DNA of 64,000 nt from positions 310,001 through 374,000 of the forward strand of contig NZ_VOLO01000001.1 of the NCBI RefSeq assembly GCF_007954365.1. The letters run 5' to 3'. The stretch comes from Frigoribacterium sp. ACAM 257. Lineage in GTDB: Bacteria > Actinomycetota > Actinomycetes > Actinomycetales > Microbacteriaceae. The notes below the pieces were generated by a model that was not told the origin of the DNA, ran no database searches, and saw nothing but the letters and a program-made list of their open reading frames with translations. Positions 1 through 64,000 of this stretch are shown piece after piece. A program made the position numbers and the translations under genes. Each line of letters begins with the position of its first letter. The stretch's first letter is position 1.

Positions 1-78
1 GGAGGCGCGGAGCAGACCCGAGGAGGCACGGGCCGTCCAGGGCGGGCCGCGCCGCACCTCCGTCGGTAGTGTCGGCGG

Positions 79-798
79 ATGGACCCGTCGCCCCTCGCCC
101 CGAAGCCGCCCACCCCGAGGGAGGCCACCGTCGCCCGGCGCGTGCAGCGCCGGTGGTGGGTCTTCAGCGCCCTCGGCGCCATCGGCGTCGTGCTGCTGAT
201 CGGCGTCGTCGTGACCGCGAGGGCAGGGCGTCTCGGCATCGACGAACGGGTCATGAACGAGCTCGTCGAGCACCGGAGCGACTTCTGGATCGCCCCGGCC
301 CTCGTCTTCGACACGGTCGGAGCGGGGCTGATCGGCGTCTTCGTCGTGCCGATCGGCGTCGCCGTCGTCTTCCTGCTGCGGCGGCGTCCGTGGGCGGCGC
401 TCTACTGGATCTGCGCCTGCGCCCTGAGCGCCGGGATCGTGCAGGTCGTCAAGCACGCCTTCGGGCGCGCGCGGCCGACCGAGATCCTCGTGGTGAGCGA
501 CTACGGCTCGTTCCCCTCCGGCCACACGGCGAACGCGGCGACCCTCGCCGTCGTGCTCGGCGTCGTCCTCCGCCGGGTCTGGGTCTGGGCCGCCGGCGTC
601 GCCTGGACCGTCCTGATGCTGCTCAGCCGCACCTACCTGGGGGCGCACTGGCTGACCGACACGATCGGCGGGCTGCTGATCGGCGCCGGCGTCGCGGTCG
701 TCCTCTGGGCGCCGGTGGCGCACCGGCTGCTCGACGAGCAGGAGCGGGTCAGGGGCCGCGGCTGGGCGTGGCAGGCGCGTGACGGTGCGGGTGCCTAG
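79..798 (+). CDS. PAP2-superfamily phosphatase (membrane)
   Basis: Integral membrane phosphatase of the PAP2 family (239 aa), expected to act on lipid phosphates or polyprenyl pyrophosphates at the membrane face. All three family motifs are visible: K-x6-RP as KHAFGRARP from residue 125, PSGH at 146-149, and SR-x5-H-x3-D as SRTYLGAHWLTD at 183-194, so the catalytic histidines and aspartate are intact. About five or six hydrophobic segments surround them. The ATG at 79 is preceded by TAGTGT (67-72) with a 6-nt gap and no Shine-Dalgarno sequence, which suggests a leaderless message. Its stop codon overlaps the -10 hexamer of the next gene. The true substrate cannot be read from the sequence. 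Confidence 0.9.
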   Translation: MDPSPLAPKPPTPREATVARRVQRRWWVFSALGAIGVVLLIGVVVTARAGRLGIDERVMNELVEHRSDFWIAPALVFDTVGAGLIGVFVVPIGVAVVFLLRRRPWAALYWICACALSAGIVQVVKHAFGRARPTEILVVSDYGSFPSGHTANAATLAVVLGVVLRRVWVWAAGVAWTVLMLLSRTYLGAHWLTDTIGGLLIGAGVAVVLWAPVAHRLLDEQERVRGRGWAWQARDGAGA

Positions 799-801
799 GC
801 T
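796..801 (+). promoter_or_regulatory. -10 element TAGGCT of the HerA-like gene
   Basis: TAGGCT ends 6 nt before the ATG at 808. Its first three bases are the TAG stop codon of the PAP2 gene, so one stop codon also serves as the start of a promoter element. No convincing -35 is visible. Confidence 0.5.
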
Positions 802-807
802 GACCCC

Positions 808-2766
808 ATGACCGACCCCCTCGACCAGGCCAGAGCCGAGGCCGCCGCGGCGGTCGCCGTCGCCGAGCAGGCGAAGCGCGACGCGGAGGCCGCCCTGGCG
901 CGGGCCGAGCAGCTCGCGGCCGAGGCCGAGGCGGCAGCGCAGGAGGCGGCCGAGGCCGAGGCGGCCGCGCCGGCTCCCGAGGCGGCAGCGCCTGCTCCCG
1001 GGGACGAGGCGCCCGGTCCCGTCGACGCGACCACCGCCTCCTCGGGTCCGCTCTCGCCGGCCGCAGTCGACGCGGTCCGCGCGGGCTACGCCACCGAGGG
1101 CCCCGCCCTCGAGATCGGCTCGCTCGTCAACGGCGACGCGCTCCCCGACGTCCCCGTCCGGATCCCGCTCGGCATGCTGAACCGGCACGGCCTGATCGCG
1201 GGAGCGACGGGCACCGGCAAGACGAAGACCCTGCAGGTGCTCGCCGAGCAGCTGTCGGCGGCTGGCGTGCCCGTCTTCGCGGCCGACGTCAAGGGCGACC
1301 TGTCGGGCCTCGCCGCCGCGGGCGAGCCGAGCGAGAAGCTGCTCGCGCGGACGCGCGGCATCGGCCAGGACTGGACGCCCCTCGCGGCCCCCGCCGAGTT
1401 CTACGCCCTCGGCGACGGCGGCCAGGGCATCCCGGTGCGGGCGACGGTCAGCGGCTTCGGGCCGATCCTCCTGAGCAAGGTGCTCGGCCTCAACGACACG
1501 CAGGAGTCCAGCCTCGGGCTCGTCTTCCACTACGCCGAGCAGGCGGGGCTGCCGCTGCTCGACCTGGCCGATCTCCGCAGCGTGCTCACGTACCTGACGA
1601 GCGACGACGGCAAGGCCGAGCTGGTCGAGCTCGGCGGCCTCAGCAAGGCGACCGTCGGTGTCGTGCTGCGCGAGCTGATCACCTTCGCCGACCAGGGCGC
1701 CGACCGCTTCTTCGGCGAGCCCGAGATCGACACGGCCGTGTTCCTCCGGAAGGCTGCGGACGGGCGCGGCATCGTCAGCCTGCTCGAGCTGCCCGGCGTG
1801 CACGACGAGCCGGCGCTGTTCTCGACCTTCCTGATGTGGCTGCTCGCCGACCTCTACAACGACCTGCCCGAGGTGGGCGACCTCGACCGCCCGAAGCTCG
1901 TCTTCTTCTTCGACGAGGCGCACCTGCTGTTCGCGGGTGCCTCGGACGCCTTCCTCGAGCAGGTGACGCGCACCGTGCGGCTGATCCGGTCGAAGGGCGT
2001 CGGCATCGTCTTCGTCACGCAGACCCCGAAGGACGTGCCCGGCGACGTCCTCGCGCAGCTCGGCTCGCGGATCCAGCACCAGCTGCGTGCCTTCACGCCC
2101 GACGACGCCAAGGCGCTCCGGGCCACGGTCTCGACCTACCCGACCAGCGACTACGACCTCGGCGCCGTGCTGACCACCCTGGGCACGGGGGAGGCGGTCG
2201 TCACCGTCATGAACGAGAAGGGCGCGCCGAGCCCGGTCGCCTGGACGCGGGTGCGGGCCCCTCAGGGGTCGATGTCGCCCCTGCCCCCCGACGAGATGAC
2301 GGCCCGGGTCGCGGCGTCGCCGCTCTGGCCGGTGTACGGCACGCCGGTCGACCGGGACTCCGCCCGCGAGATGCTGGCCCGCAAGCTCGAGGCCGCGGCC
2401 CTGCGTCGTCGCGAGCTCGACGAGGCGACCGCGCGCGACGAGGCCCTCGTGCTCGAGGCGAAGGAGGCGGCGGCCAGGGAGAAGAGCGACGCCGCGGCCC
2501 TCAAGGCGGCGGAGAAGGAGCGGAAGGCCGCCCAGGCCGAGTACGAGCGCCAGCAGCGCGAGTTCGAGAAGGCCGAGCGGGCCGCCGCGACGACGAGGGC
2601 GCGTCGGGCGGGCGGCTCGACCCGCTCCTCCTCCTCGTCGTCCGGGCGTGGGCGCGCCGGCGGCGGCTCCGGCGGCGTTCTCGGGGACGTGCTCGGCTCG
2701 AGCGCCGGCAAGACGATCGTCCGCGAGGTGGTCAAGGGGATCTTCGGGACCCTGCGTCGGCGCTGA
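808..2766 (+). CDS. HerA-like (DUF853/YjgR family) ATPase
   Basis: P-loop ATPase of the bacterial HerA-like helicase family (652 aa). Residues 1-60 form an Ala/Glu-rich, coiled-coil-like stretch. The core has Walker A GATGTGKT at 132-139, followed by the family phrase ADVKGDLSGL, and a Walker B ending in DEAH at 369-372. The C-terminal 150 residues are highly charged (Ala/Lys/Glu/Arg coiled coil) and then Ser/Arg/Gly-rich, unlike the compact end of E. coli YjgR. Family members are usually described as putative helicases or DNA translocases; no neighbouring nuclease (NurA) or Sir2 gene is present, so a defence role is not indicated. Start ATG at 808 fits the TAGGCT element 6 nt upstream. Confidence 0.85.
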   Translation: MTDPLDQARAEAAAAVAVAEQAKRDAEAALARAEQLAAEAEAAAQEAAEAEAAAPAPEAAAPAPGDEAPGPVDATTASSGPLSPAAVDAVRAGYATEGPALEIGSLVNGDALPDVPVRIPLGMLNRHGLIAGATGTGKTKTLQVLAEQLSAAGVPVFAADVKGDLSGLAAAGEPSEKLLARTRGIGQDWTPLAAPAEFYALGDGGQGIPVRATVSGFGPILLSKVLGLNDTQESSLGLVFHYAEQAGLPLLDLADLRSVLTYLTSDDGKAELVELGGLSKATVGVVLRELITFADQGADRFFGEPEIDTAVFLRKAADGRGIVSLLELPGVHDEPALFSTFLMWLLADLYNDLPEVGDLDRPKLVFFFDEAHLLFAGASDAFLEQVTRTVRLIRSKGVGIVFVTQTPKDVPGDVLAQLGSRIQHQLRAFTPDDAKALRATVSTYPTSDYDLGAVLTTLGTGEAVVTVMNEKGAPSPVAWTRVRAPQGSMSPLPPDEMTARVAASPLWPVYGTPVDRDSAREMLARKLEAAALRRRELDEATARDEALVLEAKEAAAREKSDAAALKAAEKERKAAQAEYERQQREFEKAERAAATTRARRAGGSTRSSSSSSGRGRAGGGSGGVLGDVLGSSAGKTIVREVVKGIFGTLRRR

Positions 2767-2816
2767 GGACGCCTGCCACCGCGCCGTGCAGGAGCGGTCG
2801 CCCGCGAGTCGGGGGC

Positions 2817-3440
2817 TCAGGCCGTGAACATCTCCCAGACGAGGGCCAGCACGCTCGTCGCGACGGCGAATGCGAGCACGACCAGACCGGTGCTGAGCCA
2901 CCGGCGGCCCTCGTACCACGACCGGCTCTCGGGCCAGGTGCGGTAGAACTCGGCACCGGACATGGGGCGCGAGACGGTCGTGACGGCGCTGCCGAGCGCG
3001 TCGGTGACGGCCGTGATCGCCTCGTCCGGCCAGTAGCCGCCCCGCATCCGGAACAGCACCCGGCCGTCGTGGCCGAGGGCGATCAGCTGCGGCACGGTCT
3101 CGCTCGAGGCGCCACGGTAGGTGCGCGCGACGAGGAGGGTCGCCACGGCGTCGCGGGGGAGCCGGACGCTTCCCGGCAGCCACCCGCGCTTGAAGAACTC
3201 CGTGGAGCTGACGCCCGCGTACGAGACCCTGAAGCGCCAGTACATGAGCAGGCCGACGACGAGCGCGACGTCGGCGACCCAGAGGACGGCCGGCCAGCGG
3301 TCGGTCGGCCACGTCAGCCAGAGCAGGGCGGCGAGGACGGGCGCGAGGCTGAGGACTGCCGTGAGGACGGCGGTCCTGGCGATCGTGCGGCGGGGCACCG
3401 CGATCACCGCGAAGTCGTCGCGCGCGACGGATGTCACCAT
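2817..3440 (-). CDS. Membrane protein, possibly bacterial PH-like
   Basis: A 207-aa protein of unknown role. Two hydrophobic segments near residues 20-70, a soluble middle of about 100 residues and one C-terminal hydrophobic segment (about 185-205) are visible. The TM-TM-beta-rich layout resembles small bacterial proteins with a PH-like domain, but I see no diagnostic motif. The ATG is preceded on the minus strand by a G-rich stretch that could serve as ribosome-binding site; no clear -10 lies close to it. It lies downstream of the S4-domain gene on the same strand but is separated by about 200 nt. Confidence 0.6.
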   Translation of the reverse strand: MVTSVARDDFAVIAVPRRTIARTAVLTAVLSLAPVLAALLWLTWPTDRWPAVLWVADVALVVGLLMYWRFRVSYAGVSSTEFFKRGWLPGSVRLPRDAVATLLVARTYRGASSETVPQLIALGHDGRVLFRMRGGYWPDEAITAVTDALGSAVTTVSRPMSGAEFYRTWPESRSWYEGRRWLSTGLVVLAFAVATSVLALVWEMFTA

Positions 3441-3491
3441 CTCGGTCTCTGCCCCCTCGGCCCTCGGCTGCCTCCCCCCTCAGAGAGGACC

Positions 3492-3508
3492 GCCGTCGTC
3501 ACGACGGC
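3492..3508. repeat. Short perfect palindrome in the 3441-3645 spacer
   Basis: GCCGTCGT-C-ACGACGGC, an 8-bp perfect inverted repeat with a 1-nt centre, about 50 nt upstream of the membrane-protein gene read on the minus strand. It could be an operator; there is no T tract, so a terminator is less likely. The rest of the spacer is C/G-rich without another clear signal. Confidence 0.35.
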
Positions 3509-3645
3509 CTGCCGTGGCCTCGATCATAAAGGAGGCGGCACCGGTGGCGGACCGCTCTGTCCGGTCCGTGAGCGGCGGCCCCGCATAGTCCCCGCGACGT
3601 CCCCGCGTCGTCCCCGCGCCGGCCCGCACGTGTCCGGCGATCTCG

Positions 3646-4017
3646 TCAGCGGTCGCGGAGCTTCTCGAGGTCGCGTCGTTCGCGTTTCGTCGGCCGGCCG
3701 GCACCCCGGTCGCGGACCGGGACGATCGCGGCTTCCTCGCGCGGCGGAGGAGGCGGCGTGAGGTCGGTCATCGCCTCGGCGGCGACGGAGGCGCCCACCC
3801 GCTTCACGAGGCACGTGCGGACCACGAGGATCCGGTCGAAGCCGGCGACGCGGACCCGCACCTCGTCGCCCGGCCGCACCGACTGCGACGCCTTGACGCG
3901 TTCCCCGTTCACCCGGACGTGTCCCGCGCGGCAGCCCGCCGTCGCCGCGGACCGCGTCTTGTAGACCCGTACGGCCCACAGCCAGCTGTCGACGCGGGCG
4001 GATGCGGGGGAGTCCAT
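3646..4017 (-). CDS. S4-domain RNA-binding protein (Hsp15/HslR family)
   Basis: A 123-aa protein with an N-terminal S4 domain (about residues 8-65): the pattern RVDSWLWAVRVYKTRS followed by the RVNGERVKASQSVRPGDEV stretch is characteristic of HslR-type proteins. Hsp15 in E. coli binds stalled 50S subunits carrying nascent chains, and a similar role in ribosome rescue is plausible. The C-terminal end is basic (GRPTKRERRDLEKLRDR), typical of the family. The ATG is 6 nt from a minus-strand TAGCAT (4024-4029), so the message is likely leaderless. Confidence 0.85.
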   Translation of the reverse strand: MDSPASARVDSWLWAVRVYKTRSAATAGCRAGHVRVNGERVKASQSVRPGDEVRVRVAGFDRILVVRTCLVKRVGASVAAEAMTDLTPPPPPREEAAIVPVRDRGAGRPTKRERRDLEKLRDR

Positions 4018-4114
4018 CCGACGATGCTACGTCGGCGCCGCCGACGGCCGCCCGCCGCGTGCCGCGGTCGTCAGGTCGCCGCTCGCGACGTCCGCAGGAG
4101 CCCGCGCCGTCCGC

Positions 4115-4120
4115 TACCAT
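4115..4120 (+). promoter_or_regulatory. Probable -10 (TACCAT) of tRNA-Ser
   Basis: TACCAT ends about 37 nt before the mature tRNA-Ser 5' end; no good -35 is visible. Weak call based on position. Confidence 0.35.
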
Positions 4121-4157
4121 GGACGAGGTCGTGCGCCAGTGATGCTGTCGCCGCCCT

Positions 4158-4242
4158 GGAGGATTCGCCTAGTGGCCTATGGCGCACGCTTGGAAAGCGT
4201 GTTGGGTGCAAGCCCTCAGGGGTTCGAATCCCCTATCCTCCG
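4158..4242 (+). tRNA. tRNA-Ser (anticodon GGA)
   Basis: An 85-nt class II tRNA. Acceptor arms GGAGGAT (4158-4164) and ATCCTCC (4235-4241) pair perfectly, with discriminator G at 4242 as expected for serine. The anticodon stem CACGC/GCGTG encloses TTGGAAA, giving anticodon GGA (UCC/UCU codons). A long variable arm and the T loop GGTTCGAATCC are present. CCA is not encoded. Confidence 0.95.
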
Positions 4243-4243
4243 C

Positions 4244-4282
4244 ACGAGAAAGGCCCTCCCCCTTCGGGAGGGCCTTTCTCGT
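4244..4282 (+). terminator. Strong hairpin directly after tRNA-Ser
   Basis: Perfect 17-bp inverted repeat (4244-4260 with 4266-4282) around a 5-nt CCTTC loop, beginning 2 nt after the tRNA. The right arm contains TTTCTCGTT, a weak T tract. It is the first of three related hairpins. Confidence 0.75.
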
Positions 4283-4292
4283 TCTCCCTCGG

Positions 4293-4430
4293 TTCGCCCT
4301 CCGGGCGACACGAGATGGCCCTCCCCTCCGGAGGGCCATAGCTAGTCCTCCACTGGTTCGCCCTTCGGGCGACACCGGAGAGGCCCTCCCCCTTCGAGAG
4401 GGCCTTTCTCGTTCGCCCTCCGGGCGACAC
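4293..4430. repeat. Three-copy repeat with alternating hairpins
   Basis: The 19-mer TTCGCCC(T/T)CGGGCGACAC-type element occurs at 4293-4311, 4357-4375 and 4412-4430, the middle copy differing by one base. Each copy is itself a small palindrome (CGCCC/GGGCG). Between them lie a perfect 10-bp hairpin (4315-4324/4330-4339) and an imperfect second version of the terminator hairpin (4378-4410). The whole spacer after tRNA-Ser is thus built from two alternating modules. Confidence 0.75.
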
Positions 4431-4442
4431 GGTGCGACGGGC

Positions 4443-4949
4443 TCAGGAGGCGGCGGTCCCGTCGAGCATCAGAGTCATGTACCGCAGGTCCAGCCAGCGG
4501 CCGAACTTCACGCCGACCTCGCGGAGCAGCCCCGCGTCCTCGAACCCGAGCGACCTGTGCAGCCGCACCGAGCCCTCGTTGCCGGCCTCGACGAGGGCGA
4601 CCATGACGTGGTGGCCGGCCTCCGTGGCCCCGGCGACCAGCGCCTCCAGCAGGCTGCGTCCGATGCCGGCTCCCTGGTGGCCCTCGCGCACGTAGACGCT
4701 GTTCTCGACGGTGTGGCGGTAGCCGTCCTTGGCGTGGAACGGGCCGAAGCTCGCATAGCCGACCACGAGGTCGCCCTCGACCGCGACGAGCGCGGCCGTG
4801 CCGGGGCGACGGTGGGCGTCGAGCCAGTCACGGCGTCCCTGCAGGTCGGGCACCGCGTCGGTCCAGATCGCGGTCGAGCGGGCGACGGCGTCGGCGTGGA
4901 TCTCGAGGACCCCCGGCAGGTCGGACTCGGCGGCGGGACGGATGATCAC
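4443..4949 (-). CDS. GNAT acetyltransferase, phosphinothricin-acetyltransferase-like
   Basis: A 168-aa GNAT enzyme of the PAT/MnaT group, which acetylates the amino group of amino-acid-like substrates such as phosphinothricin or methionine derivatives using acetyl-CoA. Visible features are the VENSVYVREGHQGAGIG acetyl-CoA loop (about residues 82-98), the N-x-x-S-x-x-LHRSLGF segment, and the C-terminal VGVKFGRWLDLRYM block typical of the PAT group. The GTG start at 4949 lies 6 nt after a minus-strand TAGGAT (4956-4961). The promoter is back-to-back with that of the small gene at 5032. The substrate is not determined. Confidence 0.85.
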   Translation of the reverse strand: MIIRPAAESDLPGVLEIHADAVARSTAIWTDAVPDLQGRRDWLDAHRRPGTAALVAVEGDLVVGYASFGPFHAKDGYRHTVENSVYVREGHQGAGIGRSLLEALVAGATEAGHHVMVALVEAGNEGSVRLHRSLGFEDAGLLREVGVKFGRWLDLRYMTLMLDGTAAS

Positions 4950-5031
4950 CCGTCGATCCTACGAGGGGGACGACCCTGTGAACCGACGGAGGCGCCGGTC
5001 GGACCCGAGGACGCCCGCGTAGGTTCTGCTC

Positions 5032-5250
5032 ATGACTGACGACACCTACACCGCGTCCTTCCTCGGCGACGACGGCCAGGAGGCCCGCACCGAGCAGCTC
5101 GAGTCGATCGGCGGCCAGCCGCAGAAGAGCCTCGTCCGCCCTGCCGCCGACGGCGGCGACGACGTCAACTGGGAGCTCGACGCCGACGCGTCCGCCGACG
5201 GCCGAGCCGTATACCGCTCCCTCGGCGTGGCGCAGCACGACTACTCCTGA
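5032..5250 (+). CDS. Small acidic hypothetical protein
   Basis: A 72-aa protein rich in Asp and Glu, without membrane segments, cysteines or a recognised motif. The ATG stands 6 nt after TAGGTT (5020-5025), the same promoter spacing seen at many recognised genes of this window, which supports it being expressed. I do not recognise the family. Confidence 0.6.
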   Translation: MTDDTYTASFLGDDGQEARTEQLESIGGQPQKSLVRPAADGGDDVNWELDADASADGRAVYRSLGVAQHDYS

Positions 5251-5305
5251 GCTCGCTCGGTCCTGCGCGGTGACCACAGGGTGCAGCGGAGGGCCGTCGC
5301 GGGGG

Positions 5306-5311
5306 TAACAT
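5306..5311 (+). promoter_or_regulatory. Probable -10 (TAACAT) of the permease gene
   Basis: TAACAT in a locally AT-richer patch; it would give a leader of about 60 nt before the GTG start at 5378, consistent with the clear ribosome-binding site there. Confidence 0.4.
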
Positions 5312-5377
5312 ATCGCCACGGCGCACCCGCGCCCCTCAGCCAGACCGCGCACGACGGCGTGCGCACAGGAGGCGCTC

Positions 5378-6817
5378 GTGACCACACGACGTGACGGATC
5401 CCGCTCGGTGCTCCGCAAGAAGCCCGTGCAGCAGATCGAGGACGAGACCGGGGGCACAGGGCTCTTCAAGAGCCTCGGCCTGTGGCAGCTGACGGCCATC
5501 GGCGTCGGCGGCATCATCGGGGTCGGCATCTTCTCGCTGGCCGGGCTCGTCGCCCACGGCGACGACGCCAACCCGGGCGTCGGGCCGGCGGTGCTGTTCT
5601 CGTTCTTGATCGCGGGCCTCGCGAGCGCGGCGGCGGCACTCTCGTACGCCGAGTTCGCGGGCATGATCCCGCGGGCCGGCTCCGCCTACACCTACGGCTA
5701 CGTCGCCCTCGGCGAGATCATCGGCTGGTTCATCGGCTGGGACCTGCTGCTCGAGTACGTGGCCATCGTGGCCGTCGTCGCGATCGGCATCTCGGGCTAC
5801 TTCGACGCGTTCCTCTCGGGACTCGGGCTGCACCTCCCCGACGCGATCGCGTCGACGCCCGACGCGGGGCAGGGCGGCGTGGTCAACCTGCCCGCGATCG
5901 TCGTCTGCCTGGTCGTCACCTTCATCCTCAGCCGCGGCTCGAAGGCCTTCGGGCGGTTCGAGATCGTCGCCGTCGGCATCAAGGTGCTGCTGGTGCTGTT
6001 CATCATCGGCATCGGCCTGTTCCACCTGAGCGCGGAGAACTTCTCGCCGTTCGTGCCCAACGGCTTCGGACCCGTCTTCACCGGGGCCGCCACCGTCTTC
6101 TTCGCCGTCTTCGGCTACGACGCCATGAGCACCGCGGCGGAGGAGAGCGTCGACGGCAAGAAGCACATGCCGAAGGCGATCATCCTGTCGCTGATCATCG
6201 CGATGATCCTCTACGTCGCCGCCACGCTGGTGCTCACCGGCATGCAGGACTACCGCGAGATCGACCCGGCCGCCGGCTTCGCCTCGGCCTTCAGCAGCGT
6301 CGGCCTGCCGGTGGTGGCGACGATCATCTCGGTGTTCGCGGTCATCTCGATCCTCACCGTCATGCTGACCTTCCTGCTCGGCGTCACGCGCGTCTGGTTC
6401 TCGATGAGCCGCGACGGCCTTCTGCCCGGTTGGTTCGCACGGACCGACCGCAAGGGCGTCCCGCAGCGCGTCACGTGGATCGCGGGCATCGCCTCCGCGC
6501 TGCTCGCCGGGGTGTTCCCGATCCGCGCCGTCGCCGACCTGACGAACATCGGCATCCTCGCCGCGTTCGTCGTCGTCTGTGTCGCCGTCATCGTGTTCCG
6601 CTACCGCAAGCCCGACGAGCCGCGCACGTTCCGCCTCCCGTTCATGCCCTTCGTCCCGGCCTTCGGTGTGCTGGCGAGCGGGTTCCTCATCTCGCAGCTG
6701 CACTGGGAGACCTGGCTGCGCTTCGGCATCTGGCTGGTCGTCGGCCTCGTGCTCTACTTCGGCTACGGGCGGAGGCACTCGCTGCTGAACCCCGACAGCC
6801 CCCGCCTGCCGCGCTGA
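5378..6817 (+). CDS. APC-family amino-acid permease (cationic amino acid transporter type)
   Basis: A 479-aa amino acid/polyamine/organocation transporter with about 12 membrane segments. The first segment carries the family motif GVGGIIGVGIFSLAG (about residues 42-56), and PRAGSAYTY and FFAVFGYDAMSTAAEE are the conserved stretches of CAT/YfnA-like permeases. It probably imports an amino acid by proton symport or exchange; the substrate cannot be read. The start is GTG at 5378 because AGGAGG (5367-5372) lies 5 nt upstream. It is followed on the same strand, after 55 nt, by pta. Confidence 0.9.
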   Translation: MTTRRDGSRSVLRKKPVQQIEDETGGTGLFKSLGLWQLTAIGVGGIIGVGIFSLAGLVAHGDDANPGVGPAVLFSFLIAGLASAAAALSYAEFAGMIPRAGSAYTYGYVALGEIIGWFIGWDLLLEYVAIVAVVAIGISGYFDAFLSGLGLHLPDAIASTPDAGQGGVVNLPAIVVCLVVTFILSRGSKAFGRFEIVAVGIKVLLVLFIIGIGLFHLSAENFSPFVPNGFGPVFTGAATVFFAVFGYDAMSTAAEESVDGKKHMPKAIILSLIIAMILYVAATLVLTGMQDYREIDPAAGFASAFSSVGLPVVATIISVFAVISILTVMLTFLLGVTRVWFSMSRDGLLPGWFARTDRKGVPQRVTWIAGIASALLAGVFPIRAVADLTNIGILAAFVVVCVAVIVFRYRKPDEPRTFRLPFMPFVPAFGVLASGFLISQLHWETWLRFGIWLVVGLVLYFGYGRRHSLLNPDSPRLPR

Positions 6818-6872
6818 CGCCGAGCAGCCCCTCCCCGGTGCCTCCGAGCCCGCCGGACGTAGGCTGGGCGAC

Positions 6873-9026
6873 GTGTCCACCCGCATCTACATCACGTCCG
6901 CAGAAGGCCACACCGGCAAGTCGACGATCGCCCTCGGCGTCCTCGACACGCTGAGCCACGAGGTCGGCCGGGTGGGGGTGTTCCGCCCCGTGGCGCGCTC
7001 GACGCGCGAGCCCGACTACGTCCTCGAGCTGCTGCTCGCCCACGACAGCGTCGACCTCGACTACGAGGAGTGCGTCGGGGTCACCTACGACGACGTGCAC
7101 CGTGACCCCGACGCCGCGCTCGCCGCCATCGTCAGCCGGTTCTCGGCCGTCGAGCGGCAGTGCGACGCGGTCGTCGTGATCGGCTCCGACTACACCGACG
7201 TCGGCAGCCCCACCGAGCTGTCGTTCAACGCCCGTGTCGCTGCCAACCTCGGCGCCCCCGTGCTGCTCGTCCTCGGCGGCCGCAGCGCCGCGGACGGCAC
7301 GACCCCGCGCACCGGGGCGGACATGCGCCAGGTGGCCGAGGTCACGACGGCCGAGCTCCGCAACGAGCACGCCAGCCTGCTCGCCGTCGTGGCGAACCGG
7401 GTCGAGCCCGAGCACCTCGACGACGTCGTCCGGGGCATCGGCGAGGCGCTCGCCGCGAGCCCCTCGGGTGCCGTGCCCGTCTGGGCGCTGCCGGAGGACC
7501 GCCTCCTCGTGGCGCCCACCGTCCGCGCCGTGCTCGACGCGACCGGGGCGACCTTCGTCCGCGGCGACGAGGCCCTGCTCGACCGCGAGGTCGAGGGCGT
7601 CGTCGTGGCCGCCATGTCGATGGAGAACGTGCTGCCCCGCCTGATCGAGGGCGCCGTCGTGGTCGTGCCGGGGGACAGGTCGGACGTGCTGGTCGCGACG
7701 GTGCTCGCCCACGCGTCCGAGACGTTCCCCTCGCTCGCGGCCGTCGTGCTGAACGGCGGCTTCGCCCTGGCGCCCCAGGTCGACAGGCTCGTCGAGGGCC
7801 TCGGCAGCACGCTGCCGATCGCCCACAACGAGCTCGGCACCTACGACACCGCGCTCGCGATCACCCAGACCCGCGGGCGTCTCGCCGCCGACTCTCCCCG
7901 CAAGTACGACCTGGCGCTCTCGCTGTTCGAGACGCACGTCGACGGGGCCGAGCTGCTGCGCCTGCTCGAGGTCAGCCCCTCCGGAGTGGTGACGCCCCTC
8001 ATGTTCGAGCACCAGCTGCTCGAACGGGCCCGCAGCGTGAAGAAGCACATCGTGCTGCCGGAGGGCGGAGACGACCGCATCCTCCGTGCGGCGTCGACGC
8101 TGCTGCAGCGCGGCGTGGCCGATCTCACGCTCCTCGGCGACGAGACCGTCATCCGGGCACGCGGTGCCGAGCTCGGCCTCGACCTGGCCGACGCCCGCGT
8201 GCTCGACCCCTTCGACGCCAGCCTGCAGGTGATGTTCGCCGCGGAGTACGCGAAGCTCAGGGCGCACAAGGGCATCTCCGCGAGCATGGCGATGGACACC
8301 GTCACGGACGTCTCGTACTTCGGCACGATGATGGTCAAGCTGGGGCTCGCCGACGGCATGGTCTCGGGGGCCGCGCACACGACGGCCCACACCATCCGTC
8401 CGGCCTTCGAGGTCATCAAGACGGTGCCGGGCGTGGGCGTCGTCTCGAGCGTGTTCCTGATGGCGCTGGCCGACCGCGTGCTCGTCTACGGCGACTGCGC
8501 CGTGATCCCCGACCCCACCGCCGAGCAGCTCGCCGACATCGCCATCTCGTCGGCCGAGACCGCGGTGCAGTTCGGCATCGAGCCCCGTGTGGCCATGCTC
8601 AGCTACAGCACCGGCGACAGCGGCTCGGGCGCGGACGTCGAGAAGGTCAGGGCGGCGACCGCCCTCGTGCGTGAGCGTCGTCCCGACCTGCTCGTCGAGG
8701 GCCCGATCCAGTACGACGCCGCCGCCGACCCCGTCGTGGCCGCCGCGAAGATGCCCGACTCCGACGTGGCGGGCCGCGCCACGGTGTTCATCTTCCCGGA
8801 CCTGAACACGGGCAACAACACCTACAAGGCCGTCCAGCGGAGCGCCGGCGCGGTCGCGATCGGGCCCATCCTGCAGGGCCTCCGCAAGCCGATCAACGAC
8901 CTCTCACGCGGCGCGCTCGTCGGCGACATCGTCAACACGGTGGCCATCACGGCGATCCAGGCAGGCACCGAGGCAGCCGGCACCCCGCGGGCCGCCGCAC
9001 CCACCACCGAAGGGAACACCCCGTGA
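6873..9026 (+). CDS. pta: Phosphate acetyltransferase
   Basis: Long-form Pta (717 aa; E. coli 714) interconverting acetyl-CoA and acetyl phosphate. Domains in order: an N-terminal BioD-like P-loop domain (SAEGHTGKST, residues 9-18), a central DRTGG-type domain, and the C-terminal catalytic PTA/PTB domain from about residue 385 (KHIVLPEGGDDRILRA, then MVSGAAHTTAHTIRPA and the VEGPIQYDAA segment). GTG at 6873 is chosen because TAGGCT (6860-6865) stands 7 nt before it. The stop overlaps the ackA start (GTGA), so the two are translationally coupled. Confidence 0.96.
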   Translation: MSTRIYITSAEGHTGKSTIALGVLDTLSHEVGRVGVFRPVARSTREPDYVLELLLAHDSVDLDYEECVGVTYDDVHRDPDAALAAIVSRFSAVERQCDAVVVIGSDYTDVGSPTELSFNARVAANLGAPVLLVLGGRSAADGTTPRTGADMRQVAEVTTAELRNEHASLLAVVANRVEPEHLDDVVRGIGEALAASPSGAVPVWALPEDRLLVAPTVRAVLDATGATFVRGDEALLDREVEGVVVAAMSMENVLPRLIEGAVVVVPGDRSDVLVATVLAHASETFPSLAAVVLNGGFALAPQVDRLVEGLGSTLPIAHNELGTYDTALAITQTRGRLAADSPRKYDLALSLFETHVDGAELLRLLEVSPSGVVTPLMFEHQLLERARSVKKHIVLPEGGDDRILRAASTLLQRGVADLTLLGDETVIRARGAELGLDLADARVLDPFDASLQVMFAAEYAKLRAHKGISASMAMDTVTDVSYFGTMMVKLGLADGMVSGAAHTTAHTIRPAFEVIKTVPGVGVVSSVFLMALADRVLVYGDCAVIPDPTAEQLADIAISSAETAVQFGIEPRVAMLSYSTGDSGSGADVEKVRAATALVRERRPDLLVEGPIQYDAAADPVVAAAKMPDSDVAGRATVFIFPDLNTGNNTYKAVQRSAGAVAIGPILQGLRKPINDLSRGALVGDIVNTVAITAIQAGTEAAGTPRAAAPTTEGNTP

Positions 9027-10216
9027 GCGCAGTCCTCGTCGTCAACTCCGGCTCGTCGTCGTTCAAGTACCAGCTGATCGAGCTGGACGACGAGACGACG
9101 CTCGCGTCGGGGCTCGTCGAGCGGATCGGGGAGGCGGTGGGCCAGACCCGGCACCGCAACCACCTGACCGGTGCCGAGAGCAGCAACGACTCGCAGTCGA
9201 TCGCCGACCACGCGGCCGGCTTCGAGGCGATGATGGCGGCCTTCGCCGCGCAGGGCCCGTCGTTCGAGGAGCACCCGCCCACGGCCGTCGGCCACCGGGT
9301 CGTGCACGGGGGAGTCGACTTCGACCGGGCGACCCTCGTCACCGACGAGGTCGAGAAGGCGATCGACCGCCTGTCCGCGCTGGCCCCGCTGCACAACCCC
9401 GCCAACCTGCAGGGCATCAGGGCCGCGAAGGAGGCGTTCGCCGACGTGCCCCACGTGGCCGTGTTCGACACGGCGTTCCACCAGACGCTGGCTCCTGCCG
9501 CGTACACCTACGCCATCGACGCCGAGCTGGCCGAGAAGCACCACGTGCGCCGGTTCGGGTTCCACGGCACCTCCCACAAGTACGTGTCCGAGAAGACCGC
9601 CGAGTTCCTCGGGCGTCCGCTCGCCGAGCTCAAGATCATCGTCCTGCACCTCGGCAACGGCGCCTCCGCCGCGGCGATCGACGGCGGCCGGTCGATCGAG
9701 ACGAGCATGGGGATGACCCCTCTCGAGGGCCTCGTCATGGGCACGCGGTCAGGAGACATCGACCCCGCCGCCGTCTTCCACCTGCACCGCGAGGCCGGCC
9801 TCGACTTCGACGAGCTCGAGACCCTGCTCAACAAGGGCAGCGGCCTGCTCGGCCTCACCGGCAGCGGCGACATGCGCGACGTGCAGGACAGCGCCTCCCG
9901 CGGCGACGCCGTCTCCGAGTGGGCGCTGGCCGTCTACCGCCACCGCATCCGGCACTACGTCGGCGCCTACGTCGCGCAGCTCGGCGGCCTCGACGCAGTG
10001 GTGTTCACGGCGGGCGTGGGCGAGAACAACGCGCTGCTCCGCCGCCGCACGCTGGCGGGGCTCGAGTTCCTCGGCATCCGCGTCGACGACGACCGCAACG
10101 AGCTGGCCTCGCGGGACGCCCGCCGCATCTCGCCCGAGGGCGCCCCCGTCGAGGTTCTCGTCGTCCCCACGAACGAGGAGCTCGAGATCGCCCGGCAGGC
10201 TGCGGCGCTCCGCTGA
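9023..10216 (+). CDS. ackA: Acetate kinase
   Basis: Acetate kinase (397 aa) converts acetyl phosphate plus ADP to acetate plus ATP, completing the Pta-AckA overflow route. Signature 1 is present at the N-terminus (VLVVNSGSSSFKYQL) and signature 2 in the middle (GHRVVHGG); RFGFHGTSHKYVS, HLGNGAS and the adenosine-binding FTAGVGENNA are intact. The GTG start overlaps the pta stop by four bases. A strong terminator follows 17 nt after the stop. Confidence 0.97.
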   Translation: MSAVLVVNSGSSSFKYQLIELDDETTLASGLVERIGEAVGQTRHRNHLTGAESSNDSQSIADHAAGFEAMMAAFAAQGPSFEEHPPTAVGHRVVHGGVDFDRATLVTDEVEKAIDRLSALAPLHNPANLQGIRAAKEAFADVPHVAVFDTAFHQTLAPAAYTYAIDAELAEKHHVRRFGFHGTSHKYVSEKTAEFLGRPLAELKIIVLHLGNGASAAAIDGGRSIETSMGMTPLEGLVMGTRSGDIDPAAVFHLHREAGLDFDELETLLNKGSGLLGLTGSGDMRDVQDSASRGDAVSEWALAVYRHRIRHYVGAYVAQLGGLDAVVFTAGVGENNALLRRRTLAGLEFLGIRVDDDRNELASRDARRISPEGAPVEVLVVPTNEELEIARQAAALR

Positions 10217-10233
10217 CGACCGGCCCCCTCGAC

Positions 10234-10282
10234 ACGAGAGAGGCCCCGGAGGCGCACGTCGCGCCTCCGGGGCCTCTCTCGT
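10234..10282. terminator. Bidirectional terminator between convergent genes
   Basis: Perfect 22-bp inverted repeat (10234-10255 with 10261-10282) with a 5-nt ACGTC loop between ackA and the convergent gene ending at 10317. There is no T tract, but the stem is the longest simple hairpin here. Confidence 0.8.
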
Positions 10283-10316
10283 CAGCAGCAGGGCACCGTG
10301 TGCCGGCCGCCCTGGC

Positions 10317-10997
10317 TCAGTACTTGATCGTGGCGAGCGCGTCCGACACGGGCGTCGCGCCCGAGACGAGCTCGAACTGCGTCTTGACCGCTGTGCCCTC
10401 GATGATCGCCGTGGCGATTACCTCGGCCACGTCGGCACGGGAGACCGTGCCGCGCTCGACGGTCTGGCCGACCGTGACCTGGCCGGTGCCGGGGTCGTCG
10501 GTGAGGCCGCCGGGGCGCACGACGGTCCAGTCGAGGCCGTCGCGGGCGCGCAGGTCAGCGTCGGCCTCGCTCTTCGCGCGCATGTACACCTGGTAGACGG
10601 CGTCGTCGTCCTCGGCGGGCAGCTGCGCCTTCTCCGGGTCGAAGTCATCGGTGCCGATGGCCGACACCATGACGTAGCGGGCGACGCCCGCCTTCTCCGC
10701 CGCGTCGGCGAGCAGGACCGCGCCGTCGCGGTCGATCGTGAGCTTGCGCTCTGCGCCGCTGCCGCCCCCGCCGCCGGCCGCGAAGACCACGGCGTCGGCA
10801 CCGTCGAGGTGGCCTGCGAGGGTCTCGACGTCCGTCTGCTCCAGGTCGAGGACGAGCGCACGGGCACCCGCCGCCTCGAGGTCGGACGTGTGGTCGGGGT
10901 TGCGGACGATGCCCACCGGGTCGTGCCCGGCGTCGGCGAGTCGGCGTTCGAGGAGCTGGGCGATCTTGCCGTGTCCTCCGGCGATGACGATTCTCAT
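10317..10997 (-). CDS. NAD(P)H-binding protein, atypical SDR (YwnB-like)
   Basis: About 226 aa with a Rossmann fold of the NAD(P)H-binding / NmrA-like group: IVIAGGHGKIAQLLERRL at the N-terminus replaces the usual GATGxIG, AVVFAAGGGGGSGAE follows strand 4, and YMRAKSEAD carries the Y-x3-K pair. Homologues are uncharacterised oxidoreductases or redox-sensing proteins. I chose ATG at 10997, giving MRIVIAGG directly; an in-frame GTG at 11012 adds five residues and cannot be excluded. It is convergent with ackA. Confidence 0.8.
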   Translation of the reverse strand: MRIVIAGGHGKIAQLLERRLADAGHDPVGIVRNPDHTSDLEAAGARALVLDLEQTDVETLAGHLDGADAVVFAAGGGGGSGAERKLTIDRDGAVLLADAAEKAGVARYVMVSAIGTDDFDPEKAQLPAEDDDAVYQVYMRAKSEADADLRARDGLDWTVVRPGGLTDDPGTGQVTVGQTVERGTVSRADVAEVIATAIIEGTAVKTQFELVSGATPVSDALATIKY

Positions 10998-11042
10998 GCA
11001 CCCAGGGAACACCCCGTGTCGCGCAGACCACTCAGCACCCGC

Positions 11043-11048
11043 TAAACT
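11043..11048 (+). promoter_or_regulatory. -10 element (TAAACT) of the SRP RNA
   Basis: TAAACT ends 5 nt before the predicted 5' end of the SRP RNA, as expected for a transcript starting at the mature end. Confidence 0.55.
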
Positions 11049-11053
11049 TCTCT

Positions 11054-11143
11054 AGGCTCCTCACGTGGCGCCATCCAGGCCAACTCCCCCAGGGCGGAAA
11101 CGCAGCAAGGGCAACCGGGCTCTGGCGGGTGCGTGAGGGGTCT
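11054..11143 (+). ncRNA. ffs: Signal recognition particle RNA (4.5S, small bacterial type)
   Basis: About 90 nt. The ends pair over at least 12 positions (AGGCUCCUCACG with CGUGAGGGGUCU, allowing G-U). The apical domain contains CAACTCCCCCAGG, GGAAACGCAGCAAGGG and CGGGCTCTGGCGGGT, the Ffh-binding region and tetraloop arrangement typical of actinobacterial SRP RNA. A CTTTTT run at 11147-11152 ends the transcript and touches the stop codon of the convergent signal peptidase gene. Confidence 0.95.
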
Positions 11144-11150
11144 CCACTTT

Positions 11151-12272
11151 TTAAGGGGCCGTGCTGCAGGTGGCTCCCAGCAGGCCGTAGTTCACCGTTC
11201 TCGTGGCCGAGACCGGCGACAGCCACGGCGCGGTGCCGGCCGTCCCCTGCACGCGGAAGGTCGCGGTGCTGACGCCGAGGATCTCCGCAGGGACCTGCCA
11301 GCGCTTGGTCGTGACCGTGTCGACCGGGAGCGTCACGCCGACCCTGTAGACGTTCCACGACGGCGGCTCGGCTCCGCCGTCCGGGAGAGGCGTCGGGACG
11401 TCCCACGTCAGCACGGGGGCCCCGAGCAGGCCGCCGCCGGTGCACCCGATCGTCGACGCGCCCACCAGCGTGCCCGTTCTCGCCGTGGCGGTCGCCGTCG
11501 CGCGGTCGGCGAAGGCCGCGAGGGTGGGCTCGGGGGGCGCGGCCGTCAGGGCGGCGGCGAGGGCGACCACGACGACGGTCGAGACGACGGCCGTGCCGGC
11601 AGTGCCGGAGGTGCGGTGCCGGCCGGCCGCGTGACGCGGCCCGTCCTCGGGGCGGGCGGGCGCCTCCTCGGCTCCGATCTCGTGCGGACGGGCAGGGGCA
11701 GGGGCGTGCTCGGTGGCGGCGAGGTCCTCCGCGCGGGGGCGGCGGAAGCCGATCATGGCGAGCATGCCGAAGAGGGTGCCGACGACGAACACCCAGCCTG
11801 GCGCGAGGGCCTGGTCGACCCACTCGCCGAGGCGCGGCGCCGACCAGAAGACGCGGTCCGCCTCCGCCACCACGACCGGCTCCGGATCGGTCACCGGGTT
11901 CGCGTCGCCCTTGAGGACGAGAGACCGGGAGGCGCCGCCTGCGTCGTCCGTCTCGACCACGCGGTGGGTGACGCGGACGCCGTCCGCTCGGGGCACGCTC
12001 ACGACGTCGCCGACGGCGACCTCGGCTGCGGGGACGGTCCGTGCGAGCGCGAGCGCACCGGTGGGGATGTCCGGGGACATCGAGCCGGAGCGGAAGATCA
12101 GGGGAGTGACGCCCGCGAAGACGGCGAGGGCCGCGGCCGTCAGGCAGACCACGCCGGTGAGCGCCCCGGCCCACAGCACCACCTCGCGGGCGAAGAAGCG
12201 CGCCCTGGCGTTGCGGCGGGCGTGGTCGGCCGGCGGCCGGTCGTGCCGCGCGCGTCCGGGGGAGGACGCCAT
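11151..12272 (-). CDS. SipW-type signal peptidase I with C-terminal TasA-like segment
   Basis: A 373-aa membrane protease. Residues 30-60 form a hydrophobic segment, followed by the catalytic SGSMSP (Ser64), HRVV (His103) and KGDANPVTDP; a His in place of the usual Lys marks the SipW/archaeal class. A hydrophobic segment at about 160-175 closes the protease domain. Unusually, after a Pro/Glu-rich linker there is another hydrophobic segment (about 228-244) followed by TLAAFADRATATATARTGTL, which closely resembles the processing region of the neighbouring TasA-like protein, and about 100 further residues with a beta-sandwich look. ATG at 12272 is chosen because GAGGGGAG precedes it and the more upstream GTG lies inside a hairpin. 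It probably processes the gene product encoded just upstream. Confidence 0.85.
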   Translation of the reverse strand: MASSPGRARHDRPPADHARRNARARFFAREVVLWAGALTGVVCLTAAALAVFAGVTPLIFRSGSMSPDIPTGALALARTVPAAEVAVGDVVSVPRADGVRVTHRVVETDDAGGASRSLVLKGDANPVTDPEPVVVAEADRVFWSAPRLGEWVDQALAPGWVFVVGTLFGMLAMIGFRRPRAEDLAATEHAPAPARPHEIGAEEAPARPEDGPRHAAGRHRTSGTAGTAVVSTVVVVALAAALTAAPPEPTLAAFADRATATATARTGTLVGASTIGCTGGGLLGAPVLTWDVPTPLPDGGAEPPSWNVYRVGVTLPVDTVTTKRWQVPAEILGVSTATFRVQGTAGTAPWLSPVSATRTVNYGLLGATCSTAP

Positions 12273-12313
12273 GGGTGGCTCCCCTCGTCGTGCGTCGGGC
12301 AGGTGGATCGTGA

Positions 12314-12359
12314 GGGGAACGGCGGAGTCGGGCACCCGACGCCGGACTCCGCCGTCCCC
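12314..12359 (-). terminator. Hairpin between the TasA-like gene and sipW
   Basis: Near-perfect 15-bp stem (11 bp uninterrupted, 12319-12329 with 12345-12355, extended by GGGGA/TCCCC with one bulged A). It lies between the two minus-strand genes and could reduce read-through from the substrate gene into the protease gene. There is no T tract. Confidence 0.5.
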
Positions 12360-12444
12360 GTGTCCGGGCCGCGTCCGCCACGGAGGTGGCGGGGGCCTCG
12401 GGACGCCCGCCCTGGGAGGCGGGAGCTGGGAGGACTGGGTGCCG

Positions 12445-13065
12445 CTACTGCTGGGTCGCGGTCACCGTCATGGTCGCGGTCACGGTCTTGCCCTGCACGG
12501 TGTTGGTCGCGTCGGCGGGGACCTCGGCGCGGACGCAGAGGTACTCGACCTGGTTGACCGTGAGCGCCCTCGCGGCCGCCGTCGCCGGGCCCGCGCTGAG
12601 CTTCGTCGTGCTGGGCGTGACCACCGTGGCGGGGGTCGCGCTGAACGTGGTGGCGTTGCAGGTCGGCGGCGTACCGACGTTGTAGGTGCCCGTGCCGAGG
12701 CTCGCGACGCCGAAGTTCAGCACCGGGCCGAGGACGGCCGCGTCGGCGCCGCCGGCGACCGTCGTGTAGGCGTAGTTGAAGGGGAGCGTGCCGCCGTTCC
12801 GCACCGTGAGGAGCGCGTACGTCTGGTCGCCAGGCTTCGCCGCGGTCATCGTCAGGCCGGTGAGGGCCGTCGTGACGTCCTGGTCGTTCAGCTTGAGGTC
12901 GAGCGTGCCCGTGCTGAAGCTGCCGGTCGCGGTCACGGTGTCGGTGAACGCCGCGAGGGTCGCGACGGTCCCGAGCCCGAGCACGGTGCCGAGGGCGAGG
13001 ACGGCCCTGACCTTGCCCGAGACGGAGAGGCGGTGGGCGCGCGAGGACGCCGTGGCTGCAGACAT
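12445..13065 (-). CDS. TasA/CalY-like secreted protein with SipW-dependent signal
   Basis: A 206-aa exported protein. After a basic start (residues 1-20) comes a hydrophobic stretch ending in TLAAFTDTVTATGSFSTGTLDL, the pattern of SipW-dependent signal peptides in TasA/CalY-family proteins, with cleavage expected in or just before AAFTD. The mature part is Thr/Ala-rich, beta-strand-like, with two cysteines. TasA proteins form biofilm fibres in Bacillus; that role here is only inferred. ATG at 13065 has CAGGAGAC as ribosome-binding site 9 nt away; the longer upstream reading is a non-coding extension. The next gene on the strand is the SipW-type peptidase. Confidence 0.85.
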   Translation of the reverse strand: MSAATASSRAHRLSVSGKVRAVLALGTVLGLGTVATLAAFTDTVTATGSFSTGTLDLKLNDQDVTTALTGLTMTAAKPGDQTYALLTVRNGGTLPFNYAYTTVAGGADAAVLGPVLNFGVASLGTGTYNVGTPPTCNATTFSATPATVVTPSTTKLSAGPATAAARALTVNQVEYLCVRAEVPADATNTVQGKTVTATMTVTATQQ

Positions 13066-13280
13066 GCGGGTGTCTCCTGATCCTGATCCTGACCGGTCTG
13101 CCGCGAGGGTGGGTCGCGGCCGGTGCGTCCCCGCTGGTGAGGCGGATCGGCGCGAGCTGGTGAGGCTCGCCCGGTGGGTCGAAGATACCAAGGAGGCGCG
13201 GCTCGCGCCAGGGGGCGCACCCACCCCCGATGAGGGGCCGAGACCACCTCCCTCCCGGCGCGGACGTCGGTGGCCCCGAC

Positions 13281-13286
13281 TACTCT
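13281..13286 (+). promoter_or_regulatory. -10 element (TACTCT) of dnaX
   Basis: TACTCT ends 6 nt before the GTG start of dnaX, with no Shine-Dalgarno sequence between. Confidence 0.5.
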
Positions 13287-13292
13287 TGTCCC

Positions 13293-15758
13293 GTGGTCAC
13301 AGCCCTGTATCGCCGTTACCGGCCAGAGAACTTCGCCGAGCTGATCGGACAGTCGCAGGTGACGGATCCGCTCCGCACGGCGCTGCGCGCCGACCGCGTC
13401 AACCACGCCTACCTGTTCAGCGGCCCGAGGGGCTGCGGCAAGACGACGTCGGCCCGCATCCTGGCGCGCTGCCTCAACTGCGCCGAGGGCCCGACCGACA
13501 CCCCGTGCGGCGTGTGCGACTCGTGCGTCGAGCTGGCGCGCGACGGCGGCGGCTCGCTCGACGTGATCGAGATCGACGCGGCGAGCCACAACGGCGTCGA
13601 CGACGCTCGCGACATCCGCGACCGCGCCGTGTTCGCCCCGGCGCGTGACCGCTTCAAGATCTTCATCCTCGACGAGGCCCACATGGTCACGCCGCAGGGC
13701 TTCAACGCCCTCCTGAAGGTCGTGGAAGAACCGCCGGAGCACGTGAAGTTCATCTTCGCGACGACCGAGCCCGACAAGGTGATCGGCACGATCCGGTCCC
13801 GTACCCACCACTACCCGTTCCGGCTCGTGCCGCCCGCGCAGATGCTCGAGTACGTGCAGCAGCTCGCCGAGAGCGAGGGCGTCGCGGCGGCGCCCGGCGT
13901 CCTGCCGCTCGTAGTCCGTGCGGGCGGCGGCTCGGTGCGCGACACCTTGTCGCTGCTCGACCAGCTCATGGCCGGCAGCGAGAGCGGCGGCATCGAGTAC
14001 GAGCGCGCCGTCGCCCTGCTCGGCTACACGCACGCCGCCCTGCTCGACGACGTCGTCGTCGCCCTGGGGCAGCGCGACGGCGCCGCCGCCTTCGCGGCCG
14101 TCGACCGCGTCGTCCAGACCGGCCAGGATCCTCGGCGCTTCGTGGAGGACCTGCTCGAGCGGCTCCGCGACCTCATCGTGGTCGGCGCGACCGTCGAGGG
14201 CGCCTCCGCCGTGCTGCGCGGCGTCACGCCCGAAGAGCTCGACCGGCTCGTCCAGCAGTCCCACTCCTTCGGCGCGGCCGAGCTGTCGCGCTCGGCCGAC
14301 GTGGTCAACCGGGCCCTCACCGACATGACGGGCGCCACGTCGCCCCGTCTCCACCTCGAGCTGATGATCGCGCGCGTTCTCGTGCCCGAGGCAGACGAGA
14401 CGACTCGGGGCGCTCTCGCCCGGGTGGAGCGGCTCGAGCGGCGCGTCGGAGTCGACGGTGCCGCCGGCGACGCTGCTCATCCCGCGCAGTCGGCCGTGGC
14501 CGCGCCGTCCGCATCGTCAGGGTCCTCGCGACCCTCGGGCCAGCGAACGGACCGCCCGTCGTCAGTCAGCGGCAGCGGGGCGGGAGCCCCTCAGCAGGCC
14601 TCGACCGCCGCGTCAGCGGTCGGGTCGTCCGACCCCGCTGCGGCCTCGGCGGCGTGGGGCGCCGTCGCTCCCGCAGCGACCGTGCCCGAGGCAGCGGCCG
14701 CGGCTGCGGCTGCGCCGACGGGGGCCGAGCCTGCGGCGGCGGCGGCGGCGAGCGAGCCCGCGGCCGCCGAGCCGACCGCGACCGAGCCGGCGACGCCCAC
14801 GGCCGCGCACTCCGCCGCCTGGGCGCAGACTCCCGCGGTCGAGGGCGCCGTCCCGCCGTCCGGCGGCACGGCAGCTCCCGTCGGCACGGTCTCCCTGCAG
14901 CAGATGCGCGACGCCTGGCCCGAGATCGTCGAGGCGGTCGAGAAGGCGCGTCGCACCGCCTGGATGGTGGTCGTCACCGCCAGCGTGCAGGGCTACGCGG
15001 ACGAGGTGCTCACCCTCGCGTTCCCCAGTGCGCACGACGTCGACGAGTTCAAGAAGCCCCAGGGCGCGGGCGAGGGCGTCAGCGAGTACCTCCGGCGCGC
15101 CATCCAGCAGGTGCTTGGCGTCCGGGTCAAGTACATCGCCCGTGTCGAGGGGCCCGCCGACGGGCCTGCCCCCGCAGCGGCCGCCGCCGTGGCTCCGACC
15201 GAGCCCGCACCGGCCCGCGAGGGCGAGCCCGCGCCGGTCGCTCCCGCTGACCAGCCGGCCCCGACCGCGGCGGCCCCCGAGCAGCGGACGGCGCCCGCGC
15301 CGGTGTCGGCCCCGTCCGAGGCCGCTCCGTCCGCGCCCGAGCCGCGCCCGGCGTCGGCACGGTCGACCGCGCCTGCGCAGGCCGAGGTGCGGCCGCCGGC
15401 CGGGCCCGTCACCGGGTGGGACGTGGCGACCATCCCGCAGACGCCCCCGCCCGAGCCCGACGAGCCCGAGTTCATCACGGAGGAGCCTGCAGGCGGCGTC
15501 CCCACGGTCGACGCAGCTCCGCCGCCTTCCGACGTGGCCCCGGCCGCGCCGTCGGCGCCGGCGGCGCGCGCCGCGGCAGCACCGCCTCAGGCGCAGGGAC
15601 CGAGCGCGAGTCAGCGCCGCGCCGCCGCGGGCGACCCCCGTCGTGGCATCCCGGCCGGGTCGCGCTACGGCGAGGCCGTCGTCCGCGAGATCCTCGGCGC
15701 CCAGTTCATCGAAGAAGAGACGATCGCTCCCCGCGTCACGCCTCAGAGAAGCGAGTAG
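13293..15758 (+). CDS. dnaX: DNA polymerase III subunits gamma/tau
   Basis: Clamp-loader ATPase (821 aa). The N-terminus YRRYRPENFAELIGQ is diagnostic. Walker A GPRGCGKT is at 44-51, directly followed by the zinc cysteines (CLNC...CGVCDSC), and FILDEAHMVT is Walker B. Residues about 390-530 and 620-790 are Ala/Pro/Ser/Thr-rich linkers around a small conserved segment (about 535-620, with MRDAWPEIVEAVEKARR), making the protein longer than E. coli tau (643 aa). No slippery frameshift sequence is visible, so only the long form is expected. GTG at 13293 is chosen for conservation and the -10 position. recR follows after 3 nt. Confidence 0.96.
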   Translation: MVTALYRRYRPENFAELIGQSQVTDPLRTALRADRVNHAYLFSGPRGCGKTTSARILARCLNCAEGPTDTPCGVCDSCVELARDGGGSLDVIEIDAASHNGVDDARDIRDRAVFAPARDRFKIFILDEAHMVTPQGFNALLKVVEEPPEHVKFIFATTEPDKVIGTIRSRTHHYPFRLVPPAQMLEYVQQLAESEGVAAAPGVLPLVVRAGGGSVRDTLSLLDQLMAGSESGGIEYERAVALLGYTHAALLDDVVVALGQRDGAAAFAAVDRVVQTGQDPRRFVEDLLERLRDLIVVGATVEGASAVLRGVTPEELDRLVQQSHSFGAAELSRSADVVNRALTDMTGATSPRLHLELMIARVLVPEADETTRGALARVERLERRVGVDGAAGDAAHPAQSAVAAPSASSGSSRPSGQRTDRPSSVSGSGAGAPQQASTAASAVGSSDPAAASAAWGAVAPAATVPEAAAAAAAAPTGAEPAAAAAASEPAAAEPTATEPATPTAAHSAAWAQTPAVEGAVPPSGGTAAPVGTVSLQQMRDAWPEIVEAVEKARRTAWMVVVTASVQGYADEVLTLAFPSAHDVDEFKKPQGAGEGVSEYLRRAIQQVLGVRVKYIARVEGPADGPAPAAAAAVAPTEPAPAREGEPAPVAPADQPAPTAAAPEQRTAPAPVSAPSEAAPSAPEPRPASARSTAPAQAEVRPPAGPVTGWDVATIPQTPPPEPDEPEFITEEPAGGVPTVDAAPPPSDVAPAAPSAPAARAAAAPPQAQGPSASQRRAAAGDPRRGIPAGSRYGEAVVREILGAQFIEEETIAPRVTPQRSE

Positions 15759-15761
15759 CCC

Positions 15762-16361
15762 GTGTACGAGGGAATCGTCCAGGAGCTGATCGACGAGTTC
15801 GGTCGCCTGCCGGGCATCGGGCCGAAGTCGGCGCAGCGCATCGCCTTCCACATCCTGCAGACCGAGACGTACGACACCACGAGGCTCTCCGAGCTGCTCG
15901 TCGACGTCCGCACCAAGGTGAGGTTCTGCGAGATCTGCGGCAACGTCACCGAGCAGGAGCGCTGCTCCATCTGCCGCGACCCGCGTCGCTCGCCGGCCAC
16001 CATCTGCGTGGTCGAGGAGGCGAAGGACGTCCAGGCGATCGAGCGCACCCGCGAGTTCCGCGGGCTGTACCACGTGCTCGGCGGCGCCATCAGCCCGATC
16101 GACGGCGTCGGCCCTGACGACCTCCGGATCCGCCAGCTCGTCCAGCGTCTCGCCGACGACACCGTGCAGGAGGTCATCATCGCCACCGACCCCAACCTGG
16201 AGGGCGAGGCCACGGCGACGTATCTGTCGCGGATGCTCGCGCCGTTCGGGCTGCGCGTGACGCGGCTCGCGTCCGGTCTGCCGGTCGGCGGCGACCTCGA
16301 GTACGCCGACGAGGTCACCCTCGGTCGTGCGTTCGAGGGCCGACGGGTCGTCTCCGACTAG
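15762..16361 (+). CDS. recR: Recombination mediator RecR
   Basis: RecR (199 aa; E. coli 201) loads RecA with RecO during gap repair. Order of elements: N-terminal helix-hairpin-helix ([18 protein letters not shown]), four-cysteine zinc finger ([18 protein letters not shown], about residues 54-71), Toprim domain ([14 protein letters not shown]) and the C-terminal [18 protein letters not shown] block. GTG start 3 nt after the dnaX stop, an arrangement common in bacteria, so the two are co-transcribed. Confidence 0.96.
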
Positions 16362-16407
16362 CGGAGCCGGCCCGCCTGTGGGCCGCGGTCCTGCGGGGCG
16401 TGGTCGT

Positions 16408-16460
16408 GCGGGTCGCTGTCCCGCGGGTCGCTGTCCTGCGGGTCGCTGTCCTGCGGGTCA
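16408..16460. repeat. 15-bp tandem repeat at the DUF1206 stop
   Basis: The unit GCGGGTCGCTGTCCC/T is repeated three times (16408-16422, 16423-16437, 16438-16452) and begun a fourth time; the partial copy contains the stop codon of the minus-strand DUF1206 gene. It fills the spacer after recR. Confidence 0.8.
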
Positions 16461-17267
16461 GAGCCGCGCGCGGCGGGCCCGCACGCCGCTGTAGAGCCCG
16501 AATGCGATCAGCCCGACCGCGACGACCGACAGCACGACCACGCCGGCAGGCAGGCCGGCCAGGGCCCTGAGGGCCCCGTCCAGCCCGCTGGCCTCCTCGG
16601 GGTCGGCCGTGACCGCCGCCACCGCGAAGAGCACGCCGACGACCGCGATCGCGACGCCCTTCGCGACGTAGCCGACGACCCCGAGCGCGACGGTCACACG
16701 GCCGGCTGTCCCCGGGGGCACGACCAGGTCCTCGCGGAATCCCTGCCGGACGCCCTTCACGACGAAGTAGACTCCGATCGCGACGACGGCGAGTGCCAGC
16801 ACCACGAGCAGCACGACCCCGCCGGGGGTCGCGATCAGGCGCGAGCTCAGGCTCTGGGTCTGGTCCGAGCTGTCCGACGACCCGCCGCGAGCAAACGTGA
16901 ACGCCGTGAGGCCGACGGCGAGGTAGGCCACGCCCTTGCCGCCCTCCTTCGCCCGGCCGGCCCACGCCTCCTTGTCGGAGCCCCGCACCAGGGCGGCCTC
17001 CAGGAGCTGGAAGAGGCCGAGGGCCCAGAGCCCGACGACCACGACCCACAGGACGGCAGCGCCGCCGGGGCGCGAGGCGAGCTGCCCCAGTGCGCCGCCC
17101 TGGTCGGCCTCGCCGCCGCCGCCCGTCGCGATGCCGAGCGCGATCCCGCCGATGAGCACGTGCAGCAGCCCGTTCATCGCGAACCCGACGCGGGCCAGGG
17201 CGCGGAGGGCGCGGCTGTCCTGGAGGCGGCTGGCGGATCCGCGGGCGTCCGCGACGGCGTCGGTCAT
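16458..17267 (-). CDS. DUF1206 membrane protein
   Basis: A 269-aa protein with six hydrophobic segments arranged as three two-helix repeats, each opening with a Gly-rich signature ([47 protein letters not shown]), which is the DUF1206 pattern. Function unknown. ATG lies 6 nt after a minus-strand TAGCGT (17274-17279), so it is probably leaderless. The gene is divergent from lysC. Confidence 0.85.
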
Positions 17268-17377
17268 GCATCCACGCTAGAGGTCGGAGCCGCGGTCGGT
17301 CCGGTCGTGGCCGGCACCGGGGGGAGAGTCGTCCGCAGGCGCGTCGCGACCGGTCGTCACACGGGCCGGGCACCTCC

Positions 17378-17383
17378 TAGAAT
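17378..17383 (+). promoter_or_regulatory. -10 element (TAGAAT) of lysC
   Basis: TAGAAT lies 70 nt before the lysC GTG, giving a leader of about 60 nt; no riboswitch-like fold is apparent in it. Confidence 0.5.
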
Positions 17384-17453
17384 CGTCGGACGCAGGCGCC
17401 CCAGACCGACCGCGCCCGCCTCCTCCTGCCACCCACCTCCTGGAGCCGCCACC

Positions 17454-18719
17454 GTGAGCTTGATCGTGCAGAAATTCGGCGGGTCCTCGGTCGCCGACGC
17501 CGAGAGCATCAAGCGCGTCGCCAAGCGCATCGTCGAGACGCGCAAGGCCGGCAACGACGTCGTGGTCGCGGTCAGCGCCATGGGCGACACGACCGACGAG
17601 CTCCTCGACCTCGCCGCCGAGGTGACGCCGATGCCCGGCGGGCGCGAGCTGGACATGCTCCTCACCGCGGGCGAGCGCATCAGCATGGCCCTGCTCGCCA
17701 TGGCGATCCGCAGCCAGGGCGTCGAGGCGCGGTCGTACACGGGCAGCCAGGCCGGCATGATCACCGACGCCCAGCACGGCAAGGCGCGCATCGTCGACGT
17801 GACGCCCGGCCGCATCCGCGAGGCGCTCGACGCCGGGTCGGTCGCGATCGTCGCGGGCTTCCAGGGCTTCAACCGCAGCACGGGCGACATCACGACGCTC
17901 GGCCGGGGAGGCTCTGACACGACCGCGGTGGCCCTGGCCGCCGCGCTCGACGCCGACGTCTGTGAGATCTACACCGACGTCGACGGCGTCTTCACGGCCG
18001 ACCCCCGCGTCGTGCCGCGCGCCCGCAAGCTCGACCGCATCACCAGCGAAGAGATGCTCGAGCTCGCGGCGGCCGGCTCCAAGGTGCTGTACATCCGTGC
18101 CGTCGAGTACGCCCGACGCCACGGCGTCACCCTGCACGTCCGCTCCTCGTTCCACAACGGCGAGGGCACGCTGGTCGTCAACCCGAAAGAGGGAGAGAAC
18201 GTGGAAGAGCCCATCATCAGCGGTGTCGCGGGCGACCTGAGCGAGGCCAAGGTCACCGTCGTCGGCGTCCCCGACGTCCCCGGCAAGGCCGCGCAGATCT
18301 TCCGCACGGTCGCCAAGACCAGCGCGAACATCGACATGATCGTGCAGAACGTCTCGGCCGCGTCGACGAGCCGCACCGACATCTCGTTCACGCTGCCGAA
18401 GTCCGAGGGGTCGGTGGTGCTCAACGCGCTCGAGTCCGACCGGGCCGAGATCGGCTTCGAGTCGCTGCAGTACGACGACCAGATCGGCAAGCTCGCCCTG
18501 GTCGGCGCCGGCATGCGCACGAACGCGGGCGTCTCGGCGCGGCTGTTCACCGCCCTGTTCGAGGCGGGCATCAACATCGAGATGATCTCGACCAGCGAGA
18601 TCCGCATCTCGGTCGTCACCCGCGCCGACACTCTCGCCGAGGCGCTGCGCGTCGTCCACACGGCGTTCGAGCTCGACGCCGACGTCGACGCCGTCGTCTG
18701 GGGCGGCACCGGTCGCTGA
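17454..18719 (+). CDS. lysC: Aspartokinase
   Basis: Aspartate kinase (421 aa), first enzyme of the lysine, threonine, methionine and diaminopimelate pathway. Motifs: [11 protein letters not shown] at residues 5-15, [31 protein letters not shown], and [14 protein letters not shown], followed by two ACT domains (about 265-420) that bind feedback effectors. An internal start giving the separate beta subunit, as known in corynebacteria, is possible but not provable here. GTG 17454 follows TGGAG. asd lies 60 nt downstream. Confidence 0.95.
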
Positions 18720-19835
<1,116 letters not shown>

Positions 19836-19879
19836 CTCCCGCCACCCAACCCGCACCTCCCTCGCTCCGAAGACCGGGC

Positions 19880-20566
19880 ATGAACCGTTCCGTGCCCGGC
19901 CTCGTCGCCCTGCTCGCTGCCGCTGCCGCCGCCGCCGTCCTGACGGGCTGTGCGGGCCCGGTCGCGGACGGGCCGCCCGCCTCGTCGGCCGTCCCCGAGG
20001 GGGACGGCCCTGTCGTGGCCTTCTACGGCGACTCGTACACGCTCGGCACGGGAGCCTCCGACGCGTCCCGCCGCTGGTCGACCGTCGTCAGCGAGGAGCG
20101 CGGCTGGCGTGAGTACAACCCGAGCGTCAACGGGCTCGGCTTCGTCAACCACCGCACGTCGTTCGAGGGCGGCGACCTGCCCGGCCTCGTCATCGACGCC
20201 GACCCGGACATCGTCTTCGTCACGATGGGGCTGAACGACAACTTCTCGTACGACGCGCGCGCCGACGAGGTCCACGCCCAGATCGGCGACGACCTCGACC
20301 GCATCGCCTCCGCACTGCCCGACGCCCGCCTCGTCGTCGTCGAGCCGTTCTGGTACACGGACGAGCGGCCGGCCAGCGTCGACGTCATCAGCGGCTGGGT
20401 CCGTGACGCGGCCGACGAGGTCGGCGCGGACTGGGTGCCGGGCGCCTCCCGGTGGCTCGAGGGGCACCCCGAGTGGATGGCCGCGGACGGGCTGCACCCG
20501 AACGACGACGGCTACGCGGAGATGGCCCGCCGGATGGACGCCGAGCTGACGGCGCTCGGGCTCTGA
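19880..20566 (+). CDS. SGNH-hydrolase lipoprotein
   Basis: A 228-aa predicted lipoprotein: signal peptide with Ala-rich core and lipobox LTGC (Cys about 24), then an SGNH/GDSL esterase fold with block I GDSYTLG (nucleophile Ser), block III GLNDN and block V DGLHPND carrying the catalytic Asp and His. Such enzymes deacylate or deacetylate surface lipids or polysaccharides; the substrate here is unknown. It sits 44 nt after asd on the same strand without a clear promoter. Confidence 0.85.
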   Translation: MNRSVPGLVALLAAAAAAAVLTGCAGPVADGPPASSAVPEGDGPVVAFYGDSYTLGTGASDASRRWSTVVSEERGWREYNPSVNGLGFVNHRTSFEGGDLPGLVIDADPDIVFVTMGLNDNFSYDARADEVHAQIGDDLDRIASALPDARLVVVEPFWYTDERPASVDVISGWVRDAADEVGADWVPGASRWLEGHPEWMAADGLHPNDDGYAEMARRMDAELTALGL

Positions 20567-20642
20567 GCCGACGGGCTGACCGCCGAGGCCGTCACCGGCT
20601 CGGCATCGAGCCGTGCCCGGTCCCGCACCCAGACGCGACGCC

Positions 20643-20648
20643 TAGACT
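20643..20648 (+). promoter_or_regulatory. -10 element (TAGACT) of mqo
   Basis: TAGACT ends 7 nt before the GTG at 20656. Confidence 0.5.
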
Positions 20649-20655
20649 GCACCTC

Positions 20656-22146
20656 GTGACCGAAGCATCGAAGGCAACGAAGCCCGTCGACGTCGCCCTC
20701 ATCGGGGCCGGCGTCATGAGCGCCACGTTGGGCGCCATGATCAAGCAGCTCGAGCCCACCTGGACCATCCAGGTGTACGAGGCGCTCGGCGACGTCGCAC
20801 AGGAGTCGAGCAACCCCTGGAACAACGCCGGGACGGGCCACTCCGCCCTCTGCGAGCTGAACTACACGCCCGAGCGCGCCGACGGCACGATCGACACGAG
20901 CAGCGCCGTCAAGGTCAACGAGCAGTTCCAGGTCTCCCGGCAGTTCTGGTCGTTCCTCGTCGCCGAGGGGGCCCTGCCCGAGCCGTCCGCCTTCATCAAC
21001 TCGACGCCGCACATGAGCTTCGTCTGGGGCGAGGCCAACGTCGAGTACCTGCGCAAGCGGCACGAGGCCCTCCGCGACCACCCGCTCTTCGCCGGGATCG
21101 AGTTCAGCACCGACGCCTCCGTGATCCGGTCGTGGGCCCCGTCGCTCATCGTCGGTCGCGCGAAGGACCAGCCGATCGCCGCGACCCGCATCGAGGCGGG
21201 CACCGACGTCGACTTCGGCAGCCTGACGCGCCTCCTGCTGACCTACCTGGAGGAGAACGAGGCACGCATCGAGCTCGACCACCGCGTCACCGGGCTGACC
21301 AAGCTGGCCGACGGCACCTGGCGGGTCGCCATGCGCCGTCAGGTCGGGGGCACGCCCACGAGCGTCGACGCCCGGTTCGTCTTCGTCGGCGCCGGGGGAG
21401 GCGCCCTGCACCTGTTGCAGAAGTCGGGCATCGACGAGATCAAGGGCTTCGGCGGGTTCCCGGTCAGCGGCGAGTTCCTCCGGACCGACGACCCGGCCGT
21501 GGTGGCGAAGCACGCCGCGAAGGTCTACGGCAAGGCCGCCGTCGGGTCGCCCCCGATGTCCGTGCCGCACCTCGACACCCGCGTCGTGGACGGCCAGGCG
21601 AGCCTGATGTTCGGGCCGTACGCGGGCTTCAGCCCCAAGTTCCTCAAGAACGGCTCGTGGTTCGACCTCTTCGCCTCGATCCGACCGCACAACCTCTACC
21701 CGATGATCCGGGCCGGGCTCGCCAACCTGTCGCTGGTCAAGTACCTGGTCGGCCAGCTGATGGCGAGCAGCGACAGCAAGTTCGAGTCGCTGCGCGAGTT
21801 CATGCCCGACGCCGACCCTGCCGACTGGTACCGCATCACCGCGGGCCAGCGCGTCCAGGTCATCAAGAAGGACGCGAAGAAGGGCGGCGTGCTGCAGTTC
21901 GGCACCGAGGTGGTCTCGGCGGCCGACGGCACGATCGCGGGCCTCCTCGGGGCCTCGCCCGGCGCCTCCACCGCCGTGCCCATCATGTTGTCGGTGCTCG
22001 AGCGCTGCTTCCCCGACCGGATCGCAGGGTGGACGCCGACCCTCAGTCGCATGGTCCCGACCTACGGCGACCAGCTCGCCGACGACGAGGTGCGCGCCGC
22101 GGCCACGCTCGGAGCGACCGCCGAGGCCCTGCGGATCCACGCCTAG
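20656..22146 (+). CDS. mqo: Malate:quinone oxidoreductase
   Basis: FAD-dependent membrane-associated enzyme (496 aa) oxidising malate to oxaloacetate with quinone as acceptor, used by many actinobacteria beside or instead of malate dehydrogenase. The N-terminal VALIGAGVMSATLGAMI (residues 13-29) binds FAD; EQFQVSRQFWSFLV, NSTPHMSFVWG and the C-terminal GASPGASTAVPIML are family hallmarks. GTG at 20656 is supported by the -10 spacing and by homologous start MTEAS-type sequences. Confidence 0.95.
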   Translation: MTEASKATKPVDVALIGAGVMSATLGAMIKQLEPTWTIQVYEALGDVAQESSNPWNNAGTGHSALCELNYTPERADGTIDTSSAVKVNEQFQVSRQFWSFLVAEGALPEPSAFINSTPHMSFVWGEANVEYLRKRHEALRDHPLFAGIEFSTDASVIRSWAPSLIVGRAKDQPIAATRIEAGTDVDFGSLTRLLLTYLEENEARIELDHRVTGLTKLADGTWRVAMRRQVGGTPTSVDARFVFVGAGGGALHLLQKSGIDEIKGFGGFPVSGEFLRTDDPAVVAKHAAKVYGKAAVGSPPMSVPHLDTRVVDGQASLMFGPYAGFSPKFLKNGSWFDLFASIRPHNLYPMIRAGLANLSLVKYLVGQLMASSDSKFESLREFMPDADPADWYRITAGQRVQVIKKDAKKGGVLQFGTEVVSAADGTIAGLLGASPGASTAVPIMLSVLERCFPDRIAGWTPTLSRMVPTYGDQLADDEVRAAATLGATAEALRIHA

Positions 22147-22198
22147 CCCCCGGGGCAGTTCTCGGTCTCGCTGATCGCAGGAGGCGCGGGCCGACTCG

Positions 22199-22222
22199 GG
22201 CCCCGGCCCCGGCCCCGGCCTC
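22199..22222. repeat. GGCCCC hexanucleotide repeat
   Basis: (GGCCCC)3 followed by GGCCTC, immediately upstream of the -35 of the SOS-controlled gene. Confidence 0.7.
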
Positions 22223-22225
22223 GGC

Positions 22226-22256
22226 TTGACGTCGAGTCGAACATGTGTTCGACTCT
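22226..22256 (+). promoter_or_regulatory. LexA-regulated promoter with perfect SOS box
   Basis: TTGACG (22226-22231) is a good -35. The 16-mer TCGAACATGTGTTCGA (22237-22252) exactly fits the Gram-positive/mycobacterial LexA consensus TCGAACRNRYGTTCGA and is embedded in a perfect 10-bp palindrome (22234-22243/22246-22255). GACTCT (22251-22256) or TCGACT could be the -10. The operator thus fills the promoter spacer, ideal for repression. Confidence 0.85.
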
Positions 22257-22260
22257 GCAG

Positions 22261-23373
22261 ATGAGGTGGAGCGAGCAGGCGACGACGACGACCGACGCGT
22301 CGGCGCTGCCCGGGTTGGCCAGGCTGTCGAACCTGGTCGCCTCGGTCACGACGCCCGAGTTCGCCGGGGTGACGTTCCACGAGATCCTCGCGAAGAGCGC
22401 CCTGAACCGTGTGCCGGGCAGCGACTCGGCCCTGCCCTTCGGCTGGACGATCAACCCGTACCGCGGGTGCAGCCACGCCTGCGTCTACTGCTTCGCGCGT
22501 CCGACCCACGAGTACCTCGACCTCGACGGCGGCGACGACTTCGACCGGCAGATCGTCGTGAAGGTGAACGTCGCCGAGGTGCTGTCCCGCGAGCTGCGTC
22601 GCCCGTCGTGGCAGCGTCACCCCGTCGCGCTCGGCACGAACACCGACCCTTACCAGCGCGCCGAGGGCAAGTACCGGTTGATGCCGGGCATCATCGCGGC
22701 CCTGGCCGACTCGGGCACCCCGTTCAGCATCCTGACCAAGGGCACCCTGCTGAGGCGCGACCTGCCGCGCCTCGTCGAGGCGGCTCAGCAGGTGCCCGTC
22801 GACATCGCGATGTCGATCGCGATCCACGACGACGACCTGCAGCAGTCGGTCGAGCCGGGCACGCCGACGACGGCCGCACGCCTCGCGACGGTCCGTGCCG
22901 CGACCGACGCAGGGCTCCGCTGCTCCGTGTTCATGATGCCCGTGCTGCCGTGGCTGACCGACGACCTCGACCACCTCCACCGGGCCCTCGCCGCCGTGCG
23001 CGCCTCCGGGGCGACGAGCCTGCTGTACTCGGCCCTGCACCTCAAGCCCGGTGTCAAGGAGTGGTGGTCCGCCTGGCTCGAGCGCGAGCACCCCGAGCTC
23101 GTCACGCGGTACCGCGACATGTACGCGACGAGCACCTACGCGCCCCTCGGCTACCGCAAGTGGCTCGCAGCCCGCATGCGGCCCCTGCTGGCCGAGCACG
23201 GGCTCGAGCACGGCACGGCCGACCCGGCGACGGGCTCCACCCGCTCGAGTGCCCTCGACGACGCGGCGGCGGCCCGGGGCACGCTGGGCTTCGGCGCGGA
23301 CGGACGACCGCGCTCGCTCATCGCGCACGAGCTGCCGGGCGGTGCGCGGTCGCCGCAGCCGCGCCTCTTCTGA
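22261..23373 (+). CDS. Rv2578c-family radical SAM protein (SOS gene)
   Basis: About 370 aa. The radical SAM cluster motif is GCSHACVYC (C-x3-C-x2-C), followed by FARPTHEYLDLD, then VALGTNTDPYQRAEG and ILTKGTLLRRDL, the phrases that define the Rv2578c family (related to SplB-like photoproduct lyases in annotation). It is expected to carry out a SAM-radical reaction, probably on DNA or a nucleotide, but the reaction is not known. I prefer ATG 22261 (MRWSEQA, as in mycobacterial homologues) over ATG 22243, which would lie inside the LexA box. The LexA promoter makes it DNA-damage inducible. Confidence 0.85.
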   Translation: MRWSEQATTTTDASALPGLARLSNLVASVTTPEFAGVTFHEILAKSALNRVPGSDSALPFGWTINPYRGCSHACVYCFARPTHEYLDLDGGDDFDRQIVVKVNVAEVLSRELRRPSWQRHPVALGTNTDPYQRAEGKYRLMPGIIAALADSGTPFSILTKGTLLRRDLPRLVEAAQQVPVDIAMSIAIHDDDLQQSVEPGTPTTAARLATVRAATDAGLRCSVFMMPVLPWLTDDLDHLHRALAAVRASGATSLLYSALHLKPGVKEWWSAWLEREHPELVTRYRDMYATSTYAPLGYRKWLAARMRPLLAEHGLEHGTADPATGSTRSSALDDAAAARGTLGFGADGRPRSLIAHELPGGARSPQPRLF

Positions 23374-23534
23374 CCGCGCCGCCGCCCATCGCGTCCCCGT
23401 CGCGGAGGTCGGGGCACAACCGAGCCGCGGGCTGGGCCTCGCCCCGTCGAGTGCCCCTAGATAACGGGGTACAGGACGGGTCCTCGTTCTGGCATGATCG
23501 TCCTGCCCGACACGTCGACCAGGAGGGGGCCGCC

Positions 23535-24836
23535 ATGCTGCTCGGCCTCCCTGCACACCTCGTCCCGCAGACCGTGGGCCGTGCGCTGTCCCGTGCCTGC
23601 CACGTCATCGCGAGCGTCGTCCTCGTGAGTGCCGGCCTGTTGCTGATCGTGAACCAGGTCGCCGAGCCGTCGTATCTGCTCTGGCCCGCTCTCGTGGCGT
23701 TGTTGCCGATGCTCGGCATGCTCTTCGTCGTCGAGCGATTCCGCAGCACGACCGCCGTCCTCGCGTACCTCGCCATCGGCTCGGCGTGCCTCTACTGGTA
23801 CGCGGTCACCCTGTTCGCCCAGATCCCCTCGGTCCAGGCATCCGACGCCTTCTCCCTCTCGCTGCCGAAGATCGCCCTCGTCATGGTCGGCGGCAGCGGG
23901 CTGCGTTCCCGGGGCAGCCTGCTCTGGGCCACCGCAGGCTTCGCCCTGGGGGAGCTCGTCACCCAGCTGGCGACGTGGCAGACCGGCGCGACGCCGCGTC
24001 TCGACGTCGCGGTCCTCTTCGCATGGCTCCTCGTGTCCGTGACGGCGACGTCGTCCCTTCTCGCACGGGGACGCGTCGACCGTGCCCAGCCGAGCCTGCA
24101 CCGGGCGGCCTTCGACCAGCAGAAGCAGGCCATCCGCCACGACGTGGAACAGCAGGCGTCGGCGCTGCTGCACGACACGGTGCTGAACCATCTCGCCTCC
24201 ATCACGGCCGGGGGGCCCGGCCCGCTCGACTCGGCGACCGCGGCGTCGATGGCGACCGACCTCGAGGTGCTCGTCGGCCAGGAGTGGCTCGTCGACGAGA
24301 CCAGGGCCCCGGCCCCGGCCTCCCCGACGACCGGGCCCGGCGACTGGGCGACGTCCGAGCTGGGCCGCGCCGTCGCACGGGCGCGCGAGGGCGGGCTCGA
24401 GGTCGGCGTCACGGGCGACCTCGGCGCGGTGGTCCGCCTGGCCCCCGCGGTCTGCCGCGCCCTGGGGCTCGCCGTGGCCCAGTGCCTCACGAACGTCGCC
24501 GTGCACAGCGGTACGGACCGCGCTGAGGTCGTCGTGTACGGGGACGGCGTCGACCTCACGGTCATGATCATCGACGACGGGGTCGGCTTCGACGCCGCGG
24601 CCACGGCGCCCGACAGGCTCGGCCTCAAGAACTCGGTCGAGGCCAGGACGAGGCGGGTGGGGGGCTCGGCGCAGATCTGGTCCTCGCCCGGCAGCGGCAC
24701 CTCGGTCATGCTCCGCGTCCCGGTCGCACCCACCGACTCGGTCGGTCCGCCTGGGGAGGCGGTGGCTGGCTCGGTCATCGCCGATCCCGGCCCCGTCGAC
24801 CTGGCGTCCCCCGCCGCAGGCAGGGGAGCACCGTGA
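23535..24836 (+). CDS. Membrane sensor histidine kinase
   Basis: A 433-aa kinase. Four to five hydrophobic segments occupy residues 15-180; then comes a HisKA_3-like dimerisation region with ALLHDTVLNHLA (His213 the likely phosphoacceptor), and an ATPase domain with N box CLTNVAVHS, G1 box IIDDGVGFD (Asp347), RLGLKNSVEAR and SSPGSGTS. No extracytoplasmic sensor domain is evident, so it may sense within the membrane. ATG 23535 follows AGGAGG (23521-23526). The last four bases overlap the start of the next gene. The set kinase, partner and response regulator looks like one operon. Confidence 0.85.
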   Translation: MLLGLPAHLVPQTVGRALSRACHVIASVVLVSAGLLLIVNQVAEPSYLLWPALVALLPMLGMLFVVERFRSTTAVLAYLAIGSACLYWYAVTLFAQIPSVQASDAFSLSLPKIALVMVGGSGLRSRGSLLWATAGFALGELVTQLATWQTGATPRLDVAVLFAWLLVSVTATSSLLARGRVDRAQPSLHRAAFDQQKQAIRHDVEQQASALLHDTVLNHLASITAGGPGPLDSATAASMATDLEVLVGQEWLVDETRAPAPASPTTGPGDWATSELGRAVARAREGGLEVGVTGDLGAVVRLAPAVCRALGLAVAQCLTNVAVHSGTDRAEVVVYGDGVDLTVMIIDDGVGFDAAATAPDRLGLKNSVEARTRRVGGSAQIWSSPGSGTSVMLRVPVAPTDSVGPPGEAVAGSVIADPGPVDLASPAAGRGAP

Positions 24837-25981
24837 CCCGCCGCAGTCCGCAGCAGGTCGATCCGCTCGGCGCTCTCAGCTCCCGCCCCGTCACGGCGCT
24901 CGCCGCGGTCGCGGCGGTCGTCTACGCGACGGTGTCGATCGTCGTCACGCGCGACGAGATCGTGGTGCCCGCCGCCGCCGTCGGGGCCCTCGTGGCGCTC
25001 GGGGCGGCGGGGGTCGTCCTGGTGCTCGCCTCGAGTCCCCTCCGGGCACCGCTCACCCGGTGGTCGGTCGCGGGCGTGGTCGCGCTCGGTGCCCTCGCCG
25101 CCGTCCTCGCCGCCGTCGCGTCCGCGGGCCACAACTCCATGGTCCGCGACGACTGGGCCTCCCTCGCCGTCGGGCTGCTCCTCGCGGGCCTCGCACCGTA
25201 CCGCCCCGCGCTCGACCTCGTGGTCGCGGGGCTGGCGTCCGCAGTCGTCCTCACGGCGGTCGTGCTCGTCGAGAGCGAGGCGTTCCTCACCGATGTCCCC
25301 GTGCTGGTGTTCGTCGTGGTCGCCGTGACCCCGGTGCTGGCGCTCTCGCTGGCCGGGGCGTCGTTCTCGGCCGCCTTCACGACGATGGTGGAGCGGTGGA
25401 TCGCGGGCGCCTCCTCGGCTCGTCAGGCCAGCGCCGACGAGTTCCGCTCGAGCGTCGCCCGGAGCGTGCAGCAGGACAGGGTGACCATCCTCAACCGCGA
25501 CGTCGCGCCGTTCTTCGGCGAGGTCGTCGCCGCGGGCGTCGTGACGGAGGCGGACGTCGAGCGAGCCCGCCGGATCAGTGCCGACCTCCGCAGCACCATG
25601 GTCGCCGAGGCGGACCGCAGCTGGCTCGAGCAGGTGCTGGCCGACCCCTCCACCCGAGTGTCCGGGGCCGTCGTGGACGTCGGCCGGGCGGCAGACCGGA
25701 TGACGGCCGCGCACCGCACGTCCCTGCGCGCGCTGCTCGTGGCCCTCGGCGAGAGCGACGCCGTCCAGCCGGACGCCGTGCGCATCGAGCTCGAGGTCGG
25801 ACACGGTGCCGAGGAGGAGCGGGTCGAGGCCCGCATCAGCGTCGCCACGGCCTCGTCCGAGTCCGCCGTCCGCCATCGTCTGGCGCCCTACTTCGCCGTC
25901 GTGCGGATCGTCTTCGACGACCTGCAGGTCGATCCCGCCCCGCCCCTCCTGACACTAAGGTTTTCTTATGACCAGCACTGA
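24833..25981 (+). CDS. Kinase-like membrane protein without catalytic motifs
   Basis: A 382-aa protein starting at GTG overlapping the kinase stop. Residues 15-185 contain about five to six hydrophobic segments, matching the layout of the kinase next door. The soluble half has a helical region with QQDRVTILNRDVAPFFGEVV and a RRISADLRSTMVAEADRSWL stretch that resembles the helices between dimerisation and ATPase domains in NarL-system kinases, but no phospho-His motif, N box or DxGxG can be seen. The C-terminal beta-rich part might be a decayed ATPase fold. I infer a pseudokinase or co-sensor; no name is assigned. Confidence 0.7.
   Translation: MTRRSPQQVDPLGALSSRPVTALAAVAAVVYATVSIVVTRDEIVVPAAAVGALVALGAAGVVLVLASSPLRAPLTRWSVAGVVALGALAAVLAAVASAGHNSMVRDDWASLAVGLLLAGLAPYRPALDLVVAGLASAVVLTAVVLVESEAFLTDVPVLVFVVVAVTPVLALSLAGASFSAAFTTMVERWIAGASSARQASADEFRSSVARSVQQDRVTILNRDVAPFFGEVVAAGVVTEADVERARRISADLRSTMVAEADRSWLEQVLADPSTRVSGAVVDVGRAADRMTAAHRTSLRALLVALGESDAVQPDAVRIELEVGHGAEEERVEARISVATASSESAVRHRLAPYFAVVRIVFDDLQVDPAPPLLTLRFSYDQH
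25956..25967 (+). promoter_or_regulatory. Internal -10 (TAAGGT) for the response regulator
   Basis: TAAGGT (25956-25961) followed by TTTCTT and then the ATG at 25968, in an AT-rich patch at the end of the upstream gene. It matches the 6-nt spacing seen elsewhere, so the regulator may be transcribed on its own. AAGG could alternatively act as a weak ribosome-binding site. Confidence 0.45.
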
Positions 25982-26717
25982 GCCGAGCGGCCGCTCGTCC
26001 CTCCGTCCGGGCTTCGGCCGGCCCGGTGCCGCCCCGTCGTGGAGCACCGTGGGCCCCGGCTCCGAGGCGCCCTCGACGCGCCGCGTCCGCCTCGCCATCC
26101 TCGACGACCACGAGGTGCTGCTCGACAGCCTCTCGAGCTGGATCAACGTCAACGCGTACGACTTCGACCTGGTCCTGACGGCCCACACGTGGCTGCAGCT
26201 CGTGCACAGCGACAACTTCCCGACCGACCTGGTGTTCCTCGACTTCCAGCTCAAGGAGCCGGTCTCGATCGAGGCCCGGGTGCGGACGTGCCGTGCCGCC
26301 GGCGCCAAGGTGATCGTCCTGTCGAGTCTCGACACCCGCGAGTCCCGCGAACGCGCCCTCGACGCCGGTGCGTCGGCCTTCCTCTCGAAGGCGCTCCCCA
26401 TGCGGGAGGTGATGGACGCGGCCCGTCAGGTCATGGGCGTGGCTCGCGACGCGTCGCCTCAGCGTGACTGGCGCCCCCTGCCGGTGGGAGCTGCGAACCA
26501 GAGCCGCCCGAAGCTCAGCGCGGGCGAGTCCGAGGCGTTCCGGCTCTACGTGTCGGGCTTCAGCACCAACGAGGTCGCGGCCCAGATGAACGTGCAGTAC
26601 GAGACGGCCAAGACCTATCTCCGGCGCGTCCGAGAGAAGTACGCGAAGGCCAACCGGCCCGCGAGCAAGAAGTCCGAGCTGATCCGTCGCGCGGCGGAGG
26701 ACGGCTACCTGCAGTAG
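25968..26717 (+). CDS. NarL/LuxR-type response regulator
   Basis: A 249-aa regulator. After about 40 variable residues comes a receiver domain with acidic pair LDDHE, phosphoacceptor Asp92 in VFLDFQL, the Ser switch in VLSSLD and Lys in LSKALP. The C-terminal LuxR-type helix-turn-helix spans about 180-245 (LSAGESEAFRLYVSG, STNEVAAQMNVQYETAKTYL). The start overlaps the previous gene by 14 nt. It is expected to be phosphorylated by the kinase at 23535; targets unknown. Confidence 0.88.
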   Translation: MTSTEPSGRSSLRPGFGRPGAAPSWSTVGPGSEAPSTRRVRLAILDDHEVLLDSLSSWINVNAYDFDLVLTAHTWLQLVHSDNFPTDLVFLDFQLKEPVSIEARVRTCRAAGAKVIVLSSLDTRESRERALDAGASAFLSKALPMREVMDAARQVMGVARDASPQRDWRPLPVGAANQSRPKLSAGESEAFRLYVSGFSTNEVAAQMNVQYETAKTYLRRVREKYAKANRPASKKSELIRRAAEDGYLQ

Positions 26718-27322
26718 TGGCGAAGCTGTACTTCCGCTACGGCGCGATGAACAGCGGCAAGAGCACGGCGTTGCTCCAGGCCGCGTACAACTACGAGGAA
26801 CGCGGGCAGCGTGTCCTGCTGGCCAAGCCACGGGTCGACACCAAGGGCGACGACGCGATCGTGTCGCGCCTCGGCGTGACCCGGCCGGTCGACGTGACGT
26901 TCGCACCGGACGACGACGTCCGCGACGTGTTCTGCCGCTCCCGCGAGCGGGTCCGGGCGGACACCGGCACCGACCTGTCGTGCCTGCTGGTCGACGAGGT
27001 GCAGTTCCTCACGCCGGGCCAGGTCGACGATCTGCTGCGGATCGCGGTGCTCGAGGGCGTCCCCGTCCTCGCCTACGGCATCAGGACGGACTTCCGCACC
27101 GTCGCCTTCCCGGGCAGTCGCCGCCTCCTCGAGGTGGCGCACTCGCTCGAGGAGCTCAAGACGATCTGCCGATGCGGCCGCAAGGCGGTCTTCAACGCAC
27201 GCAAGCTCGGCGATCGCTTCGTCTTCGACGGCGACCAGGTCGCGATCGACGGCCGAGAGGTCACGTACGAGTCGCTCTGTGCCGCCTGCTACCTCGCCGA
27301 GAGCGACGGGCGCCTGGCCTGA
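26717..27322 (+). CDS. tdk: Thymidine kinase
   Basis: Type II thymidine kinase (201 aa) salvaging thymidine to dTMP. P-loop GAMNSGKST at residues 9-17, Walker B-like LLVDEVQFLT, YGIRTDFR lasso region and the zinc ligands in CRCG (about 153) and the C-terminal CAAC pair. The GTG start shares one base with the stop of the response regulator, so translation is coupled although the functions are unrelated. Confidence 0.95.
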   Translation: MAKLYFRYGAMNSGKSTALLQAAYNYEERGQRVLLAKPRVDTKGDDAIVSRLGVTRPVDVTFAPDDDVRDVFCRSRERVRADTGTDLSCLLVDEVQFLTPGQVDDLLRIAVLEGVPVLAYGIRTDFRTVAFPGSRRLLEVAHSLEELKTICRCGRKAVFNARKLGDRFVFDGDQVAIDGREVTYESLCAACYLAESDGRLA

Positions 27323-27370
27323 CCCGCCGGGTCCGGCGACCCGCCGAGGCCGCTGGCGGAAGCGATCCGT

Positions 27371-27394
27371 CGATGCCGATGCCGATGCCGATGC
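27371..27394. repeat. CGATGC hexanucleotide repeat
   Basis: Four exact copies of CGATGC after tdk, followed by CGGCGT repeats. Confidence 0.7.
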
Positions 27395-27433
27395 CGGCGT
27401 CGGCGTCGGAACGAGTCCGCGGGGTGATGTCGC

Positions 27434-27505
27434 TCGAGGGCGGGTCATTCGGGCCGAGGGCGGGTCCGCACCGACCCGCCCTCGACCCGGATGACCCGCC
27501 CTCGA
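27434..27505. repeat. 33-bp imperfect inverted repeat with nested direct repeats
   Basis: Arms 27434-27466 and 27473-27505 match at 31 of 33 positions around a 6-nt loop. Each arm holds two copies of CGAGGGCGGGTC, so the element is both palindromic and internally repeated. It lies between tdk and the minus-strand tRNA-Pro cassette and has no T tract. Confidence 0.75.
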
Positions 27506-27510
27506 TCAAT

Positions 27511-27657
27511 CGTGGGGCGGGCGGGGACCGCCCCACCAGAGGGCACAAGAAAAGACGGCCAGACCCGAAGGGTCTGGCCATCTTCGTGGGGCGGGCGGGG
27601 ACCGCCCCACCAGAGGGCACAAGAAAAGACGGCCAGACCCGAAGGGTCTGGCCGTCT
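27511..27657 (-). repeat. Two-copy 74-bp direct repeat carrying terminators
   Basis: The 74-bp unit beginning CGTGGGGCGGGCGGGG occurs at 27511 and 27585, nearly identical (differences only around the end of each unit). Each unit contains a GTGGGGCGG/CCGCCCCAC hairpin and the rho-independent hairpin GGCCAGACCC-GAA-GGGTCTGGCC. Read on the minus strand they are consecutive terminators after tRNA-Pro. Confidence 0.8.
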
Positions 27658-27660
27658 TTT
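27624..27660 (-). terminator. tRNA-Pro terminator
   Basis: Perfect 17-bp stem (27624-27640/27644-27660) with GAA loop, beginning 2 nt after the tRNA end on the minus strand and followed by TTTTCTT. A second, slightly imperfect copy (27552-27584) backs it up. Confidence 0.85.
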
Positions 27661-27662
27661 CG

Positions 27663-27736
27663 TCGGGGTAGCGGGATTCGAACCCACGACCTCCTCGTCC
27701 CGAACGAGGCGCGCTACCAAGCTGCGCCACACCCCG
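27663..27736 (-). tRNA. tRNA-Pro (anticodon CGG)
   Basis: A 74-nt tRNA on the minus strand. Acceptor CGGGGTG pairs with TACCCCG (one G-U), discriminator A; anticodon stem CCTCG/CGAGG encloses TTCGGGA, giving CGG for CCG codons. T loop GGTTCGAATCC is intact. CCA is not encoded. Confidence 0.95.
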
Positions 27737-27829
27737 AGGTGTCGCCCGGCCCGTGGGCCGAGTGGAGCAACCTGACAAGGATAGCGGATCTTTCGACCCG
27801 CTCGCACCACCGAGCGGCGGCAGCCGGGG

Positions 27830-28780
27830 TCAGGCGGTGAGCGTCACGACCACGGCCTCAGGTCGGCAGTCGAAGCGCACCGGCGCGTAGATCGACGTGC
27901 CGAGCCCGGCGGAGATCTCGAGGTGGGCGGTCTTGCGAGCGTGGCTCCACGTGCTGAGTCCGCTGACCTTGCCACGGGGCACGTCGCAGTTCGTGACGAG
28001 GGCGCCGTAGCCGGGCAGGCGCACCTGGCCGCCGTGCGTGTGCCCGCCGAAGATGACGTCGGCGCCGTTGTTCACGAACGAGTTCAGGACGCGCTGGTAG
28101 GGAGCGTGGGTCACCCCGATGCTGATGGGGTCAGGTCCGCGTCGGTCGTCGTGCCAACGGACGTTCTCACGCAGGTCGTCGAGCGCCCCGGGGAGGCGGT
28201 CGAGACGGTCCCAGCCCCGGTGGGCGTCGTTGACGCCGAAGAGCTCGAGGCGGGACCCCCGGATCTCGATCGCGCGGGCGGCGTTGTTCAGGTCGAGCCA
28301 GCCGAGGTCGGCGAAGAACGCCTCCATCCGGCCGATGTCGAGGGGCGTCGGCGCCCGGGTGACGGCACTCGGCCCGCCGAAGTACGCGAACGGGTTCTTG
28401 GGGAGCGGCCCGTAGTAGTCGTTCGACCCGTTGACGAACACGCCGGGCACCCCGCGGAACGGCTCGAGGGTGTGCTCCAGGGCACCGTGGGCGTCGACGT
28501 GACCGATGTTGTCGCCCGTGTTGACCACGAGGTCCGGCTCGTAGACGGCCAGGCCACGCACCCACTCCTGCTTCTCTGTCTGCCAGGGAGCGAGGTGCAG
28601 GTCGCTGAGGTGCAGGATCGTCAGCGGGCGAGAACCGGCTTCGAGGATGCTGAGCACCTCGTGCCGCACGGTGAACCGGTTCCGCTCGACGAGACTGCCC
28701 CAGGCGAAGGCACCCAGGCCGACGGCCGCGCCCGCCAGTGCGGTCGCGGCCGTCGCCCTGCCGAGGGGGAGGGGCGTCAC
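27830..28780 (-). CDS. Metallophosphoesterase (calcineurin-like, membrane-anchored)
   Basis: A 316-aa phosphoesterase. One N-terminal hydrophobic segment (about residues 8-30) probably anchors it. The metal-binding motifs follow in order: LHLSDLHLAP (D-x-H), NTGDNIGH (GD), GSNDYYG (in place of GNHD), THAPYQ and GGHTHGGQV (GHxH). This is the YkuE/YaeI-like class; the substrate is unknown. The GTG start overlaps the stop of the penicillin-binding protein gene by four bases, which links it to a cell-envelope operon. Confidence 0.85.
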   Translation of the reverse strand: MTPLPLGRATAATALAGAAVGLGAFAWGSLVERNRFTVRHEVLSILEAGSRPLTILHLSDLHLAPWQTEKQEWVRGLAVYEPDLVVNTGDNIGHVDAHGALEHTLEPFRGVPGVFVNGSNDYYGPLPKNPFAYFGGPSAVTRAPTPLDIGRMEAFFADLGWLDLNNAARAIEIRGSRLELFGVNDAHRGWDRLDRLPGALDDLRENVRWHDDRRGPDPISIGVTHAPYQRVLNSFVNNGADVIFGGHTHGGQVRLPGYGALVTNCDVPRGKVSGLSTWSHARKTAHLEISAGLGTSIYAPVRFDCRPEAVVVTLTA

Positions 28781-31329
28781 TTGCAGCTGCCCGGGTCGGC
28801 GCCCTGCGGGTCGCCGAAGAGGGTGAGCCCCACGGCAGCGTCCTTGGCGATCGACGTGCCGGGCGCGGGATCGGTGCCCGCCACACGGCACTGGTTCTTG
28901 CCGTCGCCTGCCGCGTAGCCGGTGACGGTCACCTTGTCGGCCCCGAATCCTGCCGCCGCGATGGCCGTCTTCGCGTTCGCCACGGTCTGCCCGGTCACGT
29001 CGGGGACGGCAGCCGCACCCGAGCCGTCGCTCGTGAAGACCTGGACGGATTCTCCCTTGCTGAGGACGGTGCCCGCTGCCGGGCTCGTTCCCACCACCTG
29101 ACCTGCGGGGAGGGCCGAGGCCTGCGTGCCGCCGTCCTTGTAGATGAGGGACAGGCCCTTGAGCATCGTCTGCGCCGCGGAGACGCTGCTGCCGCCGAGC
29201 TCCGGGACGGACACGCCGGACCCGCGCACGATCGAGGCGTCGGGCTTGAGGAAGGCCGTGCCGGGGTAGACGGTGTTGTTGACGGTCTGCACCGCTCGGA
29301 ACAGGTCTGCACGTGTCGTGGCGTACTTGCCGCCGGCGATGGGCGAGCCGTAGCTGCGGAGGCTGATCTTCTTGCCGTCCCAGTTGCCCTGCCAGACGGC
29401 CGTGGCGAGCTTCGTGGTGGCACCGACGATCCAGATCTGGTCCTTGTCGTCCGTCGTGCCCGTCTTGCCGATCTCCGGGTAGCCGTCGCGGGGGAGAGCG
29501 CCGGTGCCCGTGCCGTTGGTCCAGAGCCCGGACATCGCGACGCTGGCCGCAGCGGCGACCTGGGGGTCGAGCGCCTGGGTGCACTCCTGCGGCTGGCCGC
29601 CGAGGGCGTTGCCGTCGTCGTCGACGATGTTGTCCACCACGATGGGCGAGCAGTACTTGCCGCCCGCGGCGATGGCGGCGTAGGCCGTCGCCATGGTCAG
29701 CGGGGCCACCTCGTTCGACCCGAGGATGGACGAGGGGTTCGTGTACTCGACGTCGCGGCCGTCGGCGCGGTGGAAGCCGAGCTTCTGGGCGACGTTCGCG
29801 ATGTCCTTGAGGTCGAGCTTGGAGGCCATGGCGGCGTAGGCCGTGTTCATCGACTTGGCCGTGGCCGTGGTGACCTGCATGTTGCCGGGCTTCTCGCCGG
29901 CGTCGTTCTTCGGCGCCCAGCCGCTGGTCCTGTCCCCGCCCGCCGTGAGGTAGAAGGTCCGCGGGGTCGCGTTGACCGACTCGTAGATGCCGTGGCCCTG
30001 CTCGATCCAGTCGATGAGCGTGAAGGGCTTGTAGGTCGAGCCCGGCTGGAAGCCGCCGGATCCGCCGTAGTCCTTGTCCGTGCTGAAGTTGATCGACGTC
30101 TGCGTGCGGTCACCCGTGTCGACCTCGGAGAACGCGGTGTTCTGCGTCATCACGACCACTCGGCCCGTCCCGGCCTCGACGGAGTTCACGGCGCTGCCGA
30201 GCTTGAGGCGCGTCTCGGACGCAGGTGCCCACTTGTCGAGCTGGCCCTTGGCGTTGGCCGTCAGGTCGAGGTTGAGCGTCGTGTAGACGTTCAGCCCGCC
30301 CGTGTTCCAGTTCGCGAGCCGCTCCTCCTCGGTGGCACCGAGGACAGCGAGGTTCTTGATGTTCTTCTTCACGTAGTCGCAGAAGTACTGGGCGCCGGCG
30401 GCCGTGACCGCGGCACAGCCCTGGGTCGGTGCCGTGAGGTGCACGTAGCCGGCGATGTCGGTCGCCAGGGAGGCCTGCTCCTGCGCCTGGTCGATGAAGC
30501 CCTCGGCGAGCATCGACTTGAGGATCACGTCGCGGCGGGCCTTGTTGCCGTCGTATTTCTCCGGGGTCGACAGGTTGCGCGTGTCGGGGTACTGCACGAT
30601 CGCGATGAGGCTCGCGGCCTCTTCCGTGGTGAGGTCCGACGCGTTCTTGTTGAAGTAGTGCTGGGCGGCGGCCTGCACGCCGTAGGTCTGGTCGCCGAAG
30701 TACGCGATGTTGAGGTACGCGAGGAGGATCTCGTCCTTGGTGTACTTCTTCTCGAGCCCGATGGCGAACTTCATCTCCTCGAGCTTGCGGTCGACCGTCG
30801 TCTTGATGGCGTCCTCGTAGGCCGCCTTCTTCTCGTCGGGGTCGGTGATGAGCTGCGACTGCGCGATGCGGATGTTCCGGACGAGCTGCATGGTCAGCGT
30901 CGACCCGCCGCCGCTCGCGCCGAGTTCTCCGCCGCCGACCGACCCGACGGCCGCGCGCACCAGCGACGTGACGTCGACGCCGCCGTGCTCGTAGAACCGG
31001 CGGTCCTCACCGGCCACGACCGCGTCCTTGAGGGACTGCGACACCTGGTCCCACTCGAGCTCGACCCGGTTCTCGCTGTACAGCGTGGCGAAGGGGACGT
31101 CCTGTCCGCTCTGCTTCGCGTAGAGGGTGTTGCGCTGCTGCAGCTTGCCGATCTCGATGTACTCCGGGATCGACTCGAAGACCCCGATCGTGCTCGAGGC
31201 CGTCATGCCGGCGACCGCGATCGCGGGGGTCACCCCGATGGTCACGAGGAGCCCGGCCAGGACGCTGAAGCCGATGAACCCGAAGAGCGCCCCGATGACG
31301 GACGTGGGCTTCGATTTTTGGGCAGACAT
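28777..31329 (-). CDS. Class A penicillin-binding protein with PASTA domains
   Basis: Bifunctional peptidoglycan glycosyltransferase/transpeptidase (850 aa). A short cytoplasmic start and hydrophobic segment (about residues 12-40) precede the GT51 domain with catalytic Glu108 in EDRRFYEHGG and GGGSTLTMQLVRN. The transpeptidase has STYK (Ser431), SMN (Ser493) and KTGT (Lys622). Two PASTA repeats follow (VPELGGSSV... and VPDVTGQTV...). The ATG at 31329 gives MSAQKSK and lies 6 nt after a minus-strand TACCCT (31336-31341). Its 3' end overlaps the metallophosphoesterase gene. Confidence 0.95.
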   Translation of the reverse strand: MSAQKSKPTSVIGALFGFIGFSVLAGLLVTIGVTPAIAVAGMTASSTIGVFESIPEYIEIGKLQQRNTLYAKQSGQDVPFATLYSENRVELEWDQVSQSLKDAVVAGEDRRFYEHGGVDVTSLVRAAVGSVGGGELGASGGGSTLTMQLVRNIRIAQSQLITDPDEKKAAYEDAIKTTVDRKLEEMKFAIGLEKKYTKDEILLAYLNIAYFGDQTYGVQAAAQHYFNKNASDLTTEEAASLIAIVQYPDTRNLSTPEKYDGNKARRDVILKSMLAEGFIDQAQEQASLATDIAGYVHLTAPTQGCAAVTAAGAQYFCDYVKKNIKNLAVLGATEEERLANWNTGGLNVYTTLNLDLTANAKGQLDKWAPASETRLKLGSAVNSVEAGTGRVVVMTQNTAFSEVDTGDRTQTSINFSTDKDYGGSGGFQPGSTYKPFTLIDWIEQGHGIYESVNATPRTFYLTAGGDRTSGWAPKNDAGEKPGNMQVTTATAKSMNTAYAAMASKLDLKDIANVAQKLGFHRADGRDVEYTNPSSILGSNEVAPLTMATAYAAIAAGGKYCSPIVVDNIVDDDGNALGGQPQECTQALDPQVAAAASVAMSGLWTNGTGTGALPRDGYPEIGKTGTTDDKDQIWIVGATTKLATAVWQGNWDGKKISLRSYGSPIAGGKYATTRADLFRAVQTVNNTVYPGTAFLKPDASIVRGSGVSVPELGGSSVSAAQTMLKGLSLIYKDGGTQASALPAGQVVGTSPAAGTVLSKGESVQVFTSDGSGAAAVPDVTGQTVANAKTAIAAAGFGADKVTVTGYAAGDGKNQCRVAGTDPAPGTSIAKDAAVGLTLFGDPQGADPGSCK

Positions 31330-31379
31330 AAGATCAGGGTAAGTGACACCGCCGACATCCGAGCTGACAGGAACCACAA

Positions 31380-31538
31380 ATGGTCCTTTGGGAGTACATG
31401 ACCACGCCGCTCATGGTGCACAACAGCACCGCGATCCTGAACAACTGGGGGAGCGACGGCTGGGAGCTGGTGCAGGTGACGCAGGGCCCCGAGGGGGGCC
31501 CGGTCGCGTGGCTGAAGCGCCAGAAGCAGGACTCGTAG
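31380..31538 (+). CDS. Small DUF4177-like protein
   Basis: A 52-aa protein beginning MVLWEYMTTPLMVHN and containing NNWGSDGWELVQVTQGPEGG, the W-E-L-V-x-V pattern of DUF4177 proteins. It starts 50 nt from the divergent PBP gene and its TAG stop shares one base with the GTG of the RidA gene, so both are co-translated. The CAGGA at 31369-31373 could be its ribosome-binding site. Function unknown. Confidence 0.75.
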   Translation: MVLWEYMTTPLMVHNSTAILNNWGSDGWELVQVTQGPEGGPVAWLKRQKQDS

Positions 31539-32017
31539 TGGGCCGCGTCGACGACCGGCTCGCCGAGCTCGGGCTCACCCTCCCGACGGTGGCTGCGCCG
31601 GCAGGCGTCTACGTCCCCGCCGTGCGGGTCGGCACGGCCGTCTACACGGCGGGCCAGCTGCCCTTCGTCGACGGCGTCCTGCCCGCGACGGGCAAGGTCG
31701 GCGACGGCCCGGGGCTCGTCGCCCCGGCCAGGGCTCGCGACCTCGCGGCCACGTGCGTCCTGAACGCGCTGGCCGCGGCCGCCTCGGTGCTCGGATCGCT
31801 CGACGACGTGGCCAGGGTCGTCAAGGTCACGGGCTTCGTCGCCTCTGAGCCTGGTTTCTCGGGCCAGCCCGGGGTCCTCAACGGCGCGTCCGAGCTGCTG
31901 GGCGAGATCTTCGGCGATGCCGGCGTCCACGCCAGGAGCGCGGTCGGCGTCGCCGTGCTGCCTCTCGACTCGCCCGTCGAGGTGGAGCTCCTGCTCGAGG
32001 TCGCGCCGACCTCCTGA
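31538..32017 (+). CDS. RidA-family (YjgF/UK114) protein
   Basis: A 159-aa member of the RidA superfamily, whose founding member hydrolyses reactive enamine/imine intermediates. VGTAVYTAGQLPFVDG and the VVKVTGFVASEPGF and ARSAVGVAVLPLDSPVEVELL segments follow the family pattern; the canonical active-site Arg lies in HARSAVGV. Longer than archetypal RidA (about 130 aa) by an N-terminal extension, as in the YjgH/Rid subfamilies. GTG at 31538 overlaps the DUF4177 stop. Confidence 0.85.
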   Translation: MGRVDDRLAELGLTLPTVAAPAGVYVPAVRVGTAVYTAGQLPFVDGVLPATGKVGDGPGLVAPARARDLAATCVLNALAAAASVLGSLDDVARVVKVTGFVASEPGFSGQPGVLNGASELLGEIFGDAGVHARSAVGVAVLPLDSPVEVELLLEVAPTS

Positions 32018-32029
32018 CCTCCGGCGGGC

Positions 32030-32079
32030 ACGAGGCCCCGAGACGAGCGCCTGAGGGGCGTCGCGTCCCGGGGCCTCGT
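32030..32079. terminator. Terminator between convergent ridA-like gene and acs
   Basis: ACGAGGCCCCG (32030-32040) pairs with CGGGGCCTCGT (32069-32079), with a further short stem inside. No T tract. Confidence 0.65.
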
Positions 32080-32082
32080 CCG

Positions 32083-34068
<1,986 letters not shown>

Positions 34069-34116
34069 CGTCGTCCTCTCGCGTCGTTGCGGATGCGGGC
34101 GCCTGCGCCCCGAGCG

Positions 34117-34122
34117 AGACTA
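34117..34122 (-). promoter_or_regulatory. Probable -10 (TAGTCT) of acs
   Basis: Minus-strand TAGTCT about 48 nt before the acs ATG; no clear CRP/GlxR-type palindrome is seen beside it. Confidence 0.4.
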
Positions 34123-34237
34123 CTCCGGGCCGCGTCGGCGCCCGGGCGTGCGTGCCCGCGCCGTCACGCCTGGCCGGGAGGCGAATGCCGCCGAGCGGGC
34201 ACGGCCACGATGCTGGCACCGCCCTGCCCCCGTGGGG

Positions 34238-34243
34238 TACACT
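34238..34243 (+). promoter_or_regulatory. -10 element (TACACT) of the 6C RNA
   Basis: TACACT in the spacer after acs; transcription starting 6-7 nt further would give a transcript of about 100 nt ending at the T run. Confidence 0.55.
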
Positions 34244-34249
34244 CGACAC

Positions 34250-34349
34250 GTCCGGATTCAACCCCGGTGTGCAGCGCGAGCGATTCCCCCCGATCCAGCG
34301 CTGCCGTGGCGGCACCAGTTCCCCCCAACTGGTGCCGCCCCTCTTTTTT
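34250..34349 (+). ncRNA. 6C RNA (actinobacterial small RNA)
   Basis: Two hairpins each expose exactly six cytosines: the first with stem GCAGCG/CGCTGC (34271-34276/34299-34304), an inner GAT/ATC pair and the loop C run at 34286-34291; the second a perfect 13-bp stem (34308-34320/34327-34339) around CCCCCC (34321-34326), followed by CCCTCTTTTTT as a rho-independent terminator. This is the defining architecture of the 6C motif. In mycobacteria the C-rich loops pair with target mRNAs. It lies 120 nt upstream of tadA. Confidence 0.9.
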
Positions 34350-34469
34350 GCCCTGACGGTCGCCCAGGATCACCCGGGTGATCCCTCCCCAGGGATCCTC
34401 GCACTGACCTGGTCCCCAGGATGCACAGTCCTGTCTGTCCAGTCGGCGGGGCGTGGCTAGGGTCCGGAC

Positions 34470-35585
34470 ATGACCGGAGCGCCTCCCGGCCCCACCCCGG
34501 GCCTCACCCTCGACCACCCGTTCACCACCGTCACTTCGACGCCAGGGCGCTTCGTGGCGTCGGCGCCGCCGATCACCTCGACGCATCGGGGTACGCGAGC
34601 TACGAACGGGGTACAAGACTCCCGGGTCGACTGGTCGTGGCTGGGGCCGCTCGCCCCTCTCCTGGACGACCCCGAGGTGACCGACGTCTTCGTCACCGGC
34701 GGGTCGGGCACGTGGGTCGACCGAGGAGGAGGCGCCCGCCCCGAGCCGCGGGTCCACCTCTCCGAGGCGGCCGTCCGCGAGCTCGCCGTGAGGCTCGTCG
34801 CCCGGGGCGGGCGCCACGTGGACGAGGCCAGTCCGTGCGTCGACGTGCGGCTCCCGGGCGGCGTGCGCGTCCACGTGGTCCTGCCTCCGATCTCGACCTC
34901 GGGGACAGCGCTCTCGATCCGTTTCCCCCGAGCCGTGCCGCCGACGCTCGACGACCTCAGCCGGGCCGGGTTCTTCGCCGACGTCGACGAGGACGCCGTG
35001 CGGGCGTGCGTGGACCGTCGGGCCAACGTCCTCGTCACGGGGGCGGGCGGGACCGGCAAGACGACCTTCCTGGCGGCCATGCTCTCCGCGTCGTCGCCGG
35101 GTGACCGCATCGTCACCGTCGAGGACGTGGCGGAGCTCCGCGTGGTCCACCCCCACGTGGTCTCGCTCGAGGCCCGCCAGCCGAACCTCGAGGGGGTGGG
35201 CGGCGTCGACCTGGCCAGGCTCCTGCGAGAGGCTCTCCGCATGCGTCCCGACCGCCTCGTCGTGGGCGAGTGCCGGGGTGCCGAGGTCCGAGACCTCCTG
35301 TCGGCGCTGAACACCGGGCACGACGGCGGAGCCGGCACGCTGCACGCGAACGGCCTGGCCGACGTCCCGGCCCGTCTCGAGGCCCTGGGAGCGATCGCCG
35401 GCCTCACGCCGGCGGCCATGGCTCGCCAGGCCGTCAGCGCGCTCGACGCCGTGTTCCACCTCGAGCGGGCGGGCGGCGGGCGGCGTCTGGCCGTCATCGG
35501 CTCCCTCGGCACGTCGGCGTCGGGCGAGCTGACGGCCCGCGAGGGCCTCGGAGCCACGGTCGTCGGCGGCCGACGCGGCCCGTGA
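34470..35585 (+). CDS. tadA: TadA/CpaF-family secretion ATPase
   Basis: Hexameric ATPase (371 aa) powering assembly of Flp-type pili or a tad-like secretion machine. N-terminal domain up to about 180; Walker A GAGGTGKTT at about 190-198; IVTVEDVAEL (Asp box), DRLVVGECRG (Walker B) and the His box GHDGGAGTLHAN. ATG 34470 stands 6 nt after TAGGGT (34458-34463). The gene overlaps the next by four bases (GTGA). Confidence 0.92.
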   Translation: MTGAPPGPTPGLTLDHPFTTVTSTPGRFVASAPPITSTHRGTRATNGVQDSRVDWSWLGPLAPLLDDPEVTDVFVTGGSGTWVDRGGGARPEPRVHLSEAAVRELAVRLVARGGRHVDEASPCVDVRLPGGVRVHVVLPPISTSGTALSIRFPRAVPPTLDDLSRAGFFADVDEDAVRACVDRRANVLVTGAGGTGKTTFLAAMLSASSPGDRIVTVEDVAELRVVHPHVVSLEARQPNLEGVGGVDLARLLREALRMRPDRLVVGECRGAEVRDLLSALNTGHDGGAGTLHANGLADVPARLEALGAIAGLTPAAMARQAVSALDAVFHLERAGGGRRLAVIGSLGTSASGELTAREGLGATVVGGRRGP

Positions 35586-36544
35586 CGCAGCGGGGCCGCC
35601 GTCGACGTCCGCTCACTCCCGCCGCGACGGTGGTCGACCGACTCGCGGTCCTCCTCGCGGCCGGTGTGGCGCCTGCCTCCGCCTGGACGCACGTGGGGGA
35701 GGCCGAGCCGGACGGGCCCGTGCGTGCCGTGGCGACGCACGTCGGCCGCTCTGCGGACGAGGGCGTCCCCGTGTCCGTGTCCCTCCGGCAGGCCCTCGAG
35801 CACCGGGCGTTCGACGCGGCCGTGGACGGCGGACGGCACGCGGAAGAGTGGGCCCAGGTAGCCTGCGCCTGGCACGTGGCGGAGCGCAGCGGAGCTCCGC
35901 TCGCGGGGTGCCTGGGCAGCTTCGTCGCCGCTCTCCGCCAGGCCGACGCCGCTCGTCGCGAGGTGGAGGTGGCGCTCAGCGGCCCGCGCTCCACGGGGCG
36001 CATCGTCCTCGCCCTGCCGCCGGTCGGCCTCCTCTTCTCCCTCGGGCTCGGCGTCGACACCGCCTCGGTGCTCTTCGGCAGCCCGGCGGGGTGGGGGTGC
36101 CTCGCCACGGGAGGCTCTCTCGTGCTCGCCGCCCGCGCCTGGAACGGCCGGTTGGTCCGCTCGGCGGTCCCGAGCGCCGCCGTGCCGGGTCTCCGTCTCG
36201 AGCTGCTCGCCGTGGCCGTCTCGGGCGGAGGGTCCTGGGAGGGCGCGCTCGCGCTCGTCGACGAAGCCTGTCGCGACCGGCTCGGAGTCGACGCGGCGGA
36301 CGACGGCGGGGGAGAAGCGGTCCTCGAGCTCTCGAGGAGGGCGGGAGCCCCGGCGGGTGCGTTGCTGCGCGCAGCGGCCGCGGAACGCCGCCTGGACGCG
36401 ACGACCGCGGCGAGGTCCGCGGCGGCGAAGCTCGGATCGACCCTGATGCTGCCCCTGGGGGTCTGCGTGCTGCCGGCGTTCCTCGTGGTGGGCGTCGTCC
36501 CGCTCGTGGTCGCCCTCGTCTCCTCCACAGCCGAGGTCCTCTGA
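35582..36544 (+). CDS. Type II secretion F-domain protein (TadB/TadC-like)
   Basis: A 320-aa membrane platform protein. Two stretches of cytoplasmic helices separated by hydrophobic segments at about 145-165 and 170-185, and one or two at the C-terminus (about 280-315), as in the T2SSF domain. The sequence SSTGRI-type and ALPPVGLLFSLGLGVD pieces match TadB-like members. Only one such gene is present, whereas classical tad loci have tadB and tadC. GTG overlaps the tadA stop. Confidence 0.82.
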   Translation: MTQRGRRRRPLTPAATVVDRLAVLLAAGVAPASAWTHVGEAEPDGPVRAVATHVGRSADEGVPVSVSLRQALEHRAFDAAVDGGRHAEEWAQVACAWHVAERSGAPLAGCLGSFVAALRQADAARREVEVALSGPRSTGRIVLALPPVGLLFSLGLGVDTASVLFGSPAGWGCLATGGSLVLAARAWNGRLVRSAVPSAAVPGLRLELLAVAVSGGGSWEGALALVDEACRDRLGVDAADDGGGEAVLELSRRAGAPAGALLRAAAAERRLDATTAARSAAAKLGSTLMLPLGVCVLPAFLVVGVVPLVVALVSSTAEVL

Positions 36545-36652
36545 GGATCTGTGCCCAGGAGGCGCGGCTCGGCCAGCGCCGTCCGCCCCCCGGGATCGAG
36601 ACTCGCTGCTGACCACGACGCGTGGTCGCCGCCGACCGAGAGAGAGCACCAC

Positions 36653-36907
36653 ATGAGCACCACCCTCACGACCCCGCCCGTCATCCTCACCGATCCGCCT
36701 GCTGCTGCTGCTGTTCCTGCCCCTGCCGGACGCTCTGCCTCGACCCGGAGGCGGTGGATGTCGGAGGACGGCGCCGCCACGGCCGAGTACGCCATCGTCA
36801 TCATGGCCGCCGTGGGGTTCGCGGGCCTGCTCGTCGTCATCATGCGGTCGGACGAGGTGCGCGGGGTCCTCGGGGACCTCGTCCGCTCGGCGCTGACGGT
36901 CGGCTGA
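36653..36907 (+). CDS. DUF4244 / Flp pilin-like small membrane protein
   Basis: An 84-aa protein with a Pro/Ala-rich basic N-terminal half and a single hydrophobic helix. EDGAATAEYAIVIMAAVGFAG matches the Flp prepilin processing site (G followed by four residues, then E-Y), so it is the probable major pilin of the locus. ATG at 36653 follows GAGAGAG; the upstream in-frame extension lacks a good start. Confidence 0.8.
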   Translation: MSTTLTTPPVILTDPPAAAAVPAPAGRSASTRRRWMSEDGAATAEYAIVIMAAVGFAGLLVVIMRSDEVRGVLGDLVRSALTVG

Positions 36908-36910
36908 TCG

Positions 36911-37258
36911 GTGGGGAGCGCAGCCGTCCGCCGCGACGTCGGCAGCGTCACCGCCGAGTTCGCCGTCGTCCTGCCCGCCGTCCTCGCCGTCGTCGCGCTG
37001 GCGGTCGGGGCCGTCGGGGCCTCCGCGCAGTCCGTCCGGCTCGAGGACGCGGCTGCCGTGGCCGCCAGGCAGACGGCGAGGGGAGATGCCGACTCGGTCC
37101 CGCGGACCCTGGCGTCCCTCGCGCCCGGTGCCGTGTCGAGCTCGTCCGACGACGGCTCGCTCGTCTGCCTCACGGTGGCCAGGCCCGTGTCCCTCGGTCC
37201 TCTCTCCGGAGTGGTCACTCTCCGGGCGCGCAGCTGCGCGCCGAGCGCCGGCGGGTGA
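36911..37258 (+). CDS. TadE-like pseudopilin
   Basis: A 115-aa protein: short N-terminus, RDVGSVTAEFAVVLPAVLAVVALAVG (TadE signature with processing-like G and +5 E) and a mainly soluble Ala/Ser-rich remainder with two cysteines. GTG start at 36911, 3 nt after the pilin stop. Minor pilin of the tad system. Confidence 0.8.
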   Translation: MGSAAVRRDVGSVTAEFAVVLPAVLAVVALAVGAVGASAQSVRLEDAAAVAARQTARGDADSVPRTLASLAPGAVSSSSDDGSLVCLTVARPVSLGPLSGVVTLRARSCAPSAGG

Positions 37259-37830
37259 ACGGCGGGGAAGCTCCGAGCGGGCGAGAGGAGGTGCGCGCAG
37301 GGGAAGAGGTGCGCGGAAGAGAAGAGGTGCACGGAAGAGAAGAGGTGCGCAAGAGACAAGAGGTGTCCAGGAGAGAAGAGGTGCACGGGAGCGAGGAGGA
37401 GCAGACGAGAGGAGTGAGGCGCAGGAGGGGCCGGACCGTCCTGGGCCGCAGGGTCCGCCCCGGCGACAGGGGCAGCGCCTCCGTGGCCTGCGTCTCGGTC
37501 GTCGTCGTGACCGCCGTCCTCGCCGTCGCCGCCCTCGCGGGGACGCAGGCGCTCGCCGAGCGGAGCAGGGTGGCGGGCGCCGCGGACGCGTCCGCGCTCG
37601 CCGCCGCCGACGCCGCGGCCGGGCTCGTCGCGGACGGTGCCGGCCCTTGTGCGCGGGCGGCGTCGTCGGCCGCGGCGAACGCCGTCGAGCTCACCTCCTG
37701 TGCGGTCGAGGGGCTCGTCGTGACGGTCGTCGTGACGGGGTCCGCTGCCCTCCTCGGGGTCGTCGTCCGGGCTGCCGCCACGGCGGGTCCGCCTCCGTCC
37801 GCACGCGACCAGACCGGTCTCGGGCCGTGA
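37255..37830 (+). CDS. Rv3654c-like TadE-neighbourhood protein with repeat extension
   Basis: A 191-aa protein whose C-terminal part (from about residue 72) matches the 'helicase/secretion neighborhood TadE-like' family: RGSASVACVSVVVVTAVLAV helix, then ADASALAAADAAAG and a pair of cysteines. Residues 12-47 are six imperfect copies of a six-residue unit (E-V-x-x-x-E), encoded by an 18-bp tandem repeat. Homologues usually lack this extension. GTG at 37255 overlaps the TadE stop; a start inside the repeat region (or after it) cannot be excluded. Confidence 0.75.
   Translation: MNGGEAPSGREEVRAGEEVRGREEVHGREEVRKRQEVSRREEVHGSEEEQTRGVRRRRGRTVLGRRVRPGDRGSASVACVSVVVVTAVLAVAALAGTQALAERSRVAGAADASALAAADAAAGLVADGAGPCARAASSAAANAVELTSCAVEGLVVTVVVTGSAALLGVVVRAAATAGPPPSARDQTGLGP
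37288..37395 (+). repeat. 18-bp coding minisatellite, six copies
   Basis: Units at 37288, 37306, 37324, 37342, 37360 and 37378, each beginning GAGGTG and ending near AGAGAA. In frame, and encoding Glu/Val/Arg/His-rich hexapeptides. Confidence 0.85.
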
Positions 37831-37853
37831 GCCGGAGCGCCGGAGGGTGTGTG

Positions 37854-37859
37854 TATGGT
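37854..37859 (+). promoter_or_regulatory. Probable -10 (TATGGT) upstream of topA
   Basis: TATGGT about 120 nt before the topA start; would give a leader of about 115 nt. A start nearer to the gene is not apparent. Confidence 0.35.
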
Positions 37860-37981
37860 GTGCCTGTCGGCAGCGCACGATCCGTCGGTCCCCAGGTCGG
37901 GACGCCTCGAGAACCGCCCGCCACCGCCCCCTGACCGGTCCTCGTGACCGGATCCAGACGTTCCCCGAAGCAAGGAGTCCC

Positions 37982-40933
37982 GTGCCAGGCACGAAGAAAC
38001 TGGTCATCGTCGAGTCGCCCGCGAAGGCCAAGACGATCGGGCAGTACCTCGGCAGCGGCTACGAGGTGCTCGCCTCGGTCGGGCACATCCGTGACCTCGT
38101 CGAGCCCAAGAACCTGCCCCCCGAGCTGAAGAAGGGGTCGCTCGGCAAGTTCTCCGTCGACGTCGAGAACGGCTTCGAGCCCTACTACGTCGTCTCCGAC
38201 GCCAAGAAGAAGACGGTCTCCGACCTGAAGCGAGCGCTCAAGGGCGCGGACGAGCTCTACCTCGCGACTGATGAGGACCGCGAGGGCGAGGCCATCGCGT
38301 GGCACCTGCTGCAGGAGCTGAAGCCGAAGGTCCCCGTCAAGCGGATGGTCTTCCACGAGATCACGAAGGACGCGATCCAGCAGGCGCAGGAGAACACCCG
38401 CGAGCTCGACACTGCTCTCGTCGACGCCCAGGAGACCCGACGAATCCTCGACCGCCTCTACGGCTACGAGGTCTCGCCGGTGCTCTGGCGCAAGGTGGGC
38501 CCCGGCCTCTCCGCCGGTCGCGTGCAGTCGGCGGCCACGCGCCTGGTCGTCGACCGCGAGCGGGAGCGGCTCGCGTTCGTCTCCGCTTCCTACTGGGACC
38601 TCACCGCCACCTTCGAGCCCGCTGCCGACGCCGTCCCGTTCTCGTCGCGCCTCGTGCGGGTCGACGGCACCAGGGTCGCCAGCGGCCGCGACTTCGACGA
38701 CCGAGGCCAGCCCAAGGGGCAGGCCGTCGCCCTCGACGAGGCCTCGGCCGGGGCGCTCTCCCGCGCGATCCAGGCGAGCGGCGTCGACATCGTCGTCTCG
38801 TCGGTCGAGTCCAAGCCGTACACGCGCCGTCCTGCCGCCCCGTTCACGACGTCGACCCTGCAGCAGGAGGCGGCGCGCAAGCTGCGCTTCTCCGCCCGCC
38901 AGACGATGAGCGTCGCCCAGTCGCTCTACGAGAACGGGCACATCACCTACATGCGCACCGACTCGCCCTCGCTCTCCCAGCAGGCGACGAACGCCGCCCG
39001 CTCCCAGGCCGCGTCGCTCTACGGCGCCGACACCGTGCCCGAGAAGCCCCGCGTGTACACGGGCAAGAGCAAGAACGCCCAGGAGGCGCACGAGGCGATC
39101 CGCCCGTCCGGCGACACGTTCCGCACGCCGAGCGACATGCAGTCGACCCTCCGGGGCAACGACTGGAAGCTCTACGACCTCATCTGGAAGCGCACCGTCG
39201 CCTCGCAGATGGCGGACGCCAAGGGCTCGACGGCCTCCGTCGTCGTCACGGCCACGACCGCCGACGCGGTGGCGGGCGTCTCCGCCGAGGGCGTCGCCCG
39301 CACCGCGGCCGAGTTCGTCGCGACCGGCACGGTCATCACGTTCCGCGGCTTCCTGAACGCCTACGAAGAGGGGCGCGACGAAGACCGGCACGGTGCTGCT
39401 GACTCGGCCGAGGCCAAGCTGCCGCCGCTCACCGAGGGGCAGCAGCTGACGCTCGACGAGATCGAGGCGAAGGGCCACGACACGAGCGCGCCGCCGCGGT
39501 ACACCGAGGCGAGCCTCGTCAAGACCCTCGAAGAGCTGGGGATCGGGCGTCCGTCGACCTACGCCGCCATCATGTCGACGATCGTCGACCGCGGCTACGT
39601 CACGCCCCGGGGCACGGCGCTCGTGCCGAACTGGATCGCGTTCTCGGTCGTGCGGCTGCTGGAGGAGTACTTCGGCGACCTGGTCCAGTACGACTTCACG
39701 GCCAGCATGGAGGACGACCTCGACCTCATCGCCGGCGGCGACGCCGACCGGGTCGACTGGCTCAACGGCTTCTACTTCGGCAACGACACGCACCGCGGGC
39801 TCCGCAAGGTGATCGACAACCTCGGCGAGATCGACGCGCGCGACATCAACTCGATCCCGCTCGGCGAGGGCCTCACCCTGCGCATCGGCCGCTACGGCCC
39901 CTACCTCGAGGCTCCGGGCGACGATCCCGAGACCCCCCGCCGGGTCAACGTCCCCGAGGACATGGCGCCGGACGAGCTGACGCCCGCCCGTGCCCGCGAG
40001 CTCATCGACGCTCCCGTCATCGGCGACCGCGTCGTCGGCGTCAACCCCGAGTCCGGCAAGGAGGTGCTCGCCAAGGACGGCCGTTTCGGCCCGTACGTGA
40101 CGGAGCGCACCCCGGAGGGGATCACGGCGGACCCGGCGACGGGCGAGGTCGTCGAGACAGGGGCCGCCGCGGCCACGGCTGAGGCGACGGCGACGGGGGA
40201 GCCCGCGAAGAAGGCGCCCGCCAAGAAGGCCCCGGCCAAGAAGGCGGCGCCCAAGGAGCGGACGGCATCGCTGTTCAAGAGCATGAGCGTCGACACCATC
40301 GACCTCGACACCGCTCTCGCGCTGCTCGACCTGCCGCGCACCGTGGGTGTCGACCCGGAGACGGGCGACGAGATCCAGGCTCAGAACGGCCGCTACGGCC
40401 CCTACCTCAAGAAGGGCACCGACACCCGGTCGCTCACCGGCGAGGACCAGATCTTCGAGATCGACCTGCCCGGTGCGCTCGAGCTCTACGCCCAGCCCAA
40501 GTACGGCGCGAAGCGCGCCAGCAGTGCCCTCGCCGAGTTCGAGGCCGACCCGGTCAGCGGCAAGCCGATCAAGATCAAGGACGGCCGCTTCGGGGCGTAC
40601 GTGACGGACGGCGAGACCAACGCCACCATCCCGCGCGGCGAGACCGTCGAGGAGGTCGACTTCGAGCGGGCGATCCAGCTGCTGGCCGACAAGCGCGCCA
40701 AGGGCCCTGCGAAGAAGCCCGCCGCGAAGAAGCCTGCCGCGAAGAAGCCCGCTGCCAAGAAGCCCGTCGCGAAGAAGCCGGCCGCGAAGAAGCCCGCGGC
40801 TGCGAAGCCCGCTGCTGCGACGTCGACTGCCACGAAGCCCGCCGCGGCGAAGAAGCCCGCTGCGGCGCGGAAGCCCGCTGCGGCGAAGGCCGCCGCGGCG
40901 AGCACGGACGGCGCCGCCCCGGAGGCCTCGTAG
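37982..40933 (+). CDS. topA: DNA topoisomerase I
   Basis: Type IA topoisomerase (983 aa) relaxing negative supercoils. Toprim domain at the N-terminus (LVIVESPAKAKTIGQYL, and ATDEDREGEAIAWHL); active-site Tyr323 in GHITYMRTDS. After the core, several C-terminal repeats of the form GRYGPYL/GRFGxYV (near 640-860) replace zinc fingers as in other actinobacteria. The last 80 residues are a Lys/Ala/Pro tail (KKPAA repeats) that probably binds DNA. GTG at 37982 has AAGGAG 4 nt upstream. It overlaps tmk by one base. Confidence 0.97.
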   Translation: MPGTKKLVIVESPAKAKTIGQYLGSGYEVLASVGHIRDLVEPKNLPPELKKGSLGKFSVDVENGFEPYYVVSDAKKKTVSDLKRALKGADELYLATDEDREGEAIAWHLLQELKPKVPVKRMVFHEITKDAIQQAQENTRELDTALVDAQETRRILDRLYGYEVSPVLWRKVGPGLSAGRVQSAATRLVVDRERERLAFVSASYWDLTATFEPAADAVPFSSRLVRVDGTRVASGRDFDDRGQPKGQAVALDEASAGALSRAIQASGVDIVVSSVESKPYTRRPAAPFTTSTLQQEAARKLRFSARQTMSVAQSLYENGHITYMRTDSPSLSQQATNAARSQAASLYGADTVPEKPRVYTGKSKNAQEAHEAIRPSGDTFRTPSDMQSTLRGNDWKLYDLIWKRTVASQMADAKGSTASVVVTATTADAVAGVSAEGVARTAAEFVATGTVITFRGFLNAYEEGRDEDRHGAADSAEAKLPPLTEGQQLTLDEIEAKGHDTSAPPRYTEASLVKTLEELGIGRPSTYAAIMSTIVDRGYVTPRGTALVPNWIAFSVVRLLEEYFGDLVQYDFTASMEDDLDLIAGGDADRVDWLNGFYFGNDTHRGLRKVIDNLGEIDARDINSIPLGEGLTLRIGRYGPYLEAPGDDPETPRRVNVPEDMAPDELTPARARELIDAPVIGDRVVGVNPESGKEVLAKDGRFGPYVTERTPEGITADPATGEVVETGAAAATAEATATGEPAKKAPAKKAPAKKAAPKERTASLFKSMSVDTIDLDTALALLDLPRTVGVDPETGDEIQAQNGRYGPYLKKGTDTRSLTGEDQIFEIDLPGALELYAQPKYGAKRASSALAEFEADPVSGKPIKIKDGRFGAYVTDGETNATIPRGETVEEVDFERAIQLLADKRAKGPAKKPAAKKPAAKKPAAKKPVAKKPAAKKPAAAKPAAATSTATKPAAAKKPAAARKPAAAKAAAASTDGAAPEAS

Positions 40934-41559
40934 TGGCCGGTCTGTTCATCACCCTCGAGGGCGGCGACGGATCGGGCAAGACCACGCAGGCGGCGCTGCT
41001 CGAGGAATGGCTCGGCGGGCAGGGTCACGTCGTCGTGCGCACCCGGGAGCCCGGCGGCACCGACCTCGGCCTCGAGCTGCGGCAGATCGTCCTGCACCGC
41101 AGGGGGCACATCGCCCCGCGGGCCGAGGCGCTGCTCTACGCCGCCGACCGCGCCCACCACGTCGAGACGCTCGTGCGCCCGGCTCTCGACCGCGGCGAGG
41201 TCGTCCTGCAAGACCGGTACGTCGACTCGTCCGTCGCCTACCAGGGCGCGGGCCGCGTGCTCGGCGGCGACGAGGTCCGCGAGCTCTCCACCTGGGCGAC
41301 CGGCGGGCTGACGCCCGACCTCACGGTGCTCCTCGACCTCGACCCCCAGGTCGGCCGGTCGCGCCTCGACGCGGCCGAGAAGTCGTACGACCGGCTCGAG
41401 TCCGAGGCTGCGGCGTTCCACGGCCGTGTCCGCGACGCCTACCTCGAGATCGCCCGTGCCGAGCCCGGGAGGTTCCTCGTGGTCGACGCGACGCTGCCCG
41501 TCGGCGAGGTGGCGGCGACCGTGCGTGCCAGGGTCGCCGACCTCCTGGCCGAGCAGTGA
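40933..41559 (+). CDS. tmk: Thymidylate kinase
   Basis: dTMP kinase (208 aa) on the route to dTTP. P-loop EGGDGSGKTT at 9-18, RTREPGGTDLGLELR (DR[YH]/EPGGT motif), and QDRYVDSSVAYQG. GTG at 40933 shares its G with the topA stop, so topA-tmk-holB form a single operon. Confidence 0.96.
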   Translation: MAGLFITLEGGDGSGKTTQAALLEEWLGGQGHVVVRTREPGGTDLGLELRQIVLHRRGHIAPRAEALLYAADRAHHVETLVRPALDRGEVVLQDRYVDSSVAYQGAGRVLGGDEVRELSTWATGGLTPDLTVLLDLDPQVGRSRLDAAEKSYDRLESEAAAFHGRVRDAYLEIARAEPGRFLVVDATLPVGEVAATVRARVADLLAEQ

Positions 41560-41569
41560 GCAGCGACCG

Positions 41570-42715
41570 ATGAGCAGCTGGGACGGCCTGACCGGCCAGG
41601 CCGACGCCGTCGAGCTGCTCAGGGCGGCCGCCTCGGCCGACCCCTCCCGGTCGGCCATGACGCACTCGTGGCTGATCACCGGCCCGCCCGGCTCCGGTCG
41701 CTCGAACCTCGCCTACGCCTTCGCGACCGCGCTGCTGTCGAGGGGCCACGACGACGAGGCGACGAGCCGTCAGGTCGACGCCCGGTCGCACCCCGACCTG
41801 GCGGTGCTCAGCACGGAGCGGATCATCATCACCATCGACGAGGTGCGGTCGCTGGTCGCGTCGTCCCAGTTCTCGCCGTCGGTCGGCCGCTACCGGGTCG
41901 TCGTCATCGAGGACGCGGACCGGATGACCGAGCGCACCAGCAACCTGCTGCTCAAGGCCCTCGAGGAACCGCCGCCCCGCACGGTGTGGATCCTCTGTGC
42001 CCCGAGCGAGGCCGACCTCATCCCCACCATCCGCTCCCGGGTGCGCAGCATCCGCCTCCGCACGCCGAGCGTGGCCGACGTGGCCGACCTGCTCGTGCGT
42101 CGCGACGGCATCGACCGCGAGACCGCCGTGACGGCGGCGCGCGAGGCGCAGAGCCACATCGGCATGGCGCTCCGCCTGGCGACCGACCAAGAGGCGCGCG
42201 AGCGTCGCCGACGGACGCTCGAGGCCGCGCTCGCCATCCGCAGCGTGTCCGACGCGGTGAACGCTGCGACGACGATGCTGGCCGTGGCCGGCGACGACGC
42301 CAAGGCCATCACCGAGCAGCGCGACGCCCAGGAGCGTGCCAGCGCGCTCCGCTCCCTCGGCGTCGAGCCCGGAGGAACGGTGCCCCCGGCTCTCCGCAGC
42401 CAGCTCCGCGCGCTGGAGGACGACCAGAAGCGCCGGGCGACCCGGAGCCTGCGCGACGGCATCGACCGGATCCTCGTCGACCTGCTGTCGCTCTACCGTG
42501 ACGTCCTCCTGCTCCACCTCGGCGTGGGCGAGGAGCCGATCAACCAGGCCGTGCGCGGTCGGCTCGACGAGGCCACGGCGGCCTCGTCGCCCGCGAGCAC
42601 GCTCGCCGTCATGGACGCGATCGCCGTCGCCCGTCGGCGGATCGAGTCGAACGTCGCCCCCGCGCTGGCTCTCGAGGCCATGCTGGTGGCCGTCAGCCGA
42701 CACGCGGTCAGGTGA
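41570..42715 (+). CDS. holB: DNA polymerase III delta-prime subunit
   Basis: Clamp-loader stator subunit (381 aa). DGLTGQADAVELLR at the N-terminus; the P-loop equivalent is GPPGSGRS at 38-45, where Arg replaces the catalytic Lys, consistent with delta-prime not hydrolysing ATP. LLKALEEPPPRTVWILCA and TIRSRVRSIRLRTPS match the SRC region. The usual zinc finger is not obvious. ATG is 8 nt after the tmk stop, and it works with DnaX in the same window. Confidence 0.92.
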   Translation: MSSWDGLTGQADAVELLRAAASADPSRSAMTHSWLITGPPGSGRSNLAYAFATALLSRGHDDEATSRQVDARSHPDLAVLSTERIIITIDEVRSLVASSQFSPSVGRYRVVVIEDADRMTERTSNLLLKALEEPPPRTVWILCAPSEADLIPTIRSRVRSIRLRTPSVADVADLLVRRDGIDRETAVTAAREAQSHIGMALRLATDQEARERRRRTLEAALAIRSVSDAVNAATTMLAVAGDDAKAITEQRDAQERASALRSLGVEPGGTVPPALRSQLRALEDDQKRRATRSLRDGIDRILVDLLSLYRDVLLLHLGVGEEPINQAVRGRLDEATAASSPASTLAVMDAIAVARRRIESNVAPALALEAMLVAVSRHAVR

Positions 42716-42729
42716 GGCAAGATGGCGGC

Positions 42730-43389
42730 ATGACCGACCCGACTGCCGCCCCGGGCCTGCGTGAGCGCAAGCGCCTGGCCACCCGACGGGCCATCCAGCT
42801 CTCCGTCCTCGACCTGATCGGCGAGGAGGGACTCGAGGCCGTCACCGTCGACATGATCAGCCGCCGTGCCGACGTGTCGCCCCGCACGTTCTTCAACTAC
42901 TTCACGTCGAAAGAAGAGGCGGTCGTCGGCGACCTGCCGGACCTGCCCGAGGGCGAGTCGCTCGACCGGTTCCTCGGCGCGCACGACGAGCCGATCATCG
43001 ACGGTCTCATCCGCCTCCTCGACGAGGCGGTCGTGACGGCGACCTTCGACCGCGACCTGGTGCAGCGCCGACGCATGGTGCTCCGCAGCCATCCCGACCT
43101 GCTCGCCCGCCGGATCGCCTCCACCCGCGTGCTCGAGGACCGCCTCACCGGCATCGTCGCCCGCCGGCTGGCCACCGCCCCCGGCCGCGCGGACGACGCC
43201 ACGGAGGAATCCGACCTCAGCAGCGCCCACCTGCTCACCCTCGTGGCCATCGCCGCGCTCCGGCACGCCTGGGGCGAGTGGATCGACGACGACGACGCCG
43301 ACCACGCGACGGACCACCGTTACGGGCTCCGCGCCCGCATGGAGGCGTCGTTCGCCGAGCTCGGCCGCGTCGTGACGCGACAGGTCTGA
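42730..43389 (+). CDS. TetR-family regulator
   Basis: A 219-aa regulator with an N-terminal helix-turn-helix (residues about 10-55: RRAIQLSVLDLIGEEGLEAV, ISRRADVSPRTFFNYFTSKEEA). The C-terminal ligand domain is not recognised. It follows holB by 14 nt on the same strand, with CAAGAT 6 nt upstream as a possible own -10. Its target is not evident; no divergent transporter is present. Confidence 0.85.
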   Translation: MTDPTAAPGLRERKRLATRRAIQLSVLDLIGEEGLEAVTVDMISRRADVSPRTFFNYFTSKEEAVVGDLPDLPEGESLDRFLGAHDEPIIDGLIRLLDEAVVTATFDRDLVQRRRMVLRSHPDLLARRIASTRVLEDRLTGIVARRLATAPGRADDATEESDLSSAHLLTLVAIAALRHAWGEWIDDDDADHATDHRYGLRARMEASFAELGRVVTRQV

Positions 43390-43397
43390 GAATCCGC

Positions 43398-43403
43398 TAC
43401 AGT
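43398..43403 (+). promoter_or_regulatory. -10 element (TACAGT) of tRNA-Thr
   Basis: TACAGT about 46 nt before the tRNA; the leader between contains a CGTGCC/GGCACG hairpin and the palindrome CTCGATC-T-GATCGAG (43431-43445). Confidence 0.5.
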
Positions 43404-43449
43404 GGGTGATCGTGCCGCGAGGCACGGGTTCTCGATCTGATCGAGATCC

Positions 43450-43522
43450 GCCGCTTTAGCTCAGTCGGCAGAGCGTCTCACTCGTAATGAGAAGGTCTGG
43501 GGTTCGATTCCCCAAAGCGGCT
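43450..43522 (+). tRNA. tRNA-Thr (anticodon CGT)
   Basis: A 73-nt tRNA: acceptor GCCGCTT/AAGCGGC, discriminator T; anticodon stem TCTCA/TGAGA with loop CTCGTAA, giving CGT for ACG codons; T loop GGTTCGATTCC. CCA not encoded. Confidence 0.95.
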
Positions 43523-43527
43523 CCGAA

Positions 43528-43560
43528 GAAGGCCCCGATCCCCGCCGGATCGGGGCCTTC
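43528..43560 (+). terminator. tRNA-Thr terminator
   Basis: Perfect 14-bp stem (43528-43541/43547-43560) with CCGCC loop, starting 6 nt after the tRNA. Confidence 0.8.
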
Positions 43561-43631
43561 ACCGTTCCCGGCACCGCGCCTACACCGTTCCCGGCTCCGC
43601 GACGCCGCGCGCTGCCTGGTAGACAGGTCGC

Positions 43632-44612
43632 ATGAGCATCCGATGGGGAATCCTCGGCGCCGGCGGCATCGCCGACACCTTCGTGAACGACCTGACGACG
43701 GCAGGGATCACGGTCGCGGCCGTCGGATCACGTGACGCCGACAAGGCCCGGCGCTTCGTCGACGACCACGGCATCGCCACCGCGCACGGCAGCTACGACG
43801 ACCTCGTCGCCGATCCGGAGGTCGACGCGGTCTACGTCGCGACGCCGCACGTCTTCCACGAGCAGAACGCGCTCCTCGCGATCCGGGCGGGCAAGCACGT
43901 CCTCGTCGAGAAGCCGTTCACCGTGACCGCCGACGAGGCCGGGCGGGTGTTGACCGCGGCTCGCGAGGCGGGCGTCGTCGCACTCGAGGCGATGTGGACC
44001 CGCTACCTGCCGCAGCAGGTCCGGCTCCGCGAGGTCGTCCGCAGCGGGGTGATCGGCGAGCCGCGCCTCCTCACGGCCGCCCACATGCAGTCGCTGCCGA
44101 CCGATCCGCGGCACCGCCTCAACGACCCGGCACTCGGCGGCGGCGCCCTGCTCGACCTCGGCGTCTACCCGGTCTCGTTCGCCCACGACCTGCTCGGCCC
44201 GGTCGGCGCCGTCGCGGCGACGGCCGTGCTCAGCGACCAGGGCGTCGACGTGCGCACGGGCATCACCCTCCGCCACGAGAACGGTGCGACGTCGAACCTG
44301 TTCTGCGCGCTCGACACCGCGGGGCGCAACGACGCCGTCCTGCACGGCAGCGCGGGTCGCATCGAGATCGACCACACCTTCTACGCCCCTGGCGGGTTCA
44401 CCGTCGTCGATGCGGGCGGCGAGGTCGTCGAGCGGTTCGACTCGGACGAGGGCGACCTGCGCGGCATGCACCACCAGGCCCTCGAGCTGGCCCGCCTGGT
44501 CGAGGCAGGCGACCTCGAGAGCCCCGCCCTCACCTCCGACGGGATCGTGGCCGTGATGGCCACCATGGACGAGGTCCGCCGCCAGGTCGGCGTCCACTAC
44601 CCCGAGCGCTGA
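43632..44612 (+). CDS. Gfo/Idh/MocA-family oxidoreductase
   Basis: A 326-aa NAD(P)-dependent oxidoreductase. N-terminal Rossmann GILGAGGIADTFVNDL; VYVATPHVFHEQNALLAI; and GKHVLVEKPFTVTADEA with the EKP motif. The C-terminal alpha/beta domain follows. Substrate (a sugar, inositol or diol derivative) is unknown. ATG at 43632 lies 6 nt from TAGACA (43620-43625). Confidence 0.88.
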   Translation: MSIRWGILGAGGIADTFVNDLTTAGITVAAVGSRDADKARRFVDDHGIATAHGSYDDLVADPEVDAVYVATPHVFHEQNALLAIRAGKHVLVEKPFTVTADEAGRVLTAAREAGVVALEAMWTRYLPQQVRLREVVRSGVIGEPRLLTAAHMQSLPTDPRHRLNDPALGGGALLDLGVYPVSFAHDLLGPVGAVAATAVLSDQGVDVRTGITLRHENGATSNLFCALDTAGRNDAVLHGSAGRIEIDHTFYAPGGFTVVDAGGEVVERFDSDEGDLRGMHHQALELARLVEAGDLESPALTSDGIVAVMATMDEVRRQVGVHYPER

Positions 44613-44690
44613 GCCGAGCGCCGAGCCGGCCGGATGGGCCCGAGAGCCGAGGAGGCGCGGGCGCGGCCCCCGGAGGAGGCACGCGTTTCG

Positions 44691-44696
44691 TAGGAT
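44691..44696 (+). promoter_or_regulatory. -10 element (TAGGAT) of the DacB-like gene
   Basis: TAGGAT ends 7 nt before the ATG at 44704. An in-frame ATG at 44695 lies within this hexamer and is therefore unlikely as start. Confidence 0.45.
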
Positions 44697-44703
44697 GTCC
44701 TGG

Positions 44704-46257
44704 ATGAGCGAGCAGGACGCGACCCCCGACGACCGTCCCTCCGACGACGGCGCCCCCGAGGTGACGGCGGAGGGAGACCGGACGCGAGATGTGCGCGCGT
44801 CGGTCGCGCGCCTCCTGCGGGAGCACCCGCGCACCGCTCTCGTGACCGCCGGCGTCCTCGCGTTCGCCCTGCTCGGCGGCGGCGCGGTCGCCGCCGGGGC
44901 CGCGACCGCCCCCGACGCCTCGTCCGGGTCGAGCGCGCTGGCCGACGCCGACGCCGATGCGGACCCCGCAGTCGGACCGACCGACGTCGTCACCGTCACG
45001 CCCGACCCGACCGTGGCACCCGACCCGCAGCGGGCCGCCCCCGCGGTCGTCCCGCCCGCGACGAAGCTGCGGACCTGCTCGGTGGCCGCCGCCGCCTCCG
45101 ACCCTCGCCTCGCGCAGTTCGAGGGGTCGGTGGTCGACGCCGCGACGGGCGAGGTCCTCTTCGACCGGAACGGCTCGACCCCGGCCCGGACCGGCAGCGT
45201 GCTCAAGACCCTGACGAGCGCCGTCGCGCTCTCCGTCCTCGGCGGCGACCACCGGCTCACGACCACGGTGACCGGCGATCCGGGCAGCGGGAGCGTCGCC
45301 CTCGTGGGCGGCGGCGACGCGACCCTCAGCGCGACGGGCCGCAGCGTGTACTCGGGCGCCCCGACGCTCGCCGACCTCGCGGGGCAGGTCGCCGCCTCCC
45401 TCGGCGGACAGCCGGTCTCGCAGATCACGCTCGACGCCACCTGGTGGAGCCAGGCCGACAGGTGGGACCCGTCCTGGAAGCGGACCGAGCAGACGATCGG
45501 CTACCACAGCGAGGTCACGGCGCTGATGGTCGACGGCGACCGTGCCGACCCGTCGGCGAACACGAGCCCGCGCAGCACCGACCCGGTCGGGCGTGCGGGC
45601 GAGGCGTTCCGCTCCGCGCTCGTCGCGGCGGGCGTCCCGGGCGCCGCCTCGGCGTCGATCTCCCAGGGCACGGCGAGCAGCACGACCGTGCTCGGCTCCG
45701 TCCAGTCGCAGCCCGTCTCGACCCTGATCGGCCAGATGCTGCCGAACTCGGACAACACGCTGGCCGAGATGCTGGCTCGGGCCTCGTCGCGGGTGTCCGG
45801 GGCGGACGGGTCCGCCGCCTCCTTGACGGCCCTGTACCGGTCGGCGCTCGGCGGCACCTACGGGCTCGACACGTCGGCGATCACGATCGTGGACGGCTCG
45901 GGGCTGAGCGAGGACAACGCGGTTGCGTCGACCTTCGTGGCGCGGCTGATGATCCAGGTGCGCGACCGCGCGCACGGCCTGGGCACGGTCTACGACGCCC
46001 TGCCGATCTCGGGCCGCACGGGCACGCTCGCCTCCCGCTTCACGGGCTCGAACGCCGACGCCCGCGGCGCCGTCCACGCCAAGACCGGCTGGATCGACAC
46101 CGCGTACACGCTCGCCGGCTCGATCGACTCGGCGGACGGCACGCCCCTGACCTTCGCGTTCTACGCGATCGGCCCGGTGCAGGACAACGCCCGCAGCGCG
46201 CTCGACACCCTCACGGCCTCGGTGTGGCGCTGCGGCGGCTCGCTCGCGAACACCTGA
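44704..46257 (+). CDS. dacB: D-alanyl-D-alanine carboxypeptidase (S13, DacB-like)
   Basis: A 517-aa periplasm-side enzyme trimming or cleaving D-Ala-D-Ala stems. A hydrophobic segment (about residues 45-68) serves as signal/anchor, followed by an Asp/Pro-rich linker. Active-site motifs of the S13 family: SVLK (Ser165, Lys168), SDN (349-351) and KTG (460-462, HAKTGWID). Actinobacterial homologues are annotated as PBP4-type carboxypeptidases. The nicotinamidase gene follows after 54 nt. Confidence 0.9.
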   Translation: MSEQDATPDDRPSDDGAPEVTAEGDRTRDVRASVARLLREHPRTALVTAGVLAFALLGGGAVAAGAATAPDASSGSSALADADADADPAVGPTDVVTVTPDPTVAPDPQRAAPAVVPPATKLRTCSVAAAASDPRLAQFEGSVVDAATGEVLFDRNGSTPARTGSVLKTLTSAVALSVLGGDHRLTTTVTGDPGSGSVALVGGGDATLSATGRSVYSGAPTLADLAGQVAASLGGQPVSQITLDATWWSQADRWDPSWKRTEQTIGYHSEVTALMVDGDRADPSANTSPRSTDPVGRAGEAFRSALVAAGVPGAASASISQGTASSTTVLGSVQSQPVSTLIGQMLPNSDNTLAEMLARASSRVSGADGSAASLTALYRSALGGTYGLDTSAITIVDGSGLSEDNAVASTFVARLMIQVRDRAHGLGTVYDALPISGRTGTLASRFTGSNADARGAVHAKTGWIDTAYTLAGSIDSADGTPLTFAFYAIGPVQDNARSALDTLTASVWRCGGSLANT

Positions 46258-46311
46258 CCCGACCAGCACCAGCACCGAACCAGCACCAGAGCACAGAGGG
46301 AGGATGGGAGC

Positions 46312-46884
46312 ATGACCACCGCGCTCTTCGTCATCGACGTCCAGAACGACTTCACCGAGGGAGGCGCCCTCGCCGTCACCGGGGGCGCGAGCGTCGCCGC
46401 CCGGGTGACGGAGCACCTCCGAACGGACCGTGCCCGGTACGACGTCGTCGTCGCGAGCCGCGACTGGCACGACGACCAGGGCGACAACGGCGGACACTTC
46501 TCGGCCGAGCCGGACTACGTCGACAGCTGGCCGCCGCACTGCGTGCGGGGCACGGCGGGCGCCGAGTACCACCCCGACCTCGACGTCTCGCTCGTCGACG
46601 AGCACGTGCGGAAGGGAACGGGAACTCCGGCCTACTCGATCTTCGAGGCCGCCACCGAGTCGGGAGAGTCGCTCGTCGACCTCGTGGCACGGCACGGCGT
46701 CACCGACGTCGACGTCGTGGGCCTGGCCACCGACCACTGCGTCCGGGCGTCGGCCCTCGACGCGGCGCGGGCGGGGCTCCACGTCAGGGTCCTGACCGAC
46801 CTCGTCGCCGGGGTCGCCGAGGGGCCGAGCGCGGCCGCCCTCGACGAGCTGCGCGCGGCCGGCGTCGAGACGGCGCGCTCGTGA
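46312..46884 (+). CDS. pncA: Nicotinamidase / pyrazinamidase
   Basis: A 190-aa cysteine hydrolase deamidating nicotinamide to nicotinate for NAD salvage. The catalytic triad is intact: Asp9 (VIDVQNDF), Lys101 (VRKG) and Cys143 (TDHCVRAS). Metal-binding DWH (51-53) and H62 region (GGHFS) are visible. ATG preceded by GGAGG at about 46300. It overlaps the aldehyde dehydrogenase gene by four bases (GTGA). Confidence 0.92.
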   Translation: MTTALFVIDVQNDFTEGGALAVTGGASVAARVTEHLRTDRARYDVVVASRDWHDDQGDNGGHFSAEPDYVDSWPPHCVRGTAGAEYHPDLDVSLVDEHVRKGTGTPAYSIFEAATESGESLVDLVARHGVTDVDVVGLATDHCVRASALDAARAGLHVRVLTDLVAGVAEGPSAAALDELRAAGVETARS

Positions 46885-48356
46885 GCGCCGCCGACGAGGT
46901 CCGCGTCCTGGCGGCGGTGCCGACCGGCCTGCACGTCGACGGCGAGTGGGCCCCGGCGGCCTCGGGCCGCACCTTCGACGTGCACGACCCGTCGACCGGC
47001 GAGGTCATCGCGACGGTCGCCGACGCCGACGCGTCCGACGGCCTCCGCGCCCTCGACGCCGCCGTCGCGGCCCAGGCCGCCTGGGCGGCCACACCGCCCC
47101 GTACCCGCTCCGACATCCTGCGGCGGGCGTTCGACCTGCTGCGTGAGCGCGCCGACGACCTCGCCCTGCTCATGACGCTCGAGATGGGCAAGCCGCTCGT
47201 GGAGTCGCGCGGCGAGGTCGCCTACGGCTCGGAGTTCGTCCGCTGGGCCAGCGAGGAGGCGGTCCGCGTCTCCGGCCGCTACGGCACGAACCCCGAGGGC
47301 ACCGGCCGGACGATCGTGCTGAAGCGCCCCGTGGGCCCGTGCCTGCTCATCACGCCCTGGAACTTCCCCCTCGCGATGGCGACGCGCAAGATCGCGCCCG
47401 CCCTCGCGGCCGGCTGCACCGTCGTGGTCAAGCCCGCCGACCTGACCCCGCTCACCACCCTCGCCCTCGTCGGCATCCTCACCGAGGCCGGGGTGCCGCG
47501 CGGCGTGGTCAACGTGGTGACGACGACCTCGGCCGGCGACGTCTGCGAGCCCCTGATCCGCGACCCGCGCCTCCGCAAGCTCAGCTTCACGGGCTCGACG
47601 CCGGTCGGCTCGACCCTGCTCGCCCAGGCGTCCGAGCGCGTGCTCCGCACCTCGATGGAGCTCGGCGGCAACGCGCCGTTCCTGGTCTTCGACGACGCGG
47701 ACCTCGACGCCGCCGTCGAGGGCGCCCTGCTCGCCAAGTTCCGCAACGTCGGGCAGGCCTGCACCGCCGCCAACCGGTTCCTCGTGCACGAGGACGTCGC
47801 GGACGAGTTCGTCCGCAGGGTGACCGAGCGCGTCGCGGCGATGACGCTCGGCCGCGGCACAGACGACGGGGTCGACGTCGGCCCCCTGATCGACGACCGG
47901 GCCGTCGACAAGGCCGAGCGCCTCGTCGAGGACGCCGTCGCGCGCGGCGCCGTCGTGCGGACGGGCGGCGCGCGCGTCGACGGCACGGGCACGTTCTACG
48001 AGGCGACCGTCCTCGACGGGGTGCGGCCGGGCAGCGAGCTGCTCACGACCGAGATCTTCGGCCCCGTGCTCGCCGTCTCCACCTTCGCCGACGAGGAGGA
48101 GGCGGTGCGGAAGGCGAACGACACCGAGTTCGGTCTCGTGGCCTACGCCTTCACGCGCGACCTGGCACGCGGCCAGCGGCTGGCGGAGACCCTCGAGACC
48201 GGCATGCTCGGGCTCAACGTCGGCGTCGTGTCGAACGCCTCGGCGCCGTTCGGCGGCGTCAAGGCGTCCGGCCTCGGCCGCGAGGGCGGCCTGGAGGGCA
48301 TCCAGGAGTACCTGGAGACCGTGTACCTGATGACCCCCGACCCCTTCGCCGCATGA
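46881..48356 (+). CDS. gabD: NAD(P)-dependent succinate-semialdehyde dehydrogenase-like
   Basis: Aldehyde dehydrogenase (491 aa). ITPWNFPLAMATRKIAPALAAG, FTGSTPVGSTLLAQ, catalytic Glu260 in MELGGNAP and Cys294 in VGQACTAANRF, and FGPVLAVSTF mark the family; the GQACTAANR segment is typical of SSADH. It likely oxidises succinate semialdehyde to succinate, although other short aldehydes are possible and no gabT is adjacent. GTG overlaps pncA; its stop overlaps the next gene (ATGA). Confidence 0.85.
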   Translation: MSAADEVRVLAAVPTGLHVDGEWAPAASGRTFDVHDPSTGEVIATVADADASDGLRALDAAVAAQAAWAATPPRTRSDILRRAFDLLRERADDLALLMTLEMGKPLVESRGEVAYGSEFVRWASEEAVRVSGRYGTNPEGTGRTIVLKRPVGPCLLITPWNFPLAMATRKIAPALAAGCTVVVKPADLTPLTTLALVGILTEAGVPRGVVNVVTTTSAGDVCEPLIRDPRLRKLSFTGSTPVGSTLLAQASERVLRTSMELGGNAPFLVFDDADLDAAVEGALLAKFRNVGQACTAANRFLVHEDVADEFVRRVTERVAAMTLGRGTDDGVDVGPLIDDRAVDKAERLVEDAVARGAVVRTGGARVDGTGTFYEATVLDGVRPGSELLTTEIFGPVLAVSTFADEEEAVRKANDTEFGLVAYAFTRDLARGQRLAETLETGMLGLNVGVVSNASAPFGGVKASGLGREGGLEGIQEYLETVYLMTPDPFAA

Positions 48357-49420
48357 GCGCCGCCGCAGGGCAGCAGCCGCGTGAGGTCGGCCGGCCCCGC
48401 CTCAGGGTCGGGATCGTCGGCTACGGCCTCGCCGGCCGGGTGTTCCACGCTCCGCTCGTGGCGGCGGACGACTCGTACGAGCTGGCCGCCGTCGTCACGC
48501 GCGACGGCGACCGTGCCGAGCAGGCCCGCACGTCGCACCCCGGGGTCGAGGTCGTCCCGCAGGCGGGTGACCTCGACGCCCTCGGACTCGACCTGGTGAT
48601 CGTCGCGACGCCGAACGCGACGCACGCCGAGGTGGCCGCGGACGCGCTGCGCGCCGGGTCCGCGGTCGTCGTCGACAAGCCCGTCGCGACCACCGCCTCC
48701 TCGGCCCGTGAACTGATCGAGCTCGCCGAGTCGCTCGGGCGGACGCTGACGGTGTACCAGAACCGTCGGTGGGACGGCGACTTCCTCACGGCGTCGCGGC
48801 TCGTGCGGGACGGCACGCTGGGCGACGTCCACAGCTTCGAGTCGCGCTTCGAGCCCTGGAAGACCGCCAACCGCGCCGGCTGGAAGTCGTCGGCGACGGC
48901 CGCGGAGGGCGGGGGCGTCCTGTTCGACCTCGGCCCGCACCTGGTCGACCAGGCGCTGCACCTGTTCGGACCGGTGCTCGACGTGCACGCCGAGATCGCG
49001 CGGCGACGCCCGTCAGGAGCCGCCGACGACGACGTCTTCGTCTCGCTGCGACACGAGAACGGGGTCCGCTCGCGACTCTGGATGAGCCACGTCGACGCGC
49101 AGCCCGGCCCCCGCCTCCGGGTGCTCGGCACGTCGGGGGCGTACGTCGTCGACGGGCTCGACCCGCAGGAGGCGCAGCTCGCCTCGGGCACGTCGCCCCG
49201 CGATCCCGGGTACGGTCGCGTCCCCGACGAGCGCCACGGCCTGGTCGGCATCGGGGGCGATGCCCGGCGCGAGCCGACCGACCAGGGGCGCTACCCGCTG
49301 TTCTACGAGCAGCTCGCCCGTGCGCTCCGGGGGACGGGACCCGTGCCGGTCGACCCCCGCGACTCGCTGGCGGCGCTCGAGGTCATCGAGGCGGCGCGGG
49401 AGTCCGCGGGACCGGCCTGA
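48353..49420 (+). CDS. Gfo/Idh/MocA-family oxidoreductase (YdgJ-like)
   Basis: A 355-aa oxidoreductase. The N-terminal GIVGYGLAGRVFHAPLV and the VYQNRRWDGDFLT segment are typical of the YdgJ/YhhX subgroup; DLVIVATPNATHAEVA and VVDKPVATTA (in place of EKP) are visible. ATG overlaps gabD, so the pncA-gabD-oxidoreductase genes are a coupled trio. Substrate unknown; probably no specific link to NAD salvage. Confidence 0.86.
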   Translation: MSAAAGQQPREVGRPRLRVGIVGYGLAGRVFHAPLVAADDSYELAAVVTRDGDRAEQARTSHPGVEVVPQAGDLDALGLDLVIVATPNATHAEVAADALRAGSAVVVDKPVATTASSARELIELAESLGRTLTVYQNRRWDGDFLTASRLVRDGTLGDVHSFESRFEPWKTANRAGWKSSATAAEGGGVLFDLGPHLVDQALHLFGPVLDVHAEIARRRPSGAADDDVFVSLRHENGVRSRLWMSHVDAQPGPRLRVLGTSGAYVVDGLDPQEAQLASGTSPRDPGYGRVPDERHGLVGIGGDARREPTDQGRYPLFYEQLARALRGTGPVPVDPRDSLAALEVIEAARESAGPA

Positions 49421-49444
49421 CGCGGAGCGCCTTAGAGTTCCCTC

Positions 49445-49492
49445 GGCTCCGGCTCCGGCTCCGGCTCCGGCTGCGGCTACGGCTACGGCTCG
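49445..49492. repeat. GGCTNN hexanucleotide repeat
   Basis: Eight GGCTNN units (four GGCTCC, then GGCTGC, GGCTAC, GGCTAC, GGCTCG) between the convergent oxidoreductase and hydrolase genes. Confidence 0.75.
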
Positions 49493-49505
49493 CCCTGGCT
49501 CCGGG

Positions 49506-50555
49506 TCAGAGGCGCGTCTCCCAGTCGACACGCGCCAGGACGGCCGCGGCGTCGACCTCGGCCAGGGAGCCGGGCGACCAGCGCGGCGCCCTGTCCTTGT
49601 CGACCACGCGGGCGCGGATGCCCTCGACCAGGTCGGGCGAGTCCGCGAGTGCGGTGACGAGCCCCAGCTCCTGGCCGAGAACCGCCTCGAGGTCGGGCAG
49701 CCCGCGCGCCCGACGCTGTGCGGCCAGCGTGAGCACGACGGAGGTGGGCGAGGCGGCCTCGAGGTCGTCCGCCGCCCCGCCTGCCGCGGCGACCCCGTCC
49801 TGCTCGAGTTCACGGAGCCGTGCGAGCACCCGTCCGGCGTCGTCGCCCCGGTAGGCGTCGTCGATCCAGCTGCGGTCGACGGCGAGCGCCGCCGGGGGAG
49901 GCTCGACAGCGAGTGCCCTGACCGCGTCGGGTCCGCCCGTGGCGAGCGCGTCCAGCACGAGGTCGCCGCCGGGCTCCCCCTCCTGCTCGACGAGGACGTC
50001 GGCGAAGCCCGTGAGCAGGGCGTCGGAGGCGGTCATCGCCGTGCCCGTGAGCGCCAGGTGGGTGCCCAGCTCGCCGGGCGCCCGCGAGAGCAGGTAGCTG
50101 CCGCCCGCGTCGGGCGTGAGCCCGATCAGCGTCTCGGGCATGCCGACCCGGCTCCGCGGCGTCACGACCCGGAGCGAGACGTGGCCGCCGAGCCCGACTC
50201 CCGCCCCCATGGCGATGCCGTCGAGGTACGAGACGACCGGCCGGTGCCAGCGGGCGAGGCGGAGGGCACCGCGGTACTCCCGGCGCCACATGGCGACGCT
50301 GCGGGCAGGGTCGGCGGTCGCGTCCCGGTGGATCGCCGTGATGTCGCCGCCGGCGCAGAACCCCCGGGGGCCCGCGCCCCGCAGCAGCAGGCTCTCGACC
50401 GCGTCGTCGTCCTGCCAGGCGTCCAGCGCCTGCTCGATCAGGCCGAGCATGCCCTCGGTCACCGCGTTGATCTTGCCGGGCCGGTTCAGCGTCACCACGC
50501 CCACGCCCCGGTCGACGTGGAACAGGACCTCGGGCTCGCGGGCGTCGTCGCTCAT
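49506..50555 (-). CDS. 3-hydroxyisobutyryl-CoA hydrolase / enoyl-CoA hydratase family
   Basis: A 349-aa crotonase-fold enzyme of HIBCH type, active in valine degradation: GFCAGGDI (about residues 69-76) and GIAMGAGVGLGGHVS form the oxyanion hole, MPETLIGLTPDAGGSYLLS carries the catalytic Glu/Asp typical of HIBCH, and ASPTSVVLT is the C-terminal signature. The enoyl-CoA hydratase function itself is less likely. ATG lies 6 nt after minus-strand TAGCCT (50562-50567). Confidence 0.85.
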   Translation of the reverse strand: MSDDAREPEVLFHVDRGVGVVTLNRPGKINAVTEGMLGLIEQALDAWQDDDAVESLLLRGAGPRGFCAGGDITAIHRDATADPARSVAMWRREYRGALRLARWHRPVVSYLDGIAMGAGVGLGGHVSLRVVTPRSRVGMPETLIGLTPDAGGSYLLSRAPGELGTHLALTGTAMTASDALLTGFADVLVEQEGEPGGDLVLDALATGGPDAVRALAVEPPPAALAVDRSWIDDAYRGDDAGRVLARLRELEQDGVAAAGGAADDLEAASPTSVVLTLAAQRRARGLPDLEAVLGQELGLVTALADSPDLVEGIRARVVDKDRAPRWSPGSLAEVDAAAVLARVDWETRL

Positions 50556-50649
50556 GCCGCCAGGCTAGGCGAACGAGCGGCCCGGCGACACGGCGCCCGG
50601 CGACACGGCGCCCGGCGATCTGGCGACCTGGCGCCTCGGGCGGCAGGGG

Positions 50650-52602
50650 TCAGACGAGCAGCTGGTGCTTCGCGAGGTCCTTGTAGAGAGGCGTGCTCTC
50701 GACCAGCTCGGAGTGCGTCCCGACGCCGACGACCCGGCCGTCGTCGACGACGACGATCTGGTCGCTGTCCACGACGGTCGAGAGCCGGTGCGCGATCACG
50801 ATGAGGGTCCGGCCCTCGGCGACGGCGTCGATGGCCTCGCGGAGGCGCTGCTCGTTCAGCCCGTCGAGGCTCGACGTCGACTCGTCGAGCAGCAGCAGCG
50901 GGGGCGCCGAGAGCAGCGTGCGGGCGATCGCGAGCCGCTGGCGCTCGCCGCCCGAGAGCAGCACGCCGTCCTCGCCGACCTGGGCGTCGAGGCCGAGCTC
51001 GCCGCGCTCGAGCACGGCGGTGAGGTTGACCGCTTCGAGCACCCGGCGGCAGTCGTCGTCCGTGGCCTCGGGCGAGCCGAGCGTGAGGTTGTCTCGCAGC
51101 GTGCCCGCCAGCACGGCGGCGTCCTGCTCGACGTAGCCGATCTGCGCGCGCAGGTCGACGCGGTCGAGGGCGCGCACGTCGACCCCGCCGAGCCGGACCA
51201 CGCCGGAGGTGGGGTCGTAGAAGCGCTCGATCAGGGCCAGGATCGTGCTCTTGCCTGCCCCGGACGGGCCGACCAGGGCGGTGCGCTTGCCCACGGGAGC
51301 CGAGAACGAGACGCCGCGGAGCACGGTGAGGTCGTCGTCGACGCCCTCGCGCGCCTCCTTCGCGGCGGTCGTGCCGTCGGGGGCGGGAGGCGAGTCCGGG
51401 TAGCGGAAGTGCACGTCGTCGAAGCGGATCGCTGCCTCCGTCTCGACCCTGGCGTCGCCGCCGAGGCTCGCCGCGACCGCCTCGTCGCCCTCGGTCTCGC
51501 GGGGCAGGTCGAGGATCTCCTGGATGCGGCCGAGCGCGCCGAGCGCCTGGTTGACGCTGAGCACGGCACCCATCGCCTGGCCGAGCGGCATGATCATGAG
51601 GAACAGGAAGAGGATGAACGACACGAGCGAGGCGATGTCGATCGTGCCGTTCGCGACGCGGAACCCGCCGACTCCGAGCACGACGAGGAACGACGCCTGC
51701 AGGGCGACGGAGGCGATGGGCACGACGAGCGCCGAGATGCGCGCGACCTCGAGGCCACGCTGGTACGCGCCCTCGGCGTCGGCCTGGACGCCGACGATCT
51801 CGCGCTCGGTGGCTCCGCTGGCCCGGATGGTCCGCACCGAGCTGATCGACCGCTCGACGGCGGCGGTCAGGTCGCCCACCTTCTCCTGTGCGCGCCGGCT
51901 CGCGACGCGGATGCGGCCCGAGAGCAGCACGACGACCGTCACCGAGACGGCCACCACGAGCACGGTGAGGCCGAGCAGCACGGGGTCGATCAGGAACATG
52001 CCGACCAGGGCGCCGACGAAGGTCAGCGAGCCGCCGATCGCCTCGACGAGGCCCTGGGTCAGGACGGCCCGCAGCAGCGTCGTGTCGCTGCCGACGCGCG
52101 ACACGAGGTCGCCGGTGCGGCGACGATCGAACTCGCTGACGGGGAGGTGCAGCAGGCTCGAGACGAGGCGCCGGCGGCTCGAGAGAACCACGCCCTCGCC
52201 GGTGCGCTGCAGGAGGTAGTGCTGGAACCCGCTGAGCAGGCCGGCCACGACGACGAGGGCGACGAGGGCCCAGACGAGTCGGCCGAGCGTCTCGCCCTGC
52301 TGCACGAGCGTGATCACCTGGCTGACGAGGAGGGGCTGGCCGAGCGAGGCGGCGGCGCCCAGCACGCTGAGCACGATGATGACGACCATCACCTTCTTGT
52401 GCTCGAACAGGTAGGGGAGCAGCTGGCGGAAGGTGGCCCTCGGCCCGTCCGCCTCTCGCCGACGCGATCGTCCGCGTCGTGCGGGGGCGGGGGCGGGTGC
52501 AGGCGCAGGTGCAGCTGCGGGCGCAGGTGCAGCTGCAGGTGTGGCTACGGGGGACGACGCGGATCGAGTGCTCGGGCCGGAGCGGCTCGTGTCGGAGCTC
52601 AT
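50650..52602 (-). CDS. ABC exporter (fused permease-ATPase)
   Basis: A 650-aa half-transporter. The N-terminus contains an Ala/Pro repeat and a basic patch before six membrane segments (about residues 60-330). The ATPase has Walker A GPSGAGKST, signature LLSGGERQRLAIA, Walker B LLLLDESTSSLD and H-loop AHRLST. It resembles MsbA/LmrA-type lipid or multidrug exporters; substrate unknown. ATG at 52602 has GAGAGG; the more distal start 66 nt upstream is less well supported. No gene for a second half is adjacent, so a homodimer is likely. Confidence 0.88.
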   Translation of the reverse strand: MSSDTSRSGPSTRSASSPVATPAAAPAPAAAPAPAPAPAPARRGRSRRREADGPRATFRQLLPYLFEHKKVMVVIIVLSVLGAAASLGQPLLVSQVITLVQQGETLGRLVWALVALVVVAGLLSGFQHYLLQRTGEGVVLSSRRRLVSSLLHLPVSEFDRRRTGDLVSRVGSDTTLLRAVLTQGLVEAIGGSLTFVGALVGMFLIDPVLLGLTVLVVAVSVTVVVLLSGRIRVASRRAQEKVGDLTAAVERSISSVRTIRASGATEREIVGVQADAEGAYQRGLEVARISALVVPIASVALQASFLVVLGVGGFRVANGTIDIASLVSFILFLFLMIMPLGQAMGAVLSVNQALGALGRIQEILDLPRETEGDEAVAASLGGDARVETEAAIRFDDVHFRYPDSPPAPDGTTAAKEAREGVDDDLTVLRGVSFSAPVGKRTALVGPSGAGKSTILALIERFYDPTSGVVRLGGVDVRALDRVDLRAQIGYVEQDAAVLAGTLRDNLTLGSPEATDDDCRRVLEAVNLTAVLERGELGLDAQVGEDGVLLSGGERQRLAIARTLLSAPPLLLLDESTSSLDGLNEQRLREAIDAVAEGRTLIVIAHRLSTVVDSDQIVVVDDGRVVGVGTHSELVESTPLYKDLAKHQLLV

Positions 52603-52729
52603 GGTGCCTCTCGGGGAAGGTCGTGGCTGATCGCCTCGACCACGGTACTTCGTCCGGTCTCCCGTCACCTGCGCCTGCGCTGGGACCCCGCCGCGTCAGC
52701 CCGCCCGGTCAGCCCGCAGAGGCGCCGCG

Positions 52730-54076
52730 TCAGCCCGCCGCGTCGTACTGCACGTGCTTCGTCTCGCGGCTGAGGATCAGCGCCACGAGCGTGAGCACGG
52801 CCATGGACGACAGGTAGAGGCCGACCAGCCAGGTGCTGCCGCCCGCCGCCTGCCAGAGCGCGACCGCGATGAACGGCGCGACGGCCGCGCCGAGGATGCT
52901 CGCGACGTTGTAGCTGATCGCCGAGCCCGTGTAGCGCACGCTCGTCGGGAACAGCTCGGGCAGCACGGCGCCCATCGGGCCGAAGGTGAGCCCCATGAGG
53001 GTGAACCCGACGATCAGCAGGGCCTGCGCGCCGAGCGCCCCGGCCGCGAAGAACGGCGCGAACAGGAACCCGAAGACGAGGATCGCGCTCGTCACGACGA
53101 TGAGCAGGGCGCGGCGGCCGAAGCGCTCGGCCAGCGGGCCCGACACGAGCGTGAAGATGCCGAAGAACACGCAGCCGAAGATGAGCATCAGCAGGAACTG
53201 CGTGCGGTCGATGCCGAGCCCAGGAGCCTCGCCCGACGCCTCTGCGGTGCCGTAGGTCAGCGTGAAGGTCGTCATCAGGTAGAAGAGCGTGTAGGTCGCG
53301 AGCATGATGAACGTGCCGAGCACGAGCGGGCGCCAGCTCGTCGTGAACACCCGGGCGAGCGGCAGCTTCGCGACGTTGCCCGAGTCGACCACGGCCTGGA
53401 ACGCCGGGGTCTCGATCAGCGTGAAGCGCACGTAGAGGCCGATGATCACGAGCAGGGCGCTCGCGAGGAACGGCACGCGCCAGCCCCAGCTCAGGAACTG
53501 CTCGTCGGTGAGGTTCGCGTTCAGGGCGATGAACACCAGGTTCGCGATGATGAAGCCGATCGGGGCGCCGAGCTGCGGGAACGTGCCCCAGATCGCGCGA
53601 CGGCCGGCCGGCGCGTTCTCGGTCGCGAGCAGCGCGGCGCCGCTCCACTCGCCGCCGAGCCCGAGGCCCTGGCAGAAGCGCAGCACGACCAGGCACGCGG
53701 GCCCGGCCACGGCCCAGCCGGGCGTCGTGCCGGCCGGGATGCAGCCGATCAGCACCGTCGCCAGGCCCATGGTGAGCAGCGAGGCGACGAGGGTGCCCTT
53801 GCGGCCGATGCGGTCGCCGAAGTGGCCGAAGACGATCGAGCCGACGGGGCGCGCGATGAACGCGACCCCGAAGACCGCGAAGGAGGCGAGCCTCGCGACG
53901 GCCGGGTCGTCGTTCGCGAAGAAGACGGTCGGGAACACCAGCACGGCCGCCGTCGCGTAGACGTAGAAGTCGTAGAACTCGATGGAGGTGCCGACGAGGC
54001 TCGCGAGGACGACGCGCGAGCGCTTGTTGACGGGCGGGGCGGGGGGCGTCGACGAGGCGACGGTGCTGCGGGACAT
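52730..54076 (-). CDS. MFS transporter, metabolite:H+ symporter (MHS) family
   Basis: A 448-aa transporter with 12 hydrophobic segments. SLVGTSIEFYDFYVYATAA in TM1, RPVGSIVFGHFGDRIGRK between TM2 and TM3, GLGLGGEWSGAALLATENAP, and FQLGAP-type loops identify the MHS family (ShiA, ProP, KgtP relatives), which imports small organic acids, shikimate or compatible solutes. ATG has CCGGAG as weak ribosome-binding site; a -10 (TAGGAT on the minus strand at 54244-54249) leaves a leader of about 160 nt. Confidence 0.9.
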   Translation of the reverse strand: MSRSTVASSTPPAPPVNKRSRVVLASLVGTSIEFYDFYVYATAAVLVFPTVFFANDDPAVARLASFAVFGVAFIARPVGSIVFGHFGDRIGRKGTLVASLLTMGLATVLIGCIPAGTTPGWAVAGPACLVVLRFCQGLGLGGEWSGAALLATENAPAGRRAIWGTFPQLGAPIGFIIANLVFIALNANLTDEQFLSWGWRVPFLASALLVIIGLYVRFTLIETPAFQAVVDSGNVAKLPLARVFTTSWRPLVLGTFIMLATYTLFYLMTTFTLTYGTAEASGEAPGLGIDRTQFLLMLIFGCVFFGIFTLVSGPLAERFGRRALLIVVTSAILVFGFLFAPFFAAGALGAQALLIVGFTLMGLTFGPMGAVLPELFPTSVRYTGSAISYNVASILGAAVAPFIAVALWQAAGGSTWLVGLYLSSMAVLTLVALILSRETKHVQYDAAG

Positions 54077-54243
54077 GCGGACTCCGGTGCGGCGAGGAGC
54101 GGACGAGTGGCGGCGGCCGGGGCGACGTCCGGAGCCAGGTGGGCTCGACGGGGTCGCAGGCGGAGATCCTGCCCCGGGAGATCGGCGGGGCGTGCGGTGC
54201 CGTGGTGCGTGGTGAAGGTGGCCGCTCGTGACAGCCCTCGTCC

Positions 54244-54249
54244 ATCCTA
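54244..54249 (-). promoter_or_regulatory. Probable -10 (TAGGAT) of the MHS transporter
   Basis: Lies in the 206-nt spacer before the transporter gene; no known riboswitch fold was recognised in the leader. Confidence 0.4.
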
Positions 54250-54282
54250 CGTCGCAGCGGGTGGTGCTGCTGCCCGTGTCGG

Positions 54283-54941
<659 letters not shown>

Positions 54942-54945
<4 letters not shown>

Positions 54946-56012
54946 GAGGTGCTCCGGGTGTCGTCGCGGGCCACGACCAGCAGGTCGGTGCCGAGCAGGG
55001 TGACGTCGGCGACGCGCAGGCGTCGCTGGTCGTCGATGGTGGCGACGCCGAGGTCGTCGAGTGCGGTGCGCGCGCCGCCGAGCAGCGTCGGGGCGAGGTA
55101 GACGAGGTAGTCGTCGGCGAGGCCGGCGCGGACGAAGGCGGAGGCCACGGTCGGGCCGCCCTCGACGAGCACGCTCCGGACGCCGAGCCGCCACAGCTCG
55201 TCGAGCGCGGCCGCGGGGTCGTGCCCCGCCACCTGCACGAGGTCGCGCGGGTGGCTCCGCAGGCGGGCGGCGGCGGGCACGGCGCGGTCCCCGACGACGA
55301 CGGGGACCGGCTGGTCGGCGAGCAGCTCGCCGGCGTCGCCCCGGGCCGTGAGGCTCGGGTCGTCGGCGAGGACGGTGCCCGTGCCCACGAGGATCGCGTC
55401 GTGGGCGGCGCGCACTTCGTGCACGTGCTGCCGGGCGGCCGTGCCCGTGATCCAGCGGCTCGTGCCGTCGGCAGCGGCGGCCCGGCCGTCGAGGCTCGAC
55501 GCCCACTTGACCGTCACGAACGGACGGCCGTGCCGCACCGGCACCAGCCAGTGGCGCACCAGCTCGGTCGCCTCGTCGACGAGCAGGCCCCGCTCGACCG
55601 CGACGCCGGCCTCGAGGAGGCGCGCGCCGCCTCCTGAGGACCGCTCGCCCGGGTCGTCGACCGCGTACACCACGCGGGTCACGCCCGCCTCGATCAGCGC
55701 GGTGCTGCACGGGCCGGTGCGGCCGGTGTGGTCGCACGGCTCCAGCGTGACCACCGCGGTCAGGCCTGTGGCGTCGCCGTCGCGGAGCTGGGCCAGGGCG
55801 TCGATCTCGGCGTGCGGGGTGCCCGCGCCGCGGTGCCAGCCCTCGGCGGCCGTGCTGCCGTCGGGCCGGAGGAGCACGCAGCCCACCTGGGGGTTGGCTC
55901 CGCGGGCGGGTCCCCTCGCGGCCAGCTCGAGCGCTCGTTGCATGGCACGGGTGAGTGACTCGGCGTCGTCGCGGCCGTCGGAGGGAACGTCTGGGGTGTT
56001 CGGGTCCGTCAC
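54942..56012 (-). CDS. ribD: Riboflavin biosynthesis deaminase/reductase
   Basis: Bifunctional RibD (356 aa). The N-terminal deaminase has HAEIDAL (His67, Glu69) and PCDHTGRTGPC (Cys93, Cys102) binding zinc; the C-terminal reductase has KWASSLDGRAAAADGTSRWITG and VLVEGGPTVASAFVRAGL. These catalyse steps 2 and 3 of riboflavin synthesis. GTG start overlaps the preceding GNAT gene by four bases. Confidence 0.95.
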
Positions 56013-56668
56013 GAGTCCTCCGGGCGGCGGGGCGTGCCCGGCGTCTCCGGGGCACTGTCGTCAACGTCGGCAGGGCGTAGCCATTCCCGCGGGGGCTCGC
56101 CGGCCCCGCCCGTCAGGTCGGGCCAGCCCTGCTTCGGGAAGCGCTCGTCGACGGGGCGCAGCCGCGCCTTCCAGCAGAGGGGGCGTCCGCCGTCGCGGTC
56201 GGGCTGCGTGCCGGGCCCGACACCCGTGTAGGTGAAGCCGGTGCGGCGAGCGACCGCGGCAGAGGCGTCGTTGCCGACGTAGCCCTCCCAGTGCAGCTGG
56301 TCGAGGCCCCCGTCGCCCAGCGCCCAGTCGGCGACGAGGCGCACCGCCGCCGTCATCAGGCCGCGGCCCCGGGCCGCGGGCGTCGTCCAGAAGCCGATGT
56401 CGCGGGTGCGCATCCGCACGCTCACGACGCCGAGCAGCAGCGACGATCCGGGCCCGCGCAGGCCCCAGGTCGCCTCCCGGCCGGTCGCCCACCCGTGGTC
56501 CACGATGCGCTCGAGGAAGAACCGGGCGTCCGCCGGCGCGTAGGGCCGGGGCACCGTCGTGAAGCGCTGCAGCACAGGGTCCTGACAGGCCTCGACGATC
56601 GCCTCGACGTCGGCCGCACCGGGCACCTCGAGACGGACCGCCGACGACTCGAGAACGAACGGCTGCAC
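56009..56668 (-). CDS. GNAT acetyltransferase (RimJ-like)
   Basis: A 219-aa GNAT_3-type protein: DIGFWTTPAARGRGLMTAAVRLVADWAL holds the acetyl-CoA site, then LHWEGYVGNDASAAVARRTGF. The last 50 residues are a Pro/Glu-rich tail absent from typical members. It overlaps ribD by four bases, so it is coupled to riboflavin genes, although no metabolic link is known. The substrate is unknown. Confidence 0.85.
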   Translation of the reverse strand: MQPFVLESSAVRLEVPGAADVEAIVEACQDPVLQRFTTVPRPYAPADARFFLERIVDHGWATGREATWGLRGPGSSLLLGVVSVRMRTRDIGFWTTPAARGRGLMTAAVRLVADWALGDGGLDQLHWEGYVGNDASAAVARRTGFTYTGVGPGTQPDRDGGRPLCWKARLRPVDERFPKQGWPDLTGGAGEPPREWLRPADVDDSAPETPGTPRRPEDS

Positions 56669-56670
56669 GA

Positions 56671-57765
<1,095 letters not shown>

Positions 57766-58611
57766 TCAGATGTCGTAGTCGACGACGACGGGCGCGTGGT
57801 CCGACCAGCGCTTGTCGTACGAGGCGGCGCGGTCGACGACCAGGCCGGAGGCGCGCTCGGCGAGGGCGGGCGTCGCGACGTGGTAGTCGATCCGCCAGCC
57901 GGTGTCGTTGTCGAAGGCCTGTCCGCGCCAGGACCACCACGAGTACGGCCCCTCGACCTCGCCGGCGAGGCGACGGCCGACGTCCACCCAGCCGAGGCCG
58001 GTGCCGCCCTCGCCGTCCGCGGTCTCGACGTGCTCGCCCGCGGGGCCGAAGAAGCGGTCGAAGTAGGCGCGTTCGCGCGGCAGGAACCCGGCGCGCTTGA
58101 CGTTGCCCTTCCAGTTCTTGATGTCGAGCTCACGGTGCCCGACGTTCAGGTCGCCCGTCACGACGGCGAGCTCGGAGTGCTCGGCGAGCTGGGGCAGCCG
58201 CTCGCTCATCGCGTCGAGGAACTTCCACTTCTCGTCCTGCTTGTCGGTGCCGACCTCGCCCGAGTGGACGTAGGTGCTGACGACTGTGACGATCGTGCCG
58301 TCGACGTCGTAGTCGGCCTCGATCCAGCGACCGGCGCTGTCGAAGTCGTCGGCGCCGAGCTCGACGCGGTGGATCTGGGCGGCGCCCCGGGAGGCGATGG
58401 CGACGCCTGCCCGCCCCTTGGCCGTGGCCGGGTGGTGCAGCACGTTCCACTCGGGGCCGAGCAGGCCCTCGAGGTCCTCGGTCGTGGCCCGCACCTCCTG
58501 CAGGGTGAGGACGTCGACCCCGCGGTCGGCCAGCCACTCGCCCATGCCCTTGCGGTACGCGGCACGGATGCCGTTGACGTTGACCGAGGCGAGACGCAGA
58601 CGAGAACCCAT
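57766..58611 (-). CDS. xthA: Exodeoxyribonuclease III
   Basis: AP endonuclease/3' exonuclease (281 aa) for base-excision repair. N-terminal LASVNVNGIRAA, catalytic Glu39 in LTLQEVRA, STYVHSGEVG, VTGDLNVGHRELD, WRIDYHVATP and the terminal SDHAPVVVDYD follow the ExoIII order. ATG at 58611 lies 7 nt after minus-strand TAGTCT, which overlaps the stop codon of the upstream YihY gene. Confidence 0.95.
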   Translation of the reverse strand: MGSRLRLASVNVNGIRAAYRKGMGEWLADRGVDVLTLQEVRATTEDLEGLLGPEWNVLHHPATAKGRAGVAIASRGAAQIHRVELGADDFDSAGRWIEADYDVDGTIVTVVSTYVHSGEVGTDKQDEKWKFLDAMSERLPQLAEHSELAVVTGDLNVGHRELDIKNWKGNVKRAGFLPRERAYFDRFFGPAGEHVETADGEGGTGLGWVDVGRRLAGEVEGPYSWWSWRGQAFDNDTGWRIDYHVATPALAERASGLVVDRAASYDKRWSDHAPVVVDYDI

Positions 58612-58618
58612 GGCAGAG

Positions 58619-58624
58619 AGACTA
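58619..58624 (-). promoter_or_regulatory. -10 element (TAGTCT) of xthA
   Basis: Ends 7 nt before the xthA ATG on the minus strand; its TAG is the stop codon of the upstream gene. Confidence 0.45.
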
Positions 58625-59716
58625 GCGGCGGCCCGGGCGGCGGAGGGCCTCCGGCAGCCTCGAGGCCAGGGCGTGCAGCCGCTCGGCCGCGCGCGTCCTG
58701 CGGGAGCCGGGCCGCGCCTCCTCGGCCAGCCGTGCCTCCTCGAGCAGCCGCAGCCGCTCCGCCTCGGCGTGGGGGTCGGCCAGCACGCCGATGTCGTCCA
58801 TGCCGACGGCGATCCAGCCCGCGGCGAGCAGCAGCACCTGGCAGAGCAGGTTGATGACGAGCAGCAGCCCGACGATCGCGGCGAACGACGCCAGCAGGGG
58901 GTTCGAGCCGGCGGCCCGCAGCAGGGTGCCGCCGACGAAGGTGATGAGGACGAAGCCGGCACCGCCGATCGCCGAGCCGGCGAGGAGGCGGCGGGCGGGG
59001 ATGTGCAGGCCGGCCAGCACCCGGAACAGCACGGCGAGCACGGCCGTGTCGAACACGAACACGAGCACGAGCCCGACGAGGCGCAGCAGGGCCACGGAGG
59101 CGTCGGAGTCGGTGGACAGGCCGACGAGCCGGAGGCCCCAGGTCACGGCCGTGGTGCTCAGGAGCGAGATCGACGCGGACACCAGCACCGTCGCGCCGAA
59201 GGCCAGCGCGAGGACGAGGTCACGGGCGATCAGCCGGAGGAGCGGCGTCGCGGGCTGCGGCGCCCGGAACACGGTGCGGACCGAGTCGCGCATGCTCCCG
59301 AAGAGCCTGATCGACGAGAAGAGCAGGCCGACGAGGGCGACCGTGCCGGTCCAGCCGAAGACGGAGGCGTTCATCAGCGCGCCGGGCTCGACGACGCCCG
59401 CGCCGGTGTCGTCCTTGATGACGCCGGGCACCGCCGACTGGATGAAGGTGATCAGCTCGTCGCGCACCACCTCGTTGCCCGCCACGACGAAGCCCGCCAC
59501 GCTGAAGCCGACCCAGAGCGCGGAGAAGAGGGCGAACAGCGCCTGGTACGTGAGGCCGGCGGCCAGCAGAGGGCCCTTCTGCACGACGTGCCGGCCGACG
59601 ACGCGGACGGCCCTCGACGACGCGAGGCGCGCCCCGGCGGCCCGGGCAGAGGAGGAGGGGGCGCGGGGGTCCGGGACGGCGTCGCCGCGCTCGGTGTCGT
59701 CGGGGCGGCGGCGCAT
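58622..59716 (-). CDS. YihY/BrkB-family inner-membrane protein
   Basis: A 364-aa membrane protein of the YihY (formerly 'RNase BN') family, with about six hydrophobic segments. GPLLAAGLTYQALFALFSALWV and the GWTGTVALVGLLFSSIRLFG and GSAIGGAGFVLITFVGG segments are typical. The family's role is unknown; the RNase name is historical. ATG at 59716 lies 6 nt after minus-strand TACCCT (59723-59728); the alternative start 39 nt upstream would skip this element. Confidence 0.85.
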   Translation of the reverse strand: MRRRPDDTERGDAVPDPRAPSSSARAAGARLASSRAVRVVGRHVVQKGPLLAAGLTYQALFALFSALWVGFSVAGFVVAGNEVVRDELITFIQSAVPGVIKDDTGAGVVEPGALMNASVFGWTGTVALVGLLFSSIRLFGSMRDSVRTVFRAPQPATPLLRLIARDLVLALAFGATVLVSASISLLSTTAVTWGLRLVGLSTDSDASVALLRLVGLVLVFVFDTAVLAVLFRVLAGLHIPARRLLAGSAIGGAGFVLITFVGGTLLRAAGSNPLLASFAAIVGLLLVINLLCQVLLLAAGWIAVGMDDIGVLADPHAEAERLRLLEEARLAEEARPGSRRTRAAERLHALASRLPEALRRPGRR

Positions 59717-59838
59717 GGACCCAGGGTACGGGGGCGTGCACGGGCCGCCCGCCACCGCTCGCGTACGATGTCGCTGACCCCGCGGCGCCGCCGATCAGCG
59801 TGCCCGCCGCAGACACCGCGAGCACGAAGAGGTACACA

Positions 59839-61491
59839 GTGGCACTACAGGGCGTTGGCGTCGGACGTGGAGTGGCCGTCGGCCCCGTCCTGAGGATGCC
59901 CGAGCCGCTTCCCGAGCCCGGCACCGAGGGGCGCACCGCGGACGCCGCCGTCGAGTCGGCCGCCGTCGCCACCGCGCTCGCCGCCGTCGCCTCCGACCTC
60001 GCCGCGCGGGGCGAGAAGGCAGGAGGCGAGGCGAAGGACGTGCTGGACGCCCAGGCCCTGATGGCCCAGGACCCGACCCTCGTGGAGGACGTCGACCAGC
60101 GCATCGCCGACGGCTCCACGGGCGAGCGCGCGGTCTTCGAGGCCTTCGCGGCCTTCCAGGAGATGCTCGTCGGCATGGGCGGCTACATGGCCGAGCGCGC
60201 GACCGACCTGGGCGACGTCGCCCAGCGCGTCATCGCCTCGCTGCGCGGCGTCGCGGCTCCCGGCGTTCCCGAGAGCGACACCCCGTTCGTGCTGGTCGCC
60301 CCCGACCTGGCGCCGGCCGACACGGCCCTGCTCGACCTCGAGAAGGTGCTGGCCCTGATCACTCGCGACGGCGGCCCGACCTCGCACACCGCCATCCTCG
60401 CGCGCTCGAAGTCCATCCCTGCGATCGTCGGCGTCACCGGCGCGCTCGACCTCGCCGACGGCACCGTCGTCGTCGCCGACGCCGCCACCGGCGTCGTCAC
60501 CGTCGACCCGTCGGCCGCCGAGGTCGCCGACGCCGAGCAGCGGATCGCCGACCGCGCCGCCGCGGCCGCCGCGCCCCTCACCGACGGCGCGCTCGCCGAC
60601 GGCCACACGGTGCCCCTGCTCGCGAACCTCGGCTCGCCCGACGAGGCCGCGGGCGCCGTCGCGCTCGGCGCCGAGGGCGTCGGCCTGTTCCGCACCGAGT
60701 TCCTGTTCCTCGGCAACAGCACCGCCCCGACCGTCGAGAGCCAGACCGCCAGCTACACGGCGCTTCTCGAGGCGTTCCCCGGCCGCAAGGTCGTCGTGCG
60801 TGCGCTCGACGCCGGCGCGGACAAGCCCCTCAGCTTCCTCAACGACGCCCACGAGGAGAATCCCGCTCTCGGCCTGCGCGGGCTGCGGGCGCTCCGCGTC
60901 AAGGAGCAGATCCTCCGCGACCAGCTCAGCGCGCTCGCCGCGGCGCAGGCCGCGACCACGGCCGACCTCTGGGTCATGGCGCCCATGGTCAGCGACGCAG
61001 AAGAGACGGAGTACTTCGTGTCGCTCGGCCGCGAGCTCGGGCTCAAGACCGTCGGCGTGATGGCCGAGGTGCCGTCGCTCGCCGTGCTGGCCGACCAGAT
61101 CTTCGCCTCGGCCGACTTCGTCAGCGTCGGCACCAACGACCTGACGCAGTACACCCTCGCCGCCGACCGCATGCTCGGCTCCGTCGCCAGCTACCAGGAC
61201 CCGTGGCACCCGGCCGTGCTCCGCCTGGTCAAGGTCCTCGGCGACGCCGGAGCGGCCGCGGGCAAGCCCGTCGGGATCTGCGGCGAGGCCGCGGCCGACC
61301 CGCTGCTCGCCGTCGTGCTCGTCGGCCTCGGCGCGACCACGCTGTCGATGACGCCCGCGGCGCTCGCCGACGTCCGCCTCGAGCTGGGGAACCACACGCT
61401 CGAGCAGGCACGCGCCCTGGCGACCGCGGCGATCGCGGCGACCACCGCCTCCGGCGCGCGCGAGGCGGCCGAGGCCGTCGCCGCCGGCTGA
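59839..61491 (+). CDS. ptsI: PTS enzyme I (phosphoenolpyruvate-protein phosphotransferase)
   Basis: Transfers phosphate from PEP to HPr at the start of sugar uptake (550 aa; E. coli 575). Catalytic His183 in GGPTSHTAILAR, metal/PEP-binding FRTEFLFL, VVRALDAGADKPLSF, FVSVGTNDLTQYTLAADR and Cys481 in GICGEAA are intact. GTG at 59839 follows GAAGAGG. ptsH and a sugar-specific EII are not adjacent in the window. Confidence 0.95.
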   Translation: MALQGVGVGRGVAVGPVLRMPEPLPEPGTEGRTADAAVESAAVATALAAVASDLAARGEKAGGEAKDVLDAQALMAQDPTLVEDVDQRIADGSTGERAVFEAFAAFQEMLVGMGGYMAERATDLGDVAQRVIASLRGVAAPGVPESDTPFVLVAPDLAPADTALLDLEKVLALITRDGGPTSHTAILARSKSIPAIVGVTGALDLADGTVVVADAATGVVTVDPSAAEVADAEQRIADRAAAAAAPLTDGALADGHTVPLLANLGSPDEAAGAVALGAEGVGLFRTEFLFLGNSTAPTVESQTASYTALLEAFPGRKVVVRALDAGADKPLSFLNDAHEENPALGLRGLRALRVKEQILRDQLSALAAAQAATTADLWVMAPMVSDAEETEYFVSLGRELGLKTVGVMAEVPSLAVLADQIFASADFVSVGTNDLTQYTLAADRMLGSVASYQDPWHPAVLRLVKVLGDAGAAAGKPVGICGEAAADPLLAVVLVGLGATTLSMTPAALADVRLELGNHTLEQARALATAAIAATTASGAREAAEAVAAG

Positions 61492-61553
61492 CGTCGGCTG
61501 AGGAGGGGGATGCAGGACGAGACGGCCTCCGTGCGTCGCGGGCGTCGGTCGCC

Positions 61554-63761
61554 GTGAGCGGGGGGATCGTGGGGGAGGGGGCGGCGTCCCGCGAGGGCGC
61601 CGCCTCCCGGGAGGTCTGGCCCGATCAGGAGGCCCAGCTCGTCCTCGTCCGCCGGCACGGCGGAGAGGTCGTGGCGCTCGACCGCGACCGCCTCGAGTTC
61701 CGCACCTCCTCCGACCGGCACGTGGTCGAACGGACCGGCTCGGGCTGGCGGCTGTCGTCCGGTCCTCACGGGCAGGTGCCTGAGCCCGTCCTGACGACCC
61801 CCGACCCGGCCTACCTGCAGCGTCTCCTGCTCGGGCCGGTCATCGCGTCACGACGCCTCGGCCTGGGCTACCCGGAGCCCTGGCTCCCCACGGCTGCCGA
61901 CGACGACGTCGGCGGCGGCTTCGACGTCCGTCGCGGCGGGCCCGACGGCGCCGTCCTCCTGGTGGACCGCCGTGACGGCACCGCCGTGCGCTTCGACGGC
62001 GCGCTGGCCGAGGAGCGCGCCGTCCAGGCGAGCTGGACGGCGCGTGTGGCGTGGCGCGACCTGCTCGAGGTCGCCGAGCACCGTGACGCCGCCCGGCGGC
62101 TCGGGGTGCCAGGAGCTCCCGGAGCGCCCGCGGACGAGGCGAGCCGGCACGAGGCGAGCCGGGACGAGGCGAGCCGGGACGAGGCGAGCATCGGCGACGG
62201 CGCGGCCTCCGCTCTGCTCCCCGTCCCCGCGTCGGTGGTCGGGATCGTCGACCTGCCCGGGTGGGACGCCGTGTGGCGGTCGGTGGCGGGGCACCTCGCC
62301 GTCGTCGTCGACTCCGGGACGGCGAGGGAGCTCGCCGCCATGACCCCGGCAGACCGCGGCTGGGAGGCCGACCCCCTCACCGAGGGCGTCTGGGACGCCG
62401 TCTGGACGGAGCAGGTGCGACCGCTCGACGGCGCGGGCGTCGTCGCCCTCTGGGCGCCGTGGGCCCGCGCGACCGGTCGTGACCTCGCCGCCGGCGACGC
62501 CGTCGATCCGTCGTCGCGGCCCGACGCGCCCGACGCTCCGCTCGACGCCGTGCTCCAGGACCTGGGCGACGTCGTCGACGTGCTGGTCGAGGCGGCCCTC
62601 GAGGTGCGGATGGCGGCGACGGGAGGCGGCGGGGCCCTCGAGGCCGCCGGCGCGGGCGCCGTCGCCGCTGCGGTCGCGGTCGTCCCCCGGGCCCGAGCGG
62701 CCGACCACGACACCCGCGCACTGGTGGCGGCCCTCGCCGAGCGCGGCCGCATGCGAGTCGTCGACGAGCCGGGTGCCGAGCTCGCGGTGGGCAACGGCGA
62801 CACGGGGTTCCAGGTCGTCGTCTCGGCCCGTGGCGCGGACGTGGCCAGCACGGAGCGGGGCACGTCTCGTGTCCGTGCCGCGGCGGGCACCCTGGACCTT
62901 GCCCTCAGGGTGCTCCTCTGGGAACTGCGAGTCCCCGTGCGGGCCGCACTCGGACTGCCCCGGATCGCCCTGGTCGACGACGTCGGCCAGGTCCCGTCCG
63001 ACGTCGACGTCGAGCTCGAGGAGCGGACGACGATCCTGTCCTGGGAGACGGGCGGCACGGTCGAGCGGGTCGCCTTCGTCGGGTCGGGGCACCGTCGGTC
63101 GGCCGTCGGCTTCTCCCGTGTCGCACACCGAGACGCCGCGGAGATCGTCGCGCTCGTGCTGGAGCCGGGACCGGCTCCCGTGACGGGACCGGCGCCCGCG
63201 ACGGGGGCGGCGCCCGCGACGGGACCGGCGCCCGCGACTGCACCTGCCGCGGCCACGGCGCCCTCGCCCGCGCCCGCCTCAGCTCCGACACCGCCGCTCG
63301 CACCCGCACAGGGCGTCGTCGTCGCGGGCACGGGCCGACGCGCTGCCGGGTTCATGGTCGACGCGGTGCTCTCTGTCGTCGTCCTCTACGGCGCGTTGTT
63401 CGCCGCCGCCGCGCTGGTCCCGGACAGAGCCGTCCAGACGACCGTCGTGCCCGCGGCGTTCGTCACCGCCGAGCTGCTGTGGCTCTGCGGGCTGGCCGTC
63501 GCCGTGGGCAGGTCGGGGAGGACGCCGGGCAAGGCCCTGCTCGGCCTGCAGGTCGTCAGCGCCGACGAGCCCGGCCGGGTGATCGGGATCGGCAGGGCGT
63601 TCGTCCGGGGCCTCGTCGTCGTGCCGCTCGGCCTCCTCTGGCCCTGGCTCCTGCTCCTGCTGCTGTCTGCCACGACCCTCGACCGGTCGGGCAGGGGGAG
63701 GGGCTGGCACGACCGGGCTGCCCACAGCCAGGTGGTCGACGTGCGGCGGGGCCTCAGGTGA
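61554..63761 (+). CDS. Large RDD-domain membrane protein
   Basis: A 735-aa protein. Residues about 1-540 form a mostly soluble, unrecognised region with an Asp/Glu/Ala/Ser/Arg tandem repeat (four copies of DEASR-like) at about 194-213, and an Ala/Gly-rich stretch near 360-390. A Pro/Ala/Thr linker (about 540-590, with GPAPATG-like repeats) leads to a C-terminal RDD domain with hydrophobic segments: RRAAGFMVDAVLSVVVLY and GRTPGKALLGLQVVSADE. GTG at 61554 is the best of several weak starts; it lies 62 nt after ptsI. The N-terminal region has no name I can assign. Confidence 0.7.
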   Translation: MSGGIVGEGAASREGAASREVWPDQEAQLVLVRRHGGEVVALDRDRLEFRTSSDRHVVERTGSGWRLSSGPHGQVPEPVLTTPDPAYLQRLLLGPVIASRRLGLGYPEPWLPTAADDDVGGGFDVRRGGPDGAVLLVDRRDGTAVRFDGALAEERAVQASWTARVAWRDLLEVAEHRDAARRLGVPGAPGAPADEASRHEASRDEASRDEASIGDGAASALLPVPASVVGIVDLPGWDAVWRSVAGHLAVVVDSGTARELAAMTPADRGWEADPLTEGVWDAVWTEQVRPLDGAGVVALWAPWARATGRDLAAGDAVDPSSRPDAPDAPLDAVLQDLGDVVDVLVEAALEVRMAATGGGGALEAAGAGAVAAAVAVVPRARAADHDTRALVAALAERGRMRVVDEPGAELAVGNGDTGFQVVVSARGADVASTERGTSRVRAAAGTLDLALRVLLWELRVPVRAALGLPRIALVDDVGQVPSDVDVELEERTTILSWETGGTVERVAFVGSGHRRSAVGFSRVAHRDAAEIVALVLEPGPAPVTGPAPATGAAPATGPAPATAPAAATAPSPAPASAPTPPLAPAQGVVVAGTGRRAAGFMVDAVLSVVVLYGALFAAAALVPDRAVQTTVVPAAFVTAELLWLCGLAVAVGRSGRTPGKALLGLQVVSADEPGRVIGIGRAFVRGLVVVPLGLLWPWLLLLLLSATTLDRSGRGRGWHDRAAHSQVVDVRRGLR
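62133..62192 (+). repeat. 15-bp coding tandem repeat, four copies
   Basis: GACGAGGCGAGCCGG repeated four times with small changes (62133, 62148, 62163, 62178), in frame. Confidence 0.85.
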
Positions 63762-64000
63762 GGACGGCCCGCAGGTGCTCGGCGACGATCGCGTCGATGA
63801 CTCCGGCGACGGCCGCCTCGACTGCCGGGACGACCTCGGGGGAGGCGACGCGCGCCTCCTCGAGGCCCAGCTCGGGGTCGACCGACTCGACCGCGTCCAC
63901 GGCCGGCAGCACGCCGGCGTCGACGGCTTCGGCGTGCAGCCGGAGGAGCGTCGCGACACGGTGGGGCGCGATGACGTCGAGCACCACGGCGTCGCGCACG
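63754..64000 (-). CDS. C-terminal part of an unrecognised protein (truncated by window edge)
   Basis: At least 81 residues, rich in Ala, Val, Glu and Asp, reading into the window from beyond position 64000. A GTG at 63999 could be an internal codon. Helical, with RVATLLRLHAEAVDAGVLPAVDAVE; no motif is recognised. It is convergent with the RDD gene; the two readings overlap by eight bases at their ends. Confidence 0.5.
   Translation of the reverse strand, partial: VRDAVVLDVIAPHRVATLLRLHAEAVDAGVLPAVDAVESVDPELGLEEARVASPEVVPAVEAAVAGVIDAIVAEHLRAVLT

Follow-up and report, generated by a model that had tools for sequence, protein, structure and literature searches.

A gene of Frigoribacterium sp. 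ACAM 257 encodes, in one reading frame, an ER-type signal peptidase followed by a putative internal SipW-type signal peptide and an FN3 domain. The gene lies on the minus strand of the stretch of DNA analysed here (64,000 nucleotides; hereafter the window), next to a gene for a TasA/camelysin-like protein. We conclude that this arrangement is genuine and represents a conserved variation on the SipW/TasA system. It was not found described in the open-access literature searched: titles and abstract openings, a body of text that leaves subscription journals mostly outside, included no fusion of a signal peptidase with a substrate and no such actinobacterial layout. Our confidence in the fusion and in the FN3 homology is high. 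We consider it probable, with room for doubt, that the gene specifies a polyprotein of peptidase and substrate that is cut at A252|A253 by an enzyme of its own kind, and that the FN3 part is a likely partner or initiator of a filament. The relevant features of the window are:

11151..12272, minus strand: whole fused gene, 373 aa; ER-type signal peptidase, putative internal SipW-type signal and FN3 domain
11748..12272, minus strand: signal peptidase part, residues 1-175; TM1 (about 35-52), catalytic region, TM2 (about 158-175)
11601..11747, minus strand: Arg/His-rich linker, residues 176-224; presumed cytoplasmic, with the positive charge read from sequence
11517..11600, minus strand: third hydrophobic helix (225-243) and c-region (244-252, ending TLA); putative internal SipW-type signal peptide
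between 11517 and 11516, minus strand: presumed cut after A252
11454..11516, minus strand: segment starting AFADRATATATARTGTL, residues 253-273; occupies the position of the TasA/TapA donor strand
11154..11453, minus strand: FN3 domain, residues 274-373, with conserved C277 and C369
12273..12444, minus strand: intergenic region whose three strong, G+C-rich hairpins differ little among four Frigoribacterium
12445..13065, minus strand: TasA/camelysin-like gene P0002, 206 aa, with a SipW-dependent-type signal; upstream of the fused gene

The fused gene is a single frame, open from its ATG to the stop and comprising 373 codons plus the stop codon. A sequence-only reading of the window had described a complete protease whose frame continues through a second hydrophobic helix into about 100 residues of beta-type sequence. 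The complete protease and the continuing frame are confirmed, the protein scoring 55.4 bits against TIGR02228 (signal peptidase I), above the cut-off of 51.85. The hydrophobic helix is also present (residues 225-243), but it is the third of the protein rather than the second. Behind it come TLAAFADRATATATARTGTL and then the segment 274-373, which is all-beta by structure prediction, as had been anticipated. In the AlphaFold2 model, computed with 68 aligned homologues, helix 225-243 is followed by a low-confidence stretch (244-265) and, from residue 274 to the C-terminus, by a confident all-beta region; the linker is partly predicted to be disordered (pLDDT < 50 at residues 200-224).

The fusion was found in four Frigoribacterium genomes. 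The match in Frigoribacterium sp. PhB116 extends across residues 1-372 (88% in the best segment) and that in F. faeni across residues 1-366 (72% in the best segment). An internal start from which the tail would be translated separately was considered and rejected: past residue 173, as far as the third helix, no start codon is common to the four Frigoribacterium genes, and the sole GTG with a ribosome-site-like stretch before or in the third helix is that at residue 202 of the PhB116 gene. A search of the congener G035 matched neither the TasA-like nor the fused gene, which, with an empty answer being weak by itself, suggests that the system may be dispensable.

For comparison of homologues we used an alignment of 68 fusions (A4), made from 63 long-tailed open reading frames by leaving out three (L084, whose parts lie in different frames; L141, which has another kind of tail; L101, cut by a contig end) and adding eight Microbacteriaceae rows (the gene under study, L032, L033, L068, L075, L076, L034 and L045). 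All 68 match TIGR02228 at E up to 1. Residues G63 S64 M65, H103 R104, D123, N125 and D129 are invariant across the alignment; we take S64, H103, D123 and D129, in these individual roles, to be the catalytic Ser, His and acidic residues. The closest structural match of the protease part is human SEC11A (7p2p_A, E 8.3e-04), of the eukaryotic signal peptidase complex; we know of no FN3 substrate-like tail on SEC11. Against the SipW model NF046067 the fused protein reaches 33.6 bits, far under the cut-off of 190.

Gene order in relatives indicates where the tail came from. In 10 of 20 wider loci, a tasA-like gene, often a second tasA-like gene, and the peptidase gene are followed by a separate gene for a small signal-bearing protein. 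An HMM built solely from 10 separate downstream proteins scores the fused protein at 30.0 bits and its isolated tail at 34.8 bits (E 5.3e-09 at a database size of 5000). In shuffle controls with three tails (those of the fused Frigoribacterium gene under study, G110 and G045), the best scores were 10.9 bits from 1000 full shuffles per tail and 12.2 bits from 1000 shuffles of the mature part per tail; the best other gene among 273 called encodes a TasA-like protein and scores 17.4 bits. In an alignment of 13 rows (A2; 10 free and 3 fused proteins), the presumed -1 Ala, two Cys and a Trp are invariant. Since the tail is homologous to a separate, peptidase-adjacent gene of relatives, we conclude that the gene is an in-frame fusion of the peptidase and its operon partner, and the third helix appears to be the partner's own signal peptide, retained. 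The suggestion that the tail resembles the enzyme's own substrates is thus upheld, by its homology to a signal-bearing operon protein, by the conserved site described below and by the probable position of that site on the side of the active site.

Among relatives, the partner is more often a separate gene than a fused one. Within the same family, 28 of 150 genomes have a partner match (32 matches in all). Thirty loci were read: six are fused (the gene under study, G110, G045, G115, G031 and G105), in 17 the partner is free and its match starts no more than about 110 nt from the peptidase stop, in one it is free but separated from the peptidase by an LPDTG gene, and six fit neither description. 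Order-wide, 41 of 198 genomes have a match (44 matches in all, the weakest of which may fall outside the family), and among the 30 loci read the partner is fused in two (the gene under study and L188) and free in 28. Nine of the latter lie directly behind the peptidase and one further behind, six lie in front of it, which is the tapA-sipW order of Bacillus, and for 12 no peptidase was found close by.

The released part had been proposed to be a TasA-like domain. This identification did not survive: the tail is an FN3 domain, and the layout is closer to that of the accessory protein TapA. A profile of the tail (A5) matches fibronectin 1fnf among the sequences of solved structures with E 1.2e-12. 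AlphaFold2 models the isolated mature tail with pLDDT 88.2 and pTM 0.76, and the Foldseek matches listed for it are largely FN3 or FN3-like, at E 0.004-0.044, with none at E <= 0.001. Pfam gives the tail no confident name, PF00041 (FN3) leaving the fused protein unmatched and matching 7 of the 68 fusion rows at E up to 1. A TasA-like fold was rejected on the absence of a PF12389/camelysin match and on the FN3 assignment by both profile and fold. The TapA model TIGR04087 does not match the fused protein and finds one of the 68 fusions (E 0.029), and TapA is absent among the 50 matches listed in each of two fold searches, as it is among those listed for the sequence-profile search. The tail carries two conserved Cys, one near each end of the sandwich, which we assume to be bonded to each other. 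In many of the loci L086-L160 (Rhodococcus and kin), the FN3 domain is followed by Thr/Pro-rich sequence and then by another conserved domain at the C-terminus.

The presumed internal site of the Frigoribacterium gene is TLA|AFAD, with T250 at -3, A252 at -1 and F254 at +2; these are the small -3 residue, the Ala at -1 and the aromatic P2' residue of a SipW-type site. It had been noticed through a 20-residue likeness to the TasA-like neighbour. The likeness is there (13 of 20 identities), but alone it could have arisen by chance: when the Ala/Thr-rich tail is shuffled, the same Smith-Waterman score is reached in 245 of 2000 cases, or in 77 of 2000 when the shuffling is in blocks of 10, and the neighbour ranks 54th among 838 gene products compared with the tail. 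With 245 of 2000 shuffles equally good, we discarded the pairwise likeness as proof of a signal. The observation behind it is nevertheless real, because the same site recurs in all 68 aligned fusions and in free-standing homologues. Ala stands at -1 in 68 of 68 fusions, and no other tail column is invariant. At -3, 66 fusions have T, A, V or S and two have W; position +2 is F, W or Y in 49 and is not aromatic in 19, and position +4 is D in 50. The homologues accordingly have an exported-type domain behind a conserved site, not an ordinary membrane helix with no secreted domain.

An aromatic P2' residue bears on which enzyme may cut. According to the data given for E. coli LepB, which is not an actinobacterial enzyme, no aromatic residue occupies P2' in any of 143 verified substrates; TasA has Phe at this position and is a substrate of the ER-type SipW (PMC10269814). 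Hindrance of LepB by further residues in the region P3 to P4', Trp at P2 in particular, is reported in the same source, which makes P2' only part of the rule (PMC10269814).

Another group of fusions in the same enzyme family likewise joins a peptidase, an internal signal and an ectodomain, here LPXTG-like (L007, L008, L010, L016-L020, L022, L023, L025, L029 and L031). Unlike in the FN3 fusions, the junction is of the ordinary AxA/xxA, LepB type and the C-terminus is sortase-like, as called mostly by eye; an aromatic P2' residue occurs in 0 of 13 picked junctions, an approximate figure with a few doubtful picks. Judged by their junctions, the FN3 tails mostly carry the class of site expected for a SipW-type enzyme, and the LPXTG-like ectodomains the ordinary class. 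TIGR01167, scanned against ten proteins of the LPXTG-like kind, matched both separate genes and one of eight fusions; the three scores, 14.1-15.5 bits, fall short of the cut-off of 15.9. A separate LPXTG-like gene lies downstream of the peptidase in L050 and L033.

Signal models respond unevenly to the fused tails. TIGR04088, which describes the SipW-dependent-type signal, has no match in the tail of the fused protein and matches four of the 68 fusions at E up to 1; since it also misses 12 of the 13 rows of A2, its silence says little. An HMM of 40 TasA-like signal regions gives the fused protein 5.3 bits, where the maximum of 986 shuffles is 4.9, and gives 0.6, -0.9 and -3.6 bits in three congeners; seven of 45 peptidase genes over 300 aa reach 14 bits. 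Taken by itself, the site of the Frigoribacterium gene is therefore a weak candidate. The Arg/His-rich linker would lie inside and the site outside, on the same membrane side as the active site. With fair confidence, we propose that the fused chain contains an internal signal peptide that is cleaved.

The TasA-like protein P0002, encoded upstream, scores 31.7 bits against TIGR04088 (cut-off 19) and 31.5 bits against PF12389 (cut-off 22.5); at E up to 1, a search of solved-structure sequences found no relative of it. Of the 32 fused loci whose peptidase gene was called, 30 have, by a count made by eye, a TasA-like gene with a SipW-type signal immediately upstream (the remaining 31 of the 63 long-tailed open reading frames are uncalled and fall outside the count). 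The exceptions are L102 and L105, and among the 30, L091 has Leu at +2. Of the 20 wider loci, four had no peptidase gene called.

A survey of homologues, which the sequence-only reading had proposed, found the same layout in at least seven actinobacterial genera. Long tails occur in Frigoribacterium, Cryobacterium, Curtobacterium and Arthrobacter (a metagenome assembly), and further in Rhodococcus and kin, Nocardioides, Aeromicrobium and Phytoactinopolyspora. In 80 named loci we counted 137 plus-strand peptidase open reading frames (six of 143 lie on the minus strand and were left out), with tails of at least 120 aa in 63, below 70 in 71 and between these lengths in three. The 80 loci are the best 80 of 98, chosen by similarity to fused sequences and rich in Rhodococcus, so that 63 of 137 is not a prevalence. 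On a tree of 169 peptidases the fusion label changes 12 times, as compared with a mean of 52.7 for shuffled labels. This clustering suggests that the fusion is long-lived and has been gained or lost repeatedly; the tree is a quick one with long branches, on which clustering and repeated change are visible and direction is not. In two loci pairs from two genomes of one genus (L006/L034 and L021/L045), the peptidase is joined to a longer, different beta-type domain, with junctions (TQASFIAD and TRASFVSD) similar to the site of the FN3 fusions. In Frondihabitans sucicola (L084:3974-5262), the peptidase and the FN3 tail lie in different frames, by error, decay or overlapping genes.

We propose the following sequence of events. 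The chain would insert with its active site outside, cross back, and then pass out again. The internal signal would be cut after A252 by an enzyme of the same kind, in cis or by a neighbouring copy, freeing an FN3 protein with the N-terminus AFAD. Like TapA, this protein would most likely be a minor partner or initiator of TasA-like filaments, and might complete the first TasA-like subunit with its flexible N-terminal strand. We predict self-cutting of the fused peptidase with moderate confidence; confidence in a filament role for the FN3 protein, argued by analogy, is low to moderate. Should the cut take place, a cellular signal peptidase would hold its substrate within its own chain, comparable to viral polyproteins that carry proteases. 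One could then test directly whether the starts of TasA-like filaments are positioned by the very enzyme that processes their subunits, and many actinobacterial signal peptidase genes would be read differently, their C-terminal halves resembling separate surface proteins. A stricter version, in which a polyprotein present across many Actinobacteria holds signal peptidase and own substrate in one chain and a single cis cut separates them, is possible but on balance doubtful. Were it true, one enzyme molecule would yield exactly one filament initiator at the place where subunits are processed, and the number and place of filament starts would be fixed.

The third helix might instead remain uncut as a permanent anchor, so that the FN3 domain stays on the peptidase as a membrane-bound base, or as a site where TasA-like subunits dock. 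Descriptions of TapA have it associated with the membrane (PMC10151520) and similar in abundance to SipW (PMC10151520, PMC9674648), and a tethered initiator would suit the same end; moreover, the hydropathy of the third helix is over the TM1/TM2 threshold in most long-tailed open reading frames. An uncut anchor, however, gives no account of the presumed -1 Ala being the one tail column kept throughout the fusions, or of its invariance in the free A2 homologues, which presumably need cutting for release from the membrane, and we regard it as unlikely.

Release of the tail by another peptidase, without self-processing, is quite improbable. A whole-genome search found a second, more distant ER-type peptidase open reading frame (L002) elsewhere in the genome, and the LPXTG-like fusions bear LepB-type junctions on the same enzyme family; but the Phe at P2' is disfavoured by E. 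coli LepB, as far as its reported substrates go (PMC10269814), and the fused enzyme keeps its catalytic residues in all 68 fusions, both of which speak against such release. That the FN3 domain is a passive spacer, acquired by chance and with no special relation to the peptidase, would fit its faster evolution (dN/dS 0.26-0.75 for the FN3 part and 0.05-0.15 for the protease in pairs among the four Frigoribacterium, both below 1), yet homology of the tail to the adjacent operon gene of relatives and the clustering of the fusion label on the tree make this reading highly improbable. An assembly or frame error that merged two adjacent genes, for which the Frondihabitans locus offers a parallel and the Frigoribacterium gene itself offers nothing, is refuted by the identical open frame in the four Frigoribacterium genomes and in other genera.

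In comparison with known systems, the fused enzyme resembles SipW of the Bacillus tapA-sipW-tasA operon in being a Ser-His enzyme with a TasA-like operon partner and presumed aromatic-P2' substrates. It differs in bearing a fused domain of secreted type; to our knowledge, SipW has none. TasA and camelysin share with the tail a presumed SipW-type signal and a donor-strand-like N-terminus, but the fused domain has no camelysin/TasA match. Mature TasA is given as residues 28-261 (PMC10151520), with residues 28-38 as its donor strand (PMC9674648). TapA is described as having a signal cut by SipW, followed by an N-terminal strand that initiates TasA filaments and by a complete Ig fold, which a Cys92-Cys188 bond closes, and the tapA and sipW genes as overlapping (PMC10151520, PMC9674648). 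The tail is like TapA, as so described, in its putative SipW-type signal, its N-terminal donor-strand-like segment, its sandwich with a Cys near each end, and the encoding of the partner beside the peptidase in relatives. TapA, however, is the product of a separate gene and has a V-set Ig fold, whereas the Frigoribacterium tail is FN3 and fused behind the peptidase. By analogy, we take the tail to work like TapA without being TapA, given that fold class and sequence differ.

The three hairpins between the TasA-like gene and the fused gene comprise 53 consensus pairs, in which we found one two-sided change, four one-sided changes and a few broken pairs, with a negligible covariation term. Our guess is that they form an attenuator or mRNA stabiliser, an element that might set the ratio of expression, with the filament protein abundant and the peptidase scarce. 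At the other end of the fused gene, a small bacterial SRP RNA gene (RF00169, 58.9 bits) at 11052-11148 on the plus strand adjoins the stop codon, which lies at 11151-11153 on the opposite strand.
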